Source of the DNA: a virus
Direction: 5' to 3' (one strand)
DNA: 46,768 bases
Virus record (IMG/VR): IMGVR_UViG_3300021364_000040
Location: 1-46,768 of that record
Shown here: positions 1 to 46,768 of the stretch, one piece after another
Layout of the letters: every line of letters starts with the position of its first letter
Numbering within the stretch: position 1 is the stretch's first letter
Position numbers and translations under genes: made by a program
The notes under the pieces: generated by a model
What the model was told of the DNA's origin: nothing
The model's database searches: none
Seen by the model: the letters and a program-made list of their open reading frames with translations, nothing else

Positions 1-276
1 AAATTTATTAGGAACCTAGAAAGCAGAATCTATGCACAGCTATCTAAACAATTAGTTGAATCAATGTTTAGTAATGATGAAGCTTCAAGCTTTGGGTCAT
101 TTACACTTGAAGGAAGTGTTATTACATGGGAGGTAATAACTAACGCAGACGGAACTGATGTTATTAAAATGACAATTGTTGATACCGAAGGAACAACAAC
201 AGTTATAGAAATTCCAGTCGGAACAGGAAACTTTGGACAAGACCCTGATGCGGGAACTGGTGGTGGAGATGGTTAA
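1..276 (+). CDS. csgF: CsgF-like curli assembly factor (5' end outside window)
   Basis: The reading frame is open from base 1 to the stop at 276, giving 91 C-terminal residues. The visible part matches the C-terminal half of CsgF: an amphipathic LESRIYAQLSKQLVESMF helix, then a Ser/Gly-rich linker, a beta stretch around EGSVITWEV and a strand around TIVDTEGTTTVIEI, ending in a Gly/Asp tail. In characterised curli systems CsgF is secreted, binds the CsgG pore and couples nucleation to secretion. The next gene, overlapping by 8 nt, is a clear CsgG, which strongly supports the call. The internal ATG at 64 is not needed as a start. The signal peptide and N-terminal CsgG-plugging segment cannot be checked here. 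Confidence 0.8.
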   Translation, partial: KFIRNLESRIYAQLSKQLVESMFSNDEASSFGSFTLEGSVITWEVITNADGTDVIKMTIVDTEGTTTVIEIPVGTGNFGQDPDAGTGGGDG

Positions 277-1219
277 GTATTTACTTGCACTAACCCTTCT
301 AATAAGTGGCTGTGCATCAGTCCCAAAGTTTACGGAAACACCCCAAGATTGTAGAAACTGGGAACAAGGTGTCCGAAAGGATATGGCAACTGGAATAAAG
401 AAACCAGTCACAAGAGATTATATTTGTGTAGAGTTTCCCGAAGTTGTTAAATTACCTTCATACGTAGAACTTTTAAATCTTCCCCCTGCTGAAGAAAAAC
501 CTATTGTTGCAGTATATAACTTCAATGATAAAACTGGTCAGAGAAAAGCAAGGGAAGGTATTGCAGATTTCTCTACTGCAGTCACCCAAGGTGGTGTCGA
601 AATGGTTATCGATGCACTTAAGACTGCTGGTGGTGGAACATGGTTTAGAGTTGTAGAACGAAATGGAATCGATGCGTTAGTCAGAGAAAGACAGATTATT
701 CGTTCTGCAAGACAAGATTTTGCGAAAGCAACGGACACTGAGGCAAAAGGTGTCCAACCCTTACTATTTGCTGGAATTATAATTGAAGGTGGAATAGTAG
801 GATATGATACTAATATCCAAACTGGAGGCTCAGGCGCAAGAACCCTCGGAATAGGATATAGTCAACAATATCGTCAAGATGTTGTGACCATTTCAATGAG
901 AGCAGTTAGTGTTCTTACTGGAGAGGTATTACTTAATGTGCAAACTCGGAAATCAATACTATCCGTGGGTGGTGGTGCAGACTTATTTAAGTTTGTAGAA
1001 CAAGGAACCCAACTAGTAGAGATTGAAGACGGAGTGGGAAATAATGAATCAGTGACTTATGCAGTGAGAACTGCTATAGAAGCTGCAGTGTTAGAATTAG
1101 TTTACCAAGGACACGATAGAGGTTTTTGGAAAATAACAGATGGACATCGTCACCCTCATCAAGCAGATGGGACTAACGAACTCCATGATTTAAATACAGA
1201 GGAAAACGAAAATGAATAA
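269..1219 (+). CDS. csgG: CsgG-family outer-membrane lipoprotein pore
   Basis: A protein of 316 aa that follows CsgG along its length. The N-terminus is a lipoprotein signal with lipobox LISGC (Cys15). It shares AVYNFNDKTGQ, DFSTAV, VVERNGIDALVRERQIIR, the GGSGARTLGIG beta-barrel segment, QTRKSILS and DRGFWKI with CsgG. CsgG forms the nonameric channel that exports curlin subunits. I chose ATG 269 because it gives a proper lipoprotein signal and follows a GGTGGAG ribosome site; an upstream in-frame start at 233 adds only a hydrophilic tail. Oddities: an insertion near residues 26-55 with two cysteines (C28, C53), a His/Asp/Glu-rich C-terminal tail, and a constriction loop that differs from E. 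coli (no Tyr; Asp100-Phe101). It overlaps csgF and the curlin-like gene. Confidence 0.93.
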   Translation: MVKYLLALTLLISGCASVPKFTETPQDCRNWEQGVRKDMATGIKKPVTRDYICVEFPEVVKLPSYVELLNLPPAEEKPIVAVYNFNDKTGQRKAREGIADFSTAVTQGGVEMVIDALKTAGGGTWFRVVERNGIDALVRERQIIRSARQDFAKATDTEAKGVQPLLFAGIIIEGGIVGYDTNIQTGGSGARTLGIGYSQQYRQDVVTISMRAVSVLTGEVLLNVQTRKSILSVGGGADLFKFVEQGTQLVEIEDGVGNNESVTYAVRTAIEAAVLELVYQGHDRGFWKITDGHRHPHQADGTNELHDLNTEENENE

Positions 1220-1946
1220 ACTTATTAGTTTTTGCTTAATTGCAATAATGTCGACACCAATTCTTTTCGCACAATCCACTGATGATAACGAGATTAAGAT
1301 TACCCAAACAGGTGATACTTTAGACTTGTATATAGACCAAATTGGATTTGGTAATAAGATAGGTTCTGATGCAACTGCTACAGGAGCTATGACTATTACT
1401 GGTGCAACTTTGGACTTTGATTTGGATTTTATAGGAAATTCAAATACTCTGTTCGGTTCTGTTGAAGCAGACAGTTCAGTATATAAACTAGACTTTACTG
1501 GTGATTCAAACAGTATAGACTGGTTAATCGGAGATGTAGGAAGTGCAGATTCATCGGACATTAACTTTGATGTCACTGGAAGTAGTAATACTTTTGACCT
1601 TGACCAAGGTAGTGTGTATAGTGCAGAGAGACTTAATTCAGACTTAATACTAATCGGTAGTTCGAATGTTTTTGATATTGATTGGGAAAGTGATGACTTA
1701 ACTTGGGACTTTGAAGTCACGGGTTCAAGTAATAATATTAACACACTTCAGTCAGACGGGGAACAATCTTTGGTTGTTGACCTAGACGGAGATAGTGCAG
1801 ATATGGATATTACACAAATTAGTGGAACATGTTCGCCGTCAAACGCTTCATGTGCAACACCTAATGCACTAATTACATTGGATATTACAAGTGATAATGC
1901 AACAATCCAAATTACTCAAAAAGATTCATCTAGCGATAGTAATTAA
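1212..1946 (+). CDS. Curlin-like secreted repeat protein
   Basis: A protein of 244 aa with a Sec signal peptide (MNKLISFCLIAIMSTPILFA). It is followed by repeats of roughly 22-26 residues built around motifs such as LYIDQIGFGN, FTGDSNSIDW, VTGSSNTFDL, LIGSSNVFDI and VTGSSNNINT, and ends with a TQKDSSSDSN tail. The G(S/N)SN and (D)QxG spacing resembles curlin (CsgA/CsgB) beta-arcade repeats. It is richer in Asp and poorer in Gln/Asn than classical CsgA. The ATG overlaps the csgG stop codon by 8 nt, so the two are translationally coupled. It is probably a substrate of the adjacent CsgG pore. Whether it forms amyloid cannot be told from sequence. Confidence 0.72.
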   Translation: MNKLISFCLIAIMSTPILFAQSTDDNEIKITQTGDTLDLYIDQIGFGNKIGSDATATGAMTITGATLDFDLDFIGNSNTLFGSVEADSSVYKLDFTGDSNSIDWLIGDVGSADSSDINFDVTGSSNTFDLDQGSVYSAERLNSDLILIGSSNVFDIDWESDDLTWDFEVTGSSNNINTLQSDGEQSLVVDLDGDSADMDITQISGTCSPSNASCATPNALITLDITSDNATIQITQKDSSSDSN

Positions 1947-3054
1947 TCTTATGTTTATCAGTGGGGTTGCATTCAGTGACCCCATTGGTGATATCGTAGA
2001 GTCAATTGGACTCGGAAAAATTACACGTCAAAATACAGATTTCATATCACCTGAAATAGGTTATGATATTGAATTGTATGACGTTGCAGAAACAGTAAAT
2101 GGGAGAATGAAGATTGAGTTCTTAGACGAAGAAGAACTTGACTTAATCGAACATACAATTGTATACATTGACGAAGTGTATTACGACCCCGACCCTTCTA
2201 AATCAAAAATGGCTATGAGAATGGTGCAAGGAACGGCACGATTTGCTTCAGGTAAGGGAAACAAAATAAAGAAAGCAAACATAGACATATCAACTCCAAC
2301 TGCTCAGATAGCAATTAATGGAACAGATTTCACAACAACTATTGACGAACTAGGAAGAACACTTGTTATACTTTTGCCTGACGAAGACGGAATAACACCT
2401 TCAGGTGAGATTAGAGTATATAACGAAGGTGGAGAAACTATACTGAATAAGGCATATCAAGCAACAATGGTATCAAGTTTAGACCAACCACCAACTCAAT
2501 CAGTAGTAATAAACAATTTAACAGTTAATCTCATTGACAATATGTTTATTGTTAACCCACCACAAGAAGTAAAACAAGCAGTAGAGGAACAGGCTTCAGA
2601 TGACCTTGATGAAGACCAAGGTGTTCTTGATGTTGATTTTCTAGAATTCAATGAATTAGAAAAAGATATAGATGATTATACAGATGAGAATTATGATGCA
2701 AGAGGAAGTAGACTAGATATAGATTTTCTAGATGTAGACTTCCTTACAGATTTATTAGACATAGTAGAAGCATTAGAAAAGACAACTGTAAGTCTTGGTG
2801 ATGCACAAAAAGGACAAACAGGTGATTATGACCTAAAGGGTGCAACACTTGGATTCAACAAAGATTCACAATTTAACGTATTTGTAGAAGATGGAAACTT
2901 ATATCTGTATAGAAATGTGAATGGTGTTATTGAAATAACCATTGCATCAGGTGGTTCAGGTTTCATAGACACTAGGGTAGAAGGTTGGGAAGGTATAATT
3001 GAGTTCGGAAACGGAGACCCCAGCATACGTATCTTTATCAATCAATCTAACTAA
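1897..3054 (+). CDS. Secreted FecR-domain protein
   Basis: The start at ATG 1897 (or GTG 1891) gives a good signal peptide: KLLKK, then a hydrophobic LAIVINLMFISGVAFS, then DPIGD. A later ATG at 1951 would cut off the charged n-region. The early start overlaps the previous gene by 50 nt. Mature residues about 35-160 resemble FecR domains (VNGRMKIEFLDEEELDL, MVQGTARFASG, IDISTPTAQIAINGTDFT, LGRTLVILLPDEDG). FecR-like domains are often encoded beside curlin genes. An acidic repeated stretch follows (VLDVDFLEF, LDIDFLDVDFL) and then a beta-rich C-terminal domain. The role is unknown; the position suggests a periplasmic or surface accessory of the curli-like module. Confidence 0.7.
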   Translation: MQQSKLLKKIHLAIVINLMFISGVAFSDPIGDIVESIGLGKITRQNTDFISPEIGYDIELYDVAETVNGRMKIEFLDEEELDLIEHTIVYIDEVYYDPDPSKSKMAMRMVQGTARFASGKGNKIKKANIDISTPTAQIAINGTDFTTTIDELGRTLVILLPDEDGITPSGEIRVYNEGGETILNKAYQATMVSSLDQPPTQSVVINNLTVNLIDNMFIVNPPQEVKQAVEEQASDDLDEDQGVLDVDFLEFNELEKDIDDYTDENYDARGSRLDIDFLDVDFLTDLLDIVEALEKTTVSLGDAQKGQTGDYDLKGATLGFNKDSQFNVFVEDGNLYLYRNVNGVIEITIASGGSGFIDTRVEGWEGIIEFGNGDPSIRIFINQSN

Positions 3055-3057
3055 ATA
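3051..3057 (+). promoter_or_regulatory. Possible late promoter core (CTAAATA)
   Basis: CTAAATA overlaps the stop of the FecR-domain gene and lies 18 nt before the next ATG, which has its own AGGAGGC ribosome site. It resembles the T4-type late -10 element, but the match may be chance in AT-rich DNA around a TAA stop. Confidence 0.3.
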
Positions 3058-3075
3058 ATACATAGGAGGCAACTT

Positions 3076-3222
3076 ATGGATACTTTAATAAAAGTCTTTA
3101 AGTGGCATGAGAGAAGAACCGAATGGTGGTTAAACGAATTCGGTATGACTCAATATCAAGCTATGTGGTTTGCATGGTGTAAAGGTATATTAACAATATT
3201 AATATTACAATGGATATTTTAA
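3076..3222 (+). CDS. Small protein with C-terminal hydrophobic segment (48 aa)
   Basis: A 48-codon gene with a strong ribosome site (AGGAGGC, about 6 nt before the ATG). The N-terminal half is charged and Trp-rich (WHERRTEWWLN). The C-terminal half is hydrophobic (MWFAWCKGILTILILQWIF), so the protein is probably a short membrane or membrane-associated peptide. Its stop overlaps the start of the second curlin-like gene by 13 nt, placing it inside the curli-like operon. I recognise no family. Confidence 0.6.
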   Translation: MDTLIKVFKWHERRTEWWLNEFGMTQYQAMWFAWCKGILTILILQWIF

Positions 3223-4013
3223 AGAAAACATTTCTTATCATAGGGATTTCTATAATCCCTATGTTTTCTTATGCAGACGATAATCACGTTCATGTAGAAC
3301 AAGTCAATGGTGGTGACAATGCAGATTTATCAATTGACCAAATAGGTTATAATAACCTTGCACGTTTTTCTTTTGACCACCAAAATAATACAATAGACCT
3401 TTTACAATCAGGAAACAATTTGTATATTGGTTGGACTGATACATGGGGTTCGGGTAAAAGTTGGGGTGGTGATTTAGACGGATATAATAATGAATTAGAA
3501 GTTAGACAAAAATGTTCTGTCACAAGTTGTAATGATAATGATTTTGGATTTCATATATGGGGTAATTACAACCAAGTTGTTTTTGGTCAAGGATATGAAA
3601 TCAACAACTCACTTACACCTACTTGGAGTTATGACGGAACGGAGCCTGGTGGAAACTATGTAAGATTAGATATTCATGGTGACTACAATGACTTTAAAGG
3701 AAGTCAGAAACAAGATTCAGATTCAATAAGTCATTCAATGACTTGGAACATTTATGGTGATTACAATGACGTATTTTCAAAACAATTGCAGAATGGTGAT
3801 AAGACACTTACTGGAACAATTAACAACGATTACAATGAAGTTAGTGTAATTCAGAAAAAGACTGGAGCTCACACTGCAACAATAACACTAGACGGAACAT
3901 ACGGAACAGATTTAACCTTAGTTCAAACAGGTGATACTGCACAATCATATACACTATCTCAAACATGTAATACAATAGGTGGTTGCACTTTAAACGTCAC
4001 TCAAGGTAATTAA
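3210..4013 (+). CDS. Second curlin-like secreted repeat protein
   Basis: A protein of 267 aa with a signal peptide (MDILKKTFLIIGISIIPMFSYA). Its repeats contain LSIDQIGYNN, IDLLQSGNN, GDLDGYNNELEVRQ, IWGNYNQVVFGQ, IHGDYNDFKGSQKQ, IYGDYNDVFSKQ, INNDYNEVSVIQK and TLVQTGDTAQSYTLSQ. The recurring x-G-x-Y-N-x-(V/F) plus Gln spacing, about 20-25 residues apart, is like curlin repeats, here with DYN in place of GNxA. It is a paralogue-like partner of the first curlin-like gene (compare IDQIGFGN with IDQIGYNN). This could parallel a CsgA/CsgB pair. Its last base is the first base of the cyclase start codon. Confidence 0.72.
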   Translation: MDILKKTFLIIGISIIPMFSYADDNHVHVEQVNGGDNADLSIDQIGYNNLARFSFDHQNNTIDLLQSGNNLYIGWTDTWGSGKSWGGDLDGYNNELEVRQKCSVTSCNDNDFGFHIWGNYNQVVFGQGYEINNSLTPTWSYDGTEPGGNYVRLDIHGDYNDFKGSQKQDSDSISHSMTWNIYGDYNDVFSKQLQNGDKTLTGTINNDYNEVSVIQKKTGAHTATITLDGTYGTDLTLVQTGDTAQSYTLSQTCNTIGGCTLNVTQGN

Positions 4014-5857
4014 TGTATTCGTGGAAAACAGTTGTAATAACCATAGGGTTATTATTCGGTCTTAAGATATGGAATCCCTATTTCATAGAAAATATATCAT
4101 GGTCTTATTTTGATTATCTACACCAATCTCAGGAAGTAGTTCAGGTAGACAATATTGTCTTAGTAGATATAGACGAATCTTCACTTGAAGTGTATGGTCA
4201 GTATCCTTGGCCAAGGTCTATTTACAGGGATTTAATGCTTGACACTTCATACACTAATACACATGTTTTCACTCAACTCTTTAAAGAACCTGATAGGTTT
4301 CAGGGTGATGAGGCATTTGCAGAAGGTTTAGTTAACCGATTATCGATTCTATCTTCTGCACCAACAATTCAAAAAGATACTGGTTCTGCACCTTTTGTAA
4401 GAACTAGTGTTTTCGGTGGAGGAAATATAGAAGACCATATATGGAGTTTTTCAGGAATTTCTTCACCTATTCCAATACTAGAACAAAATTCATATGGTTC
4501 AGGTGTGACAATTACCACACCACCTATTAGTGGAACTGCAAACTTTGACGGAACAGTTCGTTCTGCACCATTAATTGTTTCTGCAAATGGTGTAGTGTAT
4601 CCCTCAGTTGCACTAGAAGTTTTACGTGCAATGTATGACGAACCTAATTATCAGACTCGTGTGACACCCGAAGTTGGAATCGAATGGATTCGTATAGGTA
4701 GACAACCCCCAATCGAAACCACTCCAACTGCAGATATCCTTGTAGGATATTGGAATAATTTCGAAAGGGTGTCGGCAAAAGATTTACCAAATTCTAACCT
4801 AGAGAACAAGACTCTAATTTGGGGTCTGACGGCTGAAGGTCTGAATAATCCAGTTTCAACCCCAGTGGGTGTAAAGTATCCTCACGAAGTTCAAGCTTCA
4901 ATCCTCCACTCCGTCTCCACAGGAGTTCAAATACAACAATCCTACTATCTTGAATTCTTAGAAGTCGTTCTTCTATTGACAGTCCTTTTAGCAATATTGG
5001 TATCGGTCTACACACTTCCCACAATTTTTTCGGGGATAGTGAGTCTAGGTATCGTTGGATTTCAGGTGGGTTTGGGTTTCTATTTGTGGACTTCAAGTTT
5101 CGTTCTTTTCGATATCTTCTACTCATCGATGGCCTCCATAATAGTTTTTGGACATGCTTCCTTCAACAAATATTATAAAACCTATCAACTCAAAGAACAA
5201 ATTAAGAAGCAGTTTCAAAAGTATTTATCTCCCGACATGGTTGACCAACTTGCAAAAAACCCCGACTTATTAAAACTAGGTGGTGAAAGAAAAGAAATGA
5301 CATTCATGTTCATGGACATATGTGGATTCACACCCATAAGTGAACACTATAAAAACAATGACGACCCCGAAGGATTAGTTGAACTCATAAACAAGTTTCT
5401 TGACATGCAAACAAAGATAATCCTAAATAATAAAGGAACAATCGACAAATACATGGGCGACTGTATTATGAGTTTTTGGAATGCACCTTTGGATTGTCCA
5501 AATCATGCTGAACTAGCAGTTAAGTCTGCAATAGAAGTATTAGCTGCAACCAAGGAACTCAATGAAGAACTTAAACCCCTCAACCTACCTCCTATCAATG
5601 TTGGTATTGGTATCTCTACAGGTGAGTGCATCGTTGGAAACATGGGGTCAGAAGTTAGATTTGACTATTCCGTCATTGGAGACGCCGTCAACCTTGGGGC
5701 TAGACTCGAGGGACAAACTCGAAATTACGAAGGGGTGGACGTGTTGTTATCATCAGAAACATATCGACAGTGTCCAAATAGAACATTCTCAGAAGTTGAT
5801 AGAATCAAGGTTAAAGGAAAGTCAGAACAGGTCACTATTTACACTCCGATTAGTTGA
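4013..5857 (+). CDS. CHASE2-domain class III adenylate cyclase, membrane-bound
   Basis: A protein of 614 aa. It has an N-terminal membrane helix, then a periplasmic CHASE2-type sensor (about 25-300: VDNIVLVDIDESSLEVYGQYPWPRS is the family's opening), three close transmembrane helices (about 310-385), a short linker (YLSPDMVDQL) and a class III cyclase domain (about 415-610). Catalytic features are present: metal Asp435 (FMDICGFT) and Asp483 (KYMGD), Lys479 for adenine recognition, and Asn560 and Arg564 (VNLGARLE). The second base-specifying position, usually Asp or Thr, appears to be Ser553. The expected reaction is ATP to cAMP. It overlaps the second curlin-like gene by 1 nt, so it probably belongs to the curli-like operon. 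I know of no common precedent in T4-type phages. Confidence 0.92.
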   Translation: MYSWKTVVITIGLLFGLKIWNPYFIENISWSYFDYLHQSQEVVQVDNIVLVDIDESSLEVYGQYPWPRSIYRDLMLDTSYTNTHVFTQLFKEPDRFQGDEAFAEGLVNRLSILSSAPTIQKDTGSAPFVRTSVFGGGNIEDHIWSFSGISSPIPILEQNSYGSGVTITTPPISGTANFDGTVRSAPLIVSANGVVYPSVALEVLRAMYDEPNYQTRVTPEVGIEWIRIGRQPPIETTPTADILVGYWNNFERVSAKDLPNSNLENKTLIWGLTAEGLNNPVSTPVGVKYPHEVQASILHSVSTGVQIQQSYYLEFLEVVLLLTVLLAILVSVYTLPTIFSGIVSLGIVGFQVGLGFYLWTSSFVLFDIFYSSMASIIVFGHASFNKYYKTYQLKEQIKKQFQKYLSPDMVDQLAKNPDLLKLGGERKEMTFMFMDICGFTPISEHYKNNDDPEGLVELINKFLDMQTKIILNNKGTIDKYMGDCIMSFWNAPLDCPNHAELAVKSAIEVLAATKELNEELKPLNLPPINVGIGISTGECIVGNMGSEVRFDYSVIGDAVNLGARLEGQTRNYEGVDVLLSSETYRQCPNRTFSEVDRIKVKGKSEQVTIYTPIS

Positions 5858-6161
5858 CCCACCAACTACAGGTGATTGGGTAGCTTTTATAGGATTGCAA
5901 CTTGCAGATGTCTACACTACATATCGTGGACTCAAATATGATTGTGTAAGAGAACTAAATCCTATCATAGGTGAAAGACCTTCAGTCAGTGATATGGTCT
6001 TCACTAAGAGTGTATTACTTATTCCATCAATACAATACGATTTAAGAAAAGGTAATATATCCTCAAAAACTGTAAAAGGGATAAATGGATTTATGTTAAT
6101 CGTTGTAGGAAACAACTATAAAGTCTGGCATGATTCTGAAAAGAATTGTAAAAAAATATAA
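5796..6161 (+). CDS. Small membrane protein, DUF5658-like; start unclear
   Basis: The conserved part (from about 5865) reads DWVAFIGLQLADVYTTYRGL, then ELNPIIGE and FMLIVVGNNYKVW. It has two or three hydrophobic segments and the LQxADxxTT...ELNP pattern that I associate with DUF5658-type membrane proteins. The frame is +1 relative to the cyclase. No ATG in this frame lies between 5600 and the conserved region. Possible starts are TTG 5796 (62 nt inside the cyclase gene) or TTG 5895, which would cut the conserved start. The frame is open further upstream to an ATG at 5562, but there it runs through the conserved cyclase core and is probably a shadow. A frameshifted cyclase fusion or a gene that lost its 5' end are alternatives. 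Confidence 0.5.
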   Translation: MIESRLKESQNRSLFTLRLVDPPTTGDWVAFIGLQLADVYTTYRGLKYDCVRELNPIIGERPSVSDMVFTKSVLLIPSIQYDLRKGNISSKTVKGINGFMLIVVGNNYKVWHDSEKNCKKI

Positions 6162-6180
6162 CTTTTTTTTAAAAACCCCC

Positions 6181-6210
6181 TTGATTAAATCATAAAAGAC
6201 CCTATATAAT
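6181..6210 (+). promoter_or_regulatory. Sigma70-like promoter for hsp20
   Basis: TTGATT (6181-6186) and TATAAT (6205-6210) are separated by 18 nt. The predicted start is near 6217, giving a long leader of about 144 nt before the Hsp20 start. It is preceded by AAAAACCCCC, a run repeated before the next promoter at 6781. Confidence 0.7.
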
Positions 6211-6216
6211 ATAAGA

Positions 6217-6360
6217 GAGAACTTAAAAAGAGCTCGGATTTGGAACTTGGATTGGGCAACGCCGACATCAAGTGACCCCATTTCTTCAAAAGAGCTCGGT
6301 TCTCACCCTAATGCTCAAATGAGGTTAGGATATATTAACTTGCTATAATAGGAGAAAAAT
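6217..6360 (+). promoter_or_regulatory. Long hsp20 leader with possible RNA thermometer
   Basis: About 144 nt from the predicted transcription start to the Hsp20 ATG, without a convincing ORF. It holds a 12-bp direct repeat (AAAAGAGCTCGG at 6226-6237 and 6288-6299) and a CCTAA/TTAGG stem. Just before the gene, TTGCT (6340-6344) can fold back on the ribosome site AGGAG (6350-6354) across a 5-nt loop. The pairing has a G-G mismatch like that in ROSE-type heat sensors. TATAAT at 6344-6349 might also be a second -10, but it lacks a good -35. Function is inferred. Confidence 0.4.
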
Positions 6361-6771
6361 ATGACGCATTTAGATATATTTGGTCAATTCAGACCGCTTA
6401 CTGTAGGATTTGATAGATACTTCGATGAACTCGAAAGACTAACACATCATACGACTACTAACTACCCACCTTATAACATTGTAAAGGAAGATGCAGAGAA
6501 CTATTGCATTGAACTTGCAGTCGCAGGATTTGGTAAAAAAGATATTGAAATCACTAAAGAAAGAAATATCTTATCAATCGAAGGTAAAGTAGATGAAGAC
6601 TCAAAGGATTTTGTCCATAAAGGACTTGCCTCAAGAGCTTTCAAAAGAACCTTTACACTTGCAGATGATGTTGAGGTTAGTGGTGCAGACATGGTAGACG
6701 GAATTCTACACGTCAAACTGGTTAGAGTTATCCCCGAAGAGGATAAACCAGTTTCTATTAAAATTAAATAG
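6361..6771 (+). CDS. hsp20: Hsp20 small heat-shock protein
   Basis: A protein of 136 aa with an alpha-crystallin domain at about residues 35-136: PYNIVKEDAENYCIELAVAGFGKKDIEI, then LSIEGKV, AFKRTFTLADDVEV, DGILHVKLVRVIPEE and a C-terminal V-x-I motif (VSIKIK). These proteins hold unfolding client proteins in the cytoplasm. Hsp20 genes are common in marine T4-type phages. The ATG follows AGGAG by 6 nt. It is expressed from the promoter at 6181 with a long leader that may be temperature-responsive. Confidence 0.93.
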   Translation: MTHLDIFGQFRPLTVGFDRYFDELERLTHHTTTNYPPYNIVKEDAENYCIELAVAGFGKKDIEITKERNILSIEGKVDEDSKDFVHKGLASRAFKRTFTLADDVEVSGADMVDGILHVKLVRVIPEEDKPVSIKIK

Positions 6772-6780
6772 AAAACCCCC

Positions 6781-6818
6781 TTTACGTATACACCCGTTAT
6801 ATAGTATAATGGGTGTAT
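6781..6818 (+). promoter_or_regulatory. Promoter with inverted repeat, upstream of peroxiredoxin gene
   Basis: TTTACG (6781-6786), 18 nt, then TATAAT (6805-6810). An 8-bp perfect inverted repeat, ATACACCC (6788-6795) and GGGTGTAT (6811-6818), brackets the -10 box. It could be an operator or a weak terminator for upstream reading. The leader is about 24 nt and carries an AAGGAG ribosome site. Confidence 0.65.
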
Positions 6819-6840
6819 CTTTATATAAAGGAGATTTATT

Positions 6841-7362
6841 ATGTTAACAGTTGGACAACAATTTCCTGCGTTCTCACTGCAAGGAATTAATGAAAACAAC
6901 GAATTTGTGAGAGTTAGTGTAGACGAAAATTATCAACCATTAAAACATGATTGGTCAGTAGTTTACTTTTATCCAAAAGACTTTACCTTTATATGTCCTA
7001 CAGAGATTGCTGGTTTCGACACTTTAGTTGACCATGCAAACGTGATAGGAATTAGTGGTGATAACGAGTTCTGTAAATTAGCATGGAAACAAGATAATGA
7101 ATTGATAGGTAATATCAGACATACACTTGCAGCTGATTGTGGACTAGGATTATCTTCACTATTGGGTATTGTCAATGAAGAAGAGGGTGTATGTTATCGT
7201 GCAACCTTTATCTTTGATAAAAACAGAATCATTCAACATGCTTCAGTCAATGCATTAGACACTGGAAGAAACCATAACGAAGTTCTAAGAACTTTGAAAG
7301 GTTTACAAGCAGGTGGACTAACTGGTTGTGCATGGGACGATGGGGACGAGTTTGTCGGATAA
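6841..7362 (+). CDS. 2-Cys peroxiredoxin (AhpC/Prx1 type)
   Basis: A protein of 173 aa with a thioredoxin fold. The peroxidatic Cys52 sits in DFTFICPTE and the resolving Cys163 in GLTGCAWDDGDE near the C-terminus. GISGDNEFCKLAW is the usual central segment. It reduces hydrogen peroxide and organic peroxides in the cytoplasm, using a thiol donor (host thioredoxin or AhpF-like, or possibly the phage glutaredoxin). It is slightly shorter than typical AhpC (about 187 aa). It has its own promoter at 6781 and overlaps the methyltransferase gene by 23 nt. It probably protects an infected cell from oxidative stress. Confidence 0.93.
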   Translation: MLTVGQQFPAFSLQGINENNEFVRVSVDENYQPLKHDWSVVYFYPKDFTFICPTEIAGFDTLVDHANVIGISGDNEFCKLAWKQDNELIGNIRHTLAADCGLGLSSLLGIVNEEEGVCYRATFIFDKNRIIQHASVNALDTGRNHNEVLRTLKGLQAGGLTGCAWDDGDEFVG

Positions 7363-8776
7363 ACTATACCAAGTCCTTAAAGACAATGCAAATGAGAAGG
7401 GTTTACCTTTAATTGAGGGTAAACTCTTTGATGCATTAACAGAAGAATACGGAAGGGAAAAGTTCCGTGAGGTTCTTGCAGATTACATAGAAAAAGAAAG
7501 ACCCGAATTCCCACTCAAACCCATTTCTCACGAAGATATGAGAAATACCTTTATTAGACTTCTAGAATATGACGTATGGAAGTTTATATATCCACACGAA
7601 AATTTAGAACAAGAAGTTGTAGAAAAGTATGACGATTACAAATATCCATATTCAGAATGGGGTCATGGAATGGTCAATGCACCTTCCACATTTAATGATG
7701 CAAGTGATTACTTTATGCAACACTTAAGACTTGCTTGTGATTCATATGGACATAGAGCTCCATTGAATGCATTCAAAGAATCAAATGCTCAACAACTTAA
7801 ATCACCATTAGGTGCAATATGGAGAGGAGTAAACGATATCAAAAAAGAGATATCAACAGACGTAGACGGAAAAGAAATAGTTAAGTTAGTAGGTGGTTCA
7901 CTTAAAGAAGACACTTACAGAATGGCATTTAGATTGGGTGCCTATATTGCAACACAATTCAAACCAGTTGTTGCAAAATGTTTTTATGAAATGACTGAGG
8001 CAAAAACAGTTTTGGATACCAGTTGTGGTTGGGGAGATAGACTATGTGGATTCTTTGCAACCAAAGGAACAGAACTCTACGTTGGTTGTGACCCGAACCC
8101 AAACACTTTTGAAGTGTATAAAAAACAATGTGTAGAATATGAAAAGATTCTTACAGGTTATGCACCAAAGATTACAGAAACCAAAGATAAGTTTATGTCA
8201 GTTGGTTCTAAAAGAGTTATAATCTATAGAAGTGGTGCAGAGGATATTCCTTATGAAGAGTTTCCACCAATAGATTGTGCATTCACTTCACCACCATATT
8301 TCTCTACAGAAACATATAACAAAGGTGGAGAACATGAAGAAGACCAGTCATGGAGTAAGTTCTCAGAATATGAATCATGGAGAGACGATTTCTTTTTACC
8401 AGTTTCTAGAAAATCATTCGAAGTGTTATCAGAGAATGGACACTTATTGATAAATATAATGAACCCAAAGATTAAGGGAAAAATGTTTCCTTCATGTGAC
8501 GAAGTTGTAGACTTACTTAAACCACACTTCAAAGGTCAGATTGGAATGAGAATTATGCAACGACCTCAATCTTCTGAATCATTCTTAGAGAAATGGTCAG
8601 ACGTAAAAGGTGATAGTGACGACAATCAAGTATCAGACAAAGAAGGAATCGATAGAACTGCAATGCAAGATTTCATGAAAAAATTATACATGGAAAATGT
8701 ATGGTGGTTCTCAAAAGAGGATAAGGATTTATTCTTACCTAACAGAAGAAATACATTGGAGAGTTTTTTTGGATAG
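7340..8776 (+). CDS. SPPY-type DNA methyltransferase (amino-methylating)
   Basis: A protein of 478 aa. The N-terminal about 190 residues are unassigned and may be a recognition or accessory domain. A Rossmann methyltransferase follows, with an AdoMet-binding segment LDTSCGWGDRLCGFFA (about 227-242) and the catalytic motif SPPY (317-320). SPPY is typical of N4-cytosine and some N6-adenine enzymes, so the target base is uncertain. I chose ATG 7340 over GTG 7328; both overlap the peroxiredoxin gene. No restriction enzyme gene is adjacent, so it is probably a solitary, self-protecting phage enzyme. Confidence 0.78.
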   Translation: MGTSLSDKLYQVLKDNANEKGLPLIEGKLFDALTEEYGREKFREVLADYIEKERPEFPLKPISHEDMRNTFIRLLEYDVWKFIYPHENLEQEVVEKYDDYKYPYSEWGHGMVNAPSTFNDASDYFMQHLRLACDSYGHRAPLNAFKESNAQQLKSPLGAIWRGVNDIKKEISTDVDGKEIVKLVGGSLKEDTYRMAFRLGAYIATQFKPVVAKCFYEMTEAKTVLDTSCGWGDRLCGFFATKGTELYVGCDPNPNTFEVYKKQCVEYEKILTGYAPKITETKDKFMSVGSKRVIIYRSGAEDIPYEEFPPIDCAFTSPPYFSTETYNKGGEHEEDQSWSKFSEYESWRDDFFLPVSRKSFEVLSENGHLLINIMNPKIKGKMFPSCDEVVDLLKPHFKGQIGMRIMQRPQSSESFLEKWSDVKGDSDDNQVSDKEGIDRTAMQDFMKKLYMENVWWFSKEDKDLFLPNRRNTLESFFG

Positions 8777-9086
8777 TATAACACCATTATTTGACGAAGG
8801 AGTTTATTGTGTCGTAGACAATAACAAGCTTGATATGTCGGGTATTCAAATTCTTAAAGGAGAATGGAAAGACGTTATCTACGTTTATGGTAAAGTTGGA
8901 TTCGAAGAGGGAAAACCAAACATAAATTTTCAGAGAGATATTGTTGTCGTTCCCGAAAATCATGACTTAGACGAACTCCTAAATAATAAGGAATTAAATA
9001 ACCTTATGGGTGATATACTCGTAGAATTACTACAGGAACAAATGAGGAAAGAGAATGAACAAGGAATTACTGAAGGAACAGATTAA
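8769..9086 (+). CDS. Conserved hypothetical acidic protein (105 aa)
   Basis: The start is TTG 8769, chosen because GGAGAG lies about 5 nt upstream and it overlaps the methyltransferase stop by 8 nt. An ATG at 8697 lies deep in the preceding gene. The protein has a beta-rich middle (GIQILKGEWKDVIYVYGKVGF, NFQRDIVVVPENH) and an acidic helical end (DELLNNKELNNLMGDILVELLQEQ). No catalytic motif is visible and I do not recognise the family. It overlaps the lysozyme gene by 32 nt. Confidence 0.6.
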   Translation: MDSITPLFDEGVYCVVDNNKLDMSGIQILKGEWKDVIYVYGKVGFEEGKPNINFQRDIVVVPENHDLDELLNNKELNNLMGDILVELLQEQMRKENEQGITEGTD

Positions 9087-9510
9087 AAGACACGAAGGTG
9101 AAGTTTTAGAAATTTACGAAGACTCACTAGGATATTTAACGTTTGGTGTTGGACACTTAGTTAAAGAAGACGACCCCGAATACGGACAACCAGCTGGAAC
9201 ACCAGTTTCACAAGAAAGAGTAGACGAAGTATACGAACACGATTTTGAAAAACACGTAGAAGAAACAATTCATGTGTTTGAGTCAAAAGGTGGAGAGGAC
9301 TTCTATGCACTTCCCGAAGATATACAACATGTTCTCGTAAACATGACTTTCAATCTAGGAGGAACTAGATTTGGTAAGTTCAATAATATGTGGAAAGGTG
9401 TTGTTGAAAATGATTGGGAAAAGGTTGCAGTCGAAATGGAAGACTCACGTTGGTTTAAACAAGTAGGAAGACGTTCAATCGAACTACAGGAGATTGTCAG
9501 AAGTGTCTAA
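9055..9510 (+). CDS. e: T4-type lysozyme (endolysin, GH24)
   Basis: A protein of 151 aa that matches the T4 lysozyme layout. It has the catalytic Glu14 in RHEG, Asp23 in YEDSLG and Thr29 in YLTFGVGHL, followed by the helical lobe with MTFNLGG. It hydrolyses peptidoglycan between N-acetylmuramic acid and N-acetylglucosamine at lysis. No signal peptide is visible, so it needs a holin, which is not evident nearby; the spanin pair lies at 39702-40578. It overlaps both flanking genes. Confidence 0.92.
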   Translation: MNKELLKEQIKRHEGEVLEIYEDSLGYLTFGVGHLVKEDDPEYGQPAGTPVSQERVDEVYEHDFEKHVEETIHVFESKGGEDFYALPEDIQHVLVNMTFNLGGTRFGKFNNMWKGVVENDWEKVAVEMEDSRWFKQVGRRSIELQEIVRSV

Positions 9511-9784
9511 AGTTAAATGTATCAGACTCGATACTGGAGAAGTTATCATAGGTTTTGTCGAGAAAACACTATTGGGTGATTATAAAATCCAAGAAGCACA
9601 ACTTTGTATTACAGACGTGCAAGACGGAAAGTTCGAAGTAAAACTTGCACCATGGATTCCATATGCAAAAGAATATAACTTTATTATTAACAAAGATTTA
9701 GTGCAAACAGTCTTTGAACCAAGACCACAATTAGAAACAAACTTTAAGGTTGCAACTGGTAATAACAACCAAAGAGGTAGATAA
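9503..9784 (+). CDS. Conserved phage protein, possible Sm-like fold
   Basis: The start is GTG 9503 because AGGAG (9488-9492) is correctly spaced for it and not for TTG 9494. The protein has 93 aa. KCIRLDTGEVIIGFVEK, then beta strands with KLAPWIPYAKEYNFII and a final PxxxLxxxF segment, resemble small phage proteins with an Sm/Hfq-like barrel. The fold is inferred from the strand pattern (xxLxxGExIxGxV) and is not certain. It could bind RNA. It overlaps the lysozyme gene by 8 nt and meets the next gene at one shared base. Confidence 0.6.
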   Translation: MSKVKCIRLDTGEVIIGFVEKTLLGDYKIQEAQLCITDVQDGKFEVKLAPWIPYAKEYNFIINKDLVQTVFEPRPQLETNFKVATGNNNQRGR

Positions 9785-10023
9785 TGAAAGATATGACAAA
9801 TGAAATTCTAAAAGGTGTTGTTGCTCATGCAGACGGACATATTGCAAAACACAAAGCAAACATTCTAGTTCAATGTAAAAATTCAGTAGGGGTTGCAGAA
9901 CATGGTGACCACATTGAGACAATCGAAAAAGAATTAGAACAGATTGCTCATTACGAAGATTTAAAAGACGTAGTAAATAAACATTTTTCAGAATATACAG
10001 ACAGAACCACATTGACAGAATAG
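9784..10023 (+). CDS. Conserved hypothetical helical protein (79 aa)
   Basis: A short helical protein (GVVAHADGHIAKHKANILVQCKNSVGVAEHGDHIETIEKELEQIAHYEDL) just before the polymerase gene. It is His- and Glu-rich and has no known catalytic motif. Similar small proteins sit upstream of gene 43 in marine T4-type phages, as far as I recall. The -35 box of the polymerase promoter lies within its last codons. Confidence 0.65.
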   Translation: MKDMTNEILKGVVAHADGHIAKHKANILVQCKNSVGVAEHGDHIETIEKELEQIAHYEDLKDVVNKHFSEYTDRTTLTE

Positions 10024-10041
10024 ACCCTATTGTAGTATAAT
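10012..10041 (+). promoter_or_regulatory. Strong sigma70-like promoter for DNA polymerase; leaderless
   Basis: Consensus TTGACA (10012-10017), 18 nt, consensus TATAAT (10036-10041). The polymerase ATG is at 10048, six bases after the -10 box, which is the predicted transcription start. No ribosome site precedes it, so the mRNA from this promoter should be leaderless. Confidence 0.85.
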
Positions 10042-10047
10042 AACTAC

Positions 10048-12564
10048 ATGGATTTCTATACAAATGTTTGTAGGACTAGGGACAAGATTCTAGTCAAAGG
10101 CTATAAGAACGGAAAACAACAAAAACTTTCTGTTGCATATAGACCCAATCACTATATCCCTTCTAAGAAAGGGGAAACACCATTCAAAAGTTTAGACGGA
10201 AGACCACTCGAAGCAGTGAATCTAAACTCTATGGGTGGTGCAAGAAAGTTCAGAGAGAGATACAGTGGTGTCGAAGGATTCGAAATCCATGGATACGACA
10301 GATATATCTATACCTACATTGCAGATAAATTTCAAGGTGATATCAAGTGGGACTTGAAACATATAAAGATTGCAACACTTGATATTGAGTGTGAGTGTGA
10401 AGACGGATTCCCCGAACCAATCTATGCAAATGAAAAGGTCAATGCAATTTCAATCAAACCTATTGGTGAAGATACACAAGTGTTTGGTATCGGCCCTTGG
10501 GAACACAATAGAACAGACGTAGTTTATCACAACTGCAAAAACGAATCACAACTCTTACTCAACTTTATAAAATACTGGAGAACAGAAAACTTTGATATCA
10601 TCACTGGTTGGAATGTAAACAGTTTCGATATTACATATCTTTGTAATCGTATTGATAGAATTCTTGGTGAGGGAGAACACAAAAAACTTTCACCATGGAA
10701 TCAATGTGACGTGAGAGAATTCCATTCGGGTTTTGGTCAGAAACAAATGATATTCAATTTATATGGTATCAATGTTCTTGACTATCTTGAACTGTATCGT
10801 AAACATACATTCGTTAATCAAGAATCCTACAAACTAGAAAACATTGCACAAGTAGAACTTGGTAAAGGTAAGATTGACTATTCAGAGTATGGTAATTTAC
10901 ATACACTATACAAACAGGATTATGCAAAGTTCTTAGAATATAATGTCAAAGACGTTGTCCTTGTTGAAGAACTAGAAGAGAAATTAGGATTGATTGAATT
11001 GACTTGTGCAATGTCATACAATGCAAAGTGTAATTACAATGACACTTTCGGAATGGTGAAATATTGGGAAACCATAATCTACAATCACCTCAAAGAACAA
11101 AACATTCAGACACCACCACAAAGACTGAAGAGTGGTAATGACAAGACACACCAAATCGTTGGTGCATATGTCAAAGACCCAATAGTCGGTGGACATGATT
11201 GGGTAGTGTCATTCGACTTGAACTCACTGTATCCACATATCATTATGCAATACAATATCTCACCCGAGAAAATGGTAAAAGGAAACAGACAAGATATCAA
11301 CGTAGAGAAAATGTTATCTAAACAAGCGGACTTATCTTATGTCTATCAATGTGGAAATACAGTCACACCAAATGGTGTAATGTATTCTAAAGATAAACAA
11401 GGATTTCTTCCCGAACTTATGGAACGACTCTATGACGAAAGAAAAGAGTGGAAGAAGAAAATGATTGGTTATCAGAAAGAACGAGAAGTCTGTAAAGAAC
11501 TAAAACGTAAGAGAGAACTTGATACACTTATTAAACGTGCATACAATAATCAACAGGTTCGTAAGATTGCACTTAACTCAGCATATGGAGCTCTTGCAAA
11601 TCAATACTTTGCATTCTTTTCTATCGACCTTGCAGAGTCAATCACAACCAGTGGTCAGTTAATTATCAAGTGGTCAGAGAAAACTATTAATGAATTCCTA
11701 AACAAAACACTTGAGACAGAGAACGAAGACTATGTGATTGCAATGGATACCGATTCTGTTTACATTACAATGGACAAACTAGTTAAGAAAGTTTTACCCG
11801 AAGAAACAGACAAGACCAAGATTGTAGATTTTCTAAACAAATCTGAAGGAATGATTGAACAGGTTCTTGCAAAAGGATTCAAAGAACTTGCAGAATACAC
11901 CAATGCATTCCAACAGAAAATGCAAATGGGGAGAGAGGTAATTGCAGACAGAGGTATTTGGACTGCAAAGAAAAGATACATTCTCAATGTTCATGACAAC
12001 GAAGGTGTAAGACTTGCAGAACCGAAACTTAAAATGATGGGTATCGAAACTGCAAAGTCTTCTACACCTCAATGGGTCAGAACAAAACTAACAGAAGCCT
12101 TAAAGGTGGTTATGAATGGAACTGAACAAGAATTGTGGGAGTTCGTAGAAACTGCAAGAAAAGAATTCAGAAACCTTCCACCCGAAGAGGTTGCATTTCC
12201 AAGAGGTGTAAAAAATCTTGCACAATACTCTTGTCCTACAAACATTTATTCTAAAGGAACACCAATTCATGTTCGAGGTTCTCTACTACACAACCATTTA
12301 TTGAAATCCAAGAACCTCGACATGAGATATGAAATGATTAAGAACTCAGATAAGATTCGTTTTTCATATCTCACAACACCAAACCCAATCAATGAGAATG
12401 TCATATCGTTTATTAGTTCACTTCCTAGGGAACTAGATTTACATAGATTCATTGATTATGATATGCAATTTGATAAAGCATTTACAGAACCATTAAAGAA
12501 TATCGTAAACTTAATTAACTGGAATGTAGAACCAGTTGCAAGTTTAGATTCGTTCTTTGGTTAG
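10048..12564 (+). CDS. 43: Family B DNA polymerase (gp43)
   Basis: A protein of 838 aa. The 3'-5' exonuclease domain carries Exo I (LDIECE, Asp112/Glu114), Exo II (NVNSFDITYL) and Exo III (YNVKDV). The polymerase domain carries motif A (DLNSLYPHII, SLYP 393-396), motif B (KIALNSAYGALANQ) and motif C (MDTDSVY, Asp567/Asp569). The C-terminal peptide (LDSFFG) resembles the clamp-binding tail of T4 gp43. It replicates the phage genome. It is slightly shorter than T4 gp43 (898 aa). The strong promoter at 10012 gives a leaderless transcript. Confidence 0.97.
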   Translation: MDFYTNVCRTRDKILVKGYKNGKQQKLSVAYRPNHYIPSKKGETPFKSLDGRPLEAVNLNSMGGARKFRERYSGVEGFEIHGYDRYIYTYIADKFQGDIKWDLKHIKIATLDIECECEDGFPEPIYANEKVNAISIKPIGEDTQVFGIGPWEHNRTDVVYHNCKNESQLLLNFIKYWRTENFDIITGWNVNSFDITYLCNRIDRILGEGEHKKLSPWNQCDVREFHSGFGQKQMIFNLYGINVLDYLELYRKHTFVNQESYKLENIAQVELGKGKIDYSEYGNLHTLYKQDYAKFLEYNVKDVVLVEELEEKLGLIELTCAMSYNAKCNYNDTFGMVKYWETIIYNHLKEQNIQTPPQRLKSGNDKTHQIVGAYVKDPIVGGHDWVVSFDLNSLYPHIIMQYNISPEKMVKGNRQDINVEKMLSKQADLSYVYQCGNTVTPNGVMYSKDKQGFLPELMERLYDERKEWKKKMIGYQKEREVCKELKRKRELDTLIKRAYNNQQVRKIALNSAYGALANQYFAFFSIDLAESITTSGQLIIKWSEKTINEFLNKTLETENEDYVIAMDTDSVYITMDKLVKKVLPEETDKTKIVDFLNKSEGMIEQVLAKGFKELAEYTNAFQQKMQMGREVIADRGIWTAKKRYILNVHDNEGVRLAEPKLKMMGIETAKSSTPQWVRTKLTEALKVVMNGTEQELWEFVETARKEFRNLPPEEVAFPRGVKNLAQYSCPTNIYSKGTPIHVRGSLLHNHLLKSKNLDMRYEMIKNSDKIRFSYLTTPNPINENVISFISSLPRELDLHRFIDYDMQFDKAFTEPLKNIVNLINWNVEPVASLDSFFG

Positions 12565-12572
12565 GAGACACT

Positions 12573-12746
12573 ATGAAACACATGATACGTTGGATGAAGA
12601 TTAATGCATTTATTAATCTATATCTCGGAATAATTTTAACATTCGTTTTGATTGCACTGGTAGTGGATATCACACTGGACAGTTATTGGCATTCAAATGA
12701 CTTCAAAGATTTACTTTTAGGTAAAGATGTGGCACCTACTGATTAG
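12573..12746 (+). CDS. Small single-pass membrane protein (57 aa)
   Basis: The ATG follows AGGAGA by 5 nt. The protein has one hydrophobic helix (INLYLGIILTFVLIALVV, about 14-31) after a basic N-terminus (MKHMIRWMK) and an acidic C-terminal tail. No family is recognised. It is followed by another membrane protein with a 20-nt overlap, so the two may act together or be superinfection or lysis accessories. Confidence 0.6.
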   Translation: MKHMIRWMKINAFINLYLGIILTFVLIALVVDITLDSYWHSNDFKDLLLGKDVAPTD

Positions 12747-12969
12747 TATAAAGTTTTATGTGTATAGTGTATTGATTGCACATACACTGATAATGTTTTA
12801 TATGTTCCCAATAATACCAATTGCAATAGGTTATATACTTCTTGCAGCTGCAATAGGTTTTTTTGGTTTGTATATTGCATATGATTACGATAGAACATTT
12901 ACCCAATACAAGAAAACCCAAAATCCTATGGATTGGGACTTGTTTGACACTAAATACTCTAGGAGTTAG
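12727..12969 (+). CDS. Small membrane protein with two helices (80 aa)
   Basis: It has two hydrophobic segments (about 5-28 and 31-53, including GYILLAAAIGFFGLYIAY) and a charged C-terminal tail (YDRTFTQYKKTQNPMDWDLFDTKY). No sequence family is recognised. The ATG at 12727 lies inside the previous gene. Topology would resemble small holins, but there is no direct evidence for that role. Confidence 0.55.
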   Translation: MWHLLISIKFYVYSVLIAHTLIMFYMFPIIPIAIGYILLAAAIGFFGLYIAYDYDRTFTQYKKTQNPMDWDLFDTKYSRS

Positions 12970-13015
12970 ATTCTCAGTTGGAGGTCTAATAAAATTAATC
13001 CATATGGAGTAAACA

Positions 13016-13291
13016 ATGAAAATAGCATATATTGCTATTTTTGTGGGTATATTACTTCCTTCTTGTGCCTCAGTTGGAGCAGTTATTGAAGGTGGTAAAG
13101 AGTTTACAACTGGTGTTGTCGATGGTGCAGTTCAAGGAACTCAAACATTGGTAAACGCAGTTGCAGATGATGTAGTATCAGTTGGAACGTTAGTCGCAGA
13201 CACTACAACAGGAGTCATTGACACTGTTGCAGACGAAGTTGACCGACAGACAGATGAACTACAAGAGGAAGAGAAAACTGAAAAAAAGTAG
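13016..13291 (+). CDS. Small lipoprotein with amphipathic repeats
   Basis: A protein of 91 aa with a lipoprotein signal and lipobox LLPSC (Cys17). The mature part is an Ala/Val/Thr/Gly-rich helix with loose 11-residue repeats (TTGVVDGAVQGTQTLVNAVADD, TTTGVIDTVADE). It ends in a charged EEEKTEKK tail. It is probably anchored in a membrane leaflet on the periplasmic side. It resembles entericidin-like small lipoproteins only in general composition. It has an acceptable ribosome site (GGAGTAAAC). Confidence 0.6.
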   Translation: MKIAYIAIFVGILLPSCASVGAVIEGGKEFTTGVVDGAVQGTQTLVNAVADDVVSVGTLVADTTTGVIDTVADEVDRQTDELQEEEKTEKK

Positions 13292-13326
13292 AGGAGGTCA
13301 TTCCGACAGTTGTATTACTGGAGGCT

Positions 13327-13383
13327 ATGATGCTCTATTGTTCAGAGTTCCCACAAAAATGTAGAACTAGAAGAGGGGACTAA
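13327..13383 (+). CDS. Possible 18-aa peptide gene
   Basis: ATGATG follows a good GGAGG ribosome site by 3 nt and opens an 18-codon frame (MMLYCSEFPQKCRTRRGD). Its stop codon lies inside the hairpin of the terminator at 13370-13400. Two cysteines and a basic end are the only features. It could be a leader peptide or chance. Confidence 0.3.
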   Translation: MMLYCSEFPQKCRTRRGD

Positions 13384-13400
13384 CTAGTCCCTTCTTTTTT
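13370..13400 (+). terminator. Intrinsic terminator before iscU
   Basis: GGGACT (13376-13381), loop AACT, AGTCCC (13386-13391), with partial extension by GAA/TTC, followed by six T (13395-13400). It ends the polymerase-to-lipoprotein transcription unit directly before the late promoter at 13403. Confidence 0.8.
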
Positions 13401-13402
13401 AT

Positions 13403-13410
13403 TATAAATA
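13403..13410 (+). promoter_or_regulatory. T4-type late promoter TATAAATA for iscU
   Basis: An exact TATAAATA, six bases before the iscU ATG at 13417. T4 late transcripts begin about six bases after this element, so the mRNA would start at or one base before the ATG (leaderless). There is no ribosome site. Confidence 0.7.
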
Positions 13411-13416
13411 AGAGTA

Positions 13417-13812
13417 ATGGCATATAGTAAACAAGTGATTGAGAGGTTCGAAGGTGTTTTAAATTCACCCGAACAATTCTCAGTTGGAAGATTTGACCCT
13501 AACGACCCGAATGTAGCAACAGGAATGACGGGTGCTCCCGCATGTGGTGACGTTATGAAACTCCAATTGAAACTAAATCCCGATACCAATGTTATAGAAG
13601 ACGTAAAGTTTAAAACATATGGTTGTGGAAGTGCAATCGCAAGTTCAACTATGTTCGTTGATATGTTAAAAGGTTTAACTATAGACGAAGCCAAGGAAAT
13701 TAAAGATAAGGATATTGCAGACGCATTAGAACTTCCACCTATAAAACTACACTGTTCAGTGTTAGCAGAAGATTCAATCAGACGTGCAATCCAAAACTGG
13801 GAAGAAAAATAA
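13417..13812 (+). CDS. iscU: IscU Fe-S cluster scaffold protein
   Basis: A protein of 131 aa that is IscU-like over its whole length. It has the three cluster ligands Cys43 (GAPACGDVMKLQL), Cys70 (YGCGSAIASS) and Cys113 (LHCSVLAED), with Asp45 and His112. The chaperone-recognition motif LPPIK (106-110) matches the LPPVK that HscA binds. It should hold nascent [2Fe-2S] clusters made by the host cysteine desulfurase and pass them on via HscA/HscB. No IscS, HscA or HscB genes are nearby, so it depends on the host machinery. It shares its last base with the next start codon. It has its own late promoter and no leader. Confidence 0.95.
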   Translation: MAYSKQVIERFEGVLNSPEQFSVGRFDPNDPNVATGMTGAPACGDVMKLQLKLNPDTNVIEDVKFKTYGCGSAIASSTMFVDMLKGLTIDEAKEIKDKDIADALELPPIKLHCSVLAEDSIRRAIQNWEEK

Positions 13813-14252
13813 TGTATGAGTATAAAGTATCAGTAGTGAAAGTGGTCGATGGTGACACTGTAGATGTAGATATCGATTTAGGATTCGGTATGGTTTATAA
13901 GAAACAACGTGTGAGAATGTTAGGAATCGACACGCCAGAATCTAGAACTAGAGATTTAACCGAAAAGAAATTTGGTAAAGCAAGTAAAAAACATCTCAAA
14001 AAACTATTAGAGGAGTGTGAAAGTGTATCCCTTGTATCACATGATAAAGGAAAATTTGGTAGAATTTTGGGTGAATTATTTGCTCATCATATCGAAGGAC
14101 ACCCAGTCTTTGGACATAAAGTAAACATAAACGAACAAATGATTTTAGATTATCATGCAGTAAAATATACTGGTGGTAATAAAGAAGAAATCGAAGAAGG
14201 TCATTTAAAAAACAGAGAAAAATTAATCCAATTAGGTGAGATAGTATTATGA
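13812..14252 (+). CDS. Staphylococcal-nuclease-type thermonuclease
   Basis: A protein of 146 aa with an SNase domain: VVKVVDGDTVDVDIDLGFG (calcium-binding Asp residues), VRMLGIDTPESR (the R-x-x-G-I-D-x-P-E motif) and KFGRILGEL (second active-site Arg). The family cleaves DNA and RNA phosphodiesters. There is no signal peptide, so it would act in the infected cell, perhaps on host DNA. It overlaps iscU by 1 nt and the next gene by 4 nt (ATGA). Confidence 0.88.
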   Translation: MYEYKVSVVKVVDGDTVDVDIDLGFGMVYKKQRVRMLGIDTPESRTRDLTEKKFGKASKKHLKKLLEECESVSLVSHDKGKFGRILGELFAHHIEGHPVFGHKVNINEQMILDYHAVKYTGGNKEEIEEGHLKNREKLIQLGEIVL

Positions 14253-14419
14253 TAATATCACCCATGGATTGTTTCTATATATTAATGATTGGTGTAATCT
14301 TTGCATTTATCATACACTTAGAAGTCAAAGTGTCTTCCTTACTTACTATGATGGAAGAACATGTCAGAATAGACGACAGACTTTGTGATATTTCTAAAAA
14401 ATTAGACAAAAACCCCTAG
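14249..14419 (+). CDS. Small membrane protein with helical tail (56 aa)
   Basis: It begins in an ATGA overlap with the nuclease stop. One hydrophobic helix (FYILMIGVIFAFIIHLEV) is followed by a probable coiled-coil tail (MMEEHVRIDDRLCDISKKLDK). There is no recognised family. The stop codon lies on the -35 region of the uvsX promoter. Confidence 0.6.
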   Translation: MIISPMDCFYILMIGVIFAFIIHLEVKVSSLLTMMEEHVRIDDRLCDISKKLDKNP

Positions 14420-14445
14420 ACAAAACCTAACATTGATACTATAAT
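14417..14445 (+). promoter_or_regulatory. Sigma70-like promoter for uvsX
   Basis: TAGACA (14417-14422), 17 nt, TATAAT (14440-14445). The predicted start is near 14452, giving a 20-nt leader with GGAG (14461-14464) before the uvsX ATG. Like the 6181 and 6781 promoters it is preceded by AAAACCCC. Confidence 0.65.
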
Positions 14446-14471
14446 GTATATAAACATTATGGAGAAGTGTT

Positions 14472-15524
14472 ATGTCATTTATTAAAGACTTAGTGAAATC
14501 CTCGGGAAACGAATATGCAAATATCGTTTCTGAAGGGGTTGCAGCTGGAGACGTAGATACCTTTGTTGATACAGGTTCTTATGTCTTCAATGCATTACTC
14601 AGTGGTTCACTTTATGGTGGACTTCCTAAAAACAAAATTACTGCAATCGCAGGTGAATCAGCAACTGGTAAAACATTCTTTGCATTAGGAATGGTCAAAC
14701 AGTTTCTAGAAGATAATCCCGAGTCTGCAGTTATCTATTTCGAATCTGAATCAGCAATCAGTAAACAAATGATTGAAGAGAGAGGAATCGATTCAAACAG
14801 AATGGTTATCGTGCCTGTGGTGACTGTTCAAGAATTCAGACAACAGGCAATATCTATACTTGATAAGTATCTCGAAACTCCAAAAGATAAGAGACCACCT
14901 ATGATGATGTGTCTTGATTCACTTGGAATGTTATCGACTACTAAAGAAATCGAGGATACTGCAGCGGGTAAAGAAACTCGTGACATGACTCGTGCTCAAG
15001 TTGTTAAAGGTGCATTCAGAGTTCTAACACTTAAGTTGGGACGTGCTGGTGTTCCTATGATTGTGACTAATCACACTTATGACGTGATTGGTTCAATGTT
15101 CCCACAAAAAGAAATGGGTGGTGGAAGTGGTTTGAAATATGCAGCCTCTTCAATTATCTATCTTTCAAAGAAGAAAGAAAAAGAAGGAACAGAAGTCATT
15201 GGAAATATCATTCATTGTAAGAATGCAAAATCAAGACTTACAGTTGAGAACAGAATCGTAGACGTAAGATTGTCATACGATAGTGGTCTTGATAGATACT
15301 ATGGTCTTTTAGACCTTGCACTTGCAAGTGGTATCTTCAAGAAGTCTTCAACAAGAATTGAATTACCAAATGGTAAAACAGAATTTGGTAAAACTATTAA
15401 CAACAACCCCGAGAAATACTTTACAGACGATGTAATGGAAAGACTCGAAAAAGTAGTAGAAGGATACTTTAAATATGGAAACGAGAATAGAACAGACGAT
15501 ACTCAAGAATCTGATTCAGAGTGA
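14472..15524 (+). CDS. uvsX: UvsX RecA-like recombinase
   Basis: A protein of 350 aa. Walker A is GESATGKT (61-68) and Walker B is around [13 protein letters not shown]-loop features include [13 protein letters not shown] and [18 protein letters not shown]. UvsX polymerises on single-stranded DNA and drives strand exchange for recombination-dependent replication and repair. The acidic C-terminal tail (DDTQESDSE) is typical. The length is close to T4 UvsX (391 aa) but shorter. It overlaps the helicase gene by 50 nt. Confidence 0.95.
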
Positions 15525-16866
15525 AGAGTTTGCACGAAAGTGTGTCCCATTCATTAAATCGGAGTATTTTGCCGATACTGAAGAAAGAACTATATTCAAT
15601 GAAATATTTGAATACTTTCAGAAGTATACTAAACCACCAACAGTAGAAGCACTTCTCATAAACCTTGATAACAATACCTCATTAAATGAGAATATTGTAA
15701 AGGGTTCAAAAACTATTGTTGATAAAATTGGTAAAGAGAAAGACCAAACCCCTAGTGATTGGTTAATAGACGAAACAGAGAAATGGTGCAAAGATAGAGC
15801 AATCTATATTGCAGTCATGGACTCTATCGAAGTTATAGATAAAAAATCACAAAGGTCTACTGGTGAAATACCCGAGTTATTGAAGGACGCACTTTCCGTG
15901 TCCTTTGACACTCATATTGGACATGACGTATTGGAAGATTCAGATGCAAGATTTGATTTCTATCATACAGAAGAAGAGAAGATTCCGTTTGATTTAGAAT
16001 ACTTCAATAAGATTACTAAAGGTGGATTACCTAATAAAACACTTAACATTGTTCTTGCTGGAACTGGTGTTGGTAAATCATTGTTTATGTGTCACCAAGC
16101 TGCTTCATGTCTTATGATGAACAAGAATGTATTATACATTACACTAGAAATGTCAGAGGAAAGGATTGCAGAGAGAATCGATGCAAACACTATGAACGTT
16201 CCTATGAAAGAACTACCCGATTTGTCTAAGAAAATGTTTGACAAGAAAGTTGATAAGTTGAAAAACAAAACTAAAGGTAAACTCATAGTAAAAGAATATC
16301 CAACTGCTTCTGCACACGTAGGACACTTCAGACACCTATTACAAGAATTAGATATCAAGAAAGACTTTCAACCCGATATCATATTCATTGACTATTTGAA
16401 CATATGTGCTTCCCATAGAATCAGGCCAGGAAGTGGTGCAAACTCATACACATTAGTGAAAAGTATTGCAGAGGAACTCAGAGGTCTTGCAGTTGAGTTT
16501 GACGTTCCATTAGTCAGTGCAACACAAACAACAAGAAGTGGATTTGGTTCTACTGATATTGGACTCGAAGATACTTCAGAGAGTTTTGGTCTGCCTGCAA
16601 CTGCAGACTTAATGTTTGCATTGATTACCAGTGACGAACTAGAAGAACTAGACCAACTCGTAGTGAAACAGTTGAAGAACAGATATAATGACCCTACAAT
16701 ATTCAAAAGATTTGTGATTGGTATTGATAGAAGTCGTATGAAACTCTATGATTGTGAACAAGAAGCACAAGAAGAGTTATTCGATAGTGACGAAACATAT
16801 AATGACGATACACCAGTGTTTGATAGAAACAGAGGTGCAGAAAAATTCAATGATTTTAAAGTTTAA
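15475..16866 (+). CDS. 41: Replicative DNA helicase (gp41, DnaB-like)
   Basis: A protein of 463 aa with a short N-terminal primase-interacting domain (about 1-100) and a RecA-like motor domain. Walker A is AGTGVGKS (195-202), with [19 protein letters not shown] (H1a-like), [10 protein letters not shown] (Walker B) and LVSATQTTR (H3) following. It unwinds DNA 5'-3' at the fork together with the primase at 31022. The start at ATG 15475, inside uvsX, matches the expected N-terminus (EQTILKNLI). Confidence 0.95.
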
Positions 16867-16885
16867 AAATACACTTTACAGGACA

Positions 16886-16893
16886 CATAAATA
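16886..16893 (+). promoter_or_regulatory. Late promoter element CATAAATA
   Basis: CATAAATA lies 22 nt before the ATG at 16916, after the gp41 stop. The same octamer occurs at 17552, 20075 and 28240 in this block. The predicted start is about 16899. Confidence 0.55.
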
Positions 16894-16915
16894 ATGATAT
16901 ACTGGTAAGTTGATT

Positions 16916-17092
16916 ATGAAAAAGACCTTAAAAAGTCACGATGTGATATCCTCTATATCTGAAAAGATAGAGTTAAAGAAGGCTTTAAGACAGGCACGTT
17001 CTGCTAAAGACAAGGAAGAAATTGAAAAAATATCTAAAAAAATTAACAAAATAGAAACAAAATTGTCTTCCTCACCACTCTCAAAATCCTAA
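16916..17092 (+). CDS. Small basic helical protein (58 aa)
   Basis: A Lys-rich, probably coiled-coil protein (KIELKKALRQARSAKDKEEIEKISKKINKIETKL). ATG 16916 is preferred to TTG 16910. It has a late promoter upstream and another (17089) overlapping its stop. The function is unknown; composition and promoter suggest a late virion or internal head component. Confidence 0.55.
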   Translation: MKKTLKSHDVISSISEKIELKKALRQARSAKDKEEIEKISKKINKIETKLSSSPLSKS

Positions 17093-17095
17093 ATA
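17089..17095 (+). promoter_or_regulatory. Possible late promoter core CTAAATA
   Basis: CTAAATA overlaps the TAA stop of the preceding gene and lies 26 nt before the next ATG, which has its own GGAG site. A second TATAAAT follows at 17100. This is weaker evidence than the octamers elsewhere. Confidence 0.35.
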
Positions 17096-17121
17096 ATAGT
17101 ATAAATTCACGGAGATAGTTT

Positions 17122-17544
17122 ATGTCAAGAGCAGACTCTAAAACAAAATTGCAAAATAGTATTGCAGCGGTTCAAAAACGTATTGATTGGGAAACTAATG
17201 TCAATGGTGACTATAGCTATACCGAAACCACTAACCCCTATGACCAAACTACCGCGGTATCATTTACAGGTATAGATGGATATAAAGGTTGGTTAACACA
17301 ATGGCAGTCTGATAACTCGGGTGTTAGTTATGACGAAAGTTTTACATTCACTGATACTGCATGGGACTCTAAGTCAGATGACGAAAGAAATCAGTTGTTT
17401 GCACATGCTTATAAAGAACGTGTGACAGATGCAGTTGTTCCTAACATTGACGCATTTAATACTGAAAAAGCAGCATTACAAGCAGACCTTGACGATTTAA
17501 TCGCAGGTGAAGAAGCTGGTGATGTTGACCAAGTTTCAGGTTAG
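17122..17544 (+). CDS. Probable late structural protein (140 aa)
   Basis: An N-terminal helix (KTKLQNSIAAVQKRIDWE) and a C-terminal helix (AFNTEKAALQADLDDLIAGEE) flank an aromatic, Asp/Thr-rich middle (YTETTNPYDQTTAVSFTGIDGYKGW). The C-terminal helix resembles that of the 65-aa protein at 30782 (TQKAELQAQIDG), suggesting related assembly or trimerisation ends. No family is recognised. It has a good ribosome site (GGAGATAG) and is likely late. Confidence 0.6.
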   Translation: MSRADSKTKLQNSIAAVQKRIDWETNVNGDYSYTETTNPYDQTTAVSFTGIDGYKGWLTQWQSDNSGVSYDESFTFTDTAWDSKSDDERNQLFAHAYKERVTDAVVPNIDAFNTEKAALQADLDDLIAGEEAGDVDQVSG

Positions 17545-17551
17545 AAATTCC

Positions 17552-17559
17552 CATAAATA
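17552..17559 (+). promoter_or_regulatory. Late promoter CATAAATA with 5' hairpin
   Basis: CATAAATA; the predicted start is about 17565. Immediately after it is a perfect 7-bp inverted repeat, ATACCAC (17566-17572) and GTGGTAT (17580-17586), so the mRNA would begin with a hairpin. The right arm overlaps TATAAT (17584-17589), which itself lies seven bases before the ATG at 17597 but lacks a good -35. Confidence 0.5.
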
Positions 17560-17596
17560 GTAGTAATACCACCAAGATTGTGGTATAATTACTATT

Positions 17597-18799
17597 ATGG
17601 GTGCAAAAAATCTACATTTAGAACACTTAGAAGACGAGATTATCAATCAAGGGATTGATGGTGGTCGTGGAGCTATAAACTTTTTACAGGGTCTTAGAGA
17701 CATGTTGAAGGGTAATTCCAAATCAAGTGTTAATATGACTGTTAAGTGGGACGGAGCTCCTGCTATCTTTTGTGGTTTACACCCCGAAACTAATCAATTC
17801 TTTGTTGCAAAGAAATCACTCTTTAACAAAGAACCCAAATTTTACACTTCAGAATCAGAAATCAAAAAGGCAGACGAATTAAGTGGTGCATTGAAAGAAA
17901 AATTCTTGACTTCATTCCAGTGTTTGTCTAAACTATCTTGGAATACAATCATGCAAGGTGATTTAATGTATACCAACGATAAGAAAATGCAGAAGATTGA
18001 CGGAAAGTCTTTTGTCACATTCCAACCTAACACAATCATGTATGCAGTCAATATAGAATCAGACTTGGGTAAAAAGATTGCAAACTCTAAAATGGGAATC
18101 GTATTTCACACTACTTACACTGGTGGAACTATAGAAGACCTATCTGCAAGTTTTGGTGCTAACATATCCAAACTAGGAAACAGTTCAGACGTATGGATTG
18201 ACGATGCAACGTATAAAGATGTCAGTGGTAAAGGTTCAATGACTGCAAAAGAAACACTTGCACTTACACAAGAATTATCTAAAACAGGTAAAGCCTTTCA
18301 TGGAATCAAAAGAAAAGACTTAGTTAAGTTCATGGAAATACAAGGTGAGATAGGTAGAAAAGGTGCTGGTGCATCATACAAAACATATTGTAATACACTT
18401 ATTAGAGGTGGTTCATATAAACCAACCTATGACGGATACATGAAACACTTCGAAAACTACTGGAGAGATAAGGTAGTTGGTAAAGTCAAAACAGAAAAGA
18501 CAAAAGAAATCAAAAGAGAAATCGGTGAACAACTCTATAACGAACTTAGAAGTTTAAAGAAAATGATAACTAATCTTACTGCATTTATGGGACACTTGGT
18601 TGTTGCAAAACAAATGATTATAGAATCCCTAAATAGAGTAAAGAGTATCGGAACTTTCAAAAAGACTGCAAATGGTTTCGAGGTAGTCAATCCCGAAGGA
18701 TACGTTGCAATCGATAAAACAGGAAGTGCAGTCAAACTCGTAGATAGAATGGAGTTTGCATACAACAACTTTACTGCACAAAAAAATTGGGATAAGTAA
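17597..18799 (+). CDS. DUF6267-like protein with ligase/nucleotidyltransferase motifs
   Basis: A protein of 400 aa. It contains VKWDGAPAIFCG with a K-x-D-G signature (Lys50), then FFVAKKS, MQGDLMY (about 120) and GIVFHTTY (about 175). This order resembles motifs I, III and IV of covalent nucleotidyltransferases (DNA/RNA ligases and capping enzymes), in which the Lys becomes adenylated. The C-terminal third is helical and basic (KVKTEKTKEIKREIGEQL, LRSLKKMI). I recall this family as a domain of unknown function in phages, so the enzymatic role is inference. It overlaps the next gene, a nucleotidyltransferase-kinase fusion, by one base. No ribosome site precedes it. Confidence 0.6.
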   Translation: MGAKNLHLEHLEDEIINQGIDGGRGAINFLQGLRDMLKGNSKSSVNMTVKWDGAPAIFCGLHPETNQFFVAKKSLFNKEPKFYTSESEIKKADELSGALKEKFLTSFQCLSKLSWNTIMQGDLMYTNDKKMQKIDGKSFVTFQPNTIMYAVNIESDLGKKIANSKMGIVFHTTYTGGTIEDLSASFGANISKLGNSSDVWIDDATYKDVSGKGSMTAKETLALTQELSKTGKAFHGIKRKDLVKFMEIQGEIGRKGAGASYKTYCNTLIRGGSYKPTYDGYMKHFENYWRDKVVGKVKTEKTKEIKREIGEQLYNELRSLKKMITNLTAFMGHLVVAKQMIIESLNRVKSIGTFKKTANGFEVVNPEGYVAIDKTGSAVKLVDRMEFAYNNFTAQKNWDK

Positions 18800-20079
18800 T
18801 GAAAACGTTTAATGGATTTTTGGTAGAAGCAAAAGAGAAAGGTGCAGTGTTTACCTTTGGTCGTTTCAATCCACCTACTACAGGTCATGCAAAGTTAGTA
18901 GATAAACTTAAAAAAGAATCAAAAGGTGATGACGTTCTGTTGTTCACTTCACACTCAAACGACAAACAAAAGAATCCACTCAATCATAGAGATAAAATTA
19001 AATACCTTAGAAACTTCTTTGGAAAGATTGTTGCAGACGTAAACGCAAGAACAGTATTCGAGATTGCAACAGAATTACATAAAAAGAAATACACTAGAAT
19101 CAAAATGGTTGTTGGGTCAGATAGAGTGAGAGAGTTTGATACACTTTTAAACAAATATAATGGTGTAAAAGCAAGACACGGATTCTATAAGTTTGACGAA
19201 ATCAATATAGTATCAGCTGGTGAACGTGACCCTGATGCAGATGATGTCAGTGGAATGTCTGCAAGTAAACTCAGAGGATATGCAGAAGCAGGTGACTTTG
19301 ATAATTTCAAACAAGGTGTTCCAACCAAAAACAAAGGACTGATTCAGAAACTTTATAACGATATCCGTAAAGGAATGGGTATTGCAGAATCAACACTACC
19401 ACACTACATGGTAGAAGATTTGATAGACGAGGGTGTTTACGACCCAGGCACCTTTAAAGCAGTTTTCCTAATGGGTGGGCCAGGCAGTGGTAAGTCAACA
19501 GTTGTGAAAAAACTAGGGTTGACTGCACTTGGTTTAAAAATGGTCAACACTGATAAAGCATTCGAAACAGGATTAAAGAAAGCAGGATTAGGATTAGATT
19601 TAAGAAACATGCCTGCAGATTTACGTGACCCAATTAGAAAACGTGCAAAAGATATCACCAAAAAGAATATGGATTCATATATCAACAACAGACTTGGAAT
19701 GATATTTGACACTACAAGTGCCGATTCAAACAAGATTAAGAACTACAAAAAAATGTTAGATAAAATCGGATACGAATACAAAATGATATTCGTTAGTGCA
19801 AGTCTTGAAAATGCACAAAAGAGAAATGAAATGCGTGCAAGAAAATTACCACCTGAAATAGTTAAAAAGGATTGGGAAGCTTCTAGAAAAAATGCAGATT
19901 TATTTAAATCTATGTTTAAAAAAGATTTTGTTGAAGTGACAAATGACGATGATATTGGAACACTAGAGAAGAAAGCAAACAAACTCTATGCAAGACTATT
20001 AGGTTGGTCTACTTCATTCCCTAAAAATAAACTTGCACTTGCATGGAAACAAGCAGAGTTAGACGCAAAAAGGTCATAA
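18799..20079 (+). CDS. NadR-like nucleotidyltransferase-kinase fusion with capsid-targeting-like N-terminus
   Basis: A protein of 426 aa with two domains. Residues 15-200 are a HIGH-superfamily nucleotidyltransferase (FTFGRFNPPTTGHAKL with T-x-G-H, ending SGMSASKLR). Residues 220-400 are a P-loop kinase (GGPGSGKS 226-233, NTDKAFE, FDTTSADSNKIKNYKKML). The order resembles NadR (NMN adenylyltransferase plus ribosylnicotinamide kinase), but the substrate is not proven. The first residues MKTFNGFLVEAKE resemble T4 internal-protein capsid-targeting peptides (MKTYQEFIAE) with an L-x-E cleavage site for prohead protease. The protein may therefore be packaged in the head. Confidence 0.8.
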   Translation: MKTFNGFLVEAKEKGAVFTFGRFNPPTTGHAKLVDKLKKESKGDDVLLFTSHSNDKQKNPLNHRDKIKYLRNFFGKIVADVNARTVFEIATELHKKKYTRIKMVVGSDRVREFDTLLNKYNGVKARHGFYKFDEINIVSAGERDPDADDVSGMSASKLRGYAEAGDFDNFKQGVPTKNKGLIQKLYNDIRKGMGIAESTLPHYMVEDLIDEGVYDPGTFKAVFLMGGPGSGKSTVVKKLGLTALGLKMVNTDKAFETGLKKAGLGLDLRNMPADLRDPIRKRAKDITKKNMDSYINNRLGMIFDTTSADSNKIKNYKKMLDKIGYEYKMIFVSASLENAQKRNEMRARKLPPEIVKKDWEASRKNADLFKSMFKKDFVEVTNDDDIGTLEKKANKLYARLLGWSTSFPKNKLALAWKQAELDAKRS

Positions 20080-20082
20080 ATA
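20075..20082 (+). promoter_or_regulatory. Late promoter CATAAATA; ATG at predicted start
   Basis: CATAAATA ends five bases before the ATG at 20088, so the T4-type late start falls on the A of the ATG. There is no ribosome site. It overlaps the end of the preceding gene. Confidence 0.6.
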
Positions 20083-20087
20083 GTATT

Positions 20088-21446
20088 ATGTATTTGGAAC
20101 AAATATTAAGAGAAAAGATAAGAAGAACCCAACAGGATAAAGATATCGAGGGCAAGAAAGGAACTCAACCTAAGAAATATTATGCAAAAGACGCAGACGG
20201 GGACGAAATGTCTAAGTCTACAAAAGATAAACGTGCAGCTCACTTTGCTAAAAACGCAGAGAAAGATGACGATAATGATAATGCATATGAACCTGCTCCA
20301 GGCGATAAGTCTGCAGAAACTAAACCTTCACAACACACTAAGAAGTATAAGAAAATGTTCGGAGAGAATGCAGACACTTCACTAAAGAAAAAAGCAGAGA
20401 AGACTGGAATGCCTTTTGGTATTCTAAAACAAGTCTATAATCGTGGAGTTGCAGCTTGGAAATCAGGTCACAGGCCTGGAACTACACCTGAACAATGGGG
20501 ACATGCACGCGTCAATTCCTTTGTGACTAAATCTAAAGGAACATGGGGTGGTGCAGACCAAGACCTTGCAAAGAAAGTTCAAGGTAAATCAGAATCAATG
20601 GAAGAAGCAGTTGATATCAAAAAGGCACTTAAGAAAGTTAAAGGTCTTACTAGAAAACAATTAGAAGTGTTATCAACAATGAACACTACTCAGATATCAG
20701 TTGTTGTCAATCAATTATCTTCACTTGTTATGAGTGAAGAAATCAAAGAAGGTAAATACGTTGCACCAAGACTTGAAGTGTTAAAAACTGTTCTAAAAAT
20801 GATTGAAAAAAAAGTCACCAAAGAAATAGAAAAGAATCAAGAACGTGGAATTGCAATTATGAATCAATTAGGTTCATACGTAAATGCAAAAGTCACTGAT
20901 AAGAAACAAAAGAATAATAAACTATTCCTTAAGTTTGGTGATAACTTAGAAGGAAATGATTTATCAGAAAATGCAGCTGAAGACGCAGCAATTCTAAAAG
21001 CAAAACAGGTCGAAGAACTTGAAAGAATGAAACAAAGACATGTTGACGAACTAGAAGCACTTCAAGATAGACACGAAAGAGAAACAGAAAAAATCAACAG
21101 ACAAAAAGAAAAAGAAACACTTGATAAACAAATCAAATCAAAACGTGACGCAGAAAGAAAGGCTGCAGAAAAACAACAACAATCAGAAGAAAGAGATTAC
21201 AAAAAAGAGTATGAGAATTATCACTCTAAACCTGAACAAATCAAAAGACGTGCAAAAAGAAATGAAGCACGTAGAAGTCTTAAAGATAGAAAGGACATAA
21301 AAGGAAAGGACGTTCACCATAAAGATAACAATCCTATGAATAATGATAAGTCTAATCTTTCAATTGTATCACAAAAATACAATAGAACAGAACCAAGACT
21401 AAGAAAATTGAAAGAGAAAGGACTACTTCCAAATGGCAGGAAATAA
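20088..21446 (+). CDS. Lys-rich virion-type protein with DUF5824-like and HNH-like domains
   Basis: A protein of 452 aa. ATG 20088 is placed exactly at a late promoter start; an ATG at 20043 lies in the preceding gene. Residues about 22-160 (KKYYAKDADGDEMSKSTKDKR, then GMPFGILKQVYNRGVAAWKSGHRPGTT, then WGHARVNSFVTKSKGTWGGAD) form a phage domain I recall as DUF5824. A helical Lys/Glu coiled coil follows (about 300-390). The C-terminus is HNH-like: KDVHHKDNNPMNNDKSNLSIVS. An N-terminal LRE is a possible prohead-protease site. It is probably late and virion-associated; nuclease activity is uncertain. Confidence 0.65.
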   Translation: MYLEQILREKIRRTQQDKDIEGKKGTQPKKYYAKDADGDEMSKSTKDKRAAHFAKNAEKDDDNDNAYEPAPGDKSAETKPSQHTKKYKKMFGENADTSLKKKAEKTGMPFGILKQVYNRGVAAWKSGHRPGTTPEQWGHARVNSFVTKSKGTWGGADQDLAKKVQGKSESMEEAVDIKKALKKVKGLTRKQLEVLSTMNTTQISVVVNQLSSLVMSEEIKEGKYVAPRLEVLKTVLKMIEKKVTKEIEKNQERGIAIMNQLGSYVNAKVTDKKQKNNKLFLKFGDNLEGNDLSENAAEDAAILKAKQVEELERMKQRHVDELEALQDRHERETEKINRQKEKETLDKQIKSKRDAERKAAEKQQQSEERDYKKEYENYHSKPEQIKRRAKRNEARRSLKDRKDIKGKDVHHKDNNPMNNDKSNLSIVSQKYNRTEPRLRKLKEKGLLPNGRK

Positions 21447-22107
21447 ACACGACAACGGAGTTCACGAACAGGGAACAGACGAAACTAGGAAAGCATATCA
21501 AGAAGATACGCCTGGTCAAAAAGTAGAGAAATACGTTAAAGAGAATCAAAAAGCATATCATAATTCAAAGAAAACATTCTCTCAAATTGCAATAAACGAA
21601 ACACTCGATACACTTCAACAGGAAAAAACTAACATACTTGACAATCCATTTCGTTTGGGTTCAATGATGTATTTTGAGACAATTAATGAAGTCCGTAGAT
21701 TAGTTGCAGAAGACAGATATAAACTCACTGAAGTAGATAAGAACATTTTAGATACAGATATAGGGGAATTCGAAGTATATGAGGGGGAGTTAGTTCCACT
21801 TGATTGTCCACAATATGAATTAATCGAAGAAGAAGAACCCGAACTTAACAAACCAAAAGCAGGTGGCCCTAAGAAATACTATGTATATGTTAGAGACCCA
21901 CAAACTAAGAAGATTAAAAAAGTCACATGGGGAGACACTACAGGTCTCAAAGTGAAACTCGGAAACGAGAAAGCAAGAAAATCCTTTGCAGCTAGACATA
22001 AATGTTCACAACAAAAGGATAAGACTACTGCATCATACTGGGCATGTAGATTACCTTATTATGCAAAACAATTAGGTCTTAGTGACGGAGGAAACTTTTA
22101 CTGGTAG
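21433..22107 (+). CDS. Phage protein with conserved Cys/Trp C-terminal domain
   Basis: A protein of 224 aa. The C-terminal about 80 residues (KKYYVYVRDPQTKKIKKVTWGDTTGLK, ARKSFAARHKCSQQKDKTTASYWACRLPYYAKQLGL, GGNFYW) form a domain I recall from many phage structural and accessory proteins. The N-terminus is charged and helical. It begins 14 nt inside the previous gene. The function is unknown; the two conserved cysteines and aromatic motif may be structural. Confidence 0.65.
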   Translation: MAGNKHDNGVHEQGTDETRKAYQEDTPGQKVEKYVKENQKAYHNSKKTFSQIAINETLDTLQQEKTNILDNPFRLGSMMYFETINEVRRLVAEDRYKLTEVDKNILDTDIGEFEVYEGELVPLDCPQYELIEEEEPELNKPKAGGPKKYYVYVRDPQTKKIKKVTWGDTTGLKVKLGNEKARKSFAARHKCSQQKDKTTASYWACRLPYYAKQLGLSDGGNFYW

Positions 22108-22116
22108 GAGTATATA

Positions 22117-22362
22117 ATGATAATAAGTGAATATTGGGATAATGGCAGAAAAGCAGTTATCCGAAAAGAAAAAGAAGGATTAGAAGTCGACCTATACAAA
22201 AACGATTTCAAAGAAACAAGAAAAGTCCACAATCATTCAGAAACATATGCTGAGAATGTTGCAGAGAACTTCGTGCAAGGGTTATTTGATATAGAAAAGG
22301 AAGGAAGTTTCTATGGATACAAACAAAAAACAGACAACTACGACCCCGAAGTTGATGACTAA
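22117..22362 (+). CDS. Conserved hypothetical protein (81 aa)
   Basis: A small protein starting ISEYWDNGRKAVIRKEKEGLEVDLYKN, followed by a helix (SETYAENVAENFVQGLFDIE). A strong ribosome site (TAGGAG) lies 9 nt upstream. Composition suggests a small alpha/beta protein. No family is recognised. Confidence 0.6.
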   Translation: MIISEYWDNGRKAVIRKEKEGLEVDLYKNDFKETRKVHNHSETYAENVAENFVQGLFDIEKEGSFYGYKQKTDNYDPEVDD

Positions 22363-22654
22363 ACCTTACATTGATACAGAATACACCCAACACGGAACGG
22401 GTAAAAAATACGTCATTAGAACGTTTAAAAGGGACGTAGAAGAACAAGAATTGGTATGGCATAGGGACGATAGTAATAGAAGTGTTCATGTTTTAAGGGG
22501 TTCGGGTTGGAAATTGCAGAAAGATGACGAACTTCCTTTTGATTTAGAAACAGGAAAAGATTATTTTATACTTAGAGACGAGTATCATAGATTATTAAAA
22601 GGTGAAGAGGATTTAATCCTCAGAATAGAAAATGTCAAAAAATCTATGTCTTGA
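22313..22654 (+). CDS. Small cupin-like phage protein
   Basis: A protein of 113 aa from ATG 22313, which has GGAAGG-type ribosome signals. ATG 22355, in an ATGACTAA overlap with the previous stop, gives 99 aa and is also possible. The body (VIRTFKRDVEEQELVWHRDDSNRSVHVLRGSGWKLQ, LETGKDYFILRDEYHRLLKG, DLILRIE) has the strand-turn pattern and the H-x-D and H residues expected of a one-domain cupin. Metal binding is inferred. The role is unknown. Confidence 0.55.
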   Translation: MDTNKKQTTTTPKLMTKPYIDTEYTQHGTGKKYVIRTFKRDVEEQELVWHRDDSNRSVHVLRGSGWKLQKDDELPFDLETGKDYFILRDEYHRLLKGEEDLILRIENVKKSMS

Positions 22655-23030
22655 TTGTGCAATGTGTTGTAATGGAGTCATGTTTAAGGCACTCGTTTTA
22701 CAACAAAAAGAAACAAAATATTTCTCTAGACCAATAAGAAAAGAGTATAGAGTAATTCCTACAATAACAATCCATAAAACTAAAAATCATTTTGTATATC
22801 CATTTGAAGCTAATTGTGAACACTTAAAAAGGGATAATAAGTGTAAAATTTATGAGAATAGACCTTACACATGTAGAAGTTTTAAATGTGAAATGTTGGA
22901 GAGATATGAGAACGAAGAAATCTCATATAATACTGCACTAAATAAAATTAAAGAAATAAAGTCCTTAAAGGTAGATACAGTTAATTCTAACTCTTACTTG
23001 GGAAAAATTAAATCAATTATGAAGGCGTGA
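22632..23030 (+). CDS. YkgJ-like cysteine-cluster protein
   Basis: A protein of 132 aa with the CLDCAMCCNGVMF N-terminal cluster (CxxCxxCC), NCEHL, NKCKIYENRPYTCRSFKC. This layout is that of the YkgJ / CxxCxxxCC family, thought to bind Zn or an Fe-S cluster. It overlaps the cupin-like gene by 23 nt. The function in phages is unknown; with IscU, it is one of the candidate metalloproteins in the window. Confidence 0.75.
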   Translation: MSKNLCLDCAMCCNGVMFKALVLQQKETKYFSRPIRKEYRVIPTITIHKTKNHFVYPFEANCEHLKRDNKCKIYENRPYTCRSFKCEMLERYENEEISYNTALNKIKEIKSLKVDTVNSNSYLGKIKSIMKA

Positions 23031-23042
23031 CCTTTTAAATAT

Positions 23043-23050
23043 TATAAATA
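23043..23050 (+). promoter_or_regulatory. T4-type late promoter TATAAATA
   Basis: An exact TATAAATA, eight bases before the ATG at 23059. The predicted leader is only about 3 nt and there is no ribosome site. It opens a run of overlapping late genes to 27047. Confidence 0.7.
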
Positions 23051-23058
23051 ATACTGTT

Positions 23059-23667
23059 ATGAGTTATAAGTCAGAAAACTGGAAAGAAAAACTAGAACAA
23101 GTCCGTGGACACATTGCTTTAAAAGAAGGTAGTGTAGAAAAGTCTGCAGACGAGATTCTTAATGACCAAATTGAAGAAGAACTAAACCATTCTTTTGAGG
23201 AAGATACACTTCCTGAAATAGAAGAGTTAGAGTCTGTTAACATTGACGAAGATGTAATCTTAGAAGCATCTGCTGGTGAAATGATTGATAAGTTATTCAA
23301 TCTTGGTGGTGATAAAGACGCTGGTTATGGTGTTGCAAAAATGTTAAACATGACTGGTGTAAAGGTTGTTCAAGCTATGCAGAAACAAAATCCTAAAGGA
23401 TTCATGAACACTGTAAAAGCACTTGGTAAAGATAACAAAATTAGACTTGCAACGAACAAACAGTTAATGAAAATGTTCAAAGACCAAGGTATCAAACCTC
23501 TTAAAGATGAGGTTGAAGAAACTCCAGTAAAAGAATCAGTAGAAAAGACAACAGAAAAACTCGTAGAAAGAAACATGTTAGGTAGACTTGCAAAACAGTT
23601 AAGACTTAACGAAGAAGGTAAACAGAAAATGTTTAACTATTTTGAAAAAGGGGAACTAGAACAATGA
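23059..23667 (+). CDS. Probable internal head or virion protein (202 aa)
   Basis: An acidic N-terminal half (EILNDQIEEELNHSFEEDTLPEIEELE) is followed by a helical domain (MIDKLFNLGGDKDAGYGVAKML, VVQAMQKQNPKGFMNTVKALGKDNKIRLATNKQLMKMF) and a Glu/Lys tail. L-x-E sites such as ALKEG occur near the N-terminus. There is no enzymatic motif. The late promoter and position in a Lys-rich gene block suggest a virion component. Confidence 0.55.
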   Translation: MSYKSENWKEKLEQVRGHIALKEGSVEKSADEILNDQIEEELNHSFEEDTLPEIEELESVNIDEDVILEASAGEMIDKLFNLGGDKDAGYGVAKMLNMTGVKVVQAMQKQNPKGFMNTVKALGKDNKIRLATNKQLMKMFKDQGIKPLKDEVEETPVKESVEKTTEKLVERNMLGRLAKQLRLNEEGKQKMFNYFEKGELEQ

Positions 23668-24110
23668 TACACGACCTACCTAAATCACTCGTAGAAGATT
23701 CAAAGAAAATCTTAAAGATGTCTAAAGAATATGAAGACTTCTTTAAAGCAACACTAAAGAAATTTGGTGTCACTTCACCTGCTGAATTATCTAATGATAA
23801 GAAAAAAGAGTTCTTCGATTACATAGACAAGAACTACAAAGGTGAAAAAGAAGAACAAGTCGAAGAAGGAACTTGTGATTCTTCTAAAAAGAAAAAATAC
23901 GAAATGAAAGAAATTGACGAAGCAAATGTTTCATTCGTATTTCATGACAAAGCAGAAGCAAGACAATTTGCAACCAAAGTTAAGAGTTTTGTTGACAACG
24001 TAGAAATCGAAAAGATTGCTTCAGTTGGTCAATTCAATGTTATCCTTACTGGAGACAAAGAGGGATTTAAGAAAGCAGTATCAGTTGCTGTTAAAATGTC
24101 AGGGGATTAG
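23664..24110 (+). CDS. Probable internal head protein (148 aa)
   Basis: The N-terminus, IHDLPKSLVEDSKKILKMSKEY, closely resembles that of the protein at 25957 (SRKLIEDSKNILI). Both contain L-x-E followed by D-S-K, the prohead-protease pattern. The C-terminal 65 residues (ANVSFVFHDKAEARQFATKV, VGQFNVILTGDKEGFKKAV) look like a small alpha/beta domain. It starts in a 4-nt overlap with the previous gene. Confidence 0.55.
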   Translation: MIHDLPKSLVEDSKKILKMSKEYEDFFKATLKKFGVTSPAELSNDKKKEFFDYIDKNYKGEKEEQVEEGTCDSSKKKKYEMKEIDEANVSFVFHDKAEARQFATKVKSFVDNVEIEKIASVGQFNVILTGDKEGFKKAVSVAVKMSGD

Positions 24111-24112
24111 TC

Positions 24113-25957
24113 ATGAACCTTTTTTACGAAGCTAAAAAAGTATTAGATAAGGACGGGAAAGTCAATGCACTCGGCCCTTACGGAAAACAGAAACTTACAG
24201 GTCGTGAGATTCAAACCTATTTCCGTAGAAACAAAGTCAAAGATAAAGTAATCAAAAAAGCAGTCGAGGTTGCATTAGACCTCGGTGGTGCAATGGATAT
24301 AGCAATCAAAGCTATCAAAGACTATTACGGAAACAAAATCCTAAAATCAAAAGAAGTTCAGTATGCACTTAAGTTCGCAAACGAAGAATCATTCAGAGAT
24401 TCATTTGATATGTTAGACGAAGATTACAAAAAAGTAATCAAAATGTATCCAAGAGACAGAGATTGGAAAAAACTTATCACAAAACATAAACGTGCAATTG
24501 ACTCACTCAGAAAAAACGATAAAGATTTACCTAAAAAAGTAGAAGACGAATTACTAACATGGGCTTCACAAGCAGGTGAAGTAGGTAGTAAAGACGATGC
24601 AGAAGACTTCATAATGTCAATTATTGATGAAGGAACATTGTCAGAAGGTAAGAATCTTATGCCTGATATCCAAAAGATAGTTGACACTAAAGGTGCAAAG
24701 AAAGTTGGTGGTATAATGATTGATATGTTTACTGCTTCAATGATAAATCAAATCTACAACAAAGTAAACGACTCAAACAAGAAGAAAATGGAGAAATCCA
24801 ATATCTCTACACTTGTTGACCTTGCACAAAGAATGATGCAAAAAATGGGTGACAACCTAGGTGAAGGTAAAGGAACAGACGTATTTAAAAAGTATAATAA
24901 ATTAATCGGTAGACTTTCTGATAACGAACAGTCAGAAATATTAGATGCATTATACACTATGAACACTCAATCGGGTAGAAGGTATAAAGAAGCATGGGGT
25001 AAAGTTAAAGAACTTTTAAACATGGACTACATACCTGAAGGTGTAAACCTACAAGAAGGAACATGGGCAGTTCCCGATTCATATCCAAAATTAGTAAAAT
25101 TACAAAAAGTTATAGATAAAAAGAATATTGCAAAAGACGCTAAAACAGTTCATAAATTTACAGATATGATTTATGACATTTTTGGTGACGATTCATTCTT
25201 TGATGATTTAGGAACATTACAAACTATCTCCAAAGGTGGAGAAGTTGACCAATATGATGGTGAAAAACATAGTGACGATTACATGAAAAGGTCAGCTGAG
25301 TATGCAAAGAGAAACGGACTTAAAGCTGGTATGGACATGAATCAACTACTCATGAAACACTTATCAGATTGGACTGGTGGTGTATTAAAGTTCAAAGGAA
25401 ATAAAATTGTTCAAATGCCTAGAGAATGGTATTTCAAAGATAATCCTGAACATACACCTGATAATTCACCAGTAAAGGCAACTCTAAAACAAGGTGATAA
25501 CGTGCAAGAAAGATTCAAAGGATTCAACAAATTACCAAGTGGTAAAATTAAGAGAAGTAGATTTAAACCTATCAAAGCAGAAGCAGTATCAAGAGCTCAA
25601 CAAGCTGCAATTGCAATCTCTAAGAAAGAAAAAGAGAAAAAAGAAACTGTTATGGATTCATACAGAAAAATGTGGGAATCTCAAAACCTTGAAGAGAAAA
25701 AAGAATTCAAACAAAGTGATATCGATAAAGTTGCAAAACTTACCGATAGAAACGAACACACTAAATCACTTATACACATTGCAAAAACAATGGGTGACAA
25801 AAATTCATTTAAAAAATTACAACTAATCGATAAAATGCATAACGAATATGGTCACATGCCTAAAGGTCTTATGGACATGAGAAATGAAGTCTATGACGAC
25901 CTGAAGAAAGGAATGGAGAAGTATTCGAATGGTAAGGATATGTATGGTGCAACCTAA
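24113..25957 (+). CDS. Large Lys-rich helical protein, probable virion component (614 aa)
   Basis: A long, mostly helical, lysine-rich protein without a known catalytic motif. It starts MNLFYEAKKVLDKDGKV, with a Y-E-A resembling an internal-protein processing site. It contains several helical blocks (VIKKAVEVALDLGGAMDIAIKAIKDYYG, FRDSFDMLDEDYKKVIKMY) and RAQQAAIAISKKEKEKK, a phrase I associate with phage virion proteins. It starts 2 nt after the previous stop and overlaps the next gene by one base. It may be packaged inside the head, by analogy with other genes in this block. Confidence 0.55.
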   Translation: MNLFYEAKKVLDKDGKVNALGPYGKQKLTGREIQTYFRRNKVKDKVIKKAVEVALDLGGAMDIAIKAIKDYYGNKILKSKEVQYALKFANEESFRDSFDMLDEDYKKVIKMYPRDRDWKKLITKHKRAIDSLRKNDKDLPKKVEDELLTWASQAGEVGSKDDAEDFIMSIIDEGTLSEGKNLMPDIQKIVDTKGAKKVGGIMIDMFTASMINQIYNKVNDSNKKKMEKSNISTLVDLAQRMMQKMGDNLGEGKGTDVFKKYNKLIGRLSDNEQSEILDALYTMNTQSGRRYKEAWGKVKELLNMDYIPEGVNLQEGTWAVPDSYPKLVKLQKVIDKKNIAKDAKTVHKFTDMIYDIFGDDSFFDDLGTLQTISKGGEVDQYDGEKHSDDYMKRSAEYAKRNGLKAGMDMNQLLMKHLSDWTGGVLKFKGNKIVQMPREWYFKDNPEHTPDNSPVKATLKQGDNVQERFKGFNKLPSGKIKRSRFKPIKAEAVSRAQQAAIAISKKEKEKKETVMDSYRKMWESQNLEEKKEFKQSDIDKVAKLTDRNEHTKSLIHIAKTMGDKNSFKKLQLIDKMHNEYGHMPKGLMDMRNEVYDDLKKGMEKYSNGKDMYGAT

Positions 25958-26508
25958 TGTCTAGAAAACTTATAGAAGATTCAAAGAATATCCTCATTAA
26001 CGAGGTTCAAGAAAAAGAAGTCAAGATGATGAAAGCATTGTCTAAAGACATGCAAAAAGTCTTGAAAGGATATCAAAAGATTGTAAAAACAGGTGATAAA
26101 ACATTATCTGATAAACAATACAATTACGAATACGAATCAATTTTAAAAGCAAGAGATACAATTATTCAAATGATTGGTCGACTTGAAACTAAAATGATAA
26201 CCCAACAGAAAATGAGGGGAGAAGAAGTTCAACTAGACGAGAAACTTGGATACAATGGTAATTACCAACAGAAAAGTAAGTATGACGGAAAGGAGTTTAA
26301 CAAAACAAAAGAACTCAAAACAGTTTATAAAATCCAAAATGCATTGGTAAAATTAGACAAAATACATTCAGACTTACAATATCCTAATACAGTAGATGCT
26401 GTTAATGGTATATGGCAACCTATAAACGATGCATACTTAGGTTGTTTGAAGTATGCAGAAGAGATTAAAAAAGGTTCATATGACGGGGAAATAGACATAA
26501 ACTCATAA
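25957..26508 (+). CDS. Probable internal head protein (183 aa)
   Basis: A basic helical protein whose first residues (MSRKLIEDSKNIL) share the L-x-E-D-S-K pattern with the protein at 23664. The rest includes VKMMKALSKDMQKVLKGYQKIVKTGDKTLSD and QNALVKLDKIHSDL. No family is recognised. It is coupled by one-base overlaps to both neighbours. Confidence 0.55.
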   Translation: MSRKLIEDSKNILINEVQEKEVKMMKALSKDMQKVLKGYQKIVKTGDKTLSDKQYNYEYESILKARDTIIQMIGRLETKMITQQKMRGEEVQLDEKLGYNGNYQQKSKYDGKEFNKTKELKTVYKIQNALVKLDKIHSDLQYPNTVDAVNGIWQPINDAYLGCLKYAEEIKKGSYDGEIDINS

Positions 26509-27047
26509 TGGATAAAGTAGACGCAAGATACAGAACGTTTAAAGAGAAACTTAAGAAACTCGGATACGTTAAAGCAGACGCAAAAAAAGTCAATGCAGTC
26601 ATGGAAAAGATTGGTGACTTTGGAATGATGTCAGACGCAGGTAATAAAAAGATTGCACGTGCTGTATCACAAGCAAAGAACGAAAAAGATTTAAAGTCAA
26701 AGTTGATGAAAATATCAACAATGGCTAAAGGTAAGTATGCCGAAGCAGAGGAAGACGAAGTGTATCAAAGAGCTTTAGATGCATTCCAATCCAAAGCAAA
26801 AGGGGTTCAAAACAGACCCGACGCTGCAATATTAATGCAACTTCGTAAGTTTAAAGACGGAACTAAAGATGGTGAAGTCCGAACAGACGATATGAAGAAG
26901 ATTAAGGTAAAAAATGCAGATGCAGTGAAAGTTCATGACGCTTTAATGTCTGTTAGAGCACCCATTAGGACTAAATACTTACAATTACTTCAAAAGGACA
27001 AAAAGTCTTTTGAAAAGGCTTTTAAAGCAATCTTAAGGGTTGCATAA
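26508..27047 (+). CDS. Basic helical protein, probable virion component (179 aa)
   Basis: A Lys/Ala-rich helical protein (KLKKLGYVKADAKKVNAVMEKIGD, KKIARAVSQAKNEKDLKSKLMKIS, KVHDALMSVRAPIRTKYLQLL). The high positive charge would suit DNA binding in the head. It is the last gene of the tight cluster from 23059; an AGGAG site marks the next unit. Confidence 0.5.
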   Translation: MDKVDARYRTFKEKLKKLGYVKADAKKVNAVMEKIGDFGMMSDAGNKKIARAVSQAKNEKDLKSKLMKISTMAKGKYAEAEEDEVYQRALDAFQSKAKGVQNRPDAAILMQLRKFKDGTKDGEVRTDDMKKIKVKNADAVKVHDALMSVRAPIRTKYLQLLQKDKKSFEKAFKAILRVA

Positions 27048-27065
27048 TACAACTAGGAGAAAAAC

Positions 27066-27350
27066 ATGGCACTTTGGGGATTATTAGATAACGAAGCTTC
27101 TAAACCAAAATATCTAACAGACGCTGATAAAGCGGAATGTTATGGTGCTGATACAGCTGAAGTCGGTGCAAACGCTGGTGTAAATTCTGAAGGTTGGGTA
27201 TTAAGAAAAGTAGTAGGGTCAAGAACTCAATTTGAAACATTGGTTGCAATGTCTTCAGGTTCTATGGGTTCAGACGTTGCAGACTTTGATGACGACTCAG
27301 ACGTGAACACACCTGATGTTGATGACGATACAGTATTAGCAGATAGTTAA
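27066..27350 (+). CDS. Small acidic probable structural protein (94 aa)
   Basis: It starts MALWGLLDNEASKPKYLTDADKAECYGAD and ends in an Asp-rich tail (DVADFDDDSDVNTPDVDDDTVLADS). Proteins beginning MALWG are common small structural proteins in marine T4-type phages, as far as I recall. It has a strong AGGAG site. A decoration or head-surface role is possible. Confidence 0.55.
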   Translation: MALWGLLDNEASKPKYLTDADKAECYGADTAEVGANAGVNSEGWVLRKVVGSRTQFETLVAMSSGSMGSDVADFDDDSDVNTPDVDDDTVLADS

Positions 27351-27363
27351 TAGAGGATAAATT

Positions 27364-27804
27364 ATGAAAACATTTAAAAACTTTATCTTGGAAGAGGGTG
27401 GAGCTCAGATTCCAACAGATTCTAACGCATTTTTTGTGGGTGCAGCTGGACTAAGTTCAGAAAAAGTCCCACATGATATAGACGATGCAGATGTTAAAGC
27501 TAAGGTTAATGCAATCTTAGGACAAACTGCAGTGTCAGAATGGTTGAATCCAAAAGCTGCTGTTGCACAAATGGAAGCAAAACTTTCTCTATTAGGACTT
27601 AATAAAACTGGTGAATCAGACTTAGAGTTTGCATCAGAAGAAGGTTCATTCGACATTCAATTCAATAGATATGGAGTTATTACTGGTAAAACAGTTGATA
27701 CACCTCATGACGAATTTGAAAGAGAAGAAAAAATCGTATCACTAAATGTGAAATACGAACAGAACGACAACGGAACTTATAAAGTTATCGGTTCTTTAGT
27801 TTAA
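27364..27804 (+). CDS. Probable internal head protein with capsid-targeting-like N-terminus
   Basis: A protein of 146 aa starting MKTFKNFILEEGGAQIP, close to T4 internal-protein leaders (MKTYQEFIAE). It has I-L-E, an I/L-x-E prohead-protease site, at residues 8-10. The remainder is a small alpha/beta domain (AVSEWLNPKAAVAQMEAKLSLLGL, DLEFASEEGSFDIQFNRYGVITGK). A packaged, processed virion protein is inferred. A strong hairpin follows its stop codon. Confidence 0.6.
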   Translation: MKTFKNFILEEGGAQIPTDSNAFFVGAAGLSSEKVPHDIDDADVKAKVNAILGQTAVSEWLNPKAAVAQMEAKLSLLGLNKTGESDLEFASEEGSFDIQFNRYGVITGKTVDTPHDEFEREEKIVSLNVKYEQNDNGTYKVIGSLV

Positions 27805-27805
27805 G

Positions 27806-27844
27806 GTAGTAGGACACGGATTGTCCTATTACTTCCCTTCGGGG
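27806..27844 (+). terminator. Tandem hairpins after the late block (possible terminator)
   Basis: An 11-bp stem (GTAGTAGGACA 27806-27816 with TGTCCTATTAC 27822-27832, one G-T pair, 5-nt loop) is followed at once by CCC-TTCG-GGG (27835-27844), a UUCG tetraloop hairpin. There is no T-run, so it may be a transcript-stabilising or processing structure rather than a terminator. Confidence 0.5.
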
Positions 27845-27857
27845 ACACCTACATAAT
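27829..27857 (+). promoter_or_regulatory. Weak promoter candidate before 27863 gene
   Basis: TTACTT (27829-27834), 17 nt, CATAAT (27852-27857), with the ATG five bases later. The gene has no ribosome site, which fits the leaderless pattern seen elsewhere, but both boxes are imperfect. Confidence 0.35.
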
Positions 27858-27862
27858 ATAAC

Positions 27863-28234
27863 ATGAGTCTATTTGATAAATTAACTGCAAAGAACTTTTC
27901 TGCATATGCAATGAAGCATTATGATGACCCTCAGTGTGAAGACATTGAGGACTTCCAAGAAGACCTACGCAGATTCCGATATTTAAAACGTCTATTGCAT
28001 AGATACCACGAAAATGGAGAACTTCGTGAGCGTCTTATGTTAAATCACCTTATTTGTCTATTCAATGTCTTTGGATATGACCCATGTATGAGAATGTTAG
28101 AGTTCAAAATCAAGGACGATAACTACTGGTCTTCCATAAAAACTATGTTATTATACCTAGAATACATAGAAGAAGGTTGGAAAACGGAGATACCTATTGA
28201 TTTAAATCTTGCAGAACGTTTAAGAGACCTTTAA
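27863..28234 (+). CDS. Conserved phage hypothetical protein (123 aa)
   Basis: A helical, Arg/Leu-rich protein (MSLFDKLTAKNFSAYAMKHYDDPQCEDIEDFQEDLRRFRYLKRLLHRY), then ERLMLNHLICLFNVFGYDPCMRML. I recall similar proteins in marine T4-type phages, near structural genes, without a known function. It lacks a ribosome site and probably uses a leaderless start. Confidence 0.65.
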   Translation: MSLFDKLTAKNFSAYAMKHYDDPQCEDIEDFQEDLRRFRYLKRLLHRYHENGELRERLMLNHLICLFNVFGYDPCMRMLEFKIKDDNYWSSIKTMLLYLEYIEEGWKTEIPIDLNLAERLRDL

Positions 28235-28239
28235 AAAAA

Positions 28240-28247
28240 CATAAATA
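28240..28247 (+). promoter_or_regulatory. Late promoter CATAAATA; ATG at predicted start
   Basis: CATAAATA ends five bases before the ATG at 28253, so the predicted start is the ATG itself. There is no ribosome site. Confidence 0.6.
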
Positions 28248-28252
28248 GTTCT

Positions 28253-28843
28253 ATGAGAATCGTAGATACACTTATAGTCTTTCGTATATTGAAGATGTTA
28301 ACAACACCCTTCAATAAAATGAAGGCATACAAGTTTGGTTTTATTGATAAAGACGGAAATAGAATCAAGAAAATTGAGAATGAAGACGGGAAAATGGTTC
28401 CAAACGACCCATTTACCAAAGCAGAGAAAGCTTCACTCACACCTTTACATAGACTTGTATTCAATCTAAAGAAAATTATTGCAAAAGTTCCTTTCGGAAA
28501 AACACAATTCGCCTCATATGCAATTGCACTTTTACTACTAAAAGAAGAAGCAGAACTTGACAATGAACAAGGGGAAGAACTATATGAGAAATTCTACAGA
28601 TATCTAAAAGAACAAGAAATACTCACTGCAGAAACAATCAGTGAGTCAATCAATGTAGGTAAACTAAACGAAGGGGAAACTTATAAAATTAGATTCCCAA
28701 TCAAAGAACAGGGTGAAATGATACACCAACACAAAGACGAGGTTTACATTGTCAGTGAATATGAAAAGATATATGGTATTCAGACATACATTGGTTATGC
28801 AAACACGGAGAGAGTCTTAGTGACTGCAGATGATGTTTATTGA
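28253..28843 (+). CDS. Conserved phage structural-type protein (196 aa)
   Basis: An N-terminal basic part (TPFNKMKAYKFGFIDKDGNRIKK), a helical core (KKIIAKVPFGKTQFASYAIALLLLKEEAEL) and a C-terminal small beta domain (YKIRFPIKEQGEMIHQHKDEVYIVSEYEKIYGIQTYIGY). The VPFGKTxFASYAxALxLLKE phrase is widely conserved in T4-type marine phages in my memory, with no function assigned. It overlaps the phosphatase gene by 14 nt. Confidence 0.6.
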   Translation: MRIVDTLIVFRILKMLTTPFNKMKAYKFGFIDKDGNRIKKIENEDGKMVPNDPFTKAEKASLTPLHRLVFNLKKIIAKVPFGKTQFASYAIALLLLKEEAELDNEQGEELYEKFYRYLKEQEILTAETISESINVGKLNEGETYKIRFPIKEQGEMIHQHKDEVYIVSEYEKIYGIQTYIGYANTERVLVTADDVY

Positions 28844-29591
28844 ATCAATACAAGAAATAGATAAACTTACTTTTGGTAAACAACAAGACCTAAAGAAACC
28901 CAAGTATAAGAAACTTACATTATGGGACGAAGGTTGGGAAACTATAATGTTAGGAGCTCCACCTAAAGGTCAGAAAGTTGTAGACGAAATCAAAGAGATT
29001 CAGAAGTTAGTCAAAGGTGCAACTGCAGAACAAAAACGTCAATATATAAATTGTGACGAAGACGCTTCATACTATATCAAACAATATATGGACGAAAATG
29101 AATTGGAATATAGTCAGGACACTATAGATTTCATTAGAGGTCAATGTAGTCCAGTAATCAAACACCACAAAAACCATTTTAATCGTGCAAGACCATATCA
29201 AGTTGCAGAACACTTAGGTATGGAATTCGATAGATTTGTGACCGAGACCTCTAAAACACCTTCTTATCCCAGTGGACACACCACTCAACCTTATGTGATT
29301 GGACTATATTACAGTAAACTGTATCCCCAACATAGTGCTGGGATAATGAAAGGTGCAAAGATTAGTGGATTCGGAAGAGTTATCGCAGGTTTACATTACC
29401 CTTCAGATTATGAAGCAGGTATTAAACTTGGAAAAGAATTATTTGAGTTTATGAGAGTCGAAGAGATAAACGAAGACGCACCTATGAACTCAACAGGAGG
29501 TGCAATTGCAATGCCTCCTACAATGAAAAAGAAACGTGATAAGAGATATGATACAGATAACATGTATAAACTCTTAAGACGATACATTTAA
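28830..29591 (+). CDS. PAP2-type acid phosphatase
   Basis: A protein of 253 aa with the three PAP2 motifs: K-x6-R-P (Lys114 to Arg121-Pro122), PSGH (147-150) and R-x5-H-x3-D (Arg183, His189, Asp193). The family hydrolyses phosphate monoesters or lipid phosphates through a phospho-histidine. Unlike most PAP2 lipid phosphatases there is no clear set of membrane helices, so a soluble class A-like acid phosphatase is more likely. A Gly/Pro/Lys tail follows. I-x-E sites near both ends (SIQEI, EINED) resemble prohead-protease sites. ATGATG at 28830 gives two possible starts. Confidence 0.85.
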   Translation: MMFIESIQEIDKLTFGKQQDLKKPKYKKLTLWDEGWETIMLGAPPKGQKVVDEIKEIQKLVKGATAEQKRQYINCDEDASYYIKQYMDENELEYSQDTIDFIRGQCSPVIKHHKNHFNRARPYQVAEHLGMEFDRFVTETSKTPSYPSGHTTQPYVIGLYYSKLYPQHSAGIMKGAKISGFGRVIAGLHYPSDYEAGIKLGKELFEFMRVEEINEDAPMNSTGGAIAMPPTMKKKRDKRYDTDNMYKLLRRYI

Positions 29592-29597
29592 TAAACT

Positions 29598-30755
29598 ATG
29601 AAATTTTTGAATTACCTCGCCCTTTTTACGTCTTTAGGAATAGCAGGCATAGCTGCATATTTCTCAGTTCTTGGGCTTGCAACCATATTCAGTGGTGCAT
29701 TCTTAGGTATTGTCATTATGGCAGGTGCATTAGAATTTGGTAAGATTGTCAGTGCAGCCTATCTTCACTTGTTTTGGGAGAAACTAAATTACTTTAAGTA
29801 TTATTTGGTAGTAAGTGTTGTAGTGTTAATGTTAATTACCTCATTAGGTATTTTTGGATATCTTGCAAAAGCAAGTTCGGATACTTCATATGCAACTCTC
29901 TCAGCACAACAAGAAATTGGTCAGATTGACGGACAAATTTCAAGAGAACAGAACAAAATTACACTATTAGAAGAAAGAATATCAGGTTTAAACTCAGGTG
30001 GATTAGACGTATCCGATTCAGTCAATGCACAAATAGAGATTAGAGATGGTGCATGGGATAGAGTTCAAGGGGATATTGACTTTGCACAAGGTCAAATCGA
30101 TAGTTTACGTGCTGAATTGACAACACTGGATACTCAGGTAGCTGAACTCAGAAACAGGGGTGTAGAGACGATTACAGTGAACGAGGGAGTGTTTAATGAC
30201 GAGGTTCAAGTCATTGACTATGTTGCACAAGCAGACGAATTATATACTTCTCAACAACCTCAAAGAGAACAAATACGTGCAGATATCAAAGAACAACAGA
30301 GTAATATAGACAAATATAGAGAGTCTGCTCAGAACACTATAGACACTGCGAATGCAGAAATTAGTAGACTACAAGACCTCTCGACTGGAGATGCAGACGA
30401 AAAAATAGTAAAAATAGAAGAATACAATAGTCAAATCGATACCATATATGATACAATACAGGTATTGAGAGAGGAAAAGTTCCCCATAGAACAAGAATTA
30501 TTGAACTTTGAACGTGAAGTTGGCCCTATACAGTATATTGCAGAGGTCATTTATGGTCAAGAAGAGTCTGTCAAGTATCTTGACAATGCAATTAGATGGG
30601 TGATTTTTGCACTTATTTTTGTGTTTGACCCACTAGCAGTGTTATTATTAGTGACTAGTGTTGCACTTATATACAATCCAAGTGGTAAATCTCCAAGAGT
30701 TGTTAGAGTTTTGGATAGACCAACAGTCATAAGAGTTCCGAAAAAAACTAAATAA
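29598..30755 (+). CDS. Membrane protein with long periplasmic coiled coil (385 aa)
   Basis: Three N-terminal transmembrane segments (about 5-25, 28-55, 70-92, with AGALEFGKIVSAAYLHLFW) and one C-terminal hydrophobic region (about 330-362) enclose a roughly 230-residue coiled coil (QQEIGQIDGQISREQNKITLLEERI and onward). The N-terminal segment is conserved among marine phages in my memory, without a function. It could span the envelope during infection. No ribosome site precedes the ATG. Confidence 0.65.
   Translation: MKFLNYLALFTSLGIAGIAAYFSVLGLATIFSGAFLGIVIMAGALEFGKIVSAAYLHLFWEKLNYFKYYLVVSVVVLMLITSLGIFGYLAKASSDTSYATLSAQQEIGQIDGQISREQNKITLLEERISGLNSGGLDVSDSVNAQIEIRDGAWDRVQGDIDFAQGQIDSLRAELTTLDTQVAELRNRGVETITVNEGVFNDEVQVIDYVAQADELYTSQQPQREQIRADIKEQQSNIDKYRESAQNTIDTANAEISRLQDLSTGDADEKIVKIEEYNSQIDTIYDTIQVLREEKFPIEQELLNFEREVGPIQYIAEVIYGQEESVKYLDNAIRWVIFALIFVFDPLAVLLLVTSVALIYNPSGKSPRVVRVLDRPTVIRVPKKTK
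30748..30754 (+). promoter_or_regulatory. Possible late promoter core CTAAATA
   Basis: CTAAATA spans the last codons and stop of the coiled-coil membrane gene and lies 27 nt before the 30782 ATG, which also has AGGAG. It may be incidental. Confidence 0.35.
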
Positions 30756-30781
30756 AAGGTTAAATTTAACAGGAGAAACAC

Positions 30782-30979
30782 ATGTCAGAAGAAACAATCG
30801 CAGACGGAATTAGTCTTGCAGATAGAATGACAAGGTTGAATTCAGCAGAACCAACATTTACTGATGGTGGTCATGCAGAAGGAACAGACGGATATGTCGC
30901 AGCCAAGGCTTCATTCGACGCTGCTCATGCAGCTTGGACAACTCAAAAAGCAGAACTACAAGCTCAAATAGACGGCTAA
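30782..30979 (+). CDS. Small Ala-rich helical protein (65 aa)
   Basis: A short helical protein (ISLADRMTRLNSAEPTFTDGGHAEGTDGYVAAKASFDAAHAAWTTQKAELQAQIDG). The C-terminal helix resembles that of the protein at 17122. A good AGGAG site lies 7 nt upstream. It is probably a late structural accessory. Confidence 0.5.
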   Translation: MSEETIADGISLADRMTRLNSAEPTFTDGGHAEGTDGYVAAKASFDAAHAAWTTQKAELQAQIDG

Positions 30980-30986
30980 AACCCAC

Positions 30987-31015
30987 TTGTATTTTCTCTC
31001 TCTTCATAGTATAAT
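30987..31015 (+). promoter_or_regulatory. Sigma70-like promoter for primase; leaderless
   Basis: TTGTAT (30987-30992), 17 nt, TATAAT (31010-31015), with the primase ATG at 31022, six bases later. There is no ribosome site, so a leaderless transcript is expected. Confidence 0.75.
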
Positions 31016-31021
31016 GAATGT

Positions 31022-32050
31022 ATGCTATGGTTAGAGAGAAAATATCTTTCCCGTATTGTTTCACTCGTTGAACAGGGAAAATGGAAGAACGACAATACAC
31101 TGAATCATCGGTGTCCCTATTGTGGTGATTCCCAAAAAAATCAGTTCAAGGCACGTGGATTTCACTTTACGATAGGACAAAACTTTGTCTATAAATGTCA
31201 CAATTGTGGTCACTCCACCTCTTCTGTTAATTTTCTCAAAGACCATTACCCAGTTATTCATAAGGAGTATCTAAAGGAGTGGTTGACTGAGTCAGGTAAG
31301 AAACCTAAGAAACCTCAGAAAATGTTGAGTGCAAACGAATTCAAGTTCACTCCAAATAAAGAATTACTAAATATGAAGAAAGTCGATTTGAGTGCAGTAG
31401 CTTTTAAAGTGACCGATAAGGTCGTTGCACAAGAATTTGTAGAACGTAGACAAATTCCAAAAGAAAGAATTGATGAACTTTGGTTCACACCTCAGGCACA
31501 ATCTCTAGGTTTATTATCACCTAAGTATAAGGATAGAGTGTTGGGGAATGACCCAAGAGTTGTATTACCATTCATAGACGAGAATGGGGAATTAGTTGGT
31601 GTCACGGGTCGTGCAATAAATGATTCACCCCTCAGATACTTGACCATGAGATTCCTAGATGACGTTCCACTCATCTATAACATTGGAAATGTGGACAAAA
31701 CTAAAACTGTTTATGTGACTGAAGGGCCTATAGACAGTTTATTCCTACCAAACAGTATTGCAGTCGGTGGTAGTGATTTCAAAAAACTAGATGACTCGTT
31801 AAAAGAAAATGCAGTAATCATTTATGACAACGAACCACGAAATGCACAAATAATTAAACAGATAGAAGAGGTAATAGACCTCGGCTATAAAGTGTGCATA
31901 TGGAATGAAAGAAGAGTGAGTGAGTATAAAGATATTAATGATATGGTAATTGGTGGTTTGAGTCAGAATGATATAATTGAAATTATAAATTCTAATACTT
32001 ATAGTGGCCTTTCAGCAAAAGCAAAATTACAGGAGTATAAGAAGGTATGA
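31022..32050 (+). CDS. 61: DNA primase (gp61, DnaG-like)
   Basis: A protein of 342 aa with an N-terminal zinc-binding domain (CPYC 31-34, CHNC 59-62). A TOPRIM-containing catalytic part follows: VYVTEGPIDSLFL (the E-G-x-x-D element) and VIIYDNEPRN (the D-x-E element). It makes RNA primers for lagging-strand synthesis with the gp41 helicase. It heads the nucleotide-metabolism operon and overlaps nrdA by 4 nt. Confidence 0.93.
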   Translation: MLWLERKYLSRIVSLVEQGKWKNDNTLNHRCPYCGDSQKNQFKARGFHFTIGQNFVYKCHNCGHSTSSVNFLKDHYPVIHKEYLKEWLTESGKKPKKPQKMLSANEFKFTPNKELLNMKKVDLSAVAFKVTDKVVAQEFVERRQIPKERIDELWFTPQAQSLGLLSPKYKDRVLGNDPRVVLPFIDENGELVGVTGRAINDSPLRYLTMRFLDDVPLIYNIGNVDKTKTVYVTEGPIDSLFLPNSIAVGGSDFKKLDDSLKENAVIIYDNEPRNAQIIKQIEEVIDLGYKVCIWNERRVSEYKDINDMVIGGLSQNDIIEIINSNTYSGLSAKAKLQEYKKV

Positions 32051-34374
32051 ATTCAGACATAAAAGTTTTAAAATCTGACGGGTCAAAAGTAGAAATCGAT
32101 TTAGATAAAATCCATAAAATGGTTCACAAAGCCTGTAAGAAGATTACAGGTGTATCAGAGTCATTGGTAGAAATGAACAGTGGTTTACAATTTTATGACG
32201 GAATCACAACAAAAGAAATTCAAAAGATACTTGTCAAAAGTGCAAGTGATTTGATATCATTAGAGTCACCAAATTATCAATTTGTTGCAGCTAGATTACT
32301 TCTATTTGCAATTCAAAAACAAGTCTTTAATACAAAGTGGAAGGATTCAGAAATCTATCCACCTCTTAAAGATATCATTGAGAGAAACATAGAATACGGA
32401 GTATATGACGATGACATATTGAAATGGTATAAGGAAGAAGAGTTAGAAACATTAGACAAATATATCAAACACTCACGTGACCTTACATTTACATATGCTG
32501 GATTACAACAAATAGTAGACAAATATCTAGTGCAAGATAGGTCAAGTGGATTGGTATATGAAACACCACAATTCATGTATATGTTAATTGCCATGACTTT
32601 ATTCAAAAAGTATGGTGGTGAACTAGGAGACAAAATAGAGTATGTCAAAAAATACTATGACGCAATCTCAACATTCAAAATCAATATCCCAACCCCTATC
32701 ATGGCTGGAGTTAGAACTCCTTTACGACAATTTGCATCGTGTGTCCTTGTCGATACAGACGACACTCTCGACAGTATCTTCTCAAGTGATATGGCGATTG
32801 GAAAATATGTTGCACAAAGAGCTGGTATCGGAATTAACGCAGGAAGAATACGAGGACTTGGTTCAAGAATTAGAGGAGGTGAAGTCCAACATACTGGAGT
32901 CATACCTTTCCTTAAGAAATTTGAATCAACTGTTAGATGTTGCACCCAAAATGGTGTCAGAGGAGGAAGTGCGACAGTCCATTTCCCAATATGGCACCAA
33001 GAAATAGAAGACATTCTAGTATTAAAGAATAACAAGGGAACAGAAGATAATAGAGTTCGTAAACTTGACTACTCAATACAATTAAGTGAACTCTTTTATC
33101 AACGTTTTCTAAAGAATGAAGACATTACATTATTCTCACCACACGAGGTGGAAGGATTGTATGATGCATTTGGAACACCCGAGTTTGACGAATTGTATAT
33201 AAAGTATGAGAATGCATATTCTATTCCAAAAACTAAAGTCAATGCAAGAGAACTATTCTCTAGTTTATTAAAAGAACGTGCAGAGACAGGTAGAATTTAT
33301 ATCATGAATATAGACCATAGTAATAGTCATAGTTCATTTAAAGATAAAGTGAACATGAGTAATCTATGTCAAGAGATAACATTACCTACAGACCCTATTC
33401 AACATATTGAAGGGAGTGGTGAGATTGCACTTTGTATTTTAAGTGCAATCAATGTTGGTATTGTTAAAGAAGAAGAGTTGGAATCTCTTTGTGATTTATC
33501 AGTGAGAGGACTTGAAGAACTGATAGATTTCCAAGAGTATCCAGTAAAAGCTGCAGAAATGTCAACCATTGCAAGACGTAGTCTTGGTATTGGTTATATA
33601 GGGCTGGCACATTACCTTGCAAAAAATAAGGTCAATTATAGTGACCCTCAAGCTTGGAAACTGGTTCATGACCTAACAGAGAGATTCCAATACTATCTTC
33701 TTAAATCGTCAAACAATCTTGCAAGAATCAATGGTGCATGTATAGATTTCAACAGAACAAAATATCATGACGGAATCTTACCTATTGATACATACAAGAA
33801 AGACGTAGACGAGTTGGTTCCAAATAAACTCAATATGGATTGGGAAAAACTCAGAAAAGATATCAAACAATATGGATTAAGACACTCAACATTGACTGCA
33901 CAAATGCCGTCAGAGAGTTCTAGTGTCGTTTCTAATGCAACGAATGGTATTGAACCACCACGTGACCACCTAAGTGTTAAGAAGAGTAAGAAAGGAACAC
34001 TTAAACAGGTAGTTCCACAATATTCTATATTGAAGAACTCTTATACATTACTATGGGATATGCCTGATAATACAGGATATATCAATGTAGTTGCAGTCAT
34101 GCAGAAGTTCTTTGACCAAGCAATCAGTGGAAACTGGTCTTACAATCCCGAGAATTATGAGAACGGAGAAGTTCCAGTATCAGTAATGGCAAGGGATTTA
34201 CTTAACACATATAAATACGGGTGGAAGACAAGTTATTATCAGAACACCATGGACGGGAAAACTGAAGACGTAATTACAGACCCTAATTCAGCGTCTAATG
34301 ATTACATACCACCTATGTTGGATTCAGTGAGTAGTGATGAAGGAGAAGAAGATTGTGAAGCATGTGCCATTTGA
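32047..34374 (+). CDS. nrdA: Class Ia ribonucleotide reductase large subunit
   Basis: A protein of 775 aa. An N-terminal ATP-cone (about 4-95: KVLKSDGSKVEIDLDKIHKMV) is followed by the catalytic barrel. Cys232 and Cys463 form the redox pair, and Asn439, Cys441 and Glu443 (NLCQE) form the active site. The tail CEACAI carries the shuttle cysteines. PSESSSVVSNATNGIEPP is the usual phosphate-binding stretch. It reduces NDPs to dNDPs with NrdB and uses glutaredoxin (gene at 37028). The presence of an ATP-cone suggests dATP feedback control. Confidence 0.97.
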   Translation: MNSDIKVLKSDGSKVEIDLDKIHKMVHKACKKITGVSESLVEMNSGLQFYDGITTKEIQKILVKSASDLISLESPNYQFVAARLLLFAIQKQVFNTKWKDSEIYPPLKDIIERNIEYGVYDDDILKWYKEEELETLDKYIKHSRDLTFTYAGLQQIVDKYLVQDRSSGLVYETPQFMYMLIAMTLFKKYGGELGDKIEYVKKYYDAISTFKINIPTPIMAGVRTPLRQFASCVLVDTDDTLDSIFSSDMAIGKYVAQRAGIGINAGRIRGLGSRIRGGEVQHTGVIPFLKKFESTVRCCTQNGVRGGSATVHFPIWHQEIEDILVLKNNKGTEDNRVRKLDYSIQLSELFYQRFLKNEDITLFSPHEVEGLYDAFGTPEFDELYIKYENAYSIPKTKVNARELFSSLLKERAETGRIYIMNIDHSNSHSSFKDKVNMSNLCQEITLPTDPIQHIEGSGEIALCILSAINVGIVKEEELESLCDLSVRGLEELIDFQEYPVKAAEMSTIARRSLGIGYIGLAHYLAKNKVNYSDPQAWKLVHDLTERFQYYLLKSSNNLARINGACIDFNRTKYHDGILPIDTYKKDVDELVPNKLNMDWEKLRKDIKQYGLRHSTLTAQMPSESSSVVSNATNGIEPPRDHLSVKKSKKGTLKQVVPQYSILKNSYTLLWDMPDNTGYINVVAVMQKFFDQAISGNWSYNPENYENGEVPVSVMARDLLNTYKYGWKTSYYQNTMDGKTEDVITDPNSASNDYIPPMLDSVSSDEGEEDCEACAI

Positions 34375-35320
34375 AGATAGAACTGTAGAATTAGTTATAG
34401 AAGAAGAGTCTAACGGAAAGATAAAAAAATATCCATGGAATACAAATAGACTTACTGCAGATTTTGTAAAAAATAGATATGTTGTATTGAGGGATTTCAT
34501 TCCTAAAGATATCATAAACATGACACTGGATACATGGAAAACTGCAGAACATAGAGAACATGTTCATGGTGCAATATTCAAACGTGAAACTAATGACATA
34601 ACATTTAATTCACCAAAAAATTCTATAGGAAAATCTGATGGTGCTTACTGTTCTCCATGGGGTGTTGCATTAAATAGATACCTATGTGATAAACTTAGAG
34701 GTGTTCTTGATATAGATATAAGGGAAACTTACTCTTACACTAGAAAATATGACAGAGGTGCATATCTATCTTCACATAGAGATAGACCTGCTTGTGAGAT
34801 ATCTACAACTGTTTGTTTAGATTATCAAACAGACGATGGTAAACCATGGGTGATATGGGTTGATAATTCTAAGAATTGGGTTGACCATGACGTGACCAAG
34901 ACAATGCAAGAGCAAACTCAAGGAATACCTAATAGACAAAGAAAGTCAATTCCAATATCATTAGAGGTTGGTGACGTATTAGTATATCAAGGGCCTAATG
35001 TTGCACACTGGAGAGATTATTTGATAGGTGATTATAGTTATCACATATTTTGTCATTTCTTTAATGCAGAGGGAATGTTTAGTAGACACCCTAAAAATAG
35101 GTGGCCAGGTGAGGACAAAAACTTAGAGCATGACCTTACAAAGTATCCTATGCCTTTAGAATATGACGGAAGATTATCAAGGTATCATACACAAGAGAAT
35201 GCACCTGATGAATTGAAGAATGGATACAAAGAATTTGTAGATTCATACGAATCATGTGAATATGCACCACGTAGTGAATTTGCAAATAATTACTTAACAT
35301 TTAAGGAAAAAGAAAAATGA
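34355..35320 (+). CDS. 2OG-Fe(II) oxygenase-like protein between nrdA and nrdB
   Basis: About 321 aa. GTG 34355 is preferred because AAGGAG lies about 10 nt upstream; ATG 34337 and GTG 34364 are alternatives. The core has SSHRDRPACEIS (H-x-D iron ligands), VLVYQGPNVAHWRDY (distal His) and a following arginine-containing segment (YHIFCHFF) consistent with a double-stranded beta-helix oxygenase. The substrate is unknown. It is inserted in the reductase operon, so nucleotide or DNA modification is possible, but this is inference. Confidence 0.65.
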   Translation: MKHVPFEDRTVELVIEEESNGKIKKYPWNTNRLTADFVKNRYVVLRDFIPKDIINMTLDTWKTAEHREHVHGAIFKRETNDITFNSPKNSIGKSDGAYCSPWGVALNRYLCDKLRGVLDIDIRETYSYTRKYDRGAYLSSHRDRPACEISTTVCLDYQTDDGKPWVIWVDNSKNWVDHDVTKTMQEQTQGIPNRQRKSIPISLEVGDVLVYQGPNVAHWRDYLIGDYSYHIFCHFFNAEGMFSRHPKNRWPGEDKNLEHDLTKYPMPLEYDGRLSRYHTQENAPDELKNGYKEFVDSYESCEYAPRSEFANNYLTFKEKEK

Positions 35321-36414
35321 CAGTTTTTAACAAAAATAAGATAGACTTCACTAAGAATAAAATGTTCTTTGGTGAAGAATTGAACACGCAAAGATTTGAC
35401 GAGTTCAAATATCCTATTTTTGATAAACTTACACAAACACAATTAGGTTTCTTTTGGAGACCCGAAGAAGTATCTCTTCAAAAAGATAGAAGTGATTATC
35501 AACAATTAACACAAGCACAAAAACATATATTTACCTCTAATTTGAGGTATCAAACCTTACTCGACTCAGTTCAAGGTAGAGCTCCGTCCATAGCATTCTT
35601 ACCTTTCGTGACTTTGCCTGAACTTGAGTCTTGTATTATCACTTGGGACTTTATGGAGACTATTCATAGTCGTTCATATACTCATATCATTAAGAATGTA
35701 TATGCAAACCCAAGTGATATCTTTGACACTATACTGGACGAAGAAGCAATCGTAAAACGTGCAGAAATGGTCACTCAAAAATATGACGAATTTATTGCAC
35801 TTGGTCGTAGAAGATTACTTGGTTTAAAAGTTGACGATTATGACCTTTATAAAGCATTATATCTTGCACTTATAAGTGTAAACATTTTAGAGGGAATCAG
35901 ATTCTTTGTATCCTTTGCATGTTCTTTTGGATTCGGAGAACTGAAACTTATGGAAGGAAGTGCAAAGATTATATCTTTCATTGCAAGGGACGAATCACAA
36001 CACCTTGCAATCTCACAACACATTCTTAAAGCATATAAGAATCAAGAGAACGATAAACTTATGAATAAAGTTATGAAGGATTGTGAACAGGAAGTGTATA
36101 AGTTATATGAGGACGCAGTTCAACAAGAGAAAGATTGGGCAGAGTTCTTATTTAAGGACGGGTCAATGATTGGACTAAGTGTTCCATTGTTGGGTCAATA
36201 TATAGAATTTATTGCAAACAAGAGATTACGTGCATTAGGATTAAACCCTATATACGATATCTCTAGTGCAAACAACCCTTTACCTTGGACACAACACTGG
36301 TTCAACAGTAGAGGACTTCAGAATGCACCACAAGAAACAGAGATTGAATCTTATGTGATTGGGGGTATTAAACAGGACGTGTCAGACGATACGTTTGCAG
36401 ACTTTAAATTATAG
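35317..36414 (+). CDS. nrdB: Class Ia ribonucleotide reductase small subunit
   Basis: A protein of 365 aa. The diiron and radical residues are in place: Asp83 (LLDSVQGR), Glu114 and His117 (METIHSRSYTH), Tyr121 as radical tyrosine, and the second-helix ligands around ILEGIRFFVSF and ARDESQHLA. The Phe/Leu-rich C-terminal end (TFADFKL) fits the NrdA-docking tail. It supplies the tyrosyl radical to NrdA. It overlaps the oxygenase gene by 4 nt. Confidence 0.97.
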   Translation: MTVFNKNKIDFTKNKMFFGEELNTQRFDEFKYPIFDKLTQTQLGFFWRPEEVSLQKDRSDYQQLTQAQKHIFTSNLRYQTLLDSVQGRAPSIAFLPFVTLPELESCIITWDFMETIHSRSYTHIIKNVYANPSDIFDTILDEEAIVKRAEMVTQKYDEFIALGRRRLLGLKVDDYDLYKALYLALISVNILEGIRFFVSFACSFGFGELKLMEGSAKIISFIARDESQHLAISQHILKAYKNQENDKLMNKVMKDCEQEVYKLYEDAVQQEKDWAEFLFKDGSMIGLSVPLLGQYIEFIANKRLRALGLNPIYDISSANNPLPWTQHWFNSRGLQNAPQETEIESYVIGGIKQDVSDDTFADFKL

Positions 36415-36423
36415 GAGTATATT

Positions 36424-36588
36424 ATGGAAATAGGACTATTATTTGCAATTGCAATATTATCACTTGCAGCGATATATGGTCTGTTAGTAAGAAACCTTGA
36501 GGGAACGAAAGGTATTACAAAACCATATAAAACAAAATCAGGCAGACTTAGAACTGCAAGAAAATCAAGGGAGAGACATTTAGTATGA
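36424..36588 (+). CDS. Small membrane protein with basic tail (54 aa)
   Basis: The ATG follows a TAGGAG site. One hydrophobic helix (IGLLFAIAILSLAAIYGLLV) is followed by a basic tail (KPYKTKSGRLRTARKSRERH). It overlaps the cytochrome gene in an ATGA. No family is recognised. It could be a partner of the membrane-anchored cytochrome next to it. Confidence 0.6.
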   Translation: MEIGLLFAIAILSLAAIYGLLVRNLEGTKGITKPYKTKSGRLRTARKSRERHLV

Positions 36589-37028
36589 AAGAATTAGGAA
36601 TGGCATTATTAGGAACATTTGCGATTGCATTGTTCTTTGGGTTTAAAGTATATCCCGATTTAGAATACACTGGTGTTGATGGTGGTCATTCATGCACGGG
36701 AGAGTGTTATGAAGAATATGTTGCAATCAATGGAACAGTGGTAGAGATTGAACAGAAAAAGAAAGAACTTGCAAACAAAGATGAGTTCTCTACAATTAGA
36801 AGTTTATGGGCTGGTTGTGCAGCCTGTCATGGTCAGAATGGTGAGGGAATGGCAGTATTTCCAGCACTTAAAGGTCAGACAAAGGATTATATTACAGATA
36901 GACTCTACGCATACAGAAATAAAGAGAATGTCGGTGCAATGTCCTCAACTATGTGGGCACAAGCTGGTATGTTAACTGATTCAGACATCGAAACAATCGG
37001 TGAATTTATACAAAAGGAGTTAAAATAA
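36585..37028 (+). CDS. Membrane-anchored class I cytochrome c
   Basis: A protein of 147 aa. An N-terminal uncleaved helix (about 5-22) is followed by a periplasmic linker with CTGEC (Cys37, Cys41) and a cytochrome c domain. The heme-binding motif is CAACH (Cys78, Cys81, His82); a Met in GAMSSTMWAQ (Met119 or Met123) would be the sixth ligand. TDSDIETIGEFIQ is the usual C-terminal helix. It would transfer electrons at the periplasmic face of the inner membrane, with host heme-attachment machinery. It lies between nrdB and glutaredoxin genes. Phage cytochromes are rare, so it is notable. Confidence 0.92.
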   Translation: MKELGMALLGTFAIALFFGFKVYPDLEYTGVDGGHSCTGECYEEYVAINGTVVEIEQKKKELANKDEFSTIRSLWAGCAACHGQNGEGMAVFPALKGQTKDYITDRLYAYRNKENVGAMSSTMWAQAGMLTDSDIETIGEFIQKELK

Positions 37029-37282
37029 TGGGTAAAGACGATACAGTAATTATTTACGGAAAAACACAATGTCCATATTGCGATAGAGCAAAGGCATTAT
37101 GTGAACAGAGAGAGTTCAACTACACTTATAAACAATTAGACGTAGATTTCACTGCAGAAGAAATGAAAGAAGAATTTCCTAATGCAAGAACTTTCCCTCA
37201 AATCATTTTTAATGGTGCAAAAATAGGTGGATATGATGCACTTGAATCTATTGTTGCACACCAAGATTCTCAAGGTGACTAG
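37028..37282 (+). CDS. grx: Glutaredoxin
   Basis: A protein of 84 aa with the CPYC redox motif (Cys15, Cys18), TFPQIIFNGAKIGGYDAL (cis-Pro and GG glutathione-binding segment). It reduces ribonucleotide reductase and other disulfides with glutathione. It follows the cytochrome gene with a one-base overlap. Confidence 0.95.
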   Translation: MGKDDTVIIYGKTQCPYCDRAKALCEQREFNYTYKQLDVDFTAEEMKEEFPNARTFPQIIFNGAKIGGYDALESIVAHQDSQGD

Positions 37283-37548
37283 TGAAAAAGTTTAGATTAT
37301 ATCTGAACCCACCACATAAACAATCAGTTCAAGATAGAAGGTGGGAACACTTATTTAAAAATATAGATAGAGAATTTCAAGAAGTCAGAACACTAGTTGC
37401 TGGATTAGATTTCTATCAACCTGAAGCAAAACACCCACTTCCGTATGCAACACTTGACGGAAAGAAAAAGAGTTTTGAGAATTTATACAAAACTATTATG
37501 GTGGATTCGGGTAAAACAGAGGACGATTATATCCCAAAGGAGGAATAA
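37282..37548 (+). CDS. Conserved hypothetical protein (88 aa)
   Basis: GTG start overlapping the glutaredoxin stop by one base. A basic N-terminus (KKFRLYLNPPHKQSVQDRRWEHLFKNIDREFQEVRTLVAGLDFY) and an acidic C-terminus. No family is recognised. It shares the A of its final stop with the start of the zinc-ribbon gene. Confidence 0.6.
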   Translation: MKKFRLYLNPPHKQSVQDRRWEHLFKNIDREFQEVRTLVAGLDFYQPEAKHPLPYATLDGKKKSFENLYKTIMVDSGKTEDDYIPKEE

Positions 37549-37712
37549 TGGAAGAAGAATTTGCATTTAGACTTTATTGTCAATCATGTAAATCAGAGTG
37601 TGAAGTGTATCATCATATGGATTCACACCAATATGAATTAGATTACTGTCCATTTTGTGGTGCAGAAATTGACGAAGACACAAGAGAAGAGATACACGAA
37701 GAGGAAGAATAG
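37548..37712 (+). CDS. Small zinc-ribbon protein (54 aa)
   Basis: It has YCQSCKSECEV and YCPFCGAEI, two CxxC pairs 22 residues apart, typical of a zinc ribbon. A very acidic tail follows (IDEDTREEIHEEEE). AAGGAGG lies upstream. The role is unknown, perhaps nucleic-acid or protein binding. Confidence 0.7.
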   Translation: MEEEFAFRLYCQSCKSECEVYHHMDSHQYELDYCPFCGAEIDEDTREEIHEEEE

Positions 37713-38023
37713 TGGAAATTTACTGCAAGGACAACAAAATGTTGAACAAGGCAATCAGTCTTGCAGAACAGTTGAATATTGCAGACGAACAGGGTGTCAC
37801 TGTATACATAAAAAAACTTCCACCCTCATTTAGCCAGAAGGGAATCATAGAATACCCTCGATATTTCAAAGAAGAAACCCATATTGATATCTATATCAAA
37901 TATGACTCAGAAAGATATGTGACACTTGCACACGAAATGGTGCATTTAAGACAAGTTATTACAGACGGAGTCTTAGACGAAAACGAAGCATATACCCTCG
38001 AAAAAACCCTAAAAATAGACTAA
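37712..38023 (+). CDS. Small zinc metallopeptidase-like protein (103 aa)
   Basis: GTG start overlapping the previous stop. LAHEMVHLRQ has the HExxH zinc motif (His74, Glu75, His78). A downstream Glu-containing helix (DENEAYTLEKTL) could provide the third ligand. This length fits phage SprT- or minigluzincin-like proteins. Substrate unknown; there is no signal peptide. Confidence 0.7.
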   Translation: MEIYCKDNKMLNKAISLAEQLNIADEQGVTVYIKKLPPSFSQKGIIEYPRYFKEETHIDIYIKYDSERYVTLAHEMVHLRQVITDGVLDENEAYTLEKTLKID

Positions 38024-38041
38024 AAATAAGTATCAAAAGGC

Positions 38042-38071
38042 TTGACAATGGGTGTCACTTTTTGGTATTAT
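38042..38071 (+). promoter_or_regulatory. Sigma70-like promoter in a small hairpin; leaderless
   Basis: TTGACA (38042-38047), 18 nt, TATTAT (38066-38071), with ATG at 38078, six bases later. TGACA (38043-38047) and TGTCA (38053-38057) form a 5-bp hairpin followed by CTTTTT, a weak terminator nested with the -35 box. Confidence 0.7.
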
Positions 38072-38077
38072 AACAGT

Positions 38078-38587
38078 ATGGAAATGAAAGAGAAAAACGT
38101 GAAAAGAATCTTCGTAGATATGGACGGAGTAGTTGCAGACTTCCTTGCTGGTTGTTCTGAAATGATGGGTAAACCATTGACCAGTGACGATGCTGGTCAC
38201 ACTGAGTATGACCTCAGAAAAGAAGAATTGACTAACAAGAGATTATTTGGAATGTTGCCTCCTATGGTTGATTATGCAGATTTGATTGGATATATCAAAC
38301 ACACTGGTCTTCCTTGGGAAATACTAACTGCAGCTGGAACAGTCAACAGAGAGTTGGTTGTTTATGACAAAAACAAGTGGGTTAGAAAGTATATTGACCC
38401 TACAGTTGTGGTCACTTGCACTTACAGTGGAAGTCAAAAGGGTGCATTTGCAAAAGAAGGATTTGTGTTGATTGACGATAGACCAAAGAACATTAAAGCG
38501 TGGGAAGACGCAGGTGGTATTGGTATTATCCACGAAAGTGCTGAAAAAACAATCAAGATTTTGAAAGAATTAAGAAACGGAGAATAA
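38078..38587 (+). CDS. HAD-family 5'(3')-nucleotidase-like phosphatase
   Basis: A protein of 169 aa. Motif I is FVDMDGVVADF (nucleophile Asp and general acid Asp), motif II is LTAAGT and motif IV is LIDDRPKN. The layout is close to 5'(3')-deoxyribonucleotidases. It may dephosphorylate nucleotides to balance pools. I chose ATG 38078, because an in-frame TTG at 38042 is the -35 box of the promoter itself. Confidence 0.82.
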   Translation: MEMKEKNVKRIFVDMDGVVADFLAGCSEMMGKPLTSDDAGHTEYDLRKEELTNKRLFGMLPPMVDYADLIGYIKHTGLPWEILTAAGTVNRELVVYDKNKWVRKYIDPTVVVTCTYSGSQKGAFAKEGFVLIDDRPKNIKAWEDAGGIGIIHESAEKTIKILKELRNGE

Positions 38588-38588
38588 T

Positions 38589-38975
38589 ATGGAATATGCT
38601 TATCAAATAACTACTCAGAATGTTGAGGAATATGGTGAAAACTTTTACAAGTATAAGGGTGGTTCCGTATACTATGTGAAGTTTGAGGTCACTCAAGAAA
38701 TCTTTGAGAAAGATGCATATGGTGAAGGAGTCCATGATTATTACAATTGTCCTTCATTAACTGAAGCTACTGCAACTGCATTAGTTATGCAACATGTCAA
38801 TAGGTGGAATGGACTCTATGGTTCATTTGACTATATCACTGGTTGTGAAACTATTCACCTTAGTGATATAGACGAAGACTCTACAGTTTACACTGTATCA
38901 GACTTGATTGCAGATATCGATAATTCAAGAGAAGCTCACTATGACAATAATGGTGAACTTGCAGTCACACCATAA
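38589..38975 (+). CDS. Hypothetical protein (128 aa)
   Basis: Tyr- and Asp-rich (YENFYKYKGGSVYYVKFEVTQEIFEKDAYGE, NRWNGLYGSFDYITGCETIHLSDIDEDSTVYTVSDLIADI). No motif or family is recognised. It shares one base with the following gene. Confidence 0.55.
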   Translation: MEYAYQITTQNVEEYGENFYKYKGGSVYYVKFEVTQEIFEKDAYGEGVHDYYNCPSLTEATATALVMQHVNRWNGLYGSFDYITGCETIHLSDIDEDSTVYTVSDLIADIDNSREAHYDNNGELAVTP

Positions 38976-39403
38976 TGGTAGACACCTACGAGATACAAAA
39001 CGTCTCATTTGGAGACTTGACCCAAGAAGCTATACATGATATCCTAAAAGACGGGAGACTTGCTTCACACTTCTTAGAACGTCAATTAGAGATATGGTAT
39101 CCACATTTAACTTTTGTGGACGGAAAAGGATATGACCATATTGACGAAGAAGGAAATCTATATGACCAAAAGTGTTTCACTAAAGGTGGACTTGCATTTG
39201 CACCTTCTAATATGATTGGTGGGAGTAGAAGTATCAATGAGGAAGTTGCAACAGAACACTGTAAAGACATAACCTATATTGCATGTGATATTATAGACTT
39301 CCCTACAGTTAGAGTAAAATTTGCAAAAGGTTCTGACCTTATGAAGGAATATAAGAACTTCAAAATACCAAAATCCCAAAGAGAGAATTTCTTCTCTAAA
39401 TAA
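38975..39403 (+). CDS. Hypothetical protein, possible PD-(D/E)xK nuclease fold (142 aa)
   Basis: It contains GYDHIDEEGNLYDQKCFTKGG, where Asp...D-x-K resembles the PD-(D/E)xK nuclease core, followed by NMIGGSRSI and YIACDIIDFPTVRVKFAKG. The pattern is suggestive only, since the D-Q-K replaces the more usual E-x-K. It has no partner methyltransferase nearby. Alternative: an unrelated alpha/beta protein. Confidence 0.5.
   Translation: MVDTYEIQNVSFGDLTQEAIHDILKDGRLASHFLERQLEIWYPHLTFVDGKGYDHIDEEGNLYDQKCFTKGGLAFAPSNMIGGSRSINEEVATEHCKDITYIACDIIDFPTVRVKFAKGSDLMKEYKNFKIPKSQRENFFSK
39396..39402 (+). promoter_or_regulatory. Possible late promoter core CTAAATA
   Basis: CTAAATA overlaps the Lys-stop end of the preceding gene, 18 nt before ATG 39421. 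A TATATA (39410-39415) lies five bases before the ATG and there is no ribosome site. Either could serve the next operon. Confidence 0.3.
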
Positions 39404-39420
39404 AACACCTATATATTATC

Positions 39421-39702
39421 ATGTTAAAGAAAATATGGAATTTTATCAAGGCTATCCCTTTTTACTCAGCAAAACTGGGTAAGTGGACTGTTGAAAAATT
39501 TAAACAATGGTTCACAACACGATATAAGGTCACTGTATCATTCAATTCAATATATGGAGATTCAGACGACAGAGTGTTTATTACAAGAAAAGTGTTAATT
39601 CAGAAAGAAAAGCACTTGAAATTTAGGGACGATGATGGTAAAATAATAGAATATAGAAGTTCGGGAGGACTGAACTATATAATCGAGGAGTATGACGGAT
39701 AA
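39421..39702 (+). CDS. Conserved phage protein (93 aa)
   Basis: A basic, aromatic N-terminus (KKIWNFIKAIPFYSAKLGKWTVEKFKQWFTTRYK) is followed by a beta-rich part (VSFNSIYGDSDDRVFITRKVL, EKHLKFRDDDGKIIEYRSSGGLNYIIEEYDG). I recall similar proteins as conserved in marine T4-type phages. The N-terminal amphipathic helix may bind membrane. It meets the spanin gene at one base. Confidence 0.65.
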   Translation: MLKKIWNFIKAIPFYSAKLGKWTVEKFKQWFTTRYKVTVSFNSIYGDSDDRVFITRKVLIQKEKHLKFRDDDGKIIEYRSSGGLNYIIEEYDG

Positions 39703-40085
39703 TGCAACAATTTTTTATAGCAATCATACTTGTTCTCGGACTTGCCTCTTGGTGGTTATATAACGAAAACCAAACACTCACTGCAAACAACTATAAATTA
39801 GAACTTGCAGTAGAGGAACAACAAAGAACCATGGAAGTCATGAAAGAACAATATGAAAGACAGGGTAAAGCCTTACAAAACATGAGTCGAAAAAATGCAG
39901 AGATAGAACAGGAAAAGGCTGAATATCTTGCAATCTTTAGTAGACATAATTTAGATTTACTTGCACTGAAAAAGCCAGGAATGATTGAACTCAGAATGAA
40001 TAATGCCTCAGAAGCAGTAATGGAGGGAATGGAAAATGACACAAAAGAACTTTTTAATCTTGACGTGCCTGACACTAGTGATTAG
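39702..40085 (+). CDS. Rz: i-spanin (Rz-like)
   Basis: A protein of 127 aa with an N-terminal signal anchor (FFIAIILVLGLASWWLY) and a periplasmic coiled coil (NYKLELAVEEQQRTMEVMKEQYERQGKAL onward). The next gene, overlapping it by 50 nt in another frame, is a lipoprotein. This overlapping pair is the classical two-component spanin layout that fuses inner and outer membranes at lysis. The sequence itself is not distinctive, so the call rests on architecture and context. Confidence 0.75.
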   Translation: MQQFFIAIILVLGLASWWLYNENQTLTANNYKLELAVEEQQRTMEVMKEQYERQGKALQNMSRKNAEIEQEKAEYLAIFSRHNLDLLALKKPGMIELRMNNASEAVMEGMENDTKELFNLDVPDTSD

Positions 40086-40578
40086 TGGTTGTTCTATATT
40101 AGGAACAAAGAAAGTAGAGGTTGTATCAAAACCTATTGAAATTGATATCATGCAACCAGCACTTCCTAGACCTTTAGAATTGACTGCACCTAAATGGTTT
40201 GTCGTATCTGAAGCAAAGATTGTTAATCCATGTAAAAAATCTATCTCATTCGAACCTAAAAGATATGATGAGAATGGTGTAGAAGAACTCAAACGACCAA
40301 AAGTATGTGAGTTAGATGAGAGGGAGAATCCCGACTGGCCAGAGGGATATACTTATTTTGACCAATTCTTAGACGAAATGAAACGAGTGAATAATGGTGA
40401 GATATTATTCGTTGCAACCACTATTGGTGACTACAAAGTCATGGCAGAGGATATGCAAGAACTCAAAAGATACATAAATCAACTTGGAGAAGTTGTAATA
40501 TATTATAGAAATGTGACCATGCCTAACGGAGATAAAGGAGTAGGTGTGGGTGTGAAAAAGAATGACAAAACCAATTAA
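40036..40578 (+). CDS. Rz1: o-spanin-like outer-membrane lipoprotein (Rz1-like)
   Basis: A protein of 180 aa with lipobox VISGC (Cys19) after a good signal. The mature N-terminus is Pro-rich (QPALPRPLELTAPKW), as in Rz1. It is longer than most Rz1 proteins, with a C-terminal extension (ATTIGDYKVMAEDMQELKRYINQLGEVVIYY) that resembles the Rz1-like family seen in T4-type marine phages. It begins inside the Rz-like gene. Confidence 0.75.
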   Translation: MTQKNFLILTCLTLVISGCSILGTKKVEVVSKPIEIDIMQPALPRPLELTAPKWFVVSEAKIVNPCKKSISFEPKRYDENGVEELKRPKVCELDERENPDWPEGYTYFDQFLDEMKRVNNGEILFVATTIGDYKVMAEDMQELKRYINQLGEVVIYYRNVTMPNGDKGVGVGVKKNDKTN

Positions 40579-41317
40579 CGAAACACCTTTTAGTCCTATG
40601 GTAGGAACTTCGGTTCCTATATTTCCTATTTCATTGTATAGGTCAACAATTAATTTAAATCATGACCTTATTGCACAAGCTTGTCGTGACATAGTTGAAC
40701 CTATTAAGAGACAGGACAATAATATAAAAACACAATACACAACTTATTTTTCTAAAGAAGCACAAGAATATACTGAACAAAGAGAATGGTTCAAGGACTT
40801 TTCTGATATAATCAAAGATTCATATGTAGATTGGTTATCTAATGAAATGAATATAGACTTCTCAGAACTTAGTAGACATGACATTCACTTCTTTGCATGG
40901 TTAAATGTTTACAATGCACCACACCAACATGATTCTCATAATCACCCCGATTCATTAATCAGTGGAACATATTATGTCAAAGTGGATAAGAAATCTACAC
41001 CCATAAAATTTTATAATCCTAATTCTGCTTCTGCATGTTTTCCTATGGGAAGAGACCAACAATATGATGGTCATGATAATATGAATGGTATGGTCATAAG
41101 TGGGTTCGGACACCACCAACATGAAGTGTTTGTTCACCCAGTTAAAGGTGAAGTGTTAATGTGGCCTTCATATCTACAACATATGGTTCCACAATATGAG
41201 GGTGAACAAGAAGAGGATTATGAGAGAATAACAATATCATTTAATCTATATCACAATAGAAAGCTTTCAAGTCATACAACAGGACGTAATTTAGATTATA
41301 AATTTTTGAGGAAATAA
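40562..41317 (+). CDS. 2OG-Fe(II) oxygenase-like protein (251 aa)
   Basis: It has HQHDSHNHPDSLISGTYYV (iron-ligand region with several His and Asp), IKFYNPNSA, a GEVLMWPSYLQHMVPQY segment (distal His) and RITISFNLYH (2OG-binding Arg). This resembles the phage family of putative 2OG-Fe(II) oxygenases. The substrate is unknown. It overlaps the o-spanin by 17 nt and forms an operon with two more oxygenase-like genes. Confidence 0.72.
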   Translation: MTKPINETPFSPMVGTSVPIFPISLYRSTINLNHDLIAQACRDIVEPIKRQDNNIKTQYTTYFSKEAQEYTEQREWFKDFSDIIKDSYVDWLSNEMNIDFSELSRHDIHFFAWLNVYNAPHQHDSHNHPDSLISGTYYVKVDKKSTPIKFYNPNSASACFPMGRDQQYDGHDNMNGMVISGFGHHQHEVFVHPVKGEVLMWPSYLQHMVPQYEGEQEEDYERITISFNLYHNRKLSSHTTGRNLDYKFLRK

Positions 41318-42012
41318 TGAGTAAAGTATTTGCATGGGATAACCTACTAAAACAATCAGATAATTGGGACATATCCTATGACGGATTTGCATTAACTATT
41401 GATAACTTTTATGAGAATCCCGAAGAGATATATGAATATCTTATGACTAAAGATTATCCATTGTGGAAATACTCAACAGAGAGAAATAGTAAAAATGGTA
41501 TTGAATACAATGATTGCAGAGTTGTAGATACAATAGGACACCCAACAAGATTATACTTTAATGACATAGATAGGATTATAAATCTTTGTAGAAAATATTG
41601 GTGGAAATTTAATTATGATTGGGCACAGGTATTCGAAGTAAATTGTTTTCAAACAATAGACCAATTTGACACTACACTGCAACACTACCCACATATAGAT
41701 TCTACATTTGAAACACCCGACCATTTATCTACACTCAATATGTTAGTTTATTTGGATAAAGAAGAGGACGGGGGAACTGCAGTCTATGAAGGAACATGGA
41801 TTACAAACAACGAACAGGAATCATTACTCTATCCAGTGGAAGAGGATTTCAAATTAGATAGAGTATTAGAACACAAATTCAATAGGTGTGTCATATTCCC
41901 AGGCAACCGATTGCATGGTGCATATATAAATGATTACAATAAATATAAAGACGATAAGTGGAGATTCACTCAAGTGACTTTCTTTCACCCACAACAAAAT
42001 GCCAGAACGTAA
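41317..42012 (+). CDS. 2OG-Fe(II) oxygenase-like protein (231 aa)
   Basis: It has YPHIDSTFETPDHLSTLNMLVYLD (H-x-D), GGTAVYEG, FNRCVIFPGNRLHGAYI (distal His) and RFTQVTFF (Arg). It resembles DUF6445-type oxygenases. It overlaps the previous gene by one base and the next by 14 nt. Substrate unknown. Confidence 0.68.
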   Translation: MSKVFAWDNLLKQSDNWDISYDGFALTIDNFYENPEEIYEYLMTKDYPLWKYSTERNSKNGIEYNDCRVVDTIGHPTRLYFNDIDRIINLCRKYWWKFNYDWAQVFEVNCFQTIDQFDTTLQHYPHIDSTFETPDHLSTLNMLVYLDKEEDGGTAVYEGTWITNNEQESLLYPVEEDFKLDRVLEHKFNRCVIFPGNRLHGAYINDYNKYKDDKWRFTQVTFFHPQQNART

Positions 42013-42700
42013 GAATCCAAATTACATAGTCAGTGATACTGAAGTTTATAATGACCCCTTAGACTCGGGAAGAATACAAGTTGTAAGACCAGTAGGATAT
42101 CAACAGAGAGAGGTTGCACCTCTAATCATGATATCAGACGAAGCATTACCCGAAATGGATTGTAATATCATATTGAATGAATATAGAAAACCTAAATTTA
42201 TAGAGGTTGATATAGACGAGAACAATTCAGTGATTCCAAAGAATAATCCCGAATTATTAGAAGGTGGTCAAGTTTGGAAATACAGGTCAGACAATGGTTT
42301 AGGTATTGCAGTCATTCCACAAGATACACAAGCCTTTAACACTATTATGGAAGTCATTGACCCATTCTTACCAAAGAATGAAGATTATACAGGTGTTAAC
42401 TATATGACCATACAGGAATATCCTCAAGACACATATTTTGCAACACATAAGGACGATTCAGACGGGAAAGATACAGGAACAGTCATATTCTTTTTGAATG
42501 AAGATTTCAAGGGTGGTAATTTATTAGTGAATGGTCATACTATAATGGGTAGGACTGGAACTATGGTTGCATTTAATAATAACACTAGAACATATCATAG
42601 TGTCGAACCAATATATGGTGGAACTAGATACACACTTTGTATTTGGTTTGGAATGTTCGAAACGGAGATTCAAGATGACGATGCACCCGAGCAAAGTTAA
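41999..42700 (+). CDS. 2OG-Fe(II) oxygenase, prolyl-4-hydroxylase type (233 aa)
   Basis: It has FATHKDDSDGKD (H-x-D), TVIFFLNEDFKGGNLLV, GTMVAFNNNTRTYHSVEPI (distal His) and GTRYTLCIWFG (Arg). This is a clear P4H-like double-stranded beta-helix. It hydroxylates an unknown protein or other substrate using 2-oxoglutarate and O2. It is the clearest of the group. Confidence 0.85.
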   Translation: MPERKNPNYIVSDTEVYNDPLDSGRIQVVRPVGYQQREVAPLIMISDEALPEMDCNIILNEYRKPKFIEVDIDENNSVIPKNNPELLEGGQVWKYRSDNGLGIAVIPQDTQAFNTIMEVIDPFLPKNEDYTGVNYMTIQEYPQDTYFATHKDDSDGKDTGTVIFFLNEDFKGGNLLVNGHTIMGRTGTMVAFNNNTRTYHSVEPIYGGTRYTLCIWFGMFETEIQDDDAPEQS

Positions 42701-42839
42701 GTGTTGGATTTGTAGAAAAGAACTACCTATTGAAGAAGTGAAATACCATACTGCAATCAACGAAGAAAGACCCGTAAAGGTTTTTTGTGGTGCTGAATGT
42801 AGTTTAAAATATTATGAGGAGAAAAACAATGCCAGTTAA
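42675..42839 (+). CDS. Small zinc-finger protein (54 aa)
   Basis: The start ATG 42675 has GGAG 7 nt upstream; an in-frame start at 42567 lies within the oxygenase gene. The protein has CWICRKELPIEEV, an internal His and VFCGAECSLKYYEE, giving two Cys pairs around a MYM/FYVE-like zinc finger. Role unknown. Confidence 0.65.
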   Translation: MTMHPSKVKCWICRKELPIEEVKYHTAINEERPVKVFCGAECSLKYYEEKNNAS

Positions 42840-43065
42840 ATTTGGTAAAACCAGTAAACAGGTCGATAGAAACACCAAAAAGGTGACTGTAGTCCACGAG
42901 TATATGAAGTGTAAATCAGTCCAAGAATTGATTGACGCATATAATAAACCAGTCATTCCTAAATTACGTCAAAAGGTCAAGAATGAAATTGTCCGTAGAA
43001 ATAAATTAGGAAAGACTAATGTGATATTTAAAAATGAGGAGAAAAGTAATGAGCTTTTGGGATAA
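42829..43065 (+). CDS. Conserved phage basic protein (78 aa)
   Basis: ATG 42829 follows GAGGAG. It is basic and helical: MPVKFGKTSKQVDRNTKKVTVVHEYMKCKSVQELIDAYNKPVIPKLRQKVKNEIVRRN. I recall related proteins in many T4-type marine phages without function. It overlaps the zinc-finger gene and the next small gene. Confidence 0.65.
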   Translation: MPVKFGKTSKQVDRNTKKVTVVHEYMKCKSVQELIDAYNKPVIPKLRQKVKNEIVRRNKLGKTNVIFKNEEKSNELLG

Positions 43066-43207
43066 ATTTACGACTTTCTTAGGTTTTGAATGGGTTCGTG
43101 CAAGAGACGAGAAAGGTCGTTTTGTTGCAGATGACAAATCAACACCTAATGTAGACGAGTCGAAAAAGAAAGTCTACAAATCACGTTCTAAGAAAACGAA
43201 GAAGTAA
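43049..43207 (+). CDS. Small basic protein (52 aa)
   Basis: ATG 43049 has GAGGAG 8 nt upstream. The sequence is SFWDKFTTFLGFEWVRARDEKGRFVADD followed by a Lys/Arg tail. It resembles small phage proteins next to this conserved basic gene. The stop precedes the porin ribosome site. Confidence 0.55.
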   Translation: MSFWDKFTTFLGFEWVRARDEKGRFVADDKSTPNVDESKKKVYKSRSKKTKK

Positions 43208-43220
43208 TAAGGAGTATATT

Positions 43221-43853
43221 ATGAAAAATGTGATTACATTAATGTTAGGCTTGTTCCTAACAACTTCTGCATATGCAGATATAACAGGAAATATTGGTTA
43301 TCAAAATGACTTTGTTTTCCGTGGTGTCAATCAGACACAAAGTGGTGGTTCATTATCTACACAAGTAGTGTTAGATTCTAATGGATTTTATGGTGGTGTA
43401 TCTGCTAGTCAAGTAGACTTCGGTGACGAGGTTGATTCTAACTGGAGAGGTATGCTGAATGGTGGATTTTCTTTTGCATTCAATCAGAATGTTGCAATCG
43501 ACCTAGGTGTTTTATCACACCATTTTGATAATGACGCATTCGAACAAATGGACGAGATATACGCAGGTGTATCAGTTGGTTCATTCAGTGGATATGTGTT
43601 TCAAAATATTGATAATAATGATAACTTTGCAGAATTGTGTTATGATTTCTATTTTGGAACTGGAACACTTCAACTAGTGTATGGTTATCATGACGAGACT
43701 GCAGATTACTTTCAAGTAAGAGGTAATAAAACATTCGGTGATTTTACCATATTCACCACAATAGGTTATGCAGACCAAGACTCAGTATTGGGTGACTTGG
43801 GTCAATCTGAACTATTTGAAAATATATCAGTAGGATTCAGATATAACTTTTAA
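43221..43853 (+). CDS. TorF-like outer-membrane porin
   Basis: A protein of 210 aa with a signal peptide (MKNVITLMLGLFLTTSAYA). The mature part is a beta-barrel: GNIGYQNDFVFRGVNQTQSGGSLSTQVVL, alternating strands, and a terminal aromatic (SVGFRYNF). It matches the TorF-type putative porin family. A phage-encoded outer-membrane protein is unusual. It may alter permeability or mask receptors against superinfection. It is preceded by AAGGAG and followed by the tRNA cluster. Confidence 0.85.
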   Translation: MKNVITLMLGLFLTTSAYADITGNIGYQNDFVFRGVNQTQSGGSLSTQVVLDSNGFYGGVSASQVDFGDEVDSNWRGMLNGGFSFAFNQNVAIDLGVLSHHFDNDAFEQMDEIYAGVSVGSFSGYVFQNIDNNDNFAELCYDFYFGTGTLQLVYGYHDETADYFQVRGNKTFGDFTIFTTIGYADQDSVLGDLGQSELFENISVGFRYNF

Positions 43854-43859
43854 CAAACT

Positions 43860-43935
43860 GGGGCTGTAGCTCAGTTTGGAGAGCACCTGCTTTGCAAGCA
43901 GGGGGTCGTGGGTTCGATTCCCTCCAGCTCCACCA
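43860..43935 (+). tRNA. tRNA-Ala (anticodon TGC)
   Basis: A 76-nt cloverleaf with acceptor GGGGCTG paired to CAGCTCC, the G3-U70 pair that is the classic alanine identity element, an anticodon loop TTTGCAA giving TGC, and encoded CCA (43933-43935). It reads GCA and related codons. Confidence 0.95.
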
Positions 43936-43941
43936 GTTTTC

Positions 43942-44031
43942 GGAGAGGTGGCAGAGCGGTTGAATGCACTGGTCTTGAAAACCAGCATACGTGAAAACGT
44001 ATCGAGGGTTCGAATCCCTCCCTCTCCGCCA
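43942..44031 (+). tRNA. tRNA-Ser (anticodon TGA)
   Basis: A 90-nt tRNA with a long variable arm (TACGTGAAAACGTA), acceptor GGAGAGG/CCTCTCC, discriminator G, encoded CCA, and an anticodon loop with TGA (reads TCA). It is six bases from the Ala tRNA. Confidence 0.95.
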
Positions 44032-44036
44032 GATAT

Positions 44037-44112
<76 letters not shown>

Positions 44113-44120
44113 TATTATAG

Positions 44121-44150
44121 AAAAGAGGGTTGACAATGACCCTCTTTTTT
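44121..44150 (+). terminator. Terminator after tRNAs, nested with a promoter
   Basis: AAAAGAGGGT (44121-44130), loop TGACAATG, ACCCTCTTTT (44139-44148), with a T-run. The stem is 10 bp including the A-T base. The -35 box of the next promoter (44130-44135) lies in its loop side. Confidence 0.85.
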
Positions 44151-44159
44151 TATTATAAT
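44130..44159 (+). promoter_or_regulatory. Sigma70-like promoter within terminator; leaderless
   Basis: TTGACA (44130-44135), 18 nt, TATAAT (44154-44159), with ATG 44166 six bases later. There is no ribosome site. Confidence 0.8.
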
Positions 44160-44165
44160 AAGAGT

Positions 44166-44624
44166 ATGGAAAAACAATTAACAATAATCTTTGACGTTGA
44201 CGGAACTATTGCAGACGTTGAACATAGAAGACACCTTGTAAATGGTGATAAAGGGTTTAAACCCGATTGGAATGCATTCAGACAAGCTACTGCAGACGAT
44301 ACTCCAGTAGAACATGTTTGTGACATTGCAAAAAGATTCATTGCAAAAGGTGACAATGTTGCGTTCTTTAGTGCAAGAAACGAATCAGAAAGAGAAATTA
44401 CAGAACAACAAATCAACGAGTGGATTGGTGAAGGTCATAAAGGATTATTCCTTAGACCTAATGGTGACTATAGACCTGATGAAGAGTTTAAGAGTGACCT
44501 TGCAGACCAATTCGAAGAATTAGGTGGTAAAATCGACCTTGTATTTGACGACAGAAACAAAGTTGTTGATATGTGGAGAAAGAGAGGAACCACTTGTGTT
44601 CAAGTTGCAGAAGGAGATTTCTAA
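44166..44624 (+). CDS. HAD-family phosphatase / polynucleotide 5'-kinase-like 3' domain
   Basis: A protein of 152 aa starting at ATG 44166 (an upstream in-frame TTG is the -35 box). Motif I is FDVDGTIADVEHRRHL, motif II is FFSARNESEREITEQQI and motif IV is LVFDDRNKVVDMWR. The DVDGT(I/L)A...HR arrangement resembles the phosphatase domain of T4 polynucleotide kinase, but the kinase domain is absent. It may remove 3' phosphates from nucleic acids or act on nucleotides. The start is shared with a leaderless promoter. Confidence 0.78.
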   Translation: MEKQLTIIFDVDGTIADVEHRRHLVNGDKGFKPDWNAFRQATADDTPVEHVCDIAKRFIAKGDNVAFFSARNESEREITEQQINEWIGEGHKGLFLRPNGDYRPDEEFKSDLADQFEELGGKIDLVFDDRNKVVDMWRKRGTTCVQVAEGDF

Positions 44625-44776
44625 TGGGTGAATACTTTGATATACTAGATTCTATTCGTGATACTGGTCAAATAAACATGTTCGAGGCACCTAGAGTGTT
44701 GAGAGAAATGTTTGACCTAGACAAACAAGAATCATTCAAAATAGTTGAAGAGTGGATGAAATCCAAGTCTGAATAA
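44624..44776 (+). CDS. Small helical protein (50 aa)
   Basis: ATG 44624 overlaps the previous stop by one base (TAATG). The sequence YFDILDSIRDTGQINMFEAPRVLREMFDLDKQESFKIVEEWMKS is helical; related short proteins occur in T4-type marine phages as far as I recall. No function is known. Confidence 0.6.
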   Translation: MGEYFDILDSIRDTGQINMFEAPRVLREMFDLDKQESFKIVEEWMKSKSE

Positions 44777-44789
44777 ACATTCCAATTGT

Positions 44790-44797
44790 TATAAATA
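44790..44797 (+). promoter_or_regulatory. Late promoter TATAAATA with 5' hairpin leader
   Basis: An exact TATAAATA. The predicted start is about 44803, where GTGTCA (44803-44808), loop CATAAT, TGACAC (44815-44820) forms a 5'-terminal hairpin. A leader of about 100 nt runs to ATG 44906 and contains AGGAG. Confidence 0.7.
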
Positions 44798-44905
44798 CTA
44801 TTGTGTCACATAATTGACACATAACTGAAACATTTAAGACACAAGAGTAAGTAGAGAAATCGAAGTCCAGCTGTCGGATAGTTTCAAACATAACAGGAGA
44901 TAGAT

Positions 44906-45184
44906 ATGCTTAAATATGCATTAGTGTCTGCCTTGTTTTTAGTCGGATTTGCACAGGCAGACCAACACATAGAGAAATCCGATGTGAACAAAGTATATGT
45001 GATGAAAGACAATTCACTTATCTTTGAACTCAAAGACGAATCATATTACAAAGGTGATATCATAACACCCGATTGTCTACGAGGTAAAATATACTTCCAA
45101 GAAGAAATTCATAATACTTTCAGAATAGAAAACACTTCAGGCTTTAAAACTTGTAGGTTCTCACAACTAGAGAGGATTGCATAA
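44906..45184 (+). CDS. Small secreted protein (92 aa)
   Basis: A signal peptide (MLKYALVSALFLVGFAQA) is followed by a mature beta-rich protein (VNKVYVMKDNSLIFELKDESYYKGD, TPDCLRGKIYFQEE, FKTCRFSQLERIA) with two Cys that could form a disulfide. No family is recognised. It is under a late promoter with a long leader. Its stop overlaps the next small ORF. Confidence 0.65.
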   Translation: MLKYALVSALFLVGFAQADQHIEKSDVNKVYVMKDNSLIFELKDESYYKGDIITPDCLRGKIYFQEEIHNTFRIENTSGFKTCRFSQLERIA

Positions 45185-45249
45185 TGAAATACTTGCACAA
45201 AATAATGAAAGCAGGTAGACTGCAAAACGTTTGGAGATTATTTACTTAA
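45184..45249 (+). CDS. Possible 21-aa peptide gene
   Basis: ATG overlaps the preceding stop (TAATG). It encodes MKYLHKIMKAGRLQNVWRLFT, a short basic amphipathic peptide. It is coupled to the secreted protein gene. It may be real or chance. Confidence 0.35.
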   Translation: MKYLHKIMKAGRLQNVWRLFT

Positions 45250-45255
45250 AATCAC

Positions 45256-45285
45256 TTGACAGAACCCATATAGCTGTAGTATTAT
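45256..45285 (+). promoter_or_regulatory. Sigma70-like promoter inside inverted repeat; leaderless
   Basis: TTGACA (45256-45261), 18 nt, TATTAT (45280-45285), ATG 45292 six bases later. The -10 box lies inside the loop of a perfect 10-bp inverted repeat (see the terminator at 45263). Confidence 0.75.
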
Positions 45286-45302
45286 AGTTATATGGGTTTT
45301 TT
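45263..45302 (+). terminator. Terminator-like hairpin spanning a promoter and start codon
   Basis: AACCCATATA (45263-45272) and TATATGGGTT (45289-45298) are perfect 10-bp arms with a 16-nt loop, followed by T-rich DNA (45297-45302). Incoming transcripts would fold it, but the transcript that starts at 45292 carries only the right arm. Confidence 0.65.
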
Positions 45303-45630
45303 AAATCTTAGTTCTAGTATTCGTTATAGTCCACACGGAAAAAAACGTAAGACGAATGCATTTAACAGACCAAAAAAATCCACTAAATATAAACAACTGA
45401 TTGCAGAACAACAACGTATATACGACAGAGTTCTAAAAGAGGTTGAGGATACGATTCCAAGTTGGGTAGGGACACATACAGGTGATATCACACCACGTAA
45501 AGAACCTATGCAATATACAGGGGAACGTAAATTATTAGGAATCGCAACCATGCACAAATCGAATATGGTTCCTATCTTCGAAGAGGATAAAGAACACGCA
45601 ATCGATATTGCAAGAATGCGAAGAAGTTGA
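45292..45630 (+). CDS. Conserved phage basic protein (112 aa)
   Basis: It begins with a basic stretch (RYSPHGKKRKTNAFNRPKKSTKYKQL) and ends with RKLLGIATMHKSNMVPIFEEDKEHA, a phrase conserved in phage hypotheticals in my memory. Start ATG 45292 has no ribosome site and sits at the predicted start of the promoter at 45256. Confidence 0.65.
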   Translation: MGFLNLSSSIRYSPHGKKRKTNAFNRPKKSTKYKQLIAEQQRIYDRVLKEVEDTIPSWVGTHTGDITPRKEPMQYTGERKLLGIATMHKSNMVPIFEEDKEHAIDIARMRRS

Positions 45631-45658
45631 CATATAGCATTAACAGGAGAAATATATT

Positions 45659-46555
45659 ATGCCTATGGAATTAGTAGTTGTCAAAACAAAAGACAATGGT
45701 GTTAAAACAGAGGACGTAAAAAGATTTTGGAAATCAGTTCAAAGACAAAGAATTACACGTCCAACTGAAGACGGAATCAGACTTGCACGTCTGAATATAT
45801 TTACAGACGACCCCGAAGGGTTGCCTGAGGACAAAGGAACAAGGATAGTCCCTTTCTTTCCCGATAGTAAAGTGACTGACCCTGCGTATCATAAGCTTTC
45901 ACTCTTTGAAAATGACCTATTCGGTGAAGGGACTAAGACAATGATTTTAGACCCACGTTTGAGTATTCGTGATTTCTCACTTATGGAAATCGCAACGGGT
46001 CTACCCGACGCAGGAACTACAGACGAAACCGATTTTACTTTTACAGACGAAGAAACTACTTCGATTGCAGAGAATATGACTGTATTCATGCAACAAGCCC
46101 CTAATTGGTGGAATAATAATGCGACCAGTGAATATCACCATTCATATCTTGGTTTTGTTCAAGGTGGTTGGTCATTCCTCAAAGAAGAGTTTGAAACCAA
46201 TAGTGCAAGTATTCAAGAACAATACCCAGGCGAGGGTGGTTTCCAAAGTTGGTTAGAATCCTTTATTGCAACGAATAAAGTTATGGTTCTCCCTATGGAA
46301 GTAGGAATATTAAGTCCGTATGCAATTAATGATTCAGTGAAGAATACACTCTATAATGACGAATTCGAAGAAAAAGTCAGACCGCATATCGATAATACGG
46401 ATACCCCATGGCGTGGTTTAGGTGGTGAACAAGAATCTAAACTGTTCGAATTTGACCACGAATATAGAACTGTATCCAAACAAGTGTCATTCTTATACCT
46501 CGAAGGTGAAGACGAACCCGAAGAAGACACATGGTTAGACTTGTGGGTTCTATAG
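45659..46555 (+). CDS. Hypothetical protein (298 aa)
   Basis: ATG 45659 follows CAGGAG. The protein is acidic with many aromatic residues (VKRFWKSVQRQRITRP, MTVFMQQAPNWWNNNATSEYHHSYLGFVQGGWSFLKEEF) and an acidic tail (EDEPEEDTWLDLWVL). No family is recognised. Structural or host-takeover roles are possible. It overlaps the partial oxygenase-like gene. Confidence 0.6.
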   Translation: MPMELVVVKTKDNGVKTEDVKRFWKSVQRQRITRPTEDGIRLARLNIFTDDPEGLPEDKGTRIVPFFPDSKVTDPAYHKLSLFENDLFGEGTKTMILDPRLSIRDFSLMEIATGLPDAGTTDETDFTFTDEETTSIAENMTVFMQQAPNWWNNNATSEYHHSYLGFVQGGWSFLKEEFETNSASIQEQYPGEGGFQSWLESFIATNKVMVLPMEVGILSPYAINDSVKNTLYNDEFEEKVRPHIDNTDTPWRGLGGEQESKLFEFDHEYRTVSKQVSFLYLEGEDEPEEDTWLDLWVL

Positions 46556-46768
46556 ATACACGTTTTCTATATACACACGCGACGTTTTTAAGTGAACCCG
46601 AATGTGACTATCTATGTGAGTTAATTCACACCATAGAACCTCATATACTGAATAATACACCAAGTGAGGACAATAGTTATTATTCGGGTTTAACTTCACG
46701 ACATGGGTTATACAATTTCTTTCAAATCTGCAAAGACGACCTCAGTATAGACATAGGCACGCGACTAC
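46543..46768 (+). CDS. Partial oxygenase-like protein (3' end outside window)
   Basis: GTG 46543 opens a frame that runs off the window end. The 75 visible residues (FLYTHATFLSEPECDYLCELIHTIEP and onward) resemble the N-terminal helices of prolyl-4-hydroxylase-like 2OG oxygenases, in which FL(S/T)xxEC(D/E)xL is common. The catalytic H-x-D is beyond the window, so the call is tentative. Confidence 0.45.
   Translation, partial: MGSIDTRFLYTHATFLSEPECDYLCELIHTIEPHILNNTPSEDNSYYSGLTSRHGLYNFFQICKDDLSIDIGTRL

Follow-up and report, generated by a model that had tools for sequence, protein, structure and literature searches.

The curli-type gene cluster of the marine phage analyzed here may constitute a phage-encoded sensor of curli assembly with a cyclic-nucleotide output, a proposal that we hold at slightly less than even confidence. 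A FecR-domain periplasmic protein, which lay outside the argument of the preliminary description of this DNA, is the more informative partner of the CHASE2 cyclase around which that description was built. The window, by which we mean the whole stretch of DNA analyzed, is a 46.8-kb viral record with a G+C content of 35.5%. It carries T4-like replication genes (phage DNA polymerase, UvsX, DnaB-like helicase, primase, and ribonucleotide reductase) and is a contig of a genuine T4-like phage. The following features were assigned to the cluster at its beginning.

1–276, + strand: C-terminal part of CsgF, the gene being cut by the contig end; the Pfam CsgF match is weak (E = 0.086), and order and sequence fit the CsgF of relatives.
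233–1219, + strand: CsgG-like outer-membrane curli secretion channel (PF03783, 7.1e-51; PHROG 20175), probably a lipoprotein (LLISGC).
1212–1946, + strand: curlin-repeat protein 1 (PF07012, 1e-4, above the cut-off).
1891–3054, + strand: FecR-domain periplasmic protein (PF04773, 2.6e-8) with a C-terminal beta domain and a curlin-like tail strand, IFINQSN.
3210–4013, + strand: curlin-like protein 2 (PF07012, 0.0056, below the cut-off), with conserved position and tail (...NVTQGN).
4013–5857, + strand: CHASE2 class III adenylate cyclase, an intact frame from ATG of 614 residues (Pfam CHASE2 and Guanylate_cyc).
5562–6161, + strand: DUF5658-like ORF after the cyclase (Pfam DUF5658, 6.6e-4, below the cut-off).

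Such a cluster with a cyclase is not new and is known from phages of SAR11 and OM43. The CsgF-CsgG-curlin-FecR-curlin-cyclase module was published in 2022 for SAR11 myo- and podophages and ocean viromes (PMC9599517), and the literature on the pelagiphage T8SS/curli module also includes PMC7029224 and PMC9004378. HTVC008M (KC465899) has an adenylate/guanylyl cyclase annotated behind csgF, csgG, and a curlin gene, and Melnitz (MZ577097) is annotated with CsgF, CsgG, curlin, FecR, curlin, and cyclase; the preliminary description had presented the curlin-cyclase pair as new, which these records contradict. The window has the same genes in the same order, with CsgF truncated by the contig end, and differs by a CHASE2 of a divergent lineage (41.6% identity to the HTVC008M cyclase across the whole protein) and by the DUF5658-like gene behind the cyclase. 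Among 123 viral contigs that extend far enough upstream, 118 show the order CsgF-CsgG-Cur-FecR-Cur-AC. As the cultured HTVC008M and Melnitz share it with these contigs, the curlin-cyclase junction is not an assembly artefact, and a host junction or misassembly between the cluster genes, which had been named as a way in which the description could fail, was ruled out. The joining of the cyclase to a curli-type operon was upheld, and the same gene pair, which the description had proposed to look for in marine phage genomes, occurs in both cultured phages and in those 118 contigs. At the junction itself, the stop codon TAA of the second curlin-like gene and the ATG of the cyclase have base 4013 in common, confirming the one-base overlap described before. 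When loci were fetched via FecR (n = 70), the cyclase was present in all 70 and a second curlin gene in 35, the other 35 having none; podophage-type clusters are without the second curlin, and FecR and the cyclase therefore adjoin. The cyclase is kept in contigs from two phage families. CsgG, CsgF, and curlin repeats are common to these clusters and E. coli csgBAC/csgDEFG, whereas the phage clusters have FecR and the cyclase added and no CsgD, CsgE, or CsgC annotated. The latter was seen from the annotation of the HTVC008M and Melnitz clusters (the window begins within CsgF), and absence of the three was also reported in PMC9599517. The near-invariant order, purifying selection, FecR tail, FecR-CHASE2 covariation, and cyclase domain exchange are new here, as are the scarcity of cNMP-binding domains and the bacterial loci that combine FecR and CHASE2 cyclases without curli genes, both described below. 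No mention of CHASE domains was found in the accessible portion of the PMC9599517 text, and the literature search gave no paper treating both CHASE2 and CsgG and no report of a curlin-like FecR tail or of cyclase domain exchange.

Several other observations were made on the window. A small ORF (MDTLIKVFKWHERRTEWWLNEFG...) lies behind an AGGAGG-like site at about 3076–3210, between the FecR and second curlin-like genes. The DUF5658-like ORF, which has a signal-peptide-like start, shares the final 296 bases of the cyclase gene, in a different frame, and is possibly an overprinted gene; the frame is open in 72 of the 74 loci of the window type versus 0 of the 78 of the HTVC008M type, and codon identity for same-residue pairs is 0.69 in the overlap versus 0.61 in the preceding part of the cyclase, the membrane region also giving 0.69. 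A gene related to this ORF is located between FecR and the cyclase in one locus (L328). Farther along are other metabolic or envelope genes, for Hsp20 (6361–6771), with a strong terminator-like hairpin of 14 pairs on its 3' side (6788–6818), a peroxiredoxin of the AhpC-TSA type (6841–7362), IscU/NifU-N (13417–13812, 3.5e-38), a CxxCH cytochrome c-like ORF judged by eye (36585–37028), and a Gcw_chp family protein (43221–43853). A promoter scan gave no excess versus shuffled sequences. The best matches of the window tRNAs reached 90% for the order that contains SAR86 and 88% for the family that contains SAR11, a difference that is not decisive for host assignment.

The preliminary description of a CHASE2 class III cyclase in a phage stood, as did its periplasmic sensor. 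On the window protein, Pfam placed CHASE2 (PF05226, 1.3e-26) at residues 14–327 and Guanylate_cyc (PF00211, 8.5e-19) at residues 427–608, both above the cut-off, the latter with 68.3 bits versus a cut-off of 21.9. In the predicted structure (pLDDT 88.9), an N-terminal membrane helix near residues 4–20 is followed by the periplasmic CHASE2 domain, helices at 311–334 and 337–362, a long helix at 368–402, and the cyclase domain at 425–612; Pfam and model together give the layout of a CHASE2 receptor, in which the domain is flanked by an N-terminal helix and C-terminal membrane helices. The modeled cyclase domain resembles in fold that of P. aeruginosa CyaB (PDB 3r5g; TM 0.89, 36% identity), a comparison of the catalytic domain only, the window sensor being CHASE2. 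The catalytic residues named previously (D435, K479, D483, S553, N560, and R564) were all located at those positions. All 237 aligned viral homologues have D435, K479, D483, and D557, R564 is found in all 236 that have a residue at that column, and both the window and HTVC008M types carry N560 and S553. The window protein hence has the metal-binding aspartates (D435/D483) and transition-state residues (N560 and R564) of class III enzymes, together with the adenine-specifying Lys plus Asp/Thr/Ser pair as K479 and S553, Ser being the less usual choice. Alignment showed Thr at the position of Ser553 in CyaB and Glu at that of Lys479 in the guanylyl cyclase Cya2. Since Lys and Ser (Thr in CyaB) occupy the base-specifying positions, ATP is indicated as the substrate, and the protein is probably an active adenylate cyclase making cAMP, as judged from these residues. 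In 78 Melnitz-type proteins, the catalytic Asn (N560) is replaced by Ser and Ser553 by Asp, so that their output may differ and could amount to little or no cAMP. Melnitz-type cyclases (L083 and the 78) are highly conserved despite the Ser for Asn, with 84% mean cyclase-domain identity among representatives.

For 80 window-type genes, median omega (dN/dS) was 0.089 in the cyclase domain and 0.16 in CHASE2, values that are rough because synonymous sites are near saturation; by these ratios, the cyclase is under strong purifying selection. A non-functional passenger kept by linkage, in favor of which stands only the absence of a known receptor described below, is accordingly very improbable given an omega of about 0.09, invariant catalytic residues, near-invariant order, and retention in two phage families.

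The cyclase domains have been exchanged on related sensors, as the CHASE2 and cyclase-domain trees group the types differently. For CHASE2, most Melnitz-type sensors join those of the HTVC008M type in a supported group that excludes the window type (100/99), and uniting the window and HTVC008M types was rejected (p = 0.007). The cyclase-domain tree instead places the window and HTVC008M types together (99/97) with the Melnitz types as another group, and a CHASE2-like grouping was rejected (p = 5e-88). A third type of cyclase domain was found in one locus (L215). On these trees, the CHASE2 of the window is a lineage divergent from that of HTVC008M.

The C-terminus of nearly all viral FecR proteins reads I-x-I-x-Q, followed by about two residues and often S-N, and resembles the last strands of curlin proteins, such as NVTQGN. 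This IxIxQ tail was detected in 254 of 256 unique viral FecRs versus 19 of 2391 other ORFs, and in 2.7% of shuffled sequences, a count that is not to be taken as a probability because the viral FecR sequences are related. None of the 25 bacterial FecRs encoded near CHASE2 cyclases has it. The tail residue Gln385 is among the 31 invariant columns of FecR, whose mean identity over all columns is about 50%. As the full curlin repeat pattern, G..[ND].phi.phi.Q, was present in only 42 of the 256 tails, we call the tail curlin-like and not a full repeat. In the FecR model (pLDDT 76.9), the main domain resembles the cell-surface signalling domain of PupR, and the tail of only 5–7 residues forms a low-confidence strand behind the C-terminal beta domain. 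An origin of the tail in overlap with the start of curlin 2 was rejected, since it persists where FecR stops about 150 bases earlier, as in the window, or where the second curlin gene is absent. The tail suggests that the cluster genes act jointly in detecting the assembly of fibres and in signalling to the inside of the cell. A published view instead takes FecR as an iron-responsive regulator and the cyclase as an accessory curli regulator, with the pore importing iron compounds or other cofactors (PMC9599517). The name and domain of FecR agree with it, but neither a FecI sigma factor nor a FecA (TonB-dependent) receptor is annotated in the HTVC008M and Melnitz regions or was seen among the window module ORFs, so that FecR does not fall among the anti-sigma regulators that work with FecI/FecA. 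The curlin-like tail, the covariation of FecR with CHASE2 and curlin, and the occurrence of FecR-CHASE2 pairs in bacteria also count against the iron view, which we consider improbable.

Covariation within the cluster was evaluated by distance correlations over 129 loci, controlled for CsgG and CsgF. The partial correlations of FecR were 0.57 with CHASE2 and 0.58 with curlin 1, versus 0.08 with the cyclase domain and 0.10 with curlin 2; that between CHASE2 and its own cyclase domain was only 0.27. The FecR-CHASE2 value was 0.64 (p = 0.0005) in 59 non-redundant loci. These values fit a chain from curlin through FecR to CHASE2 with an exchangeable output, and linkage and unequal rates may partly explain them: genes of one operon share a history whose effect partial correlations lessen and do not abolish, and comparisons with curlin 2 or the cyclase domain are noisy.

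Of 80 bacterial loci with a CHASE2 cyclase, about 24 have FecR near it (25 genes). Phage models for CsgG, CsgF, and curlin, which recognized E. coli csgG, csgF, and csgA/B when these served as positive controls, found none of the three in the same 80 loci, and adjoining CsgG or curlin genes were thus rejected for the bacterial CHASE2 cyclases. Because FecR accompanies about 24 of the 80 and curli genes none, the FecR/CHASE2-cyclase pair seems to be a sensor unit of bacteria that became linked to curli in phages. The bacterial enzymes (S. meliloti CyaD1/D2/K and those of Campylobacterota) have CHASE2, three C-terminal helices, and a class III cyclase like the window protein, and FecR is often near, as reported for Campylobacterota (PMC9239204); they differ in being mostly longer (about 740 residues), in sharing at most 36% full-length identity, and in the lack of curli genes in their 80 loci. 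The Burkholderia BiofilmReg operon, which encodes a LysM-FecR protein and a CHASE2 histidine kinase and is tied to biofilm (PMC5192318), likewise places a periplasmic FecR-domain protein beside a CHASE2 sensor, and differs from the phage cluster in its histidine kinase output and response regulator, without curli genes.

cAMP-CRP regulates curli in enteric bacteria. The preliminary description drew on the influence of cAMP on enteric curli expression to propose that a phage source of cAMP may change the surface or metabolism of the host. The corresponding explanation is that the cyclase raises cAMP, by which the host CRP pathway alters metabolism, surface, or curli expression. The completeness of the catalytic set, including a Lys/Ser pair as expected for an adenylate cyclase, agrees with this route; the distribution of receptors does not. 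Of 60 genomes from the SAR11-containing family, which may not be the family of the window's host, 2 have a cNMP-binding domain, versus 210 of 289 in the wider class sample. The family sample was centered on a genome that perfectly matches the target of what we take to be the sequence of the 16S probe SAR11-441R. In the SAR86-containing order, 14 of 41 genomes have such a domain, mostly in proteins of 341–395 residues, and the one examined is a channel. No cNMP-binding protein occurs in 23 phage records, HTVC008M and Melnitz included. With 2 of 60 and 0 of 23, the cAMP-to-CRP route is poorly supported, and the enteric analogy is not supported, no CsgD being annotated in the known clusters; we regard this route as having little chance of being correct. 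Class III cyclases were also found in only 2 of the 60 family genomes, and their assignment to SAR11 was rejected, both being on phage contigs within bins (with the curli cluster, and in one with terminase and portal genes). Because phage contigs bearing the curli-FecR-cyclase cluster are present in these bins (L327 and L328), genome surveys can take the clusters for host genes. In a SAR86 genome (L251, 7935–13094), a CHASE2 cyclase has near it the gene of an outer-membrane DUF481 protein and that of a cyclic-nucleotide-gated ion channel, a neighborhood that suggests a local cAMP receptor.

The scarcity of receptors would also fit a product other than cAMP, or one that acts on nucleotide-based host defence as a decoy or competing cyclic nucleotide; the phage records yielded no cAMP receptor and the SAR11-containing family very few, and three types of cyclase domain are exchanged on related sensors. 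Lys479 and Ser553 nevertheless fit adenine specificity, Cya2 having Glu at the Lys position, and a periplasmic sensor with a FecR partner would be needless for a pure decoy. Such a role is therefore quite unlikely.

In the assembly-sensor mechanism that we prefer, a curli-type amyloid export system would consist of a CsgG/CsgF pore in the outer membrane and of the curlin-repeat proteins as its cargo. The curlin-like strand of periplasmic FecR would contact curlin, the growing fibre, or the export complex, so that curlin serves as the signal, and FecR would relay that state to the CHASE2 domain, presumably by direct contact. The cyclase would then alter, in one direction or the other, the cyclic-nucleotide output of the infected cell, most likely cAMP. 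In its favor are the conserved gene order, the adjoining FecR and cyclase genes of podophage-type clusters, the FecR tail, the covariation of FecR with CHASE2 and curlin 1, the bacterial FecR-CHASE2 pairs, the low omega, and the CyaB-like fold. Against this mechanism stand the shortness and low model confidence of the tail strand, the shared history of operon genes, the Ser in place of the catalytic Asn in Melnitz-type cyclases, the lack of a cyclic-nucleotide receptor in the 23 phage records, its near absence from the SAR11-containing family (2 of 60 genomes), and the report that Melnitz-infected cultures showed no clumping (PMC9004378). The same lack of clumping favors a lysis-timing model. 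It builds on a proposal made for Melnitz from the pore structure, in which CsgG/CsgF act as a regulated pore and trigger release (PMC9004378); in the model, FecR and the cyclase would time this event. The Melnitz proposal took the curlin-repeat genes as absent, while they are conserved in the module, and it gives no role to the curlin-like tail of FecR; we consider lysis timing unlikely. In a more specific form of the assembly sensor, which is possible yet doubtful, the FecR tail would read fibre export and drive a CHASE2 cyclase with an interchangeable catalytic domain, in hosts without the usual cAMP receptor. If those hosts lack it, a new receptor or target would have to exist.

Among marine phages that infect abundant bacteria, the module is widespread. 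The curlin-like tail of FecR, its link to CHASE2, and the missing known receptor argue against importing the enteric cAMP-CRP story to these phages, and they make the question of what purpose phage curli serve specifically testable.

Follow-up and report, generated by a model that had tools for sequence, protein, structure and literature searches.

Cyanophage control of photosynthetic electron transport is well known. Cyanophages encode plastocyanin (petE), petF and PTOX in genes that lie close together at variable positions, in a cassette that includes an endonuclease (PMC3037559), and in infected Prochlorococcus PTOX and COX have been proposed to act as an electron sink (PMC5082946). Phage soxD auxiliary metabolic genes, which encode the sulfane dehydrogenase cytochrome subunit and carry a c-type cytochrome domain, have been described on two contigs (PMC8190135), and cbb3 oxidase reads have been reported from the viral fraction (PMC3474794). 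A study of oxygen-poor waters did not observe electron carriers such as cytochromes in its phages (PMC8115048). In the open-licence literature we found no report of the cytochrome family described below, of alternative oxidase (AOX) in phages of heterotrophs, or of a comparable hold on respiration by phages of marine heterotrophs.

The DNA analysed here, referred to as the window, is IMG/VR virus record IMGVR_UViG_3300021364_000040, with a length of 46,768 bases. It derives from a T4-like marine phage. Its nrdB gene matches those of the T4-like SAR11 phages HTVC008M and Mosig at 66-68%, and it carries CsgG/curlin genes, as do T4-like phages of the HTVC008M, Mosig and Melnitz type; the OM43 phage Melnitz, like HTVC008M and Mosig, has no cytochrome. 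Curli genes are known from pelagimyophages and from Melnitz (PMC7029224, PMC9004378). In the window they occupy positions 233-4013 and encode CsgG (PF03783, 7e-51), a curlin-repeat protein and a FecR-domain protein, and adjoin a gene (4013-5857) for a predicted membrane protein with CHASE2 (PF05226, 1.3e-26) and adenylate/guanylate cyclase (PF00211, 8.5e-19) domains. Elsewhere the window encodes a peroxiredoxin (6841-7362; PF00578, 5.8e-23) and a NifU/IscU-like iron-sulfur scaffold (13417-13812; PF01592, 3.5e-38).

The nrdB-glutaredoxin locus and its cytochrome c

The order at the locus is nrdB, a 54-residue membrane peptide, cytochrome c and glutaredoxin (Table 1). ORFs and database matches both place the cytochrome gene where the earlier note had put it, between nrdB and the glutaredoxin gene. 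Reading frames overlap: the stop codon of the peptide and the start codon of the cytochrome share an ATGA, and the stop codon of the cytochrome and the ATG of the glutaredoxin gene share a TAATG. The starts of these ORFs are preceded by purine-rich, ribosome-site-like stretches, for example AGGAG. In the interval between nrdA and nrdB, an ORF at 34334-35320 matches PHROGs labelled ferrochelatase (1.6e-30) and no Pfam family, and this label looks doubtful.

Table 1. Features of the nrd-cytochrome region, in window coordinates
Feature	Position	Strand	Evidence or remark
nrdA, ribonucleotide reductase alpha subunit (context)	32047..34374	+	order nrdA-nrdB-cytochrome-glutaredoxin common to many contigs
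nrdB, class Ia ribonucleotide reductase beta subunit	35317..36414	+	68% to HTVC008M nrdB
54-residue membrane peptide ORF	36424..36588	+	single hydrophobic helix, basic C-terminal tail
Cytochrome c ORF, membrane-anchored, single-haem class I, 147 residues	36585..37028	+	PF00034, 2zzs, Foldseek, ligands in 73/73
N-terminal hydrophobic helix, about residues 2-22	36588..36650	+	helix 2-20 in AlphaFold model
CxGxC motif (C37, C41), linker ahead of haem domain	36693..36707	+	invariant, 73/73
CAACH haem-attachment motif (residues 78-82)	36816..36830	+	CXXCH in 73/73
Met123, predicted sixth haem ligand	36951..36953	+	73/73; aligns with conserved Met of c554
Glutaredoxin gene	37028..37282	+	PF00462, 3.9e-12
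Zinc-ribbon small ORF	37548..37712	+	weak zinc-ribbon matches (Pfam)

By profile, CXXCH motif, methionine ligand and fold, the product is a class I c-type cytochrome. It matched PF00034 (Cytochrom_C) with E=6.1e-9 and 37.5 bits, where the curated cut-off is 21.3, and its nearest solved chains were c554 (2zzs, 1.5e-13), 8yts and c552. An AlphaFold model built from 26 sequences (pLDDT 75) comprises one N-terminal helix, a linker that is modelled at low confidence and a helical haem domain, and a Foldseek search with this pLDDT 75 model returned c546/556 (7.9e-5), c554 (2.2e-4) and also c552. The N-terminal helix is likely a signal anchor; we saw no lipobox at the N-terminus.

The haem domain shares its fold and ligands with c554 from Vibrio parahaemolyticus (2zzs), c552 from Pseudomonas nautica (1cno) and c546/556 from Thioalkalivibrio paradoxus (8yts), at 34-42% identity over about 70-80 residues. 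Unlike these proteins, the phage cytochrome has a membrane helix at its N-terminus, and a linker about 50 residues long, which carries the invariant CxGxC, precedes its haem domain. Cellular relatives comprised PDB chains and plasmid records only, about 30-42% identical and mostly across the haem domain. No PHROG family was matched by the cytochrome. The single CXXCH within 147 residues does not fit a dihaem cytochrome c4, and scores of 23.8 of 27 bits for PF13442 and 21.1 of 179.95 bits for TIGR00782 fall short of the cbb3 subunit CcoP. Profile searches gave no match to the SoxD family; CxxCHG is present but CMxxC is absent, and conserved neighbourhoods contain no soxC.

In all 73 distinct relatives, CXXCH, Met123 and both cysteines of CxGxC are unchanged, and the N-terminal 31 residues include a 17-residue stretch whose Kyte-Doolittle mean is at least 1.76. 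The CAACH motif, methionine ligand and N-terminal anchor that the earlier note had read from the letters are present in the window, and the 73 relatives keep all three, the haem motif in the form CXXCH. Pairwise dN/dS between cytochrome genes (NG86; pairs with dS below 1.5) had a median of 0.184 and a maximum of 0.33 over 170 pairs. Since the ligands are invariant in 73 of 73 relatives and the median dN/dS is 0.184, the function of the cytochrome is under selection. This invariance, with relatives on at least 483 viral contigs, goes well beyond what chance would produce.

Occurrence and mobility of the cytochrome gene

Relatives of the cytochrome numbered 266 in IMG/VR by a single-protein scan and at least 483 contigs by an alignment scan, both of which were pattern-based and give lower bounds. 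The 80 relatives that we kept are 65-80% identical, in nearly all cases across the full length. Their neighbours include nrdA/nrdB and uvsW, T4-type RNase H, genes for subunits of a recombination nuclease and others of this kind, and in several cases, including records of 114 kb, 146 kb and 250 kb, the T4 capsid gene gp23 shares the contig with the cytochrome. No record in the isolated-phage collection carried the cytochrome gene. Two apparent exceptions were set aside: a tblastn match in Sulfitobacter phage M39 lies out of frame inside a DNA polymerase gene, and matches in Gordonia phages (E 0.2) are not credible. The cytochrome is thus common among uncultured marine T4-like phages and missing from isolates, and the earlier view that cytochromes are rare in phages needs correcting for the former.

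A scan of bacterial genomes gave only four matches, all on phage contigs in unrelated or mixed MAG bins, and in each the genes that surround the cytochrome are arranged as in phages. These contigs (L082-L085) sit in MAGs labelled Sphingobacteriales, Planctomycetaceae and Synechococcus, labels that should not be taken for hosts. One of the four is 121 kb long, has ORFs that read as T4-like structural proteins and carries an nrdA 97% identical to that of the window. By capsid, the closest isolates to this 121-kb relative are Melnitz, HTVC008M and Mosig (64-67%), for which reason the host of the cytochrome phages is probably a marine heterotroph. Recent transfer from a host, which the earlier note had proposed to look for by comparison with host cytochromes, is not visible: the family with the N-terminal CxGxC was found in phage contigs only. 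Flanked by phage genes, accompanied by gp23 on several contigs and with a dN/dS of 0.18, the cytochrome qualifies by genomic context and selection as a putative auxiliary metabolic gene.

The gene occupies several sites, namely between nrdB and glutaredoxin, after a glutaredoxin gene elsewhere, in the interval between uvsW and recombination genes, and beside a cytidylyltransferase-like gene. At the first of these its distribution is that of one gene gained or lost, and close relatives lack precisely this gene: locus L209 reads nrdB-peptide-glutaredoxin, locus L210 reads nrdB-peptide-cytochrome-glutaredoxin, and the ATGA overlaps are kept on both sides. In HTVC008M and Mosig, nrdB is followed directly by a zinc-ribbon ORF, with neither a cytochrome nor an annotated glutaredoxin gene there. 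In 20 of 48 distinct loci the cytochrome has a GIY-YIG endonuclease gene of the SegE type in its vicinity.

Electron-transfer genes and membrane peptides in related phages

A neighbour gene in related phages is identified by its PF01786 match and di-iron motifs as an AOX. The example in locus L116 (6110-6703) matched PF01786 at 1.2e-67 and a mitochondrial AOX at 2e-38, and the predicted di-iron Glu/His positions (E33, ENERMH, FEEEA and E175/H178) are at least 97% conserved in the family. Relatives of this AOX were found on at least 176 viral contigs (loci L123-L202 among them); the isolated-phage collection contained it in one record only, annotated as hypothetical, and no cyanophage record matched it at E<=1e-3. 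Within 2.5 kb, the commonest neighbour of AOX is the cytochrome family (15 of 55 distinct loci; nrdB, 13 of 55). Arrangements include cytochrome-AOX-glutaredoxin, nrdB-AOX-cytochrome, and cytochrome-AOX in loci that have no window-type nrdB upstream.

The link between the two genes is not obligate, as most loci of either show only one, with many of them on fragments. Among AOX-bearing records, many of them fragments, 18 of 48 had a cytochrome match; conversely, AOX was present in 4 of 48 records that were nearly all picked for the cytochrome or pseudoazurin and were again in many cases fragments. AOX is absent from the 46,768-base window and none was seen in its 121-kb relative, and the cytochrome is the sole member of the respiratory set that we detected in the window phage.

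In locus L063 a pseudoazurin gene with a signal-like N-terminus lies upstream of the cytochrome (5570-6001; PF00127, 4.1e-14; solved pseudoazurin, 1.8e-26). It was matched in eight viral contigs (L112-L118 among the loci), and the cytochrome directly follows it in L111, which is the L063 contig, as well as in L112 and L115. A row of genes in L116 encodes, in order, the cytochrome, an EF-hand protein, pseudoazurin, a membrane peptide, a 4Fe-4S-type ferredoxin, AOX and a homologue of the window peptide. Small EF-hand proteins with a signal-like N-terminus recur near pseudoazurin and AOX genes (L116 4618-4869; L117, L185, L190 and L194).

The 54-residue peptide of the window matched no Pfam or PHROG family. 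The earlier note had drawn attention to this peptide beside the cytochrome, and the ORF is indeed present and overlaps the cytochrome frame. Its family resides at nrdB-glutaredoxin junctions, and 22 of the 29 loci in the family scan have no cytochrome, which weakens a role as a dedicated cytochrome partner; we would group the peptide with the nrd genes. A second family of single-helix peptides (55-68 residues, motif HPMKQVAVMSVVQ; for example L059 6441-6620, 59 residues) was found in at least 263 viral contigs. Of 80 loci, 34 have such a peptide next to the cytochrome, on either side of it, but the family often occurs where there is no cytochrome. That both peptides belong to an electron-transfer set, as the row in L116 suggested, was not borne out in these wider scans.

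Possible roles and comparison with known phage systems

Small class I cytochrome carriers shuttle electrons between the bc1 complex and oxidases or periplasmic reductases, and c-type cytochromes are finished in the periplasm, for which an N-terminal anchor and the host Ccm machinery are expected. We consider it moderately probable that the phage protein is a membrane-anchored carrier between bc1 and a terminal oxidase and forms part of a modular respiratory set in phages of marine heterotrophs. What we infer of how haem is attached, how the protein lies in the membrane, with what it exchanges electrons and what the phage gains is as follows, with bc1, oxidase and Ccm as assumed partners. Produced alongside the nucleotide-supply genes nrdA, nrdB and glutaredoxin, and matured by host Ccm, the cytochrome would act as an electron carrier with its N-terminal helix in the inner membrane and its haem domain in the periplasm. 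Its electron donor would most likely be the cytochrome bc1 complex of the host, and its acceptor a host terminal oxidase. Quinol and NADH would thereby be kept oxidised at a time when host proteins are not renewed, which would answer a need that infection probably creates during nucleotide synthesis.

Judged by co-location, a wider respiratory gene set may exist in uncultured phages. Different phages would supply different parts, with cytochrome c or pseudoazurin serving the cytochrome branch and AOX a bypass, and related phages that add a quinol-oxidising AOX, pseudoazurin or ferredoxin would thus carry a modular version. Because the cytochrome is often found beside AOX and sometimes beside a blue copper protein, these phages probably manage host respiration during infection, and since AOX is a common partner gene among the relatives, the shared theme would be the passage of electrons from quinol to oxygen. 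AOX competes with the cytochrome branch for quinol, and so the two genes need not serve one purpose. AOX pumps no protons, and it is the commonest respiratory neighbour; ATP supply is therefore no likelier than redox balancing, which leaves sustained respiration and energy supply, as first suggested for this gene, as one reading only. More speculatively, and with somewhat less than even confidence, we suggest that the genes form an interchangeable respiratory branch that re-routes host electrons to oxygen, and that the CxGxC linker has a phage-specific docking or regulatory function.

It seems unlikely that the cytochrome instead feeds another host periplasmic enzyme, such as cytochrome c peroxidase or a nitrogen-oxide reductase, in protection from oxidative stress or in the use of other acceptors. 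Such enzymes are known to accept electrons from pseudoazurins and small cytochromes c; the nearest solved structures belong to small soluble carriers and not to oxidase subunits, pseudoazurin adjoins the cytochrome in some phages, and the window also encodes a peroxiredoxin. However, the commonest respiratory neighbour, AOX, reduces oxygen directly, the cytochrome was not seen next to any peroxidase or reductase gene, and the membrane anchor suits a shuttle between bc1 and oxidase. Still less probable is a role other than electron carriage, either as a membrane haem sensor or as a decoy that drives the host cytochrome off its partners and slows respiration, with the CxGxC linker as its effector or docking part. 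Every carrier feature is retained under purifying selection and other electron-transfer genes adjoin the cytochrome in relatives, even though the CxGxC and long linker are invariant yet absent from the small soluble relatives, to which the alignment spans the haem domain only. An assembly chimera or contamination that joined a host cytochrome gene onto phage DNA, conceivable because IMG/VR records are metagenome assemblies and hosts commonly have cytochromes c, is very improbable given hundreds of viral contigs (at least 483) in several gene contexts with phage genes on either side, a reading frame that overlaps its neighbours, gp23 on the same contigs and bacterial-genome matches confined to four phage contigs in mixed bins, so that the attribution to a phage stands.

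Taken together, these observations place the carrier that we favour as an addition to a known class, the phage electron-transport genes. Phage soxD and the window gene both encode c-type cytochrome domains, and the window protein differs in having no CMxxC, no accompanying soxC and no SoxD match. Cyanophage petE, petF and PTOX likewise represent phage-encoded electron carriers and an oxidase of the AOX superfamily, and the endonuclease in the petE/PTOX cassette (PMC3037559) recalls the GIY-YIG gene near the cytochrome. The parallel with plastocyanin and PTOX is functional, as the cytochrome is homologous to neither. A cytochrome family of at least 483 contigs tied to AOX and pseudoazurin would offer a concrete route by which viruses alter oxygen use and energy yield in marine bacteria. 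In contrast to the cyanophage set, the genes described here encode a cytochrome c and an AOX of non-cyanophage type, and the isolates nearest to the phages that carry them infect heterotrophs. An interchangeable respiratory branch, if true, would be for respiration what the photosynthesis genes of cyanophages are for photosynthesis.

What the first reader, a model, noticed from the sequence alone, without database searches (positions are those of the whole stretch)
38042..45302. Promoters nested inside terminators
At 44121-44159 the -35 box lies in the loop of a 10-bp terminator. At 45263-45302 a perfect 10-bp inverted repeat spans the -10 box and start codon and is followed by T-rich DNA. At 38042-38062 a smaller 5-bp version with CTTTTT overlaps the -35. 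Upstream transcripts would stop while a new leaderless transcript begins, so the unit works as a punctuation and restart element.
Basis: partly seen in the sequence, partly recalled or inferred. Interest (0 to 1): 0.6.

Follow-up and report, generated by a model that had tools for sequence, protein, structure and literature searches.

The report
Terminators fused with leaderless phage promoters
In an uncultured marine T4-like phage and its relatives, a short DNA element seems to end one transcript and start the next on the same 40 bases, because the promoter's -35 box lies inside the terminator hairpin and the hairpin's T-run doubles as the promoter's spacer.

Summary
All three elements exist as described. 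The window is a 46.8-kb fragment of an uncultured marine T4-like (Kyanoviridae-like) phage. At 44121-44168 a 9-bp stem has TTGACA at its loop and a T7 tract; TATAAT follows 18 nt after TTGACA and ATG 6 nt later. At 45256-45302 a stem of at least 10 bp encloses the -10 box, with the start codon in its 3' arm and T6 behind. At 38042-38080 the version is weak (5 bp, -2.9 kcal/mol). Shuffled windows give 0.005 such leaderless promoters (observed 4) and none with stem plus T-run (observed 2).

The architecture recurs in relatives before different genes, with different but complementary arm sequences. Swapping arms between promoters destroys pairing (z about 7). Strong stems occur in 13 of 64 T-tract promoters and 0 of 36 without a tract.

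The best reading is a compact leaderless sigma70-type promoter, made bifunctional (terminator plus promoter) in some lineages. Termination, start sites and 'restart' by the same polymerase are untested. I found no published description.

The parts
43860..44112 (+). tRNA-Ala, tRNA-Ser, tRNA-Thr array that the 44121 unit would terminate
   Evidence: ARAGORN; Rfam
44121..44151 (+). Terminator hairpin plus T7: arms 44121-44129 and 44140-44148, T-run 44145-44151
44130..44159 (+). sigma70-type promoter: TTGACA 44130-44135 at the hairpin loop, 18-nt spacer, TATAAT 44154-44159
   Evidence: 12/12 consensus match
44166..44624 (+). Leaderless ORF, 152 aa, PNKP-type HAD 3'-phosphatase; ATG 6 nt after the -10 box
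45256..45285 (+). Promoter TTGACA 45256-45261, 18-nt spacer, TATTAT 45280-45285
45262..45302 (+). Hairpin enclosing the -10 box (perfect arms 45263-45272 and 45289-45298) followed by T6 45297-45302
   Evidence: unit identical in L527 although the upstream gene differs
45292..45630 (+). Leaderless ORF, 112 aa, phrog_27048, function unknown; its ATG lies in the 3' arm
38042..38071 (+). Promoter TTGACA/TATTAT with weak hairpin TGACA 38043-38047 / TGTCA 38053-38057 and T5 38059-38063
38078..38587 (+). Leaderless ORF, 169 aa, 5'(3')-deoxyribonucleotidase-like
10012..10050 (+). Related leaderless promoter of DNA polymerase (TTGACAGAATAG..TGTAGTATAATAACTACATG); no T-tract, small dyad round the -10 box

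Best explanation
These are leaderless sigma70-type (host RNA polymerase) promoters of an uncultured marine T4-like phage group. Shown by sequence: TTGACA, often followed by RTG; exactly 18 nt to the -10 box; a T-tract just upstream of the -10 box; and ATG 6 nt after it, at the expected +1. In some members, including 44121 here, flanks of the -35 box and the first half of the spacer are complementary, so RNA made from upstream folds into a hairpin that abuts the T-tract: an intrinsic terminator sharing its bases with the promoter. Inferred mechanism: RNA polymerase arriving from upstream (at 44121 from a tRNA array) stops in the T-tract, about 15-20 bp before the new start; this ends the upstream transcript and limits occlusion of the promoter, and a new transcript without the hairpin starts at the ATG. 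The 45256 element is a second form in which the hairpin encloses the -10 box and start codon. Whether the terminated polymerase itself restarts there is speculation.
For: Elements confirmed and beyond chance. In 10 related contigs the pattern TTGACA-N18-TANNNT-N6-ATG occurs 32 times against 0 for the reversed control. T-tract in 22 of 32 nonredundant clade promoters chosen without regard to it, A5 in none. Hairpins with different but complementary arms before PNKP, peptidase-like, nucleotidyltransferase-like and other genes. Arm-swap test: T-tract units 9.62 against 7.72 +- 0.26, z 7.3; no-tract units z about 1; strong stems 13/64 against 0/36, Fisher p 0.0035. Near-perfect pairing occurs only in the registers with an 8-10 nt loop: 14 units against about 3 expected. 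In T-tract units the upstream gene more often stops before the -35 box (37/52 against 30/65, p 0.008). Post-termination polymerase can diffuse on DNA and reinitiate at nearby promoters in E. coli (PMC6978380).
Against: Most T-tract promoters have weak or no hairpin, so the tract must have another role or be a relic. Relatives at the NT5C locus carry an A-tract instead, which hints at a DNA-level promoter role of the tract. L012 and L047 keep the hairpin without the T-run. L409 has an equally strong hairpin over the start of the 45292 homologue without a T-run behind it, and five other homologues have none. Many upstream stop codons lie within 12 nt of the -35 box, where ribosomes are reported to repress a terminator (PMC4824070). 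No transcript data exist.
Confidence: 0.62

Rival explanations
1. The T-tract is purely a promoter feature (an A/T-tract in the spacer at about -20 to -15 that helps host sigma70 polymerase), and the hairpins are by-products or too weak to matter.
For: T-tract without hairpin is the commoner state; A-tract replaces it in some relatives; A or T makes up 89-96% at spacer positions 12-14 in the tract-agnostic set.
Against: Pairing is enriched only in T-tract units and abuts the tract; different arms covary; the 44121 hairpin is as strong as stand-alone terminators in the same genomes.
Confidence: 0.22
2. The inverted repeats are DNA operators: a phage or host repressor binds a dyad over the -35 or -10 box.
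For: Dyads cover the -35 box (44121) or -10 box (45256, polB); two variants keep the dyad without T-run.
Against: Arm sequences differ completely between relatives, unlike one operator; strong dyads occur only next to T-tracts (13/64 against 0/36).
Confidence: 0.1
3. For 45256 only: the hairpin hides the start codon in read-through RNA, so the gene is translated only from its own leaderless transcript.
For: ATG lies in the 3' arm; L409 has a different, equally strong hairpin at the same place without a T-run.
Against: Five other homologues lack it; the window unit also has T6.
Confidence: 0.2

Closest known systems
Intrinsic (Rho-independent) terminator of host RNA polymerase
   Same: Stem followed directly by T5-T7, behind genes or tRNAs; typical energies at 44121 and 45256
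   Different: The -35 box (44121) or -10 box (45256) of the next gene's promoter lies within the hairpin
sigma70-type early promoter of T4-like phages
   Same: TTGACA/TATAAT-like hexamers
   Different: Fixed 18-nt spacer with T-tract; ATG at expected +1; in some members embedded in a terminator. Not found in HTVC008M, Melnitz or three other T4-like phage records plus one single-cell virus record
Recycling termination and reinitiation by E. coli RNA polymerase (PMC6978380, PMC11347151)
   Same: Terminator close to a promoter so that post-termination polymerase can restart
   Different: There the two sites are separate; here they share bases. Restart is not shown here
E. coli frd terminator / ampC region (from memory)
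   Same: Signals of neighbouring transcription units overlap
   Different: As I recall it, there the frd terminator acts as attenuator of ampC and lies downstream of its promoter

Membership tests
Intrinsic terminator | Stable stem-loop | tested here: met
   44121: -12 to -16 kcal/mol; 45256: -21 to -22; not met at 38042 (-2.9)
Intrinsic terminator | T-run directly after the stem on the same strand | tested here: met
   T7, T6, T5
Intrinsic terminator | Base pairing kept while sequence changes in relatives | tested here: met
   Arm-swap test z 7.3 over the family; held by about a fifth of T-tract members
Intrinsic terminator | RNA 3' ends in the T-run | not testable with these tools
   Needs Term-seq or in vitro transcription
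sigma70-type promoter | -35 and -10 hexamers 16-18 nt apart | tested here: met
   12/12 at 44130, 11/12 at 38042 and 45256, all with an 18-nt spacer
sigma70-type promoter | Transcription start 6-8 nt after the -10 box | not testable with these tools
   Needs 5'-end mapping
Leaderless gene | Start codon at the expected +1, without Shine-Dalgarno leader | tested here: met
   ATG exactly 6 nt after the -10 box in all three units; 24 of 36 clade promoters chosen without regard to ATG, 20 of them opening a long ORF
T4 late promoter | TATAAATA | tested here: not met
   None of the three; four + strand copies elsewhere in the window
N4-type hairpin promoter | Conserved hairpin sequence recognised by a virion RNA polymerase | tested here: not met
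   Arms vary freely while the -35/-10 hexamers are kept
Transcription attenuator | Hairpin inside the leader made from the same promoter | tested here: not met
   At 44121 and 38042 the hairpin lies wholly upstream of the expected +1

The most novel reading that the evidence does not exclude
A dedicated terminate-and-restart element: host RNA polymerase that stops in the T-tract stays on the DNA, slides about 15-20 bp and restarts as a leaderless transcript at the overlapping promoter, so that downstream expression is coupled to upstream flow without a continuous RNA.
Probability: 0.15. Interest if true: 0.75.

Novelty: new variant of a known kind. Interest (0 to 1): 0.5.

Why it matters
If confirmed, a terminator and a promoter can occupy the same 40 bp, often with the upstream stop codon and downstream start codon packed against them. 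That would be a striking case of genome compaction, a natural substrate for testing whether polymerase recycles from terminator to promoter, a compact bifunctional part, and a warning that tools which call promoters and terminators separately can miss such units.

Tried and rejected
Chance: rejected by shuffles and arm swaps. 'All terminators in these phages are fused': rejected, stand-alone terminators occur in the window, G001-G004, HTVC008M and Melnitz. Presence in known relatives: none in HTVC008M, Melnitz, Sf-CH5, C48C1 or S-SM2, nor in the single-cell virus record AG-345-O18. Bacterial genomes: 43 T-tract matches in 257 Gb, mostly without strong hairpins. Rfam gave only tRNAs. One alignment attempt was useless.

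Full report
What the window is. The window is a whole IMG/VR record of 46,768 bases: a marine T4-like phage fragment with 36% GC and nearly all genes on the + strand, encoding family-B DNA polymerase, UvsX-like recombinase, DnaB-like helicase and ribonucleotide reductase. For one gene the nearest isolates are Pelagibacter phage HTVC008M and the Methylophilales phages Melnitz, at 42-53% protein identity.

Observation check. All three elements are present at the stated places. Dinucleotide shuffles give 0.005 such leaderless promoters per window (observed 4) and no case with a stem of at least 7 bp followed by T5 (observed 2). Strength differs: about -12 to -16 kcal/mol at 44121, -21 to -22 at 45256, and only -2.9 for the short stem at 38042.

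Relatives. A search for the PNKP-like protein behind the 44121 unit brought 80 loci from IMG/VR. Their upstream regions show the same plan with other letters: TAGGGG-TTGACAATGA-CCCCTA-TTTTTT (L008), CTAGCTG-TTGACAGTGA-CAGCTAG-TTTTT (L010). Elsewhere: TGGGGGG-TTGACAATG-CCCCCCA (L254), GTAGGCC-TTGACAATG-GGCCTAC (L253), GATAAGC-TTGACAAT-GCTTATC (L316), all before a T-run. Downstream genes differ: PNKP-like phosphatase, a peptidase-like 784-aa protein (L230, L253) and a nucleotidyltransferase-like protein (L285); some units precede very short ORFs. In ten related large contigs the skeleton TTGACA-N18-TANNNT-N6-ATG occurs 32 times and its reversed control never; it is absent from five T4-like phage genomes and a single-cell virus record.

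Is the hairpin real? I swapped the 3' arms among nonredundant promoters, which keeps the shared motif and composition but breaks true pairs. In T-tract promoters of the RTR type the real stem score is 9.62 against 7.72 with sd 0.26 (z 7.3); in promoters without a tract it is not different (z about 1). Strong stems occur in 13 of 64 against 0 of 36 (Fisher p 0.0035). Near-perfect pairing appears only in the registers that leave an 8-10 nt loop round TTGACA (2, 3 and 9 units against about 0.5, 0.7 and 1.7 expected). This is the signature of an intrinsic terminator, not of a sequence-specific operator.

What is older: tract or hairpin? Probably the tract. In clade promoters picked without regard to it, a T-run of 4 or more is present in 22 of 32 and an A5 run in none. 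At the PNKP locus, 33 of the listed distinct upstreams have a T-run, but only 6 have a hairpin of -7 kcal/mol or stronger. Some NT5C-locus relatives carry an A-tract instead; those loci came partly from the A-tract control scan, so their frequency is biased. I therefore describe a family of leaderless promoters with an A/T-tract, usually T, next to the -10 box, of which a minority have become terminators as well.

The 45256 unit. It belongs with the DNA-polymerase promoter (TTGACAGAA...TGTAGTATWAT) rather than the RTG family. In L527, a 7.1-kb contig 92-97% identical over the aligned parts, the unit is kept letter for letter although the gene before it is different. Among more distant homologues of the 45292 gene, L409 (64% protein identity) has a different 9-bp perfect repeat at the same place (-21.7 kcal/mol, z -6.4) but no T-run; five others have no strong hairpin.

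Setting. In T-tract promoters the upstream gene usually ends just before the -35 box, or its TGA stop is the TGA inside TTGACA; it ends before the box in 37 of 52 against 30 of 65 for promoters without tract (p 0.008). At 44121 the upstream unit is a tRNA array, so no ribosome would interfere. Where coding sequence ends close by, ribosomes may weaken the terminator, as measured for tR2 in E. coli (PMC4824070).

Mechanism. Shown: sequence anatomy, excess over chance, covariation in a subset, association of hairpin with T-tract. Inferred: termination in the T-run, initiation at the ATG, reduced promoter occlusion. Speculative: direct restart by the terminated polymerase, which is known in E. coli at separated sites (PMC6978380; PMC11347151).

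Limits. No transcript data; hosts unknown; most sets were fetched by patterns that require ATG at +6 (the set was not, and still gives 24 of 36). ATG at +1 also occurs where the long gene starts 20-65 nt further on, so not every ATG is a proven leaderless start. Nonredundant sets were made by simple distance, not by a tree, so relatedness may inflate z scores somewhat. The literature search covers only the open library.

Noticed in passing
window 13366-13419: Strong stand-alone terminator (GAAGAGGGGACTAACTAGTCCCTTC + T-run) followed directly by the T4-type late promoter TATAAATA (13403) and, 6 nt on, ATG 13417: terminator and late promoter abut here too.
   Followed up: partly
window 6776-6840: Another promoter-like site (TTTACG-N18-TATAAT) with the -10 box in the loop of ATACACCC/GGGTGTAT, then a Shine-Dalgarno-led gene.
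   Followed up: partly
window 10012-10050: DNA polymerase promoter TTGACAGAATAG..TGTAGTATAATAACTACATG with a small dyad over the -10 box, largely kept in several relatives; possibly an operator.
   Followed up: partly
L330, L329, L354, L378, L387 upstream of NT5C-like genes: A-tract in place of the T-tract in otherwise the same promoter; in L354 and L378 the upstream gene's stop lies inside the spacer.
   Followed up: partly
L399 (G001), NT5C-like gene: Long inverted repeat TTTTGGGTA..TACCCAAAA encloses the -35 box, with no T-run.
   Followed up: no
L527 (JAAXIF010000078.1): 7.1-kb contig 92-97% identical to the window's 38231-45317 sits in a Sphingobacteriales MAG: mis-binned phage or a host clue; about 465 bp extra between the first two tRNAs.
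   Followed up: partly
L526 (Clostridia MAG): A similar unit in a bacterial contig: hairpin round TTGACA, T-run, TATAAT, ATG.
   Followed up: no
window 4013-5857: CHASE2 plus adenylate/guanylate cyclase protein in a phage; cyclase genes are annotated in HTVC008M and Melnitz as well.
   Followed up: no
L254, L139, L199, L216, L315: ATG at +1 is kept (often ATGATGA) although it opens only 8-14 codons; it may be an initially transcribed sequence rather than a gene start.
   Followed up: partly
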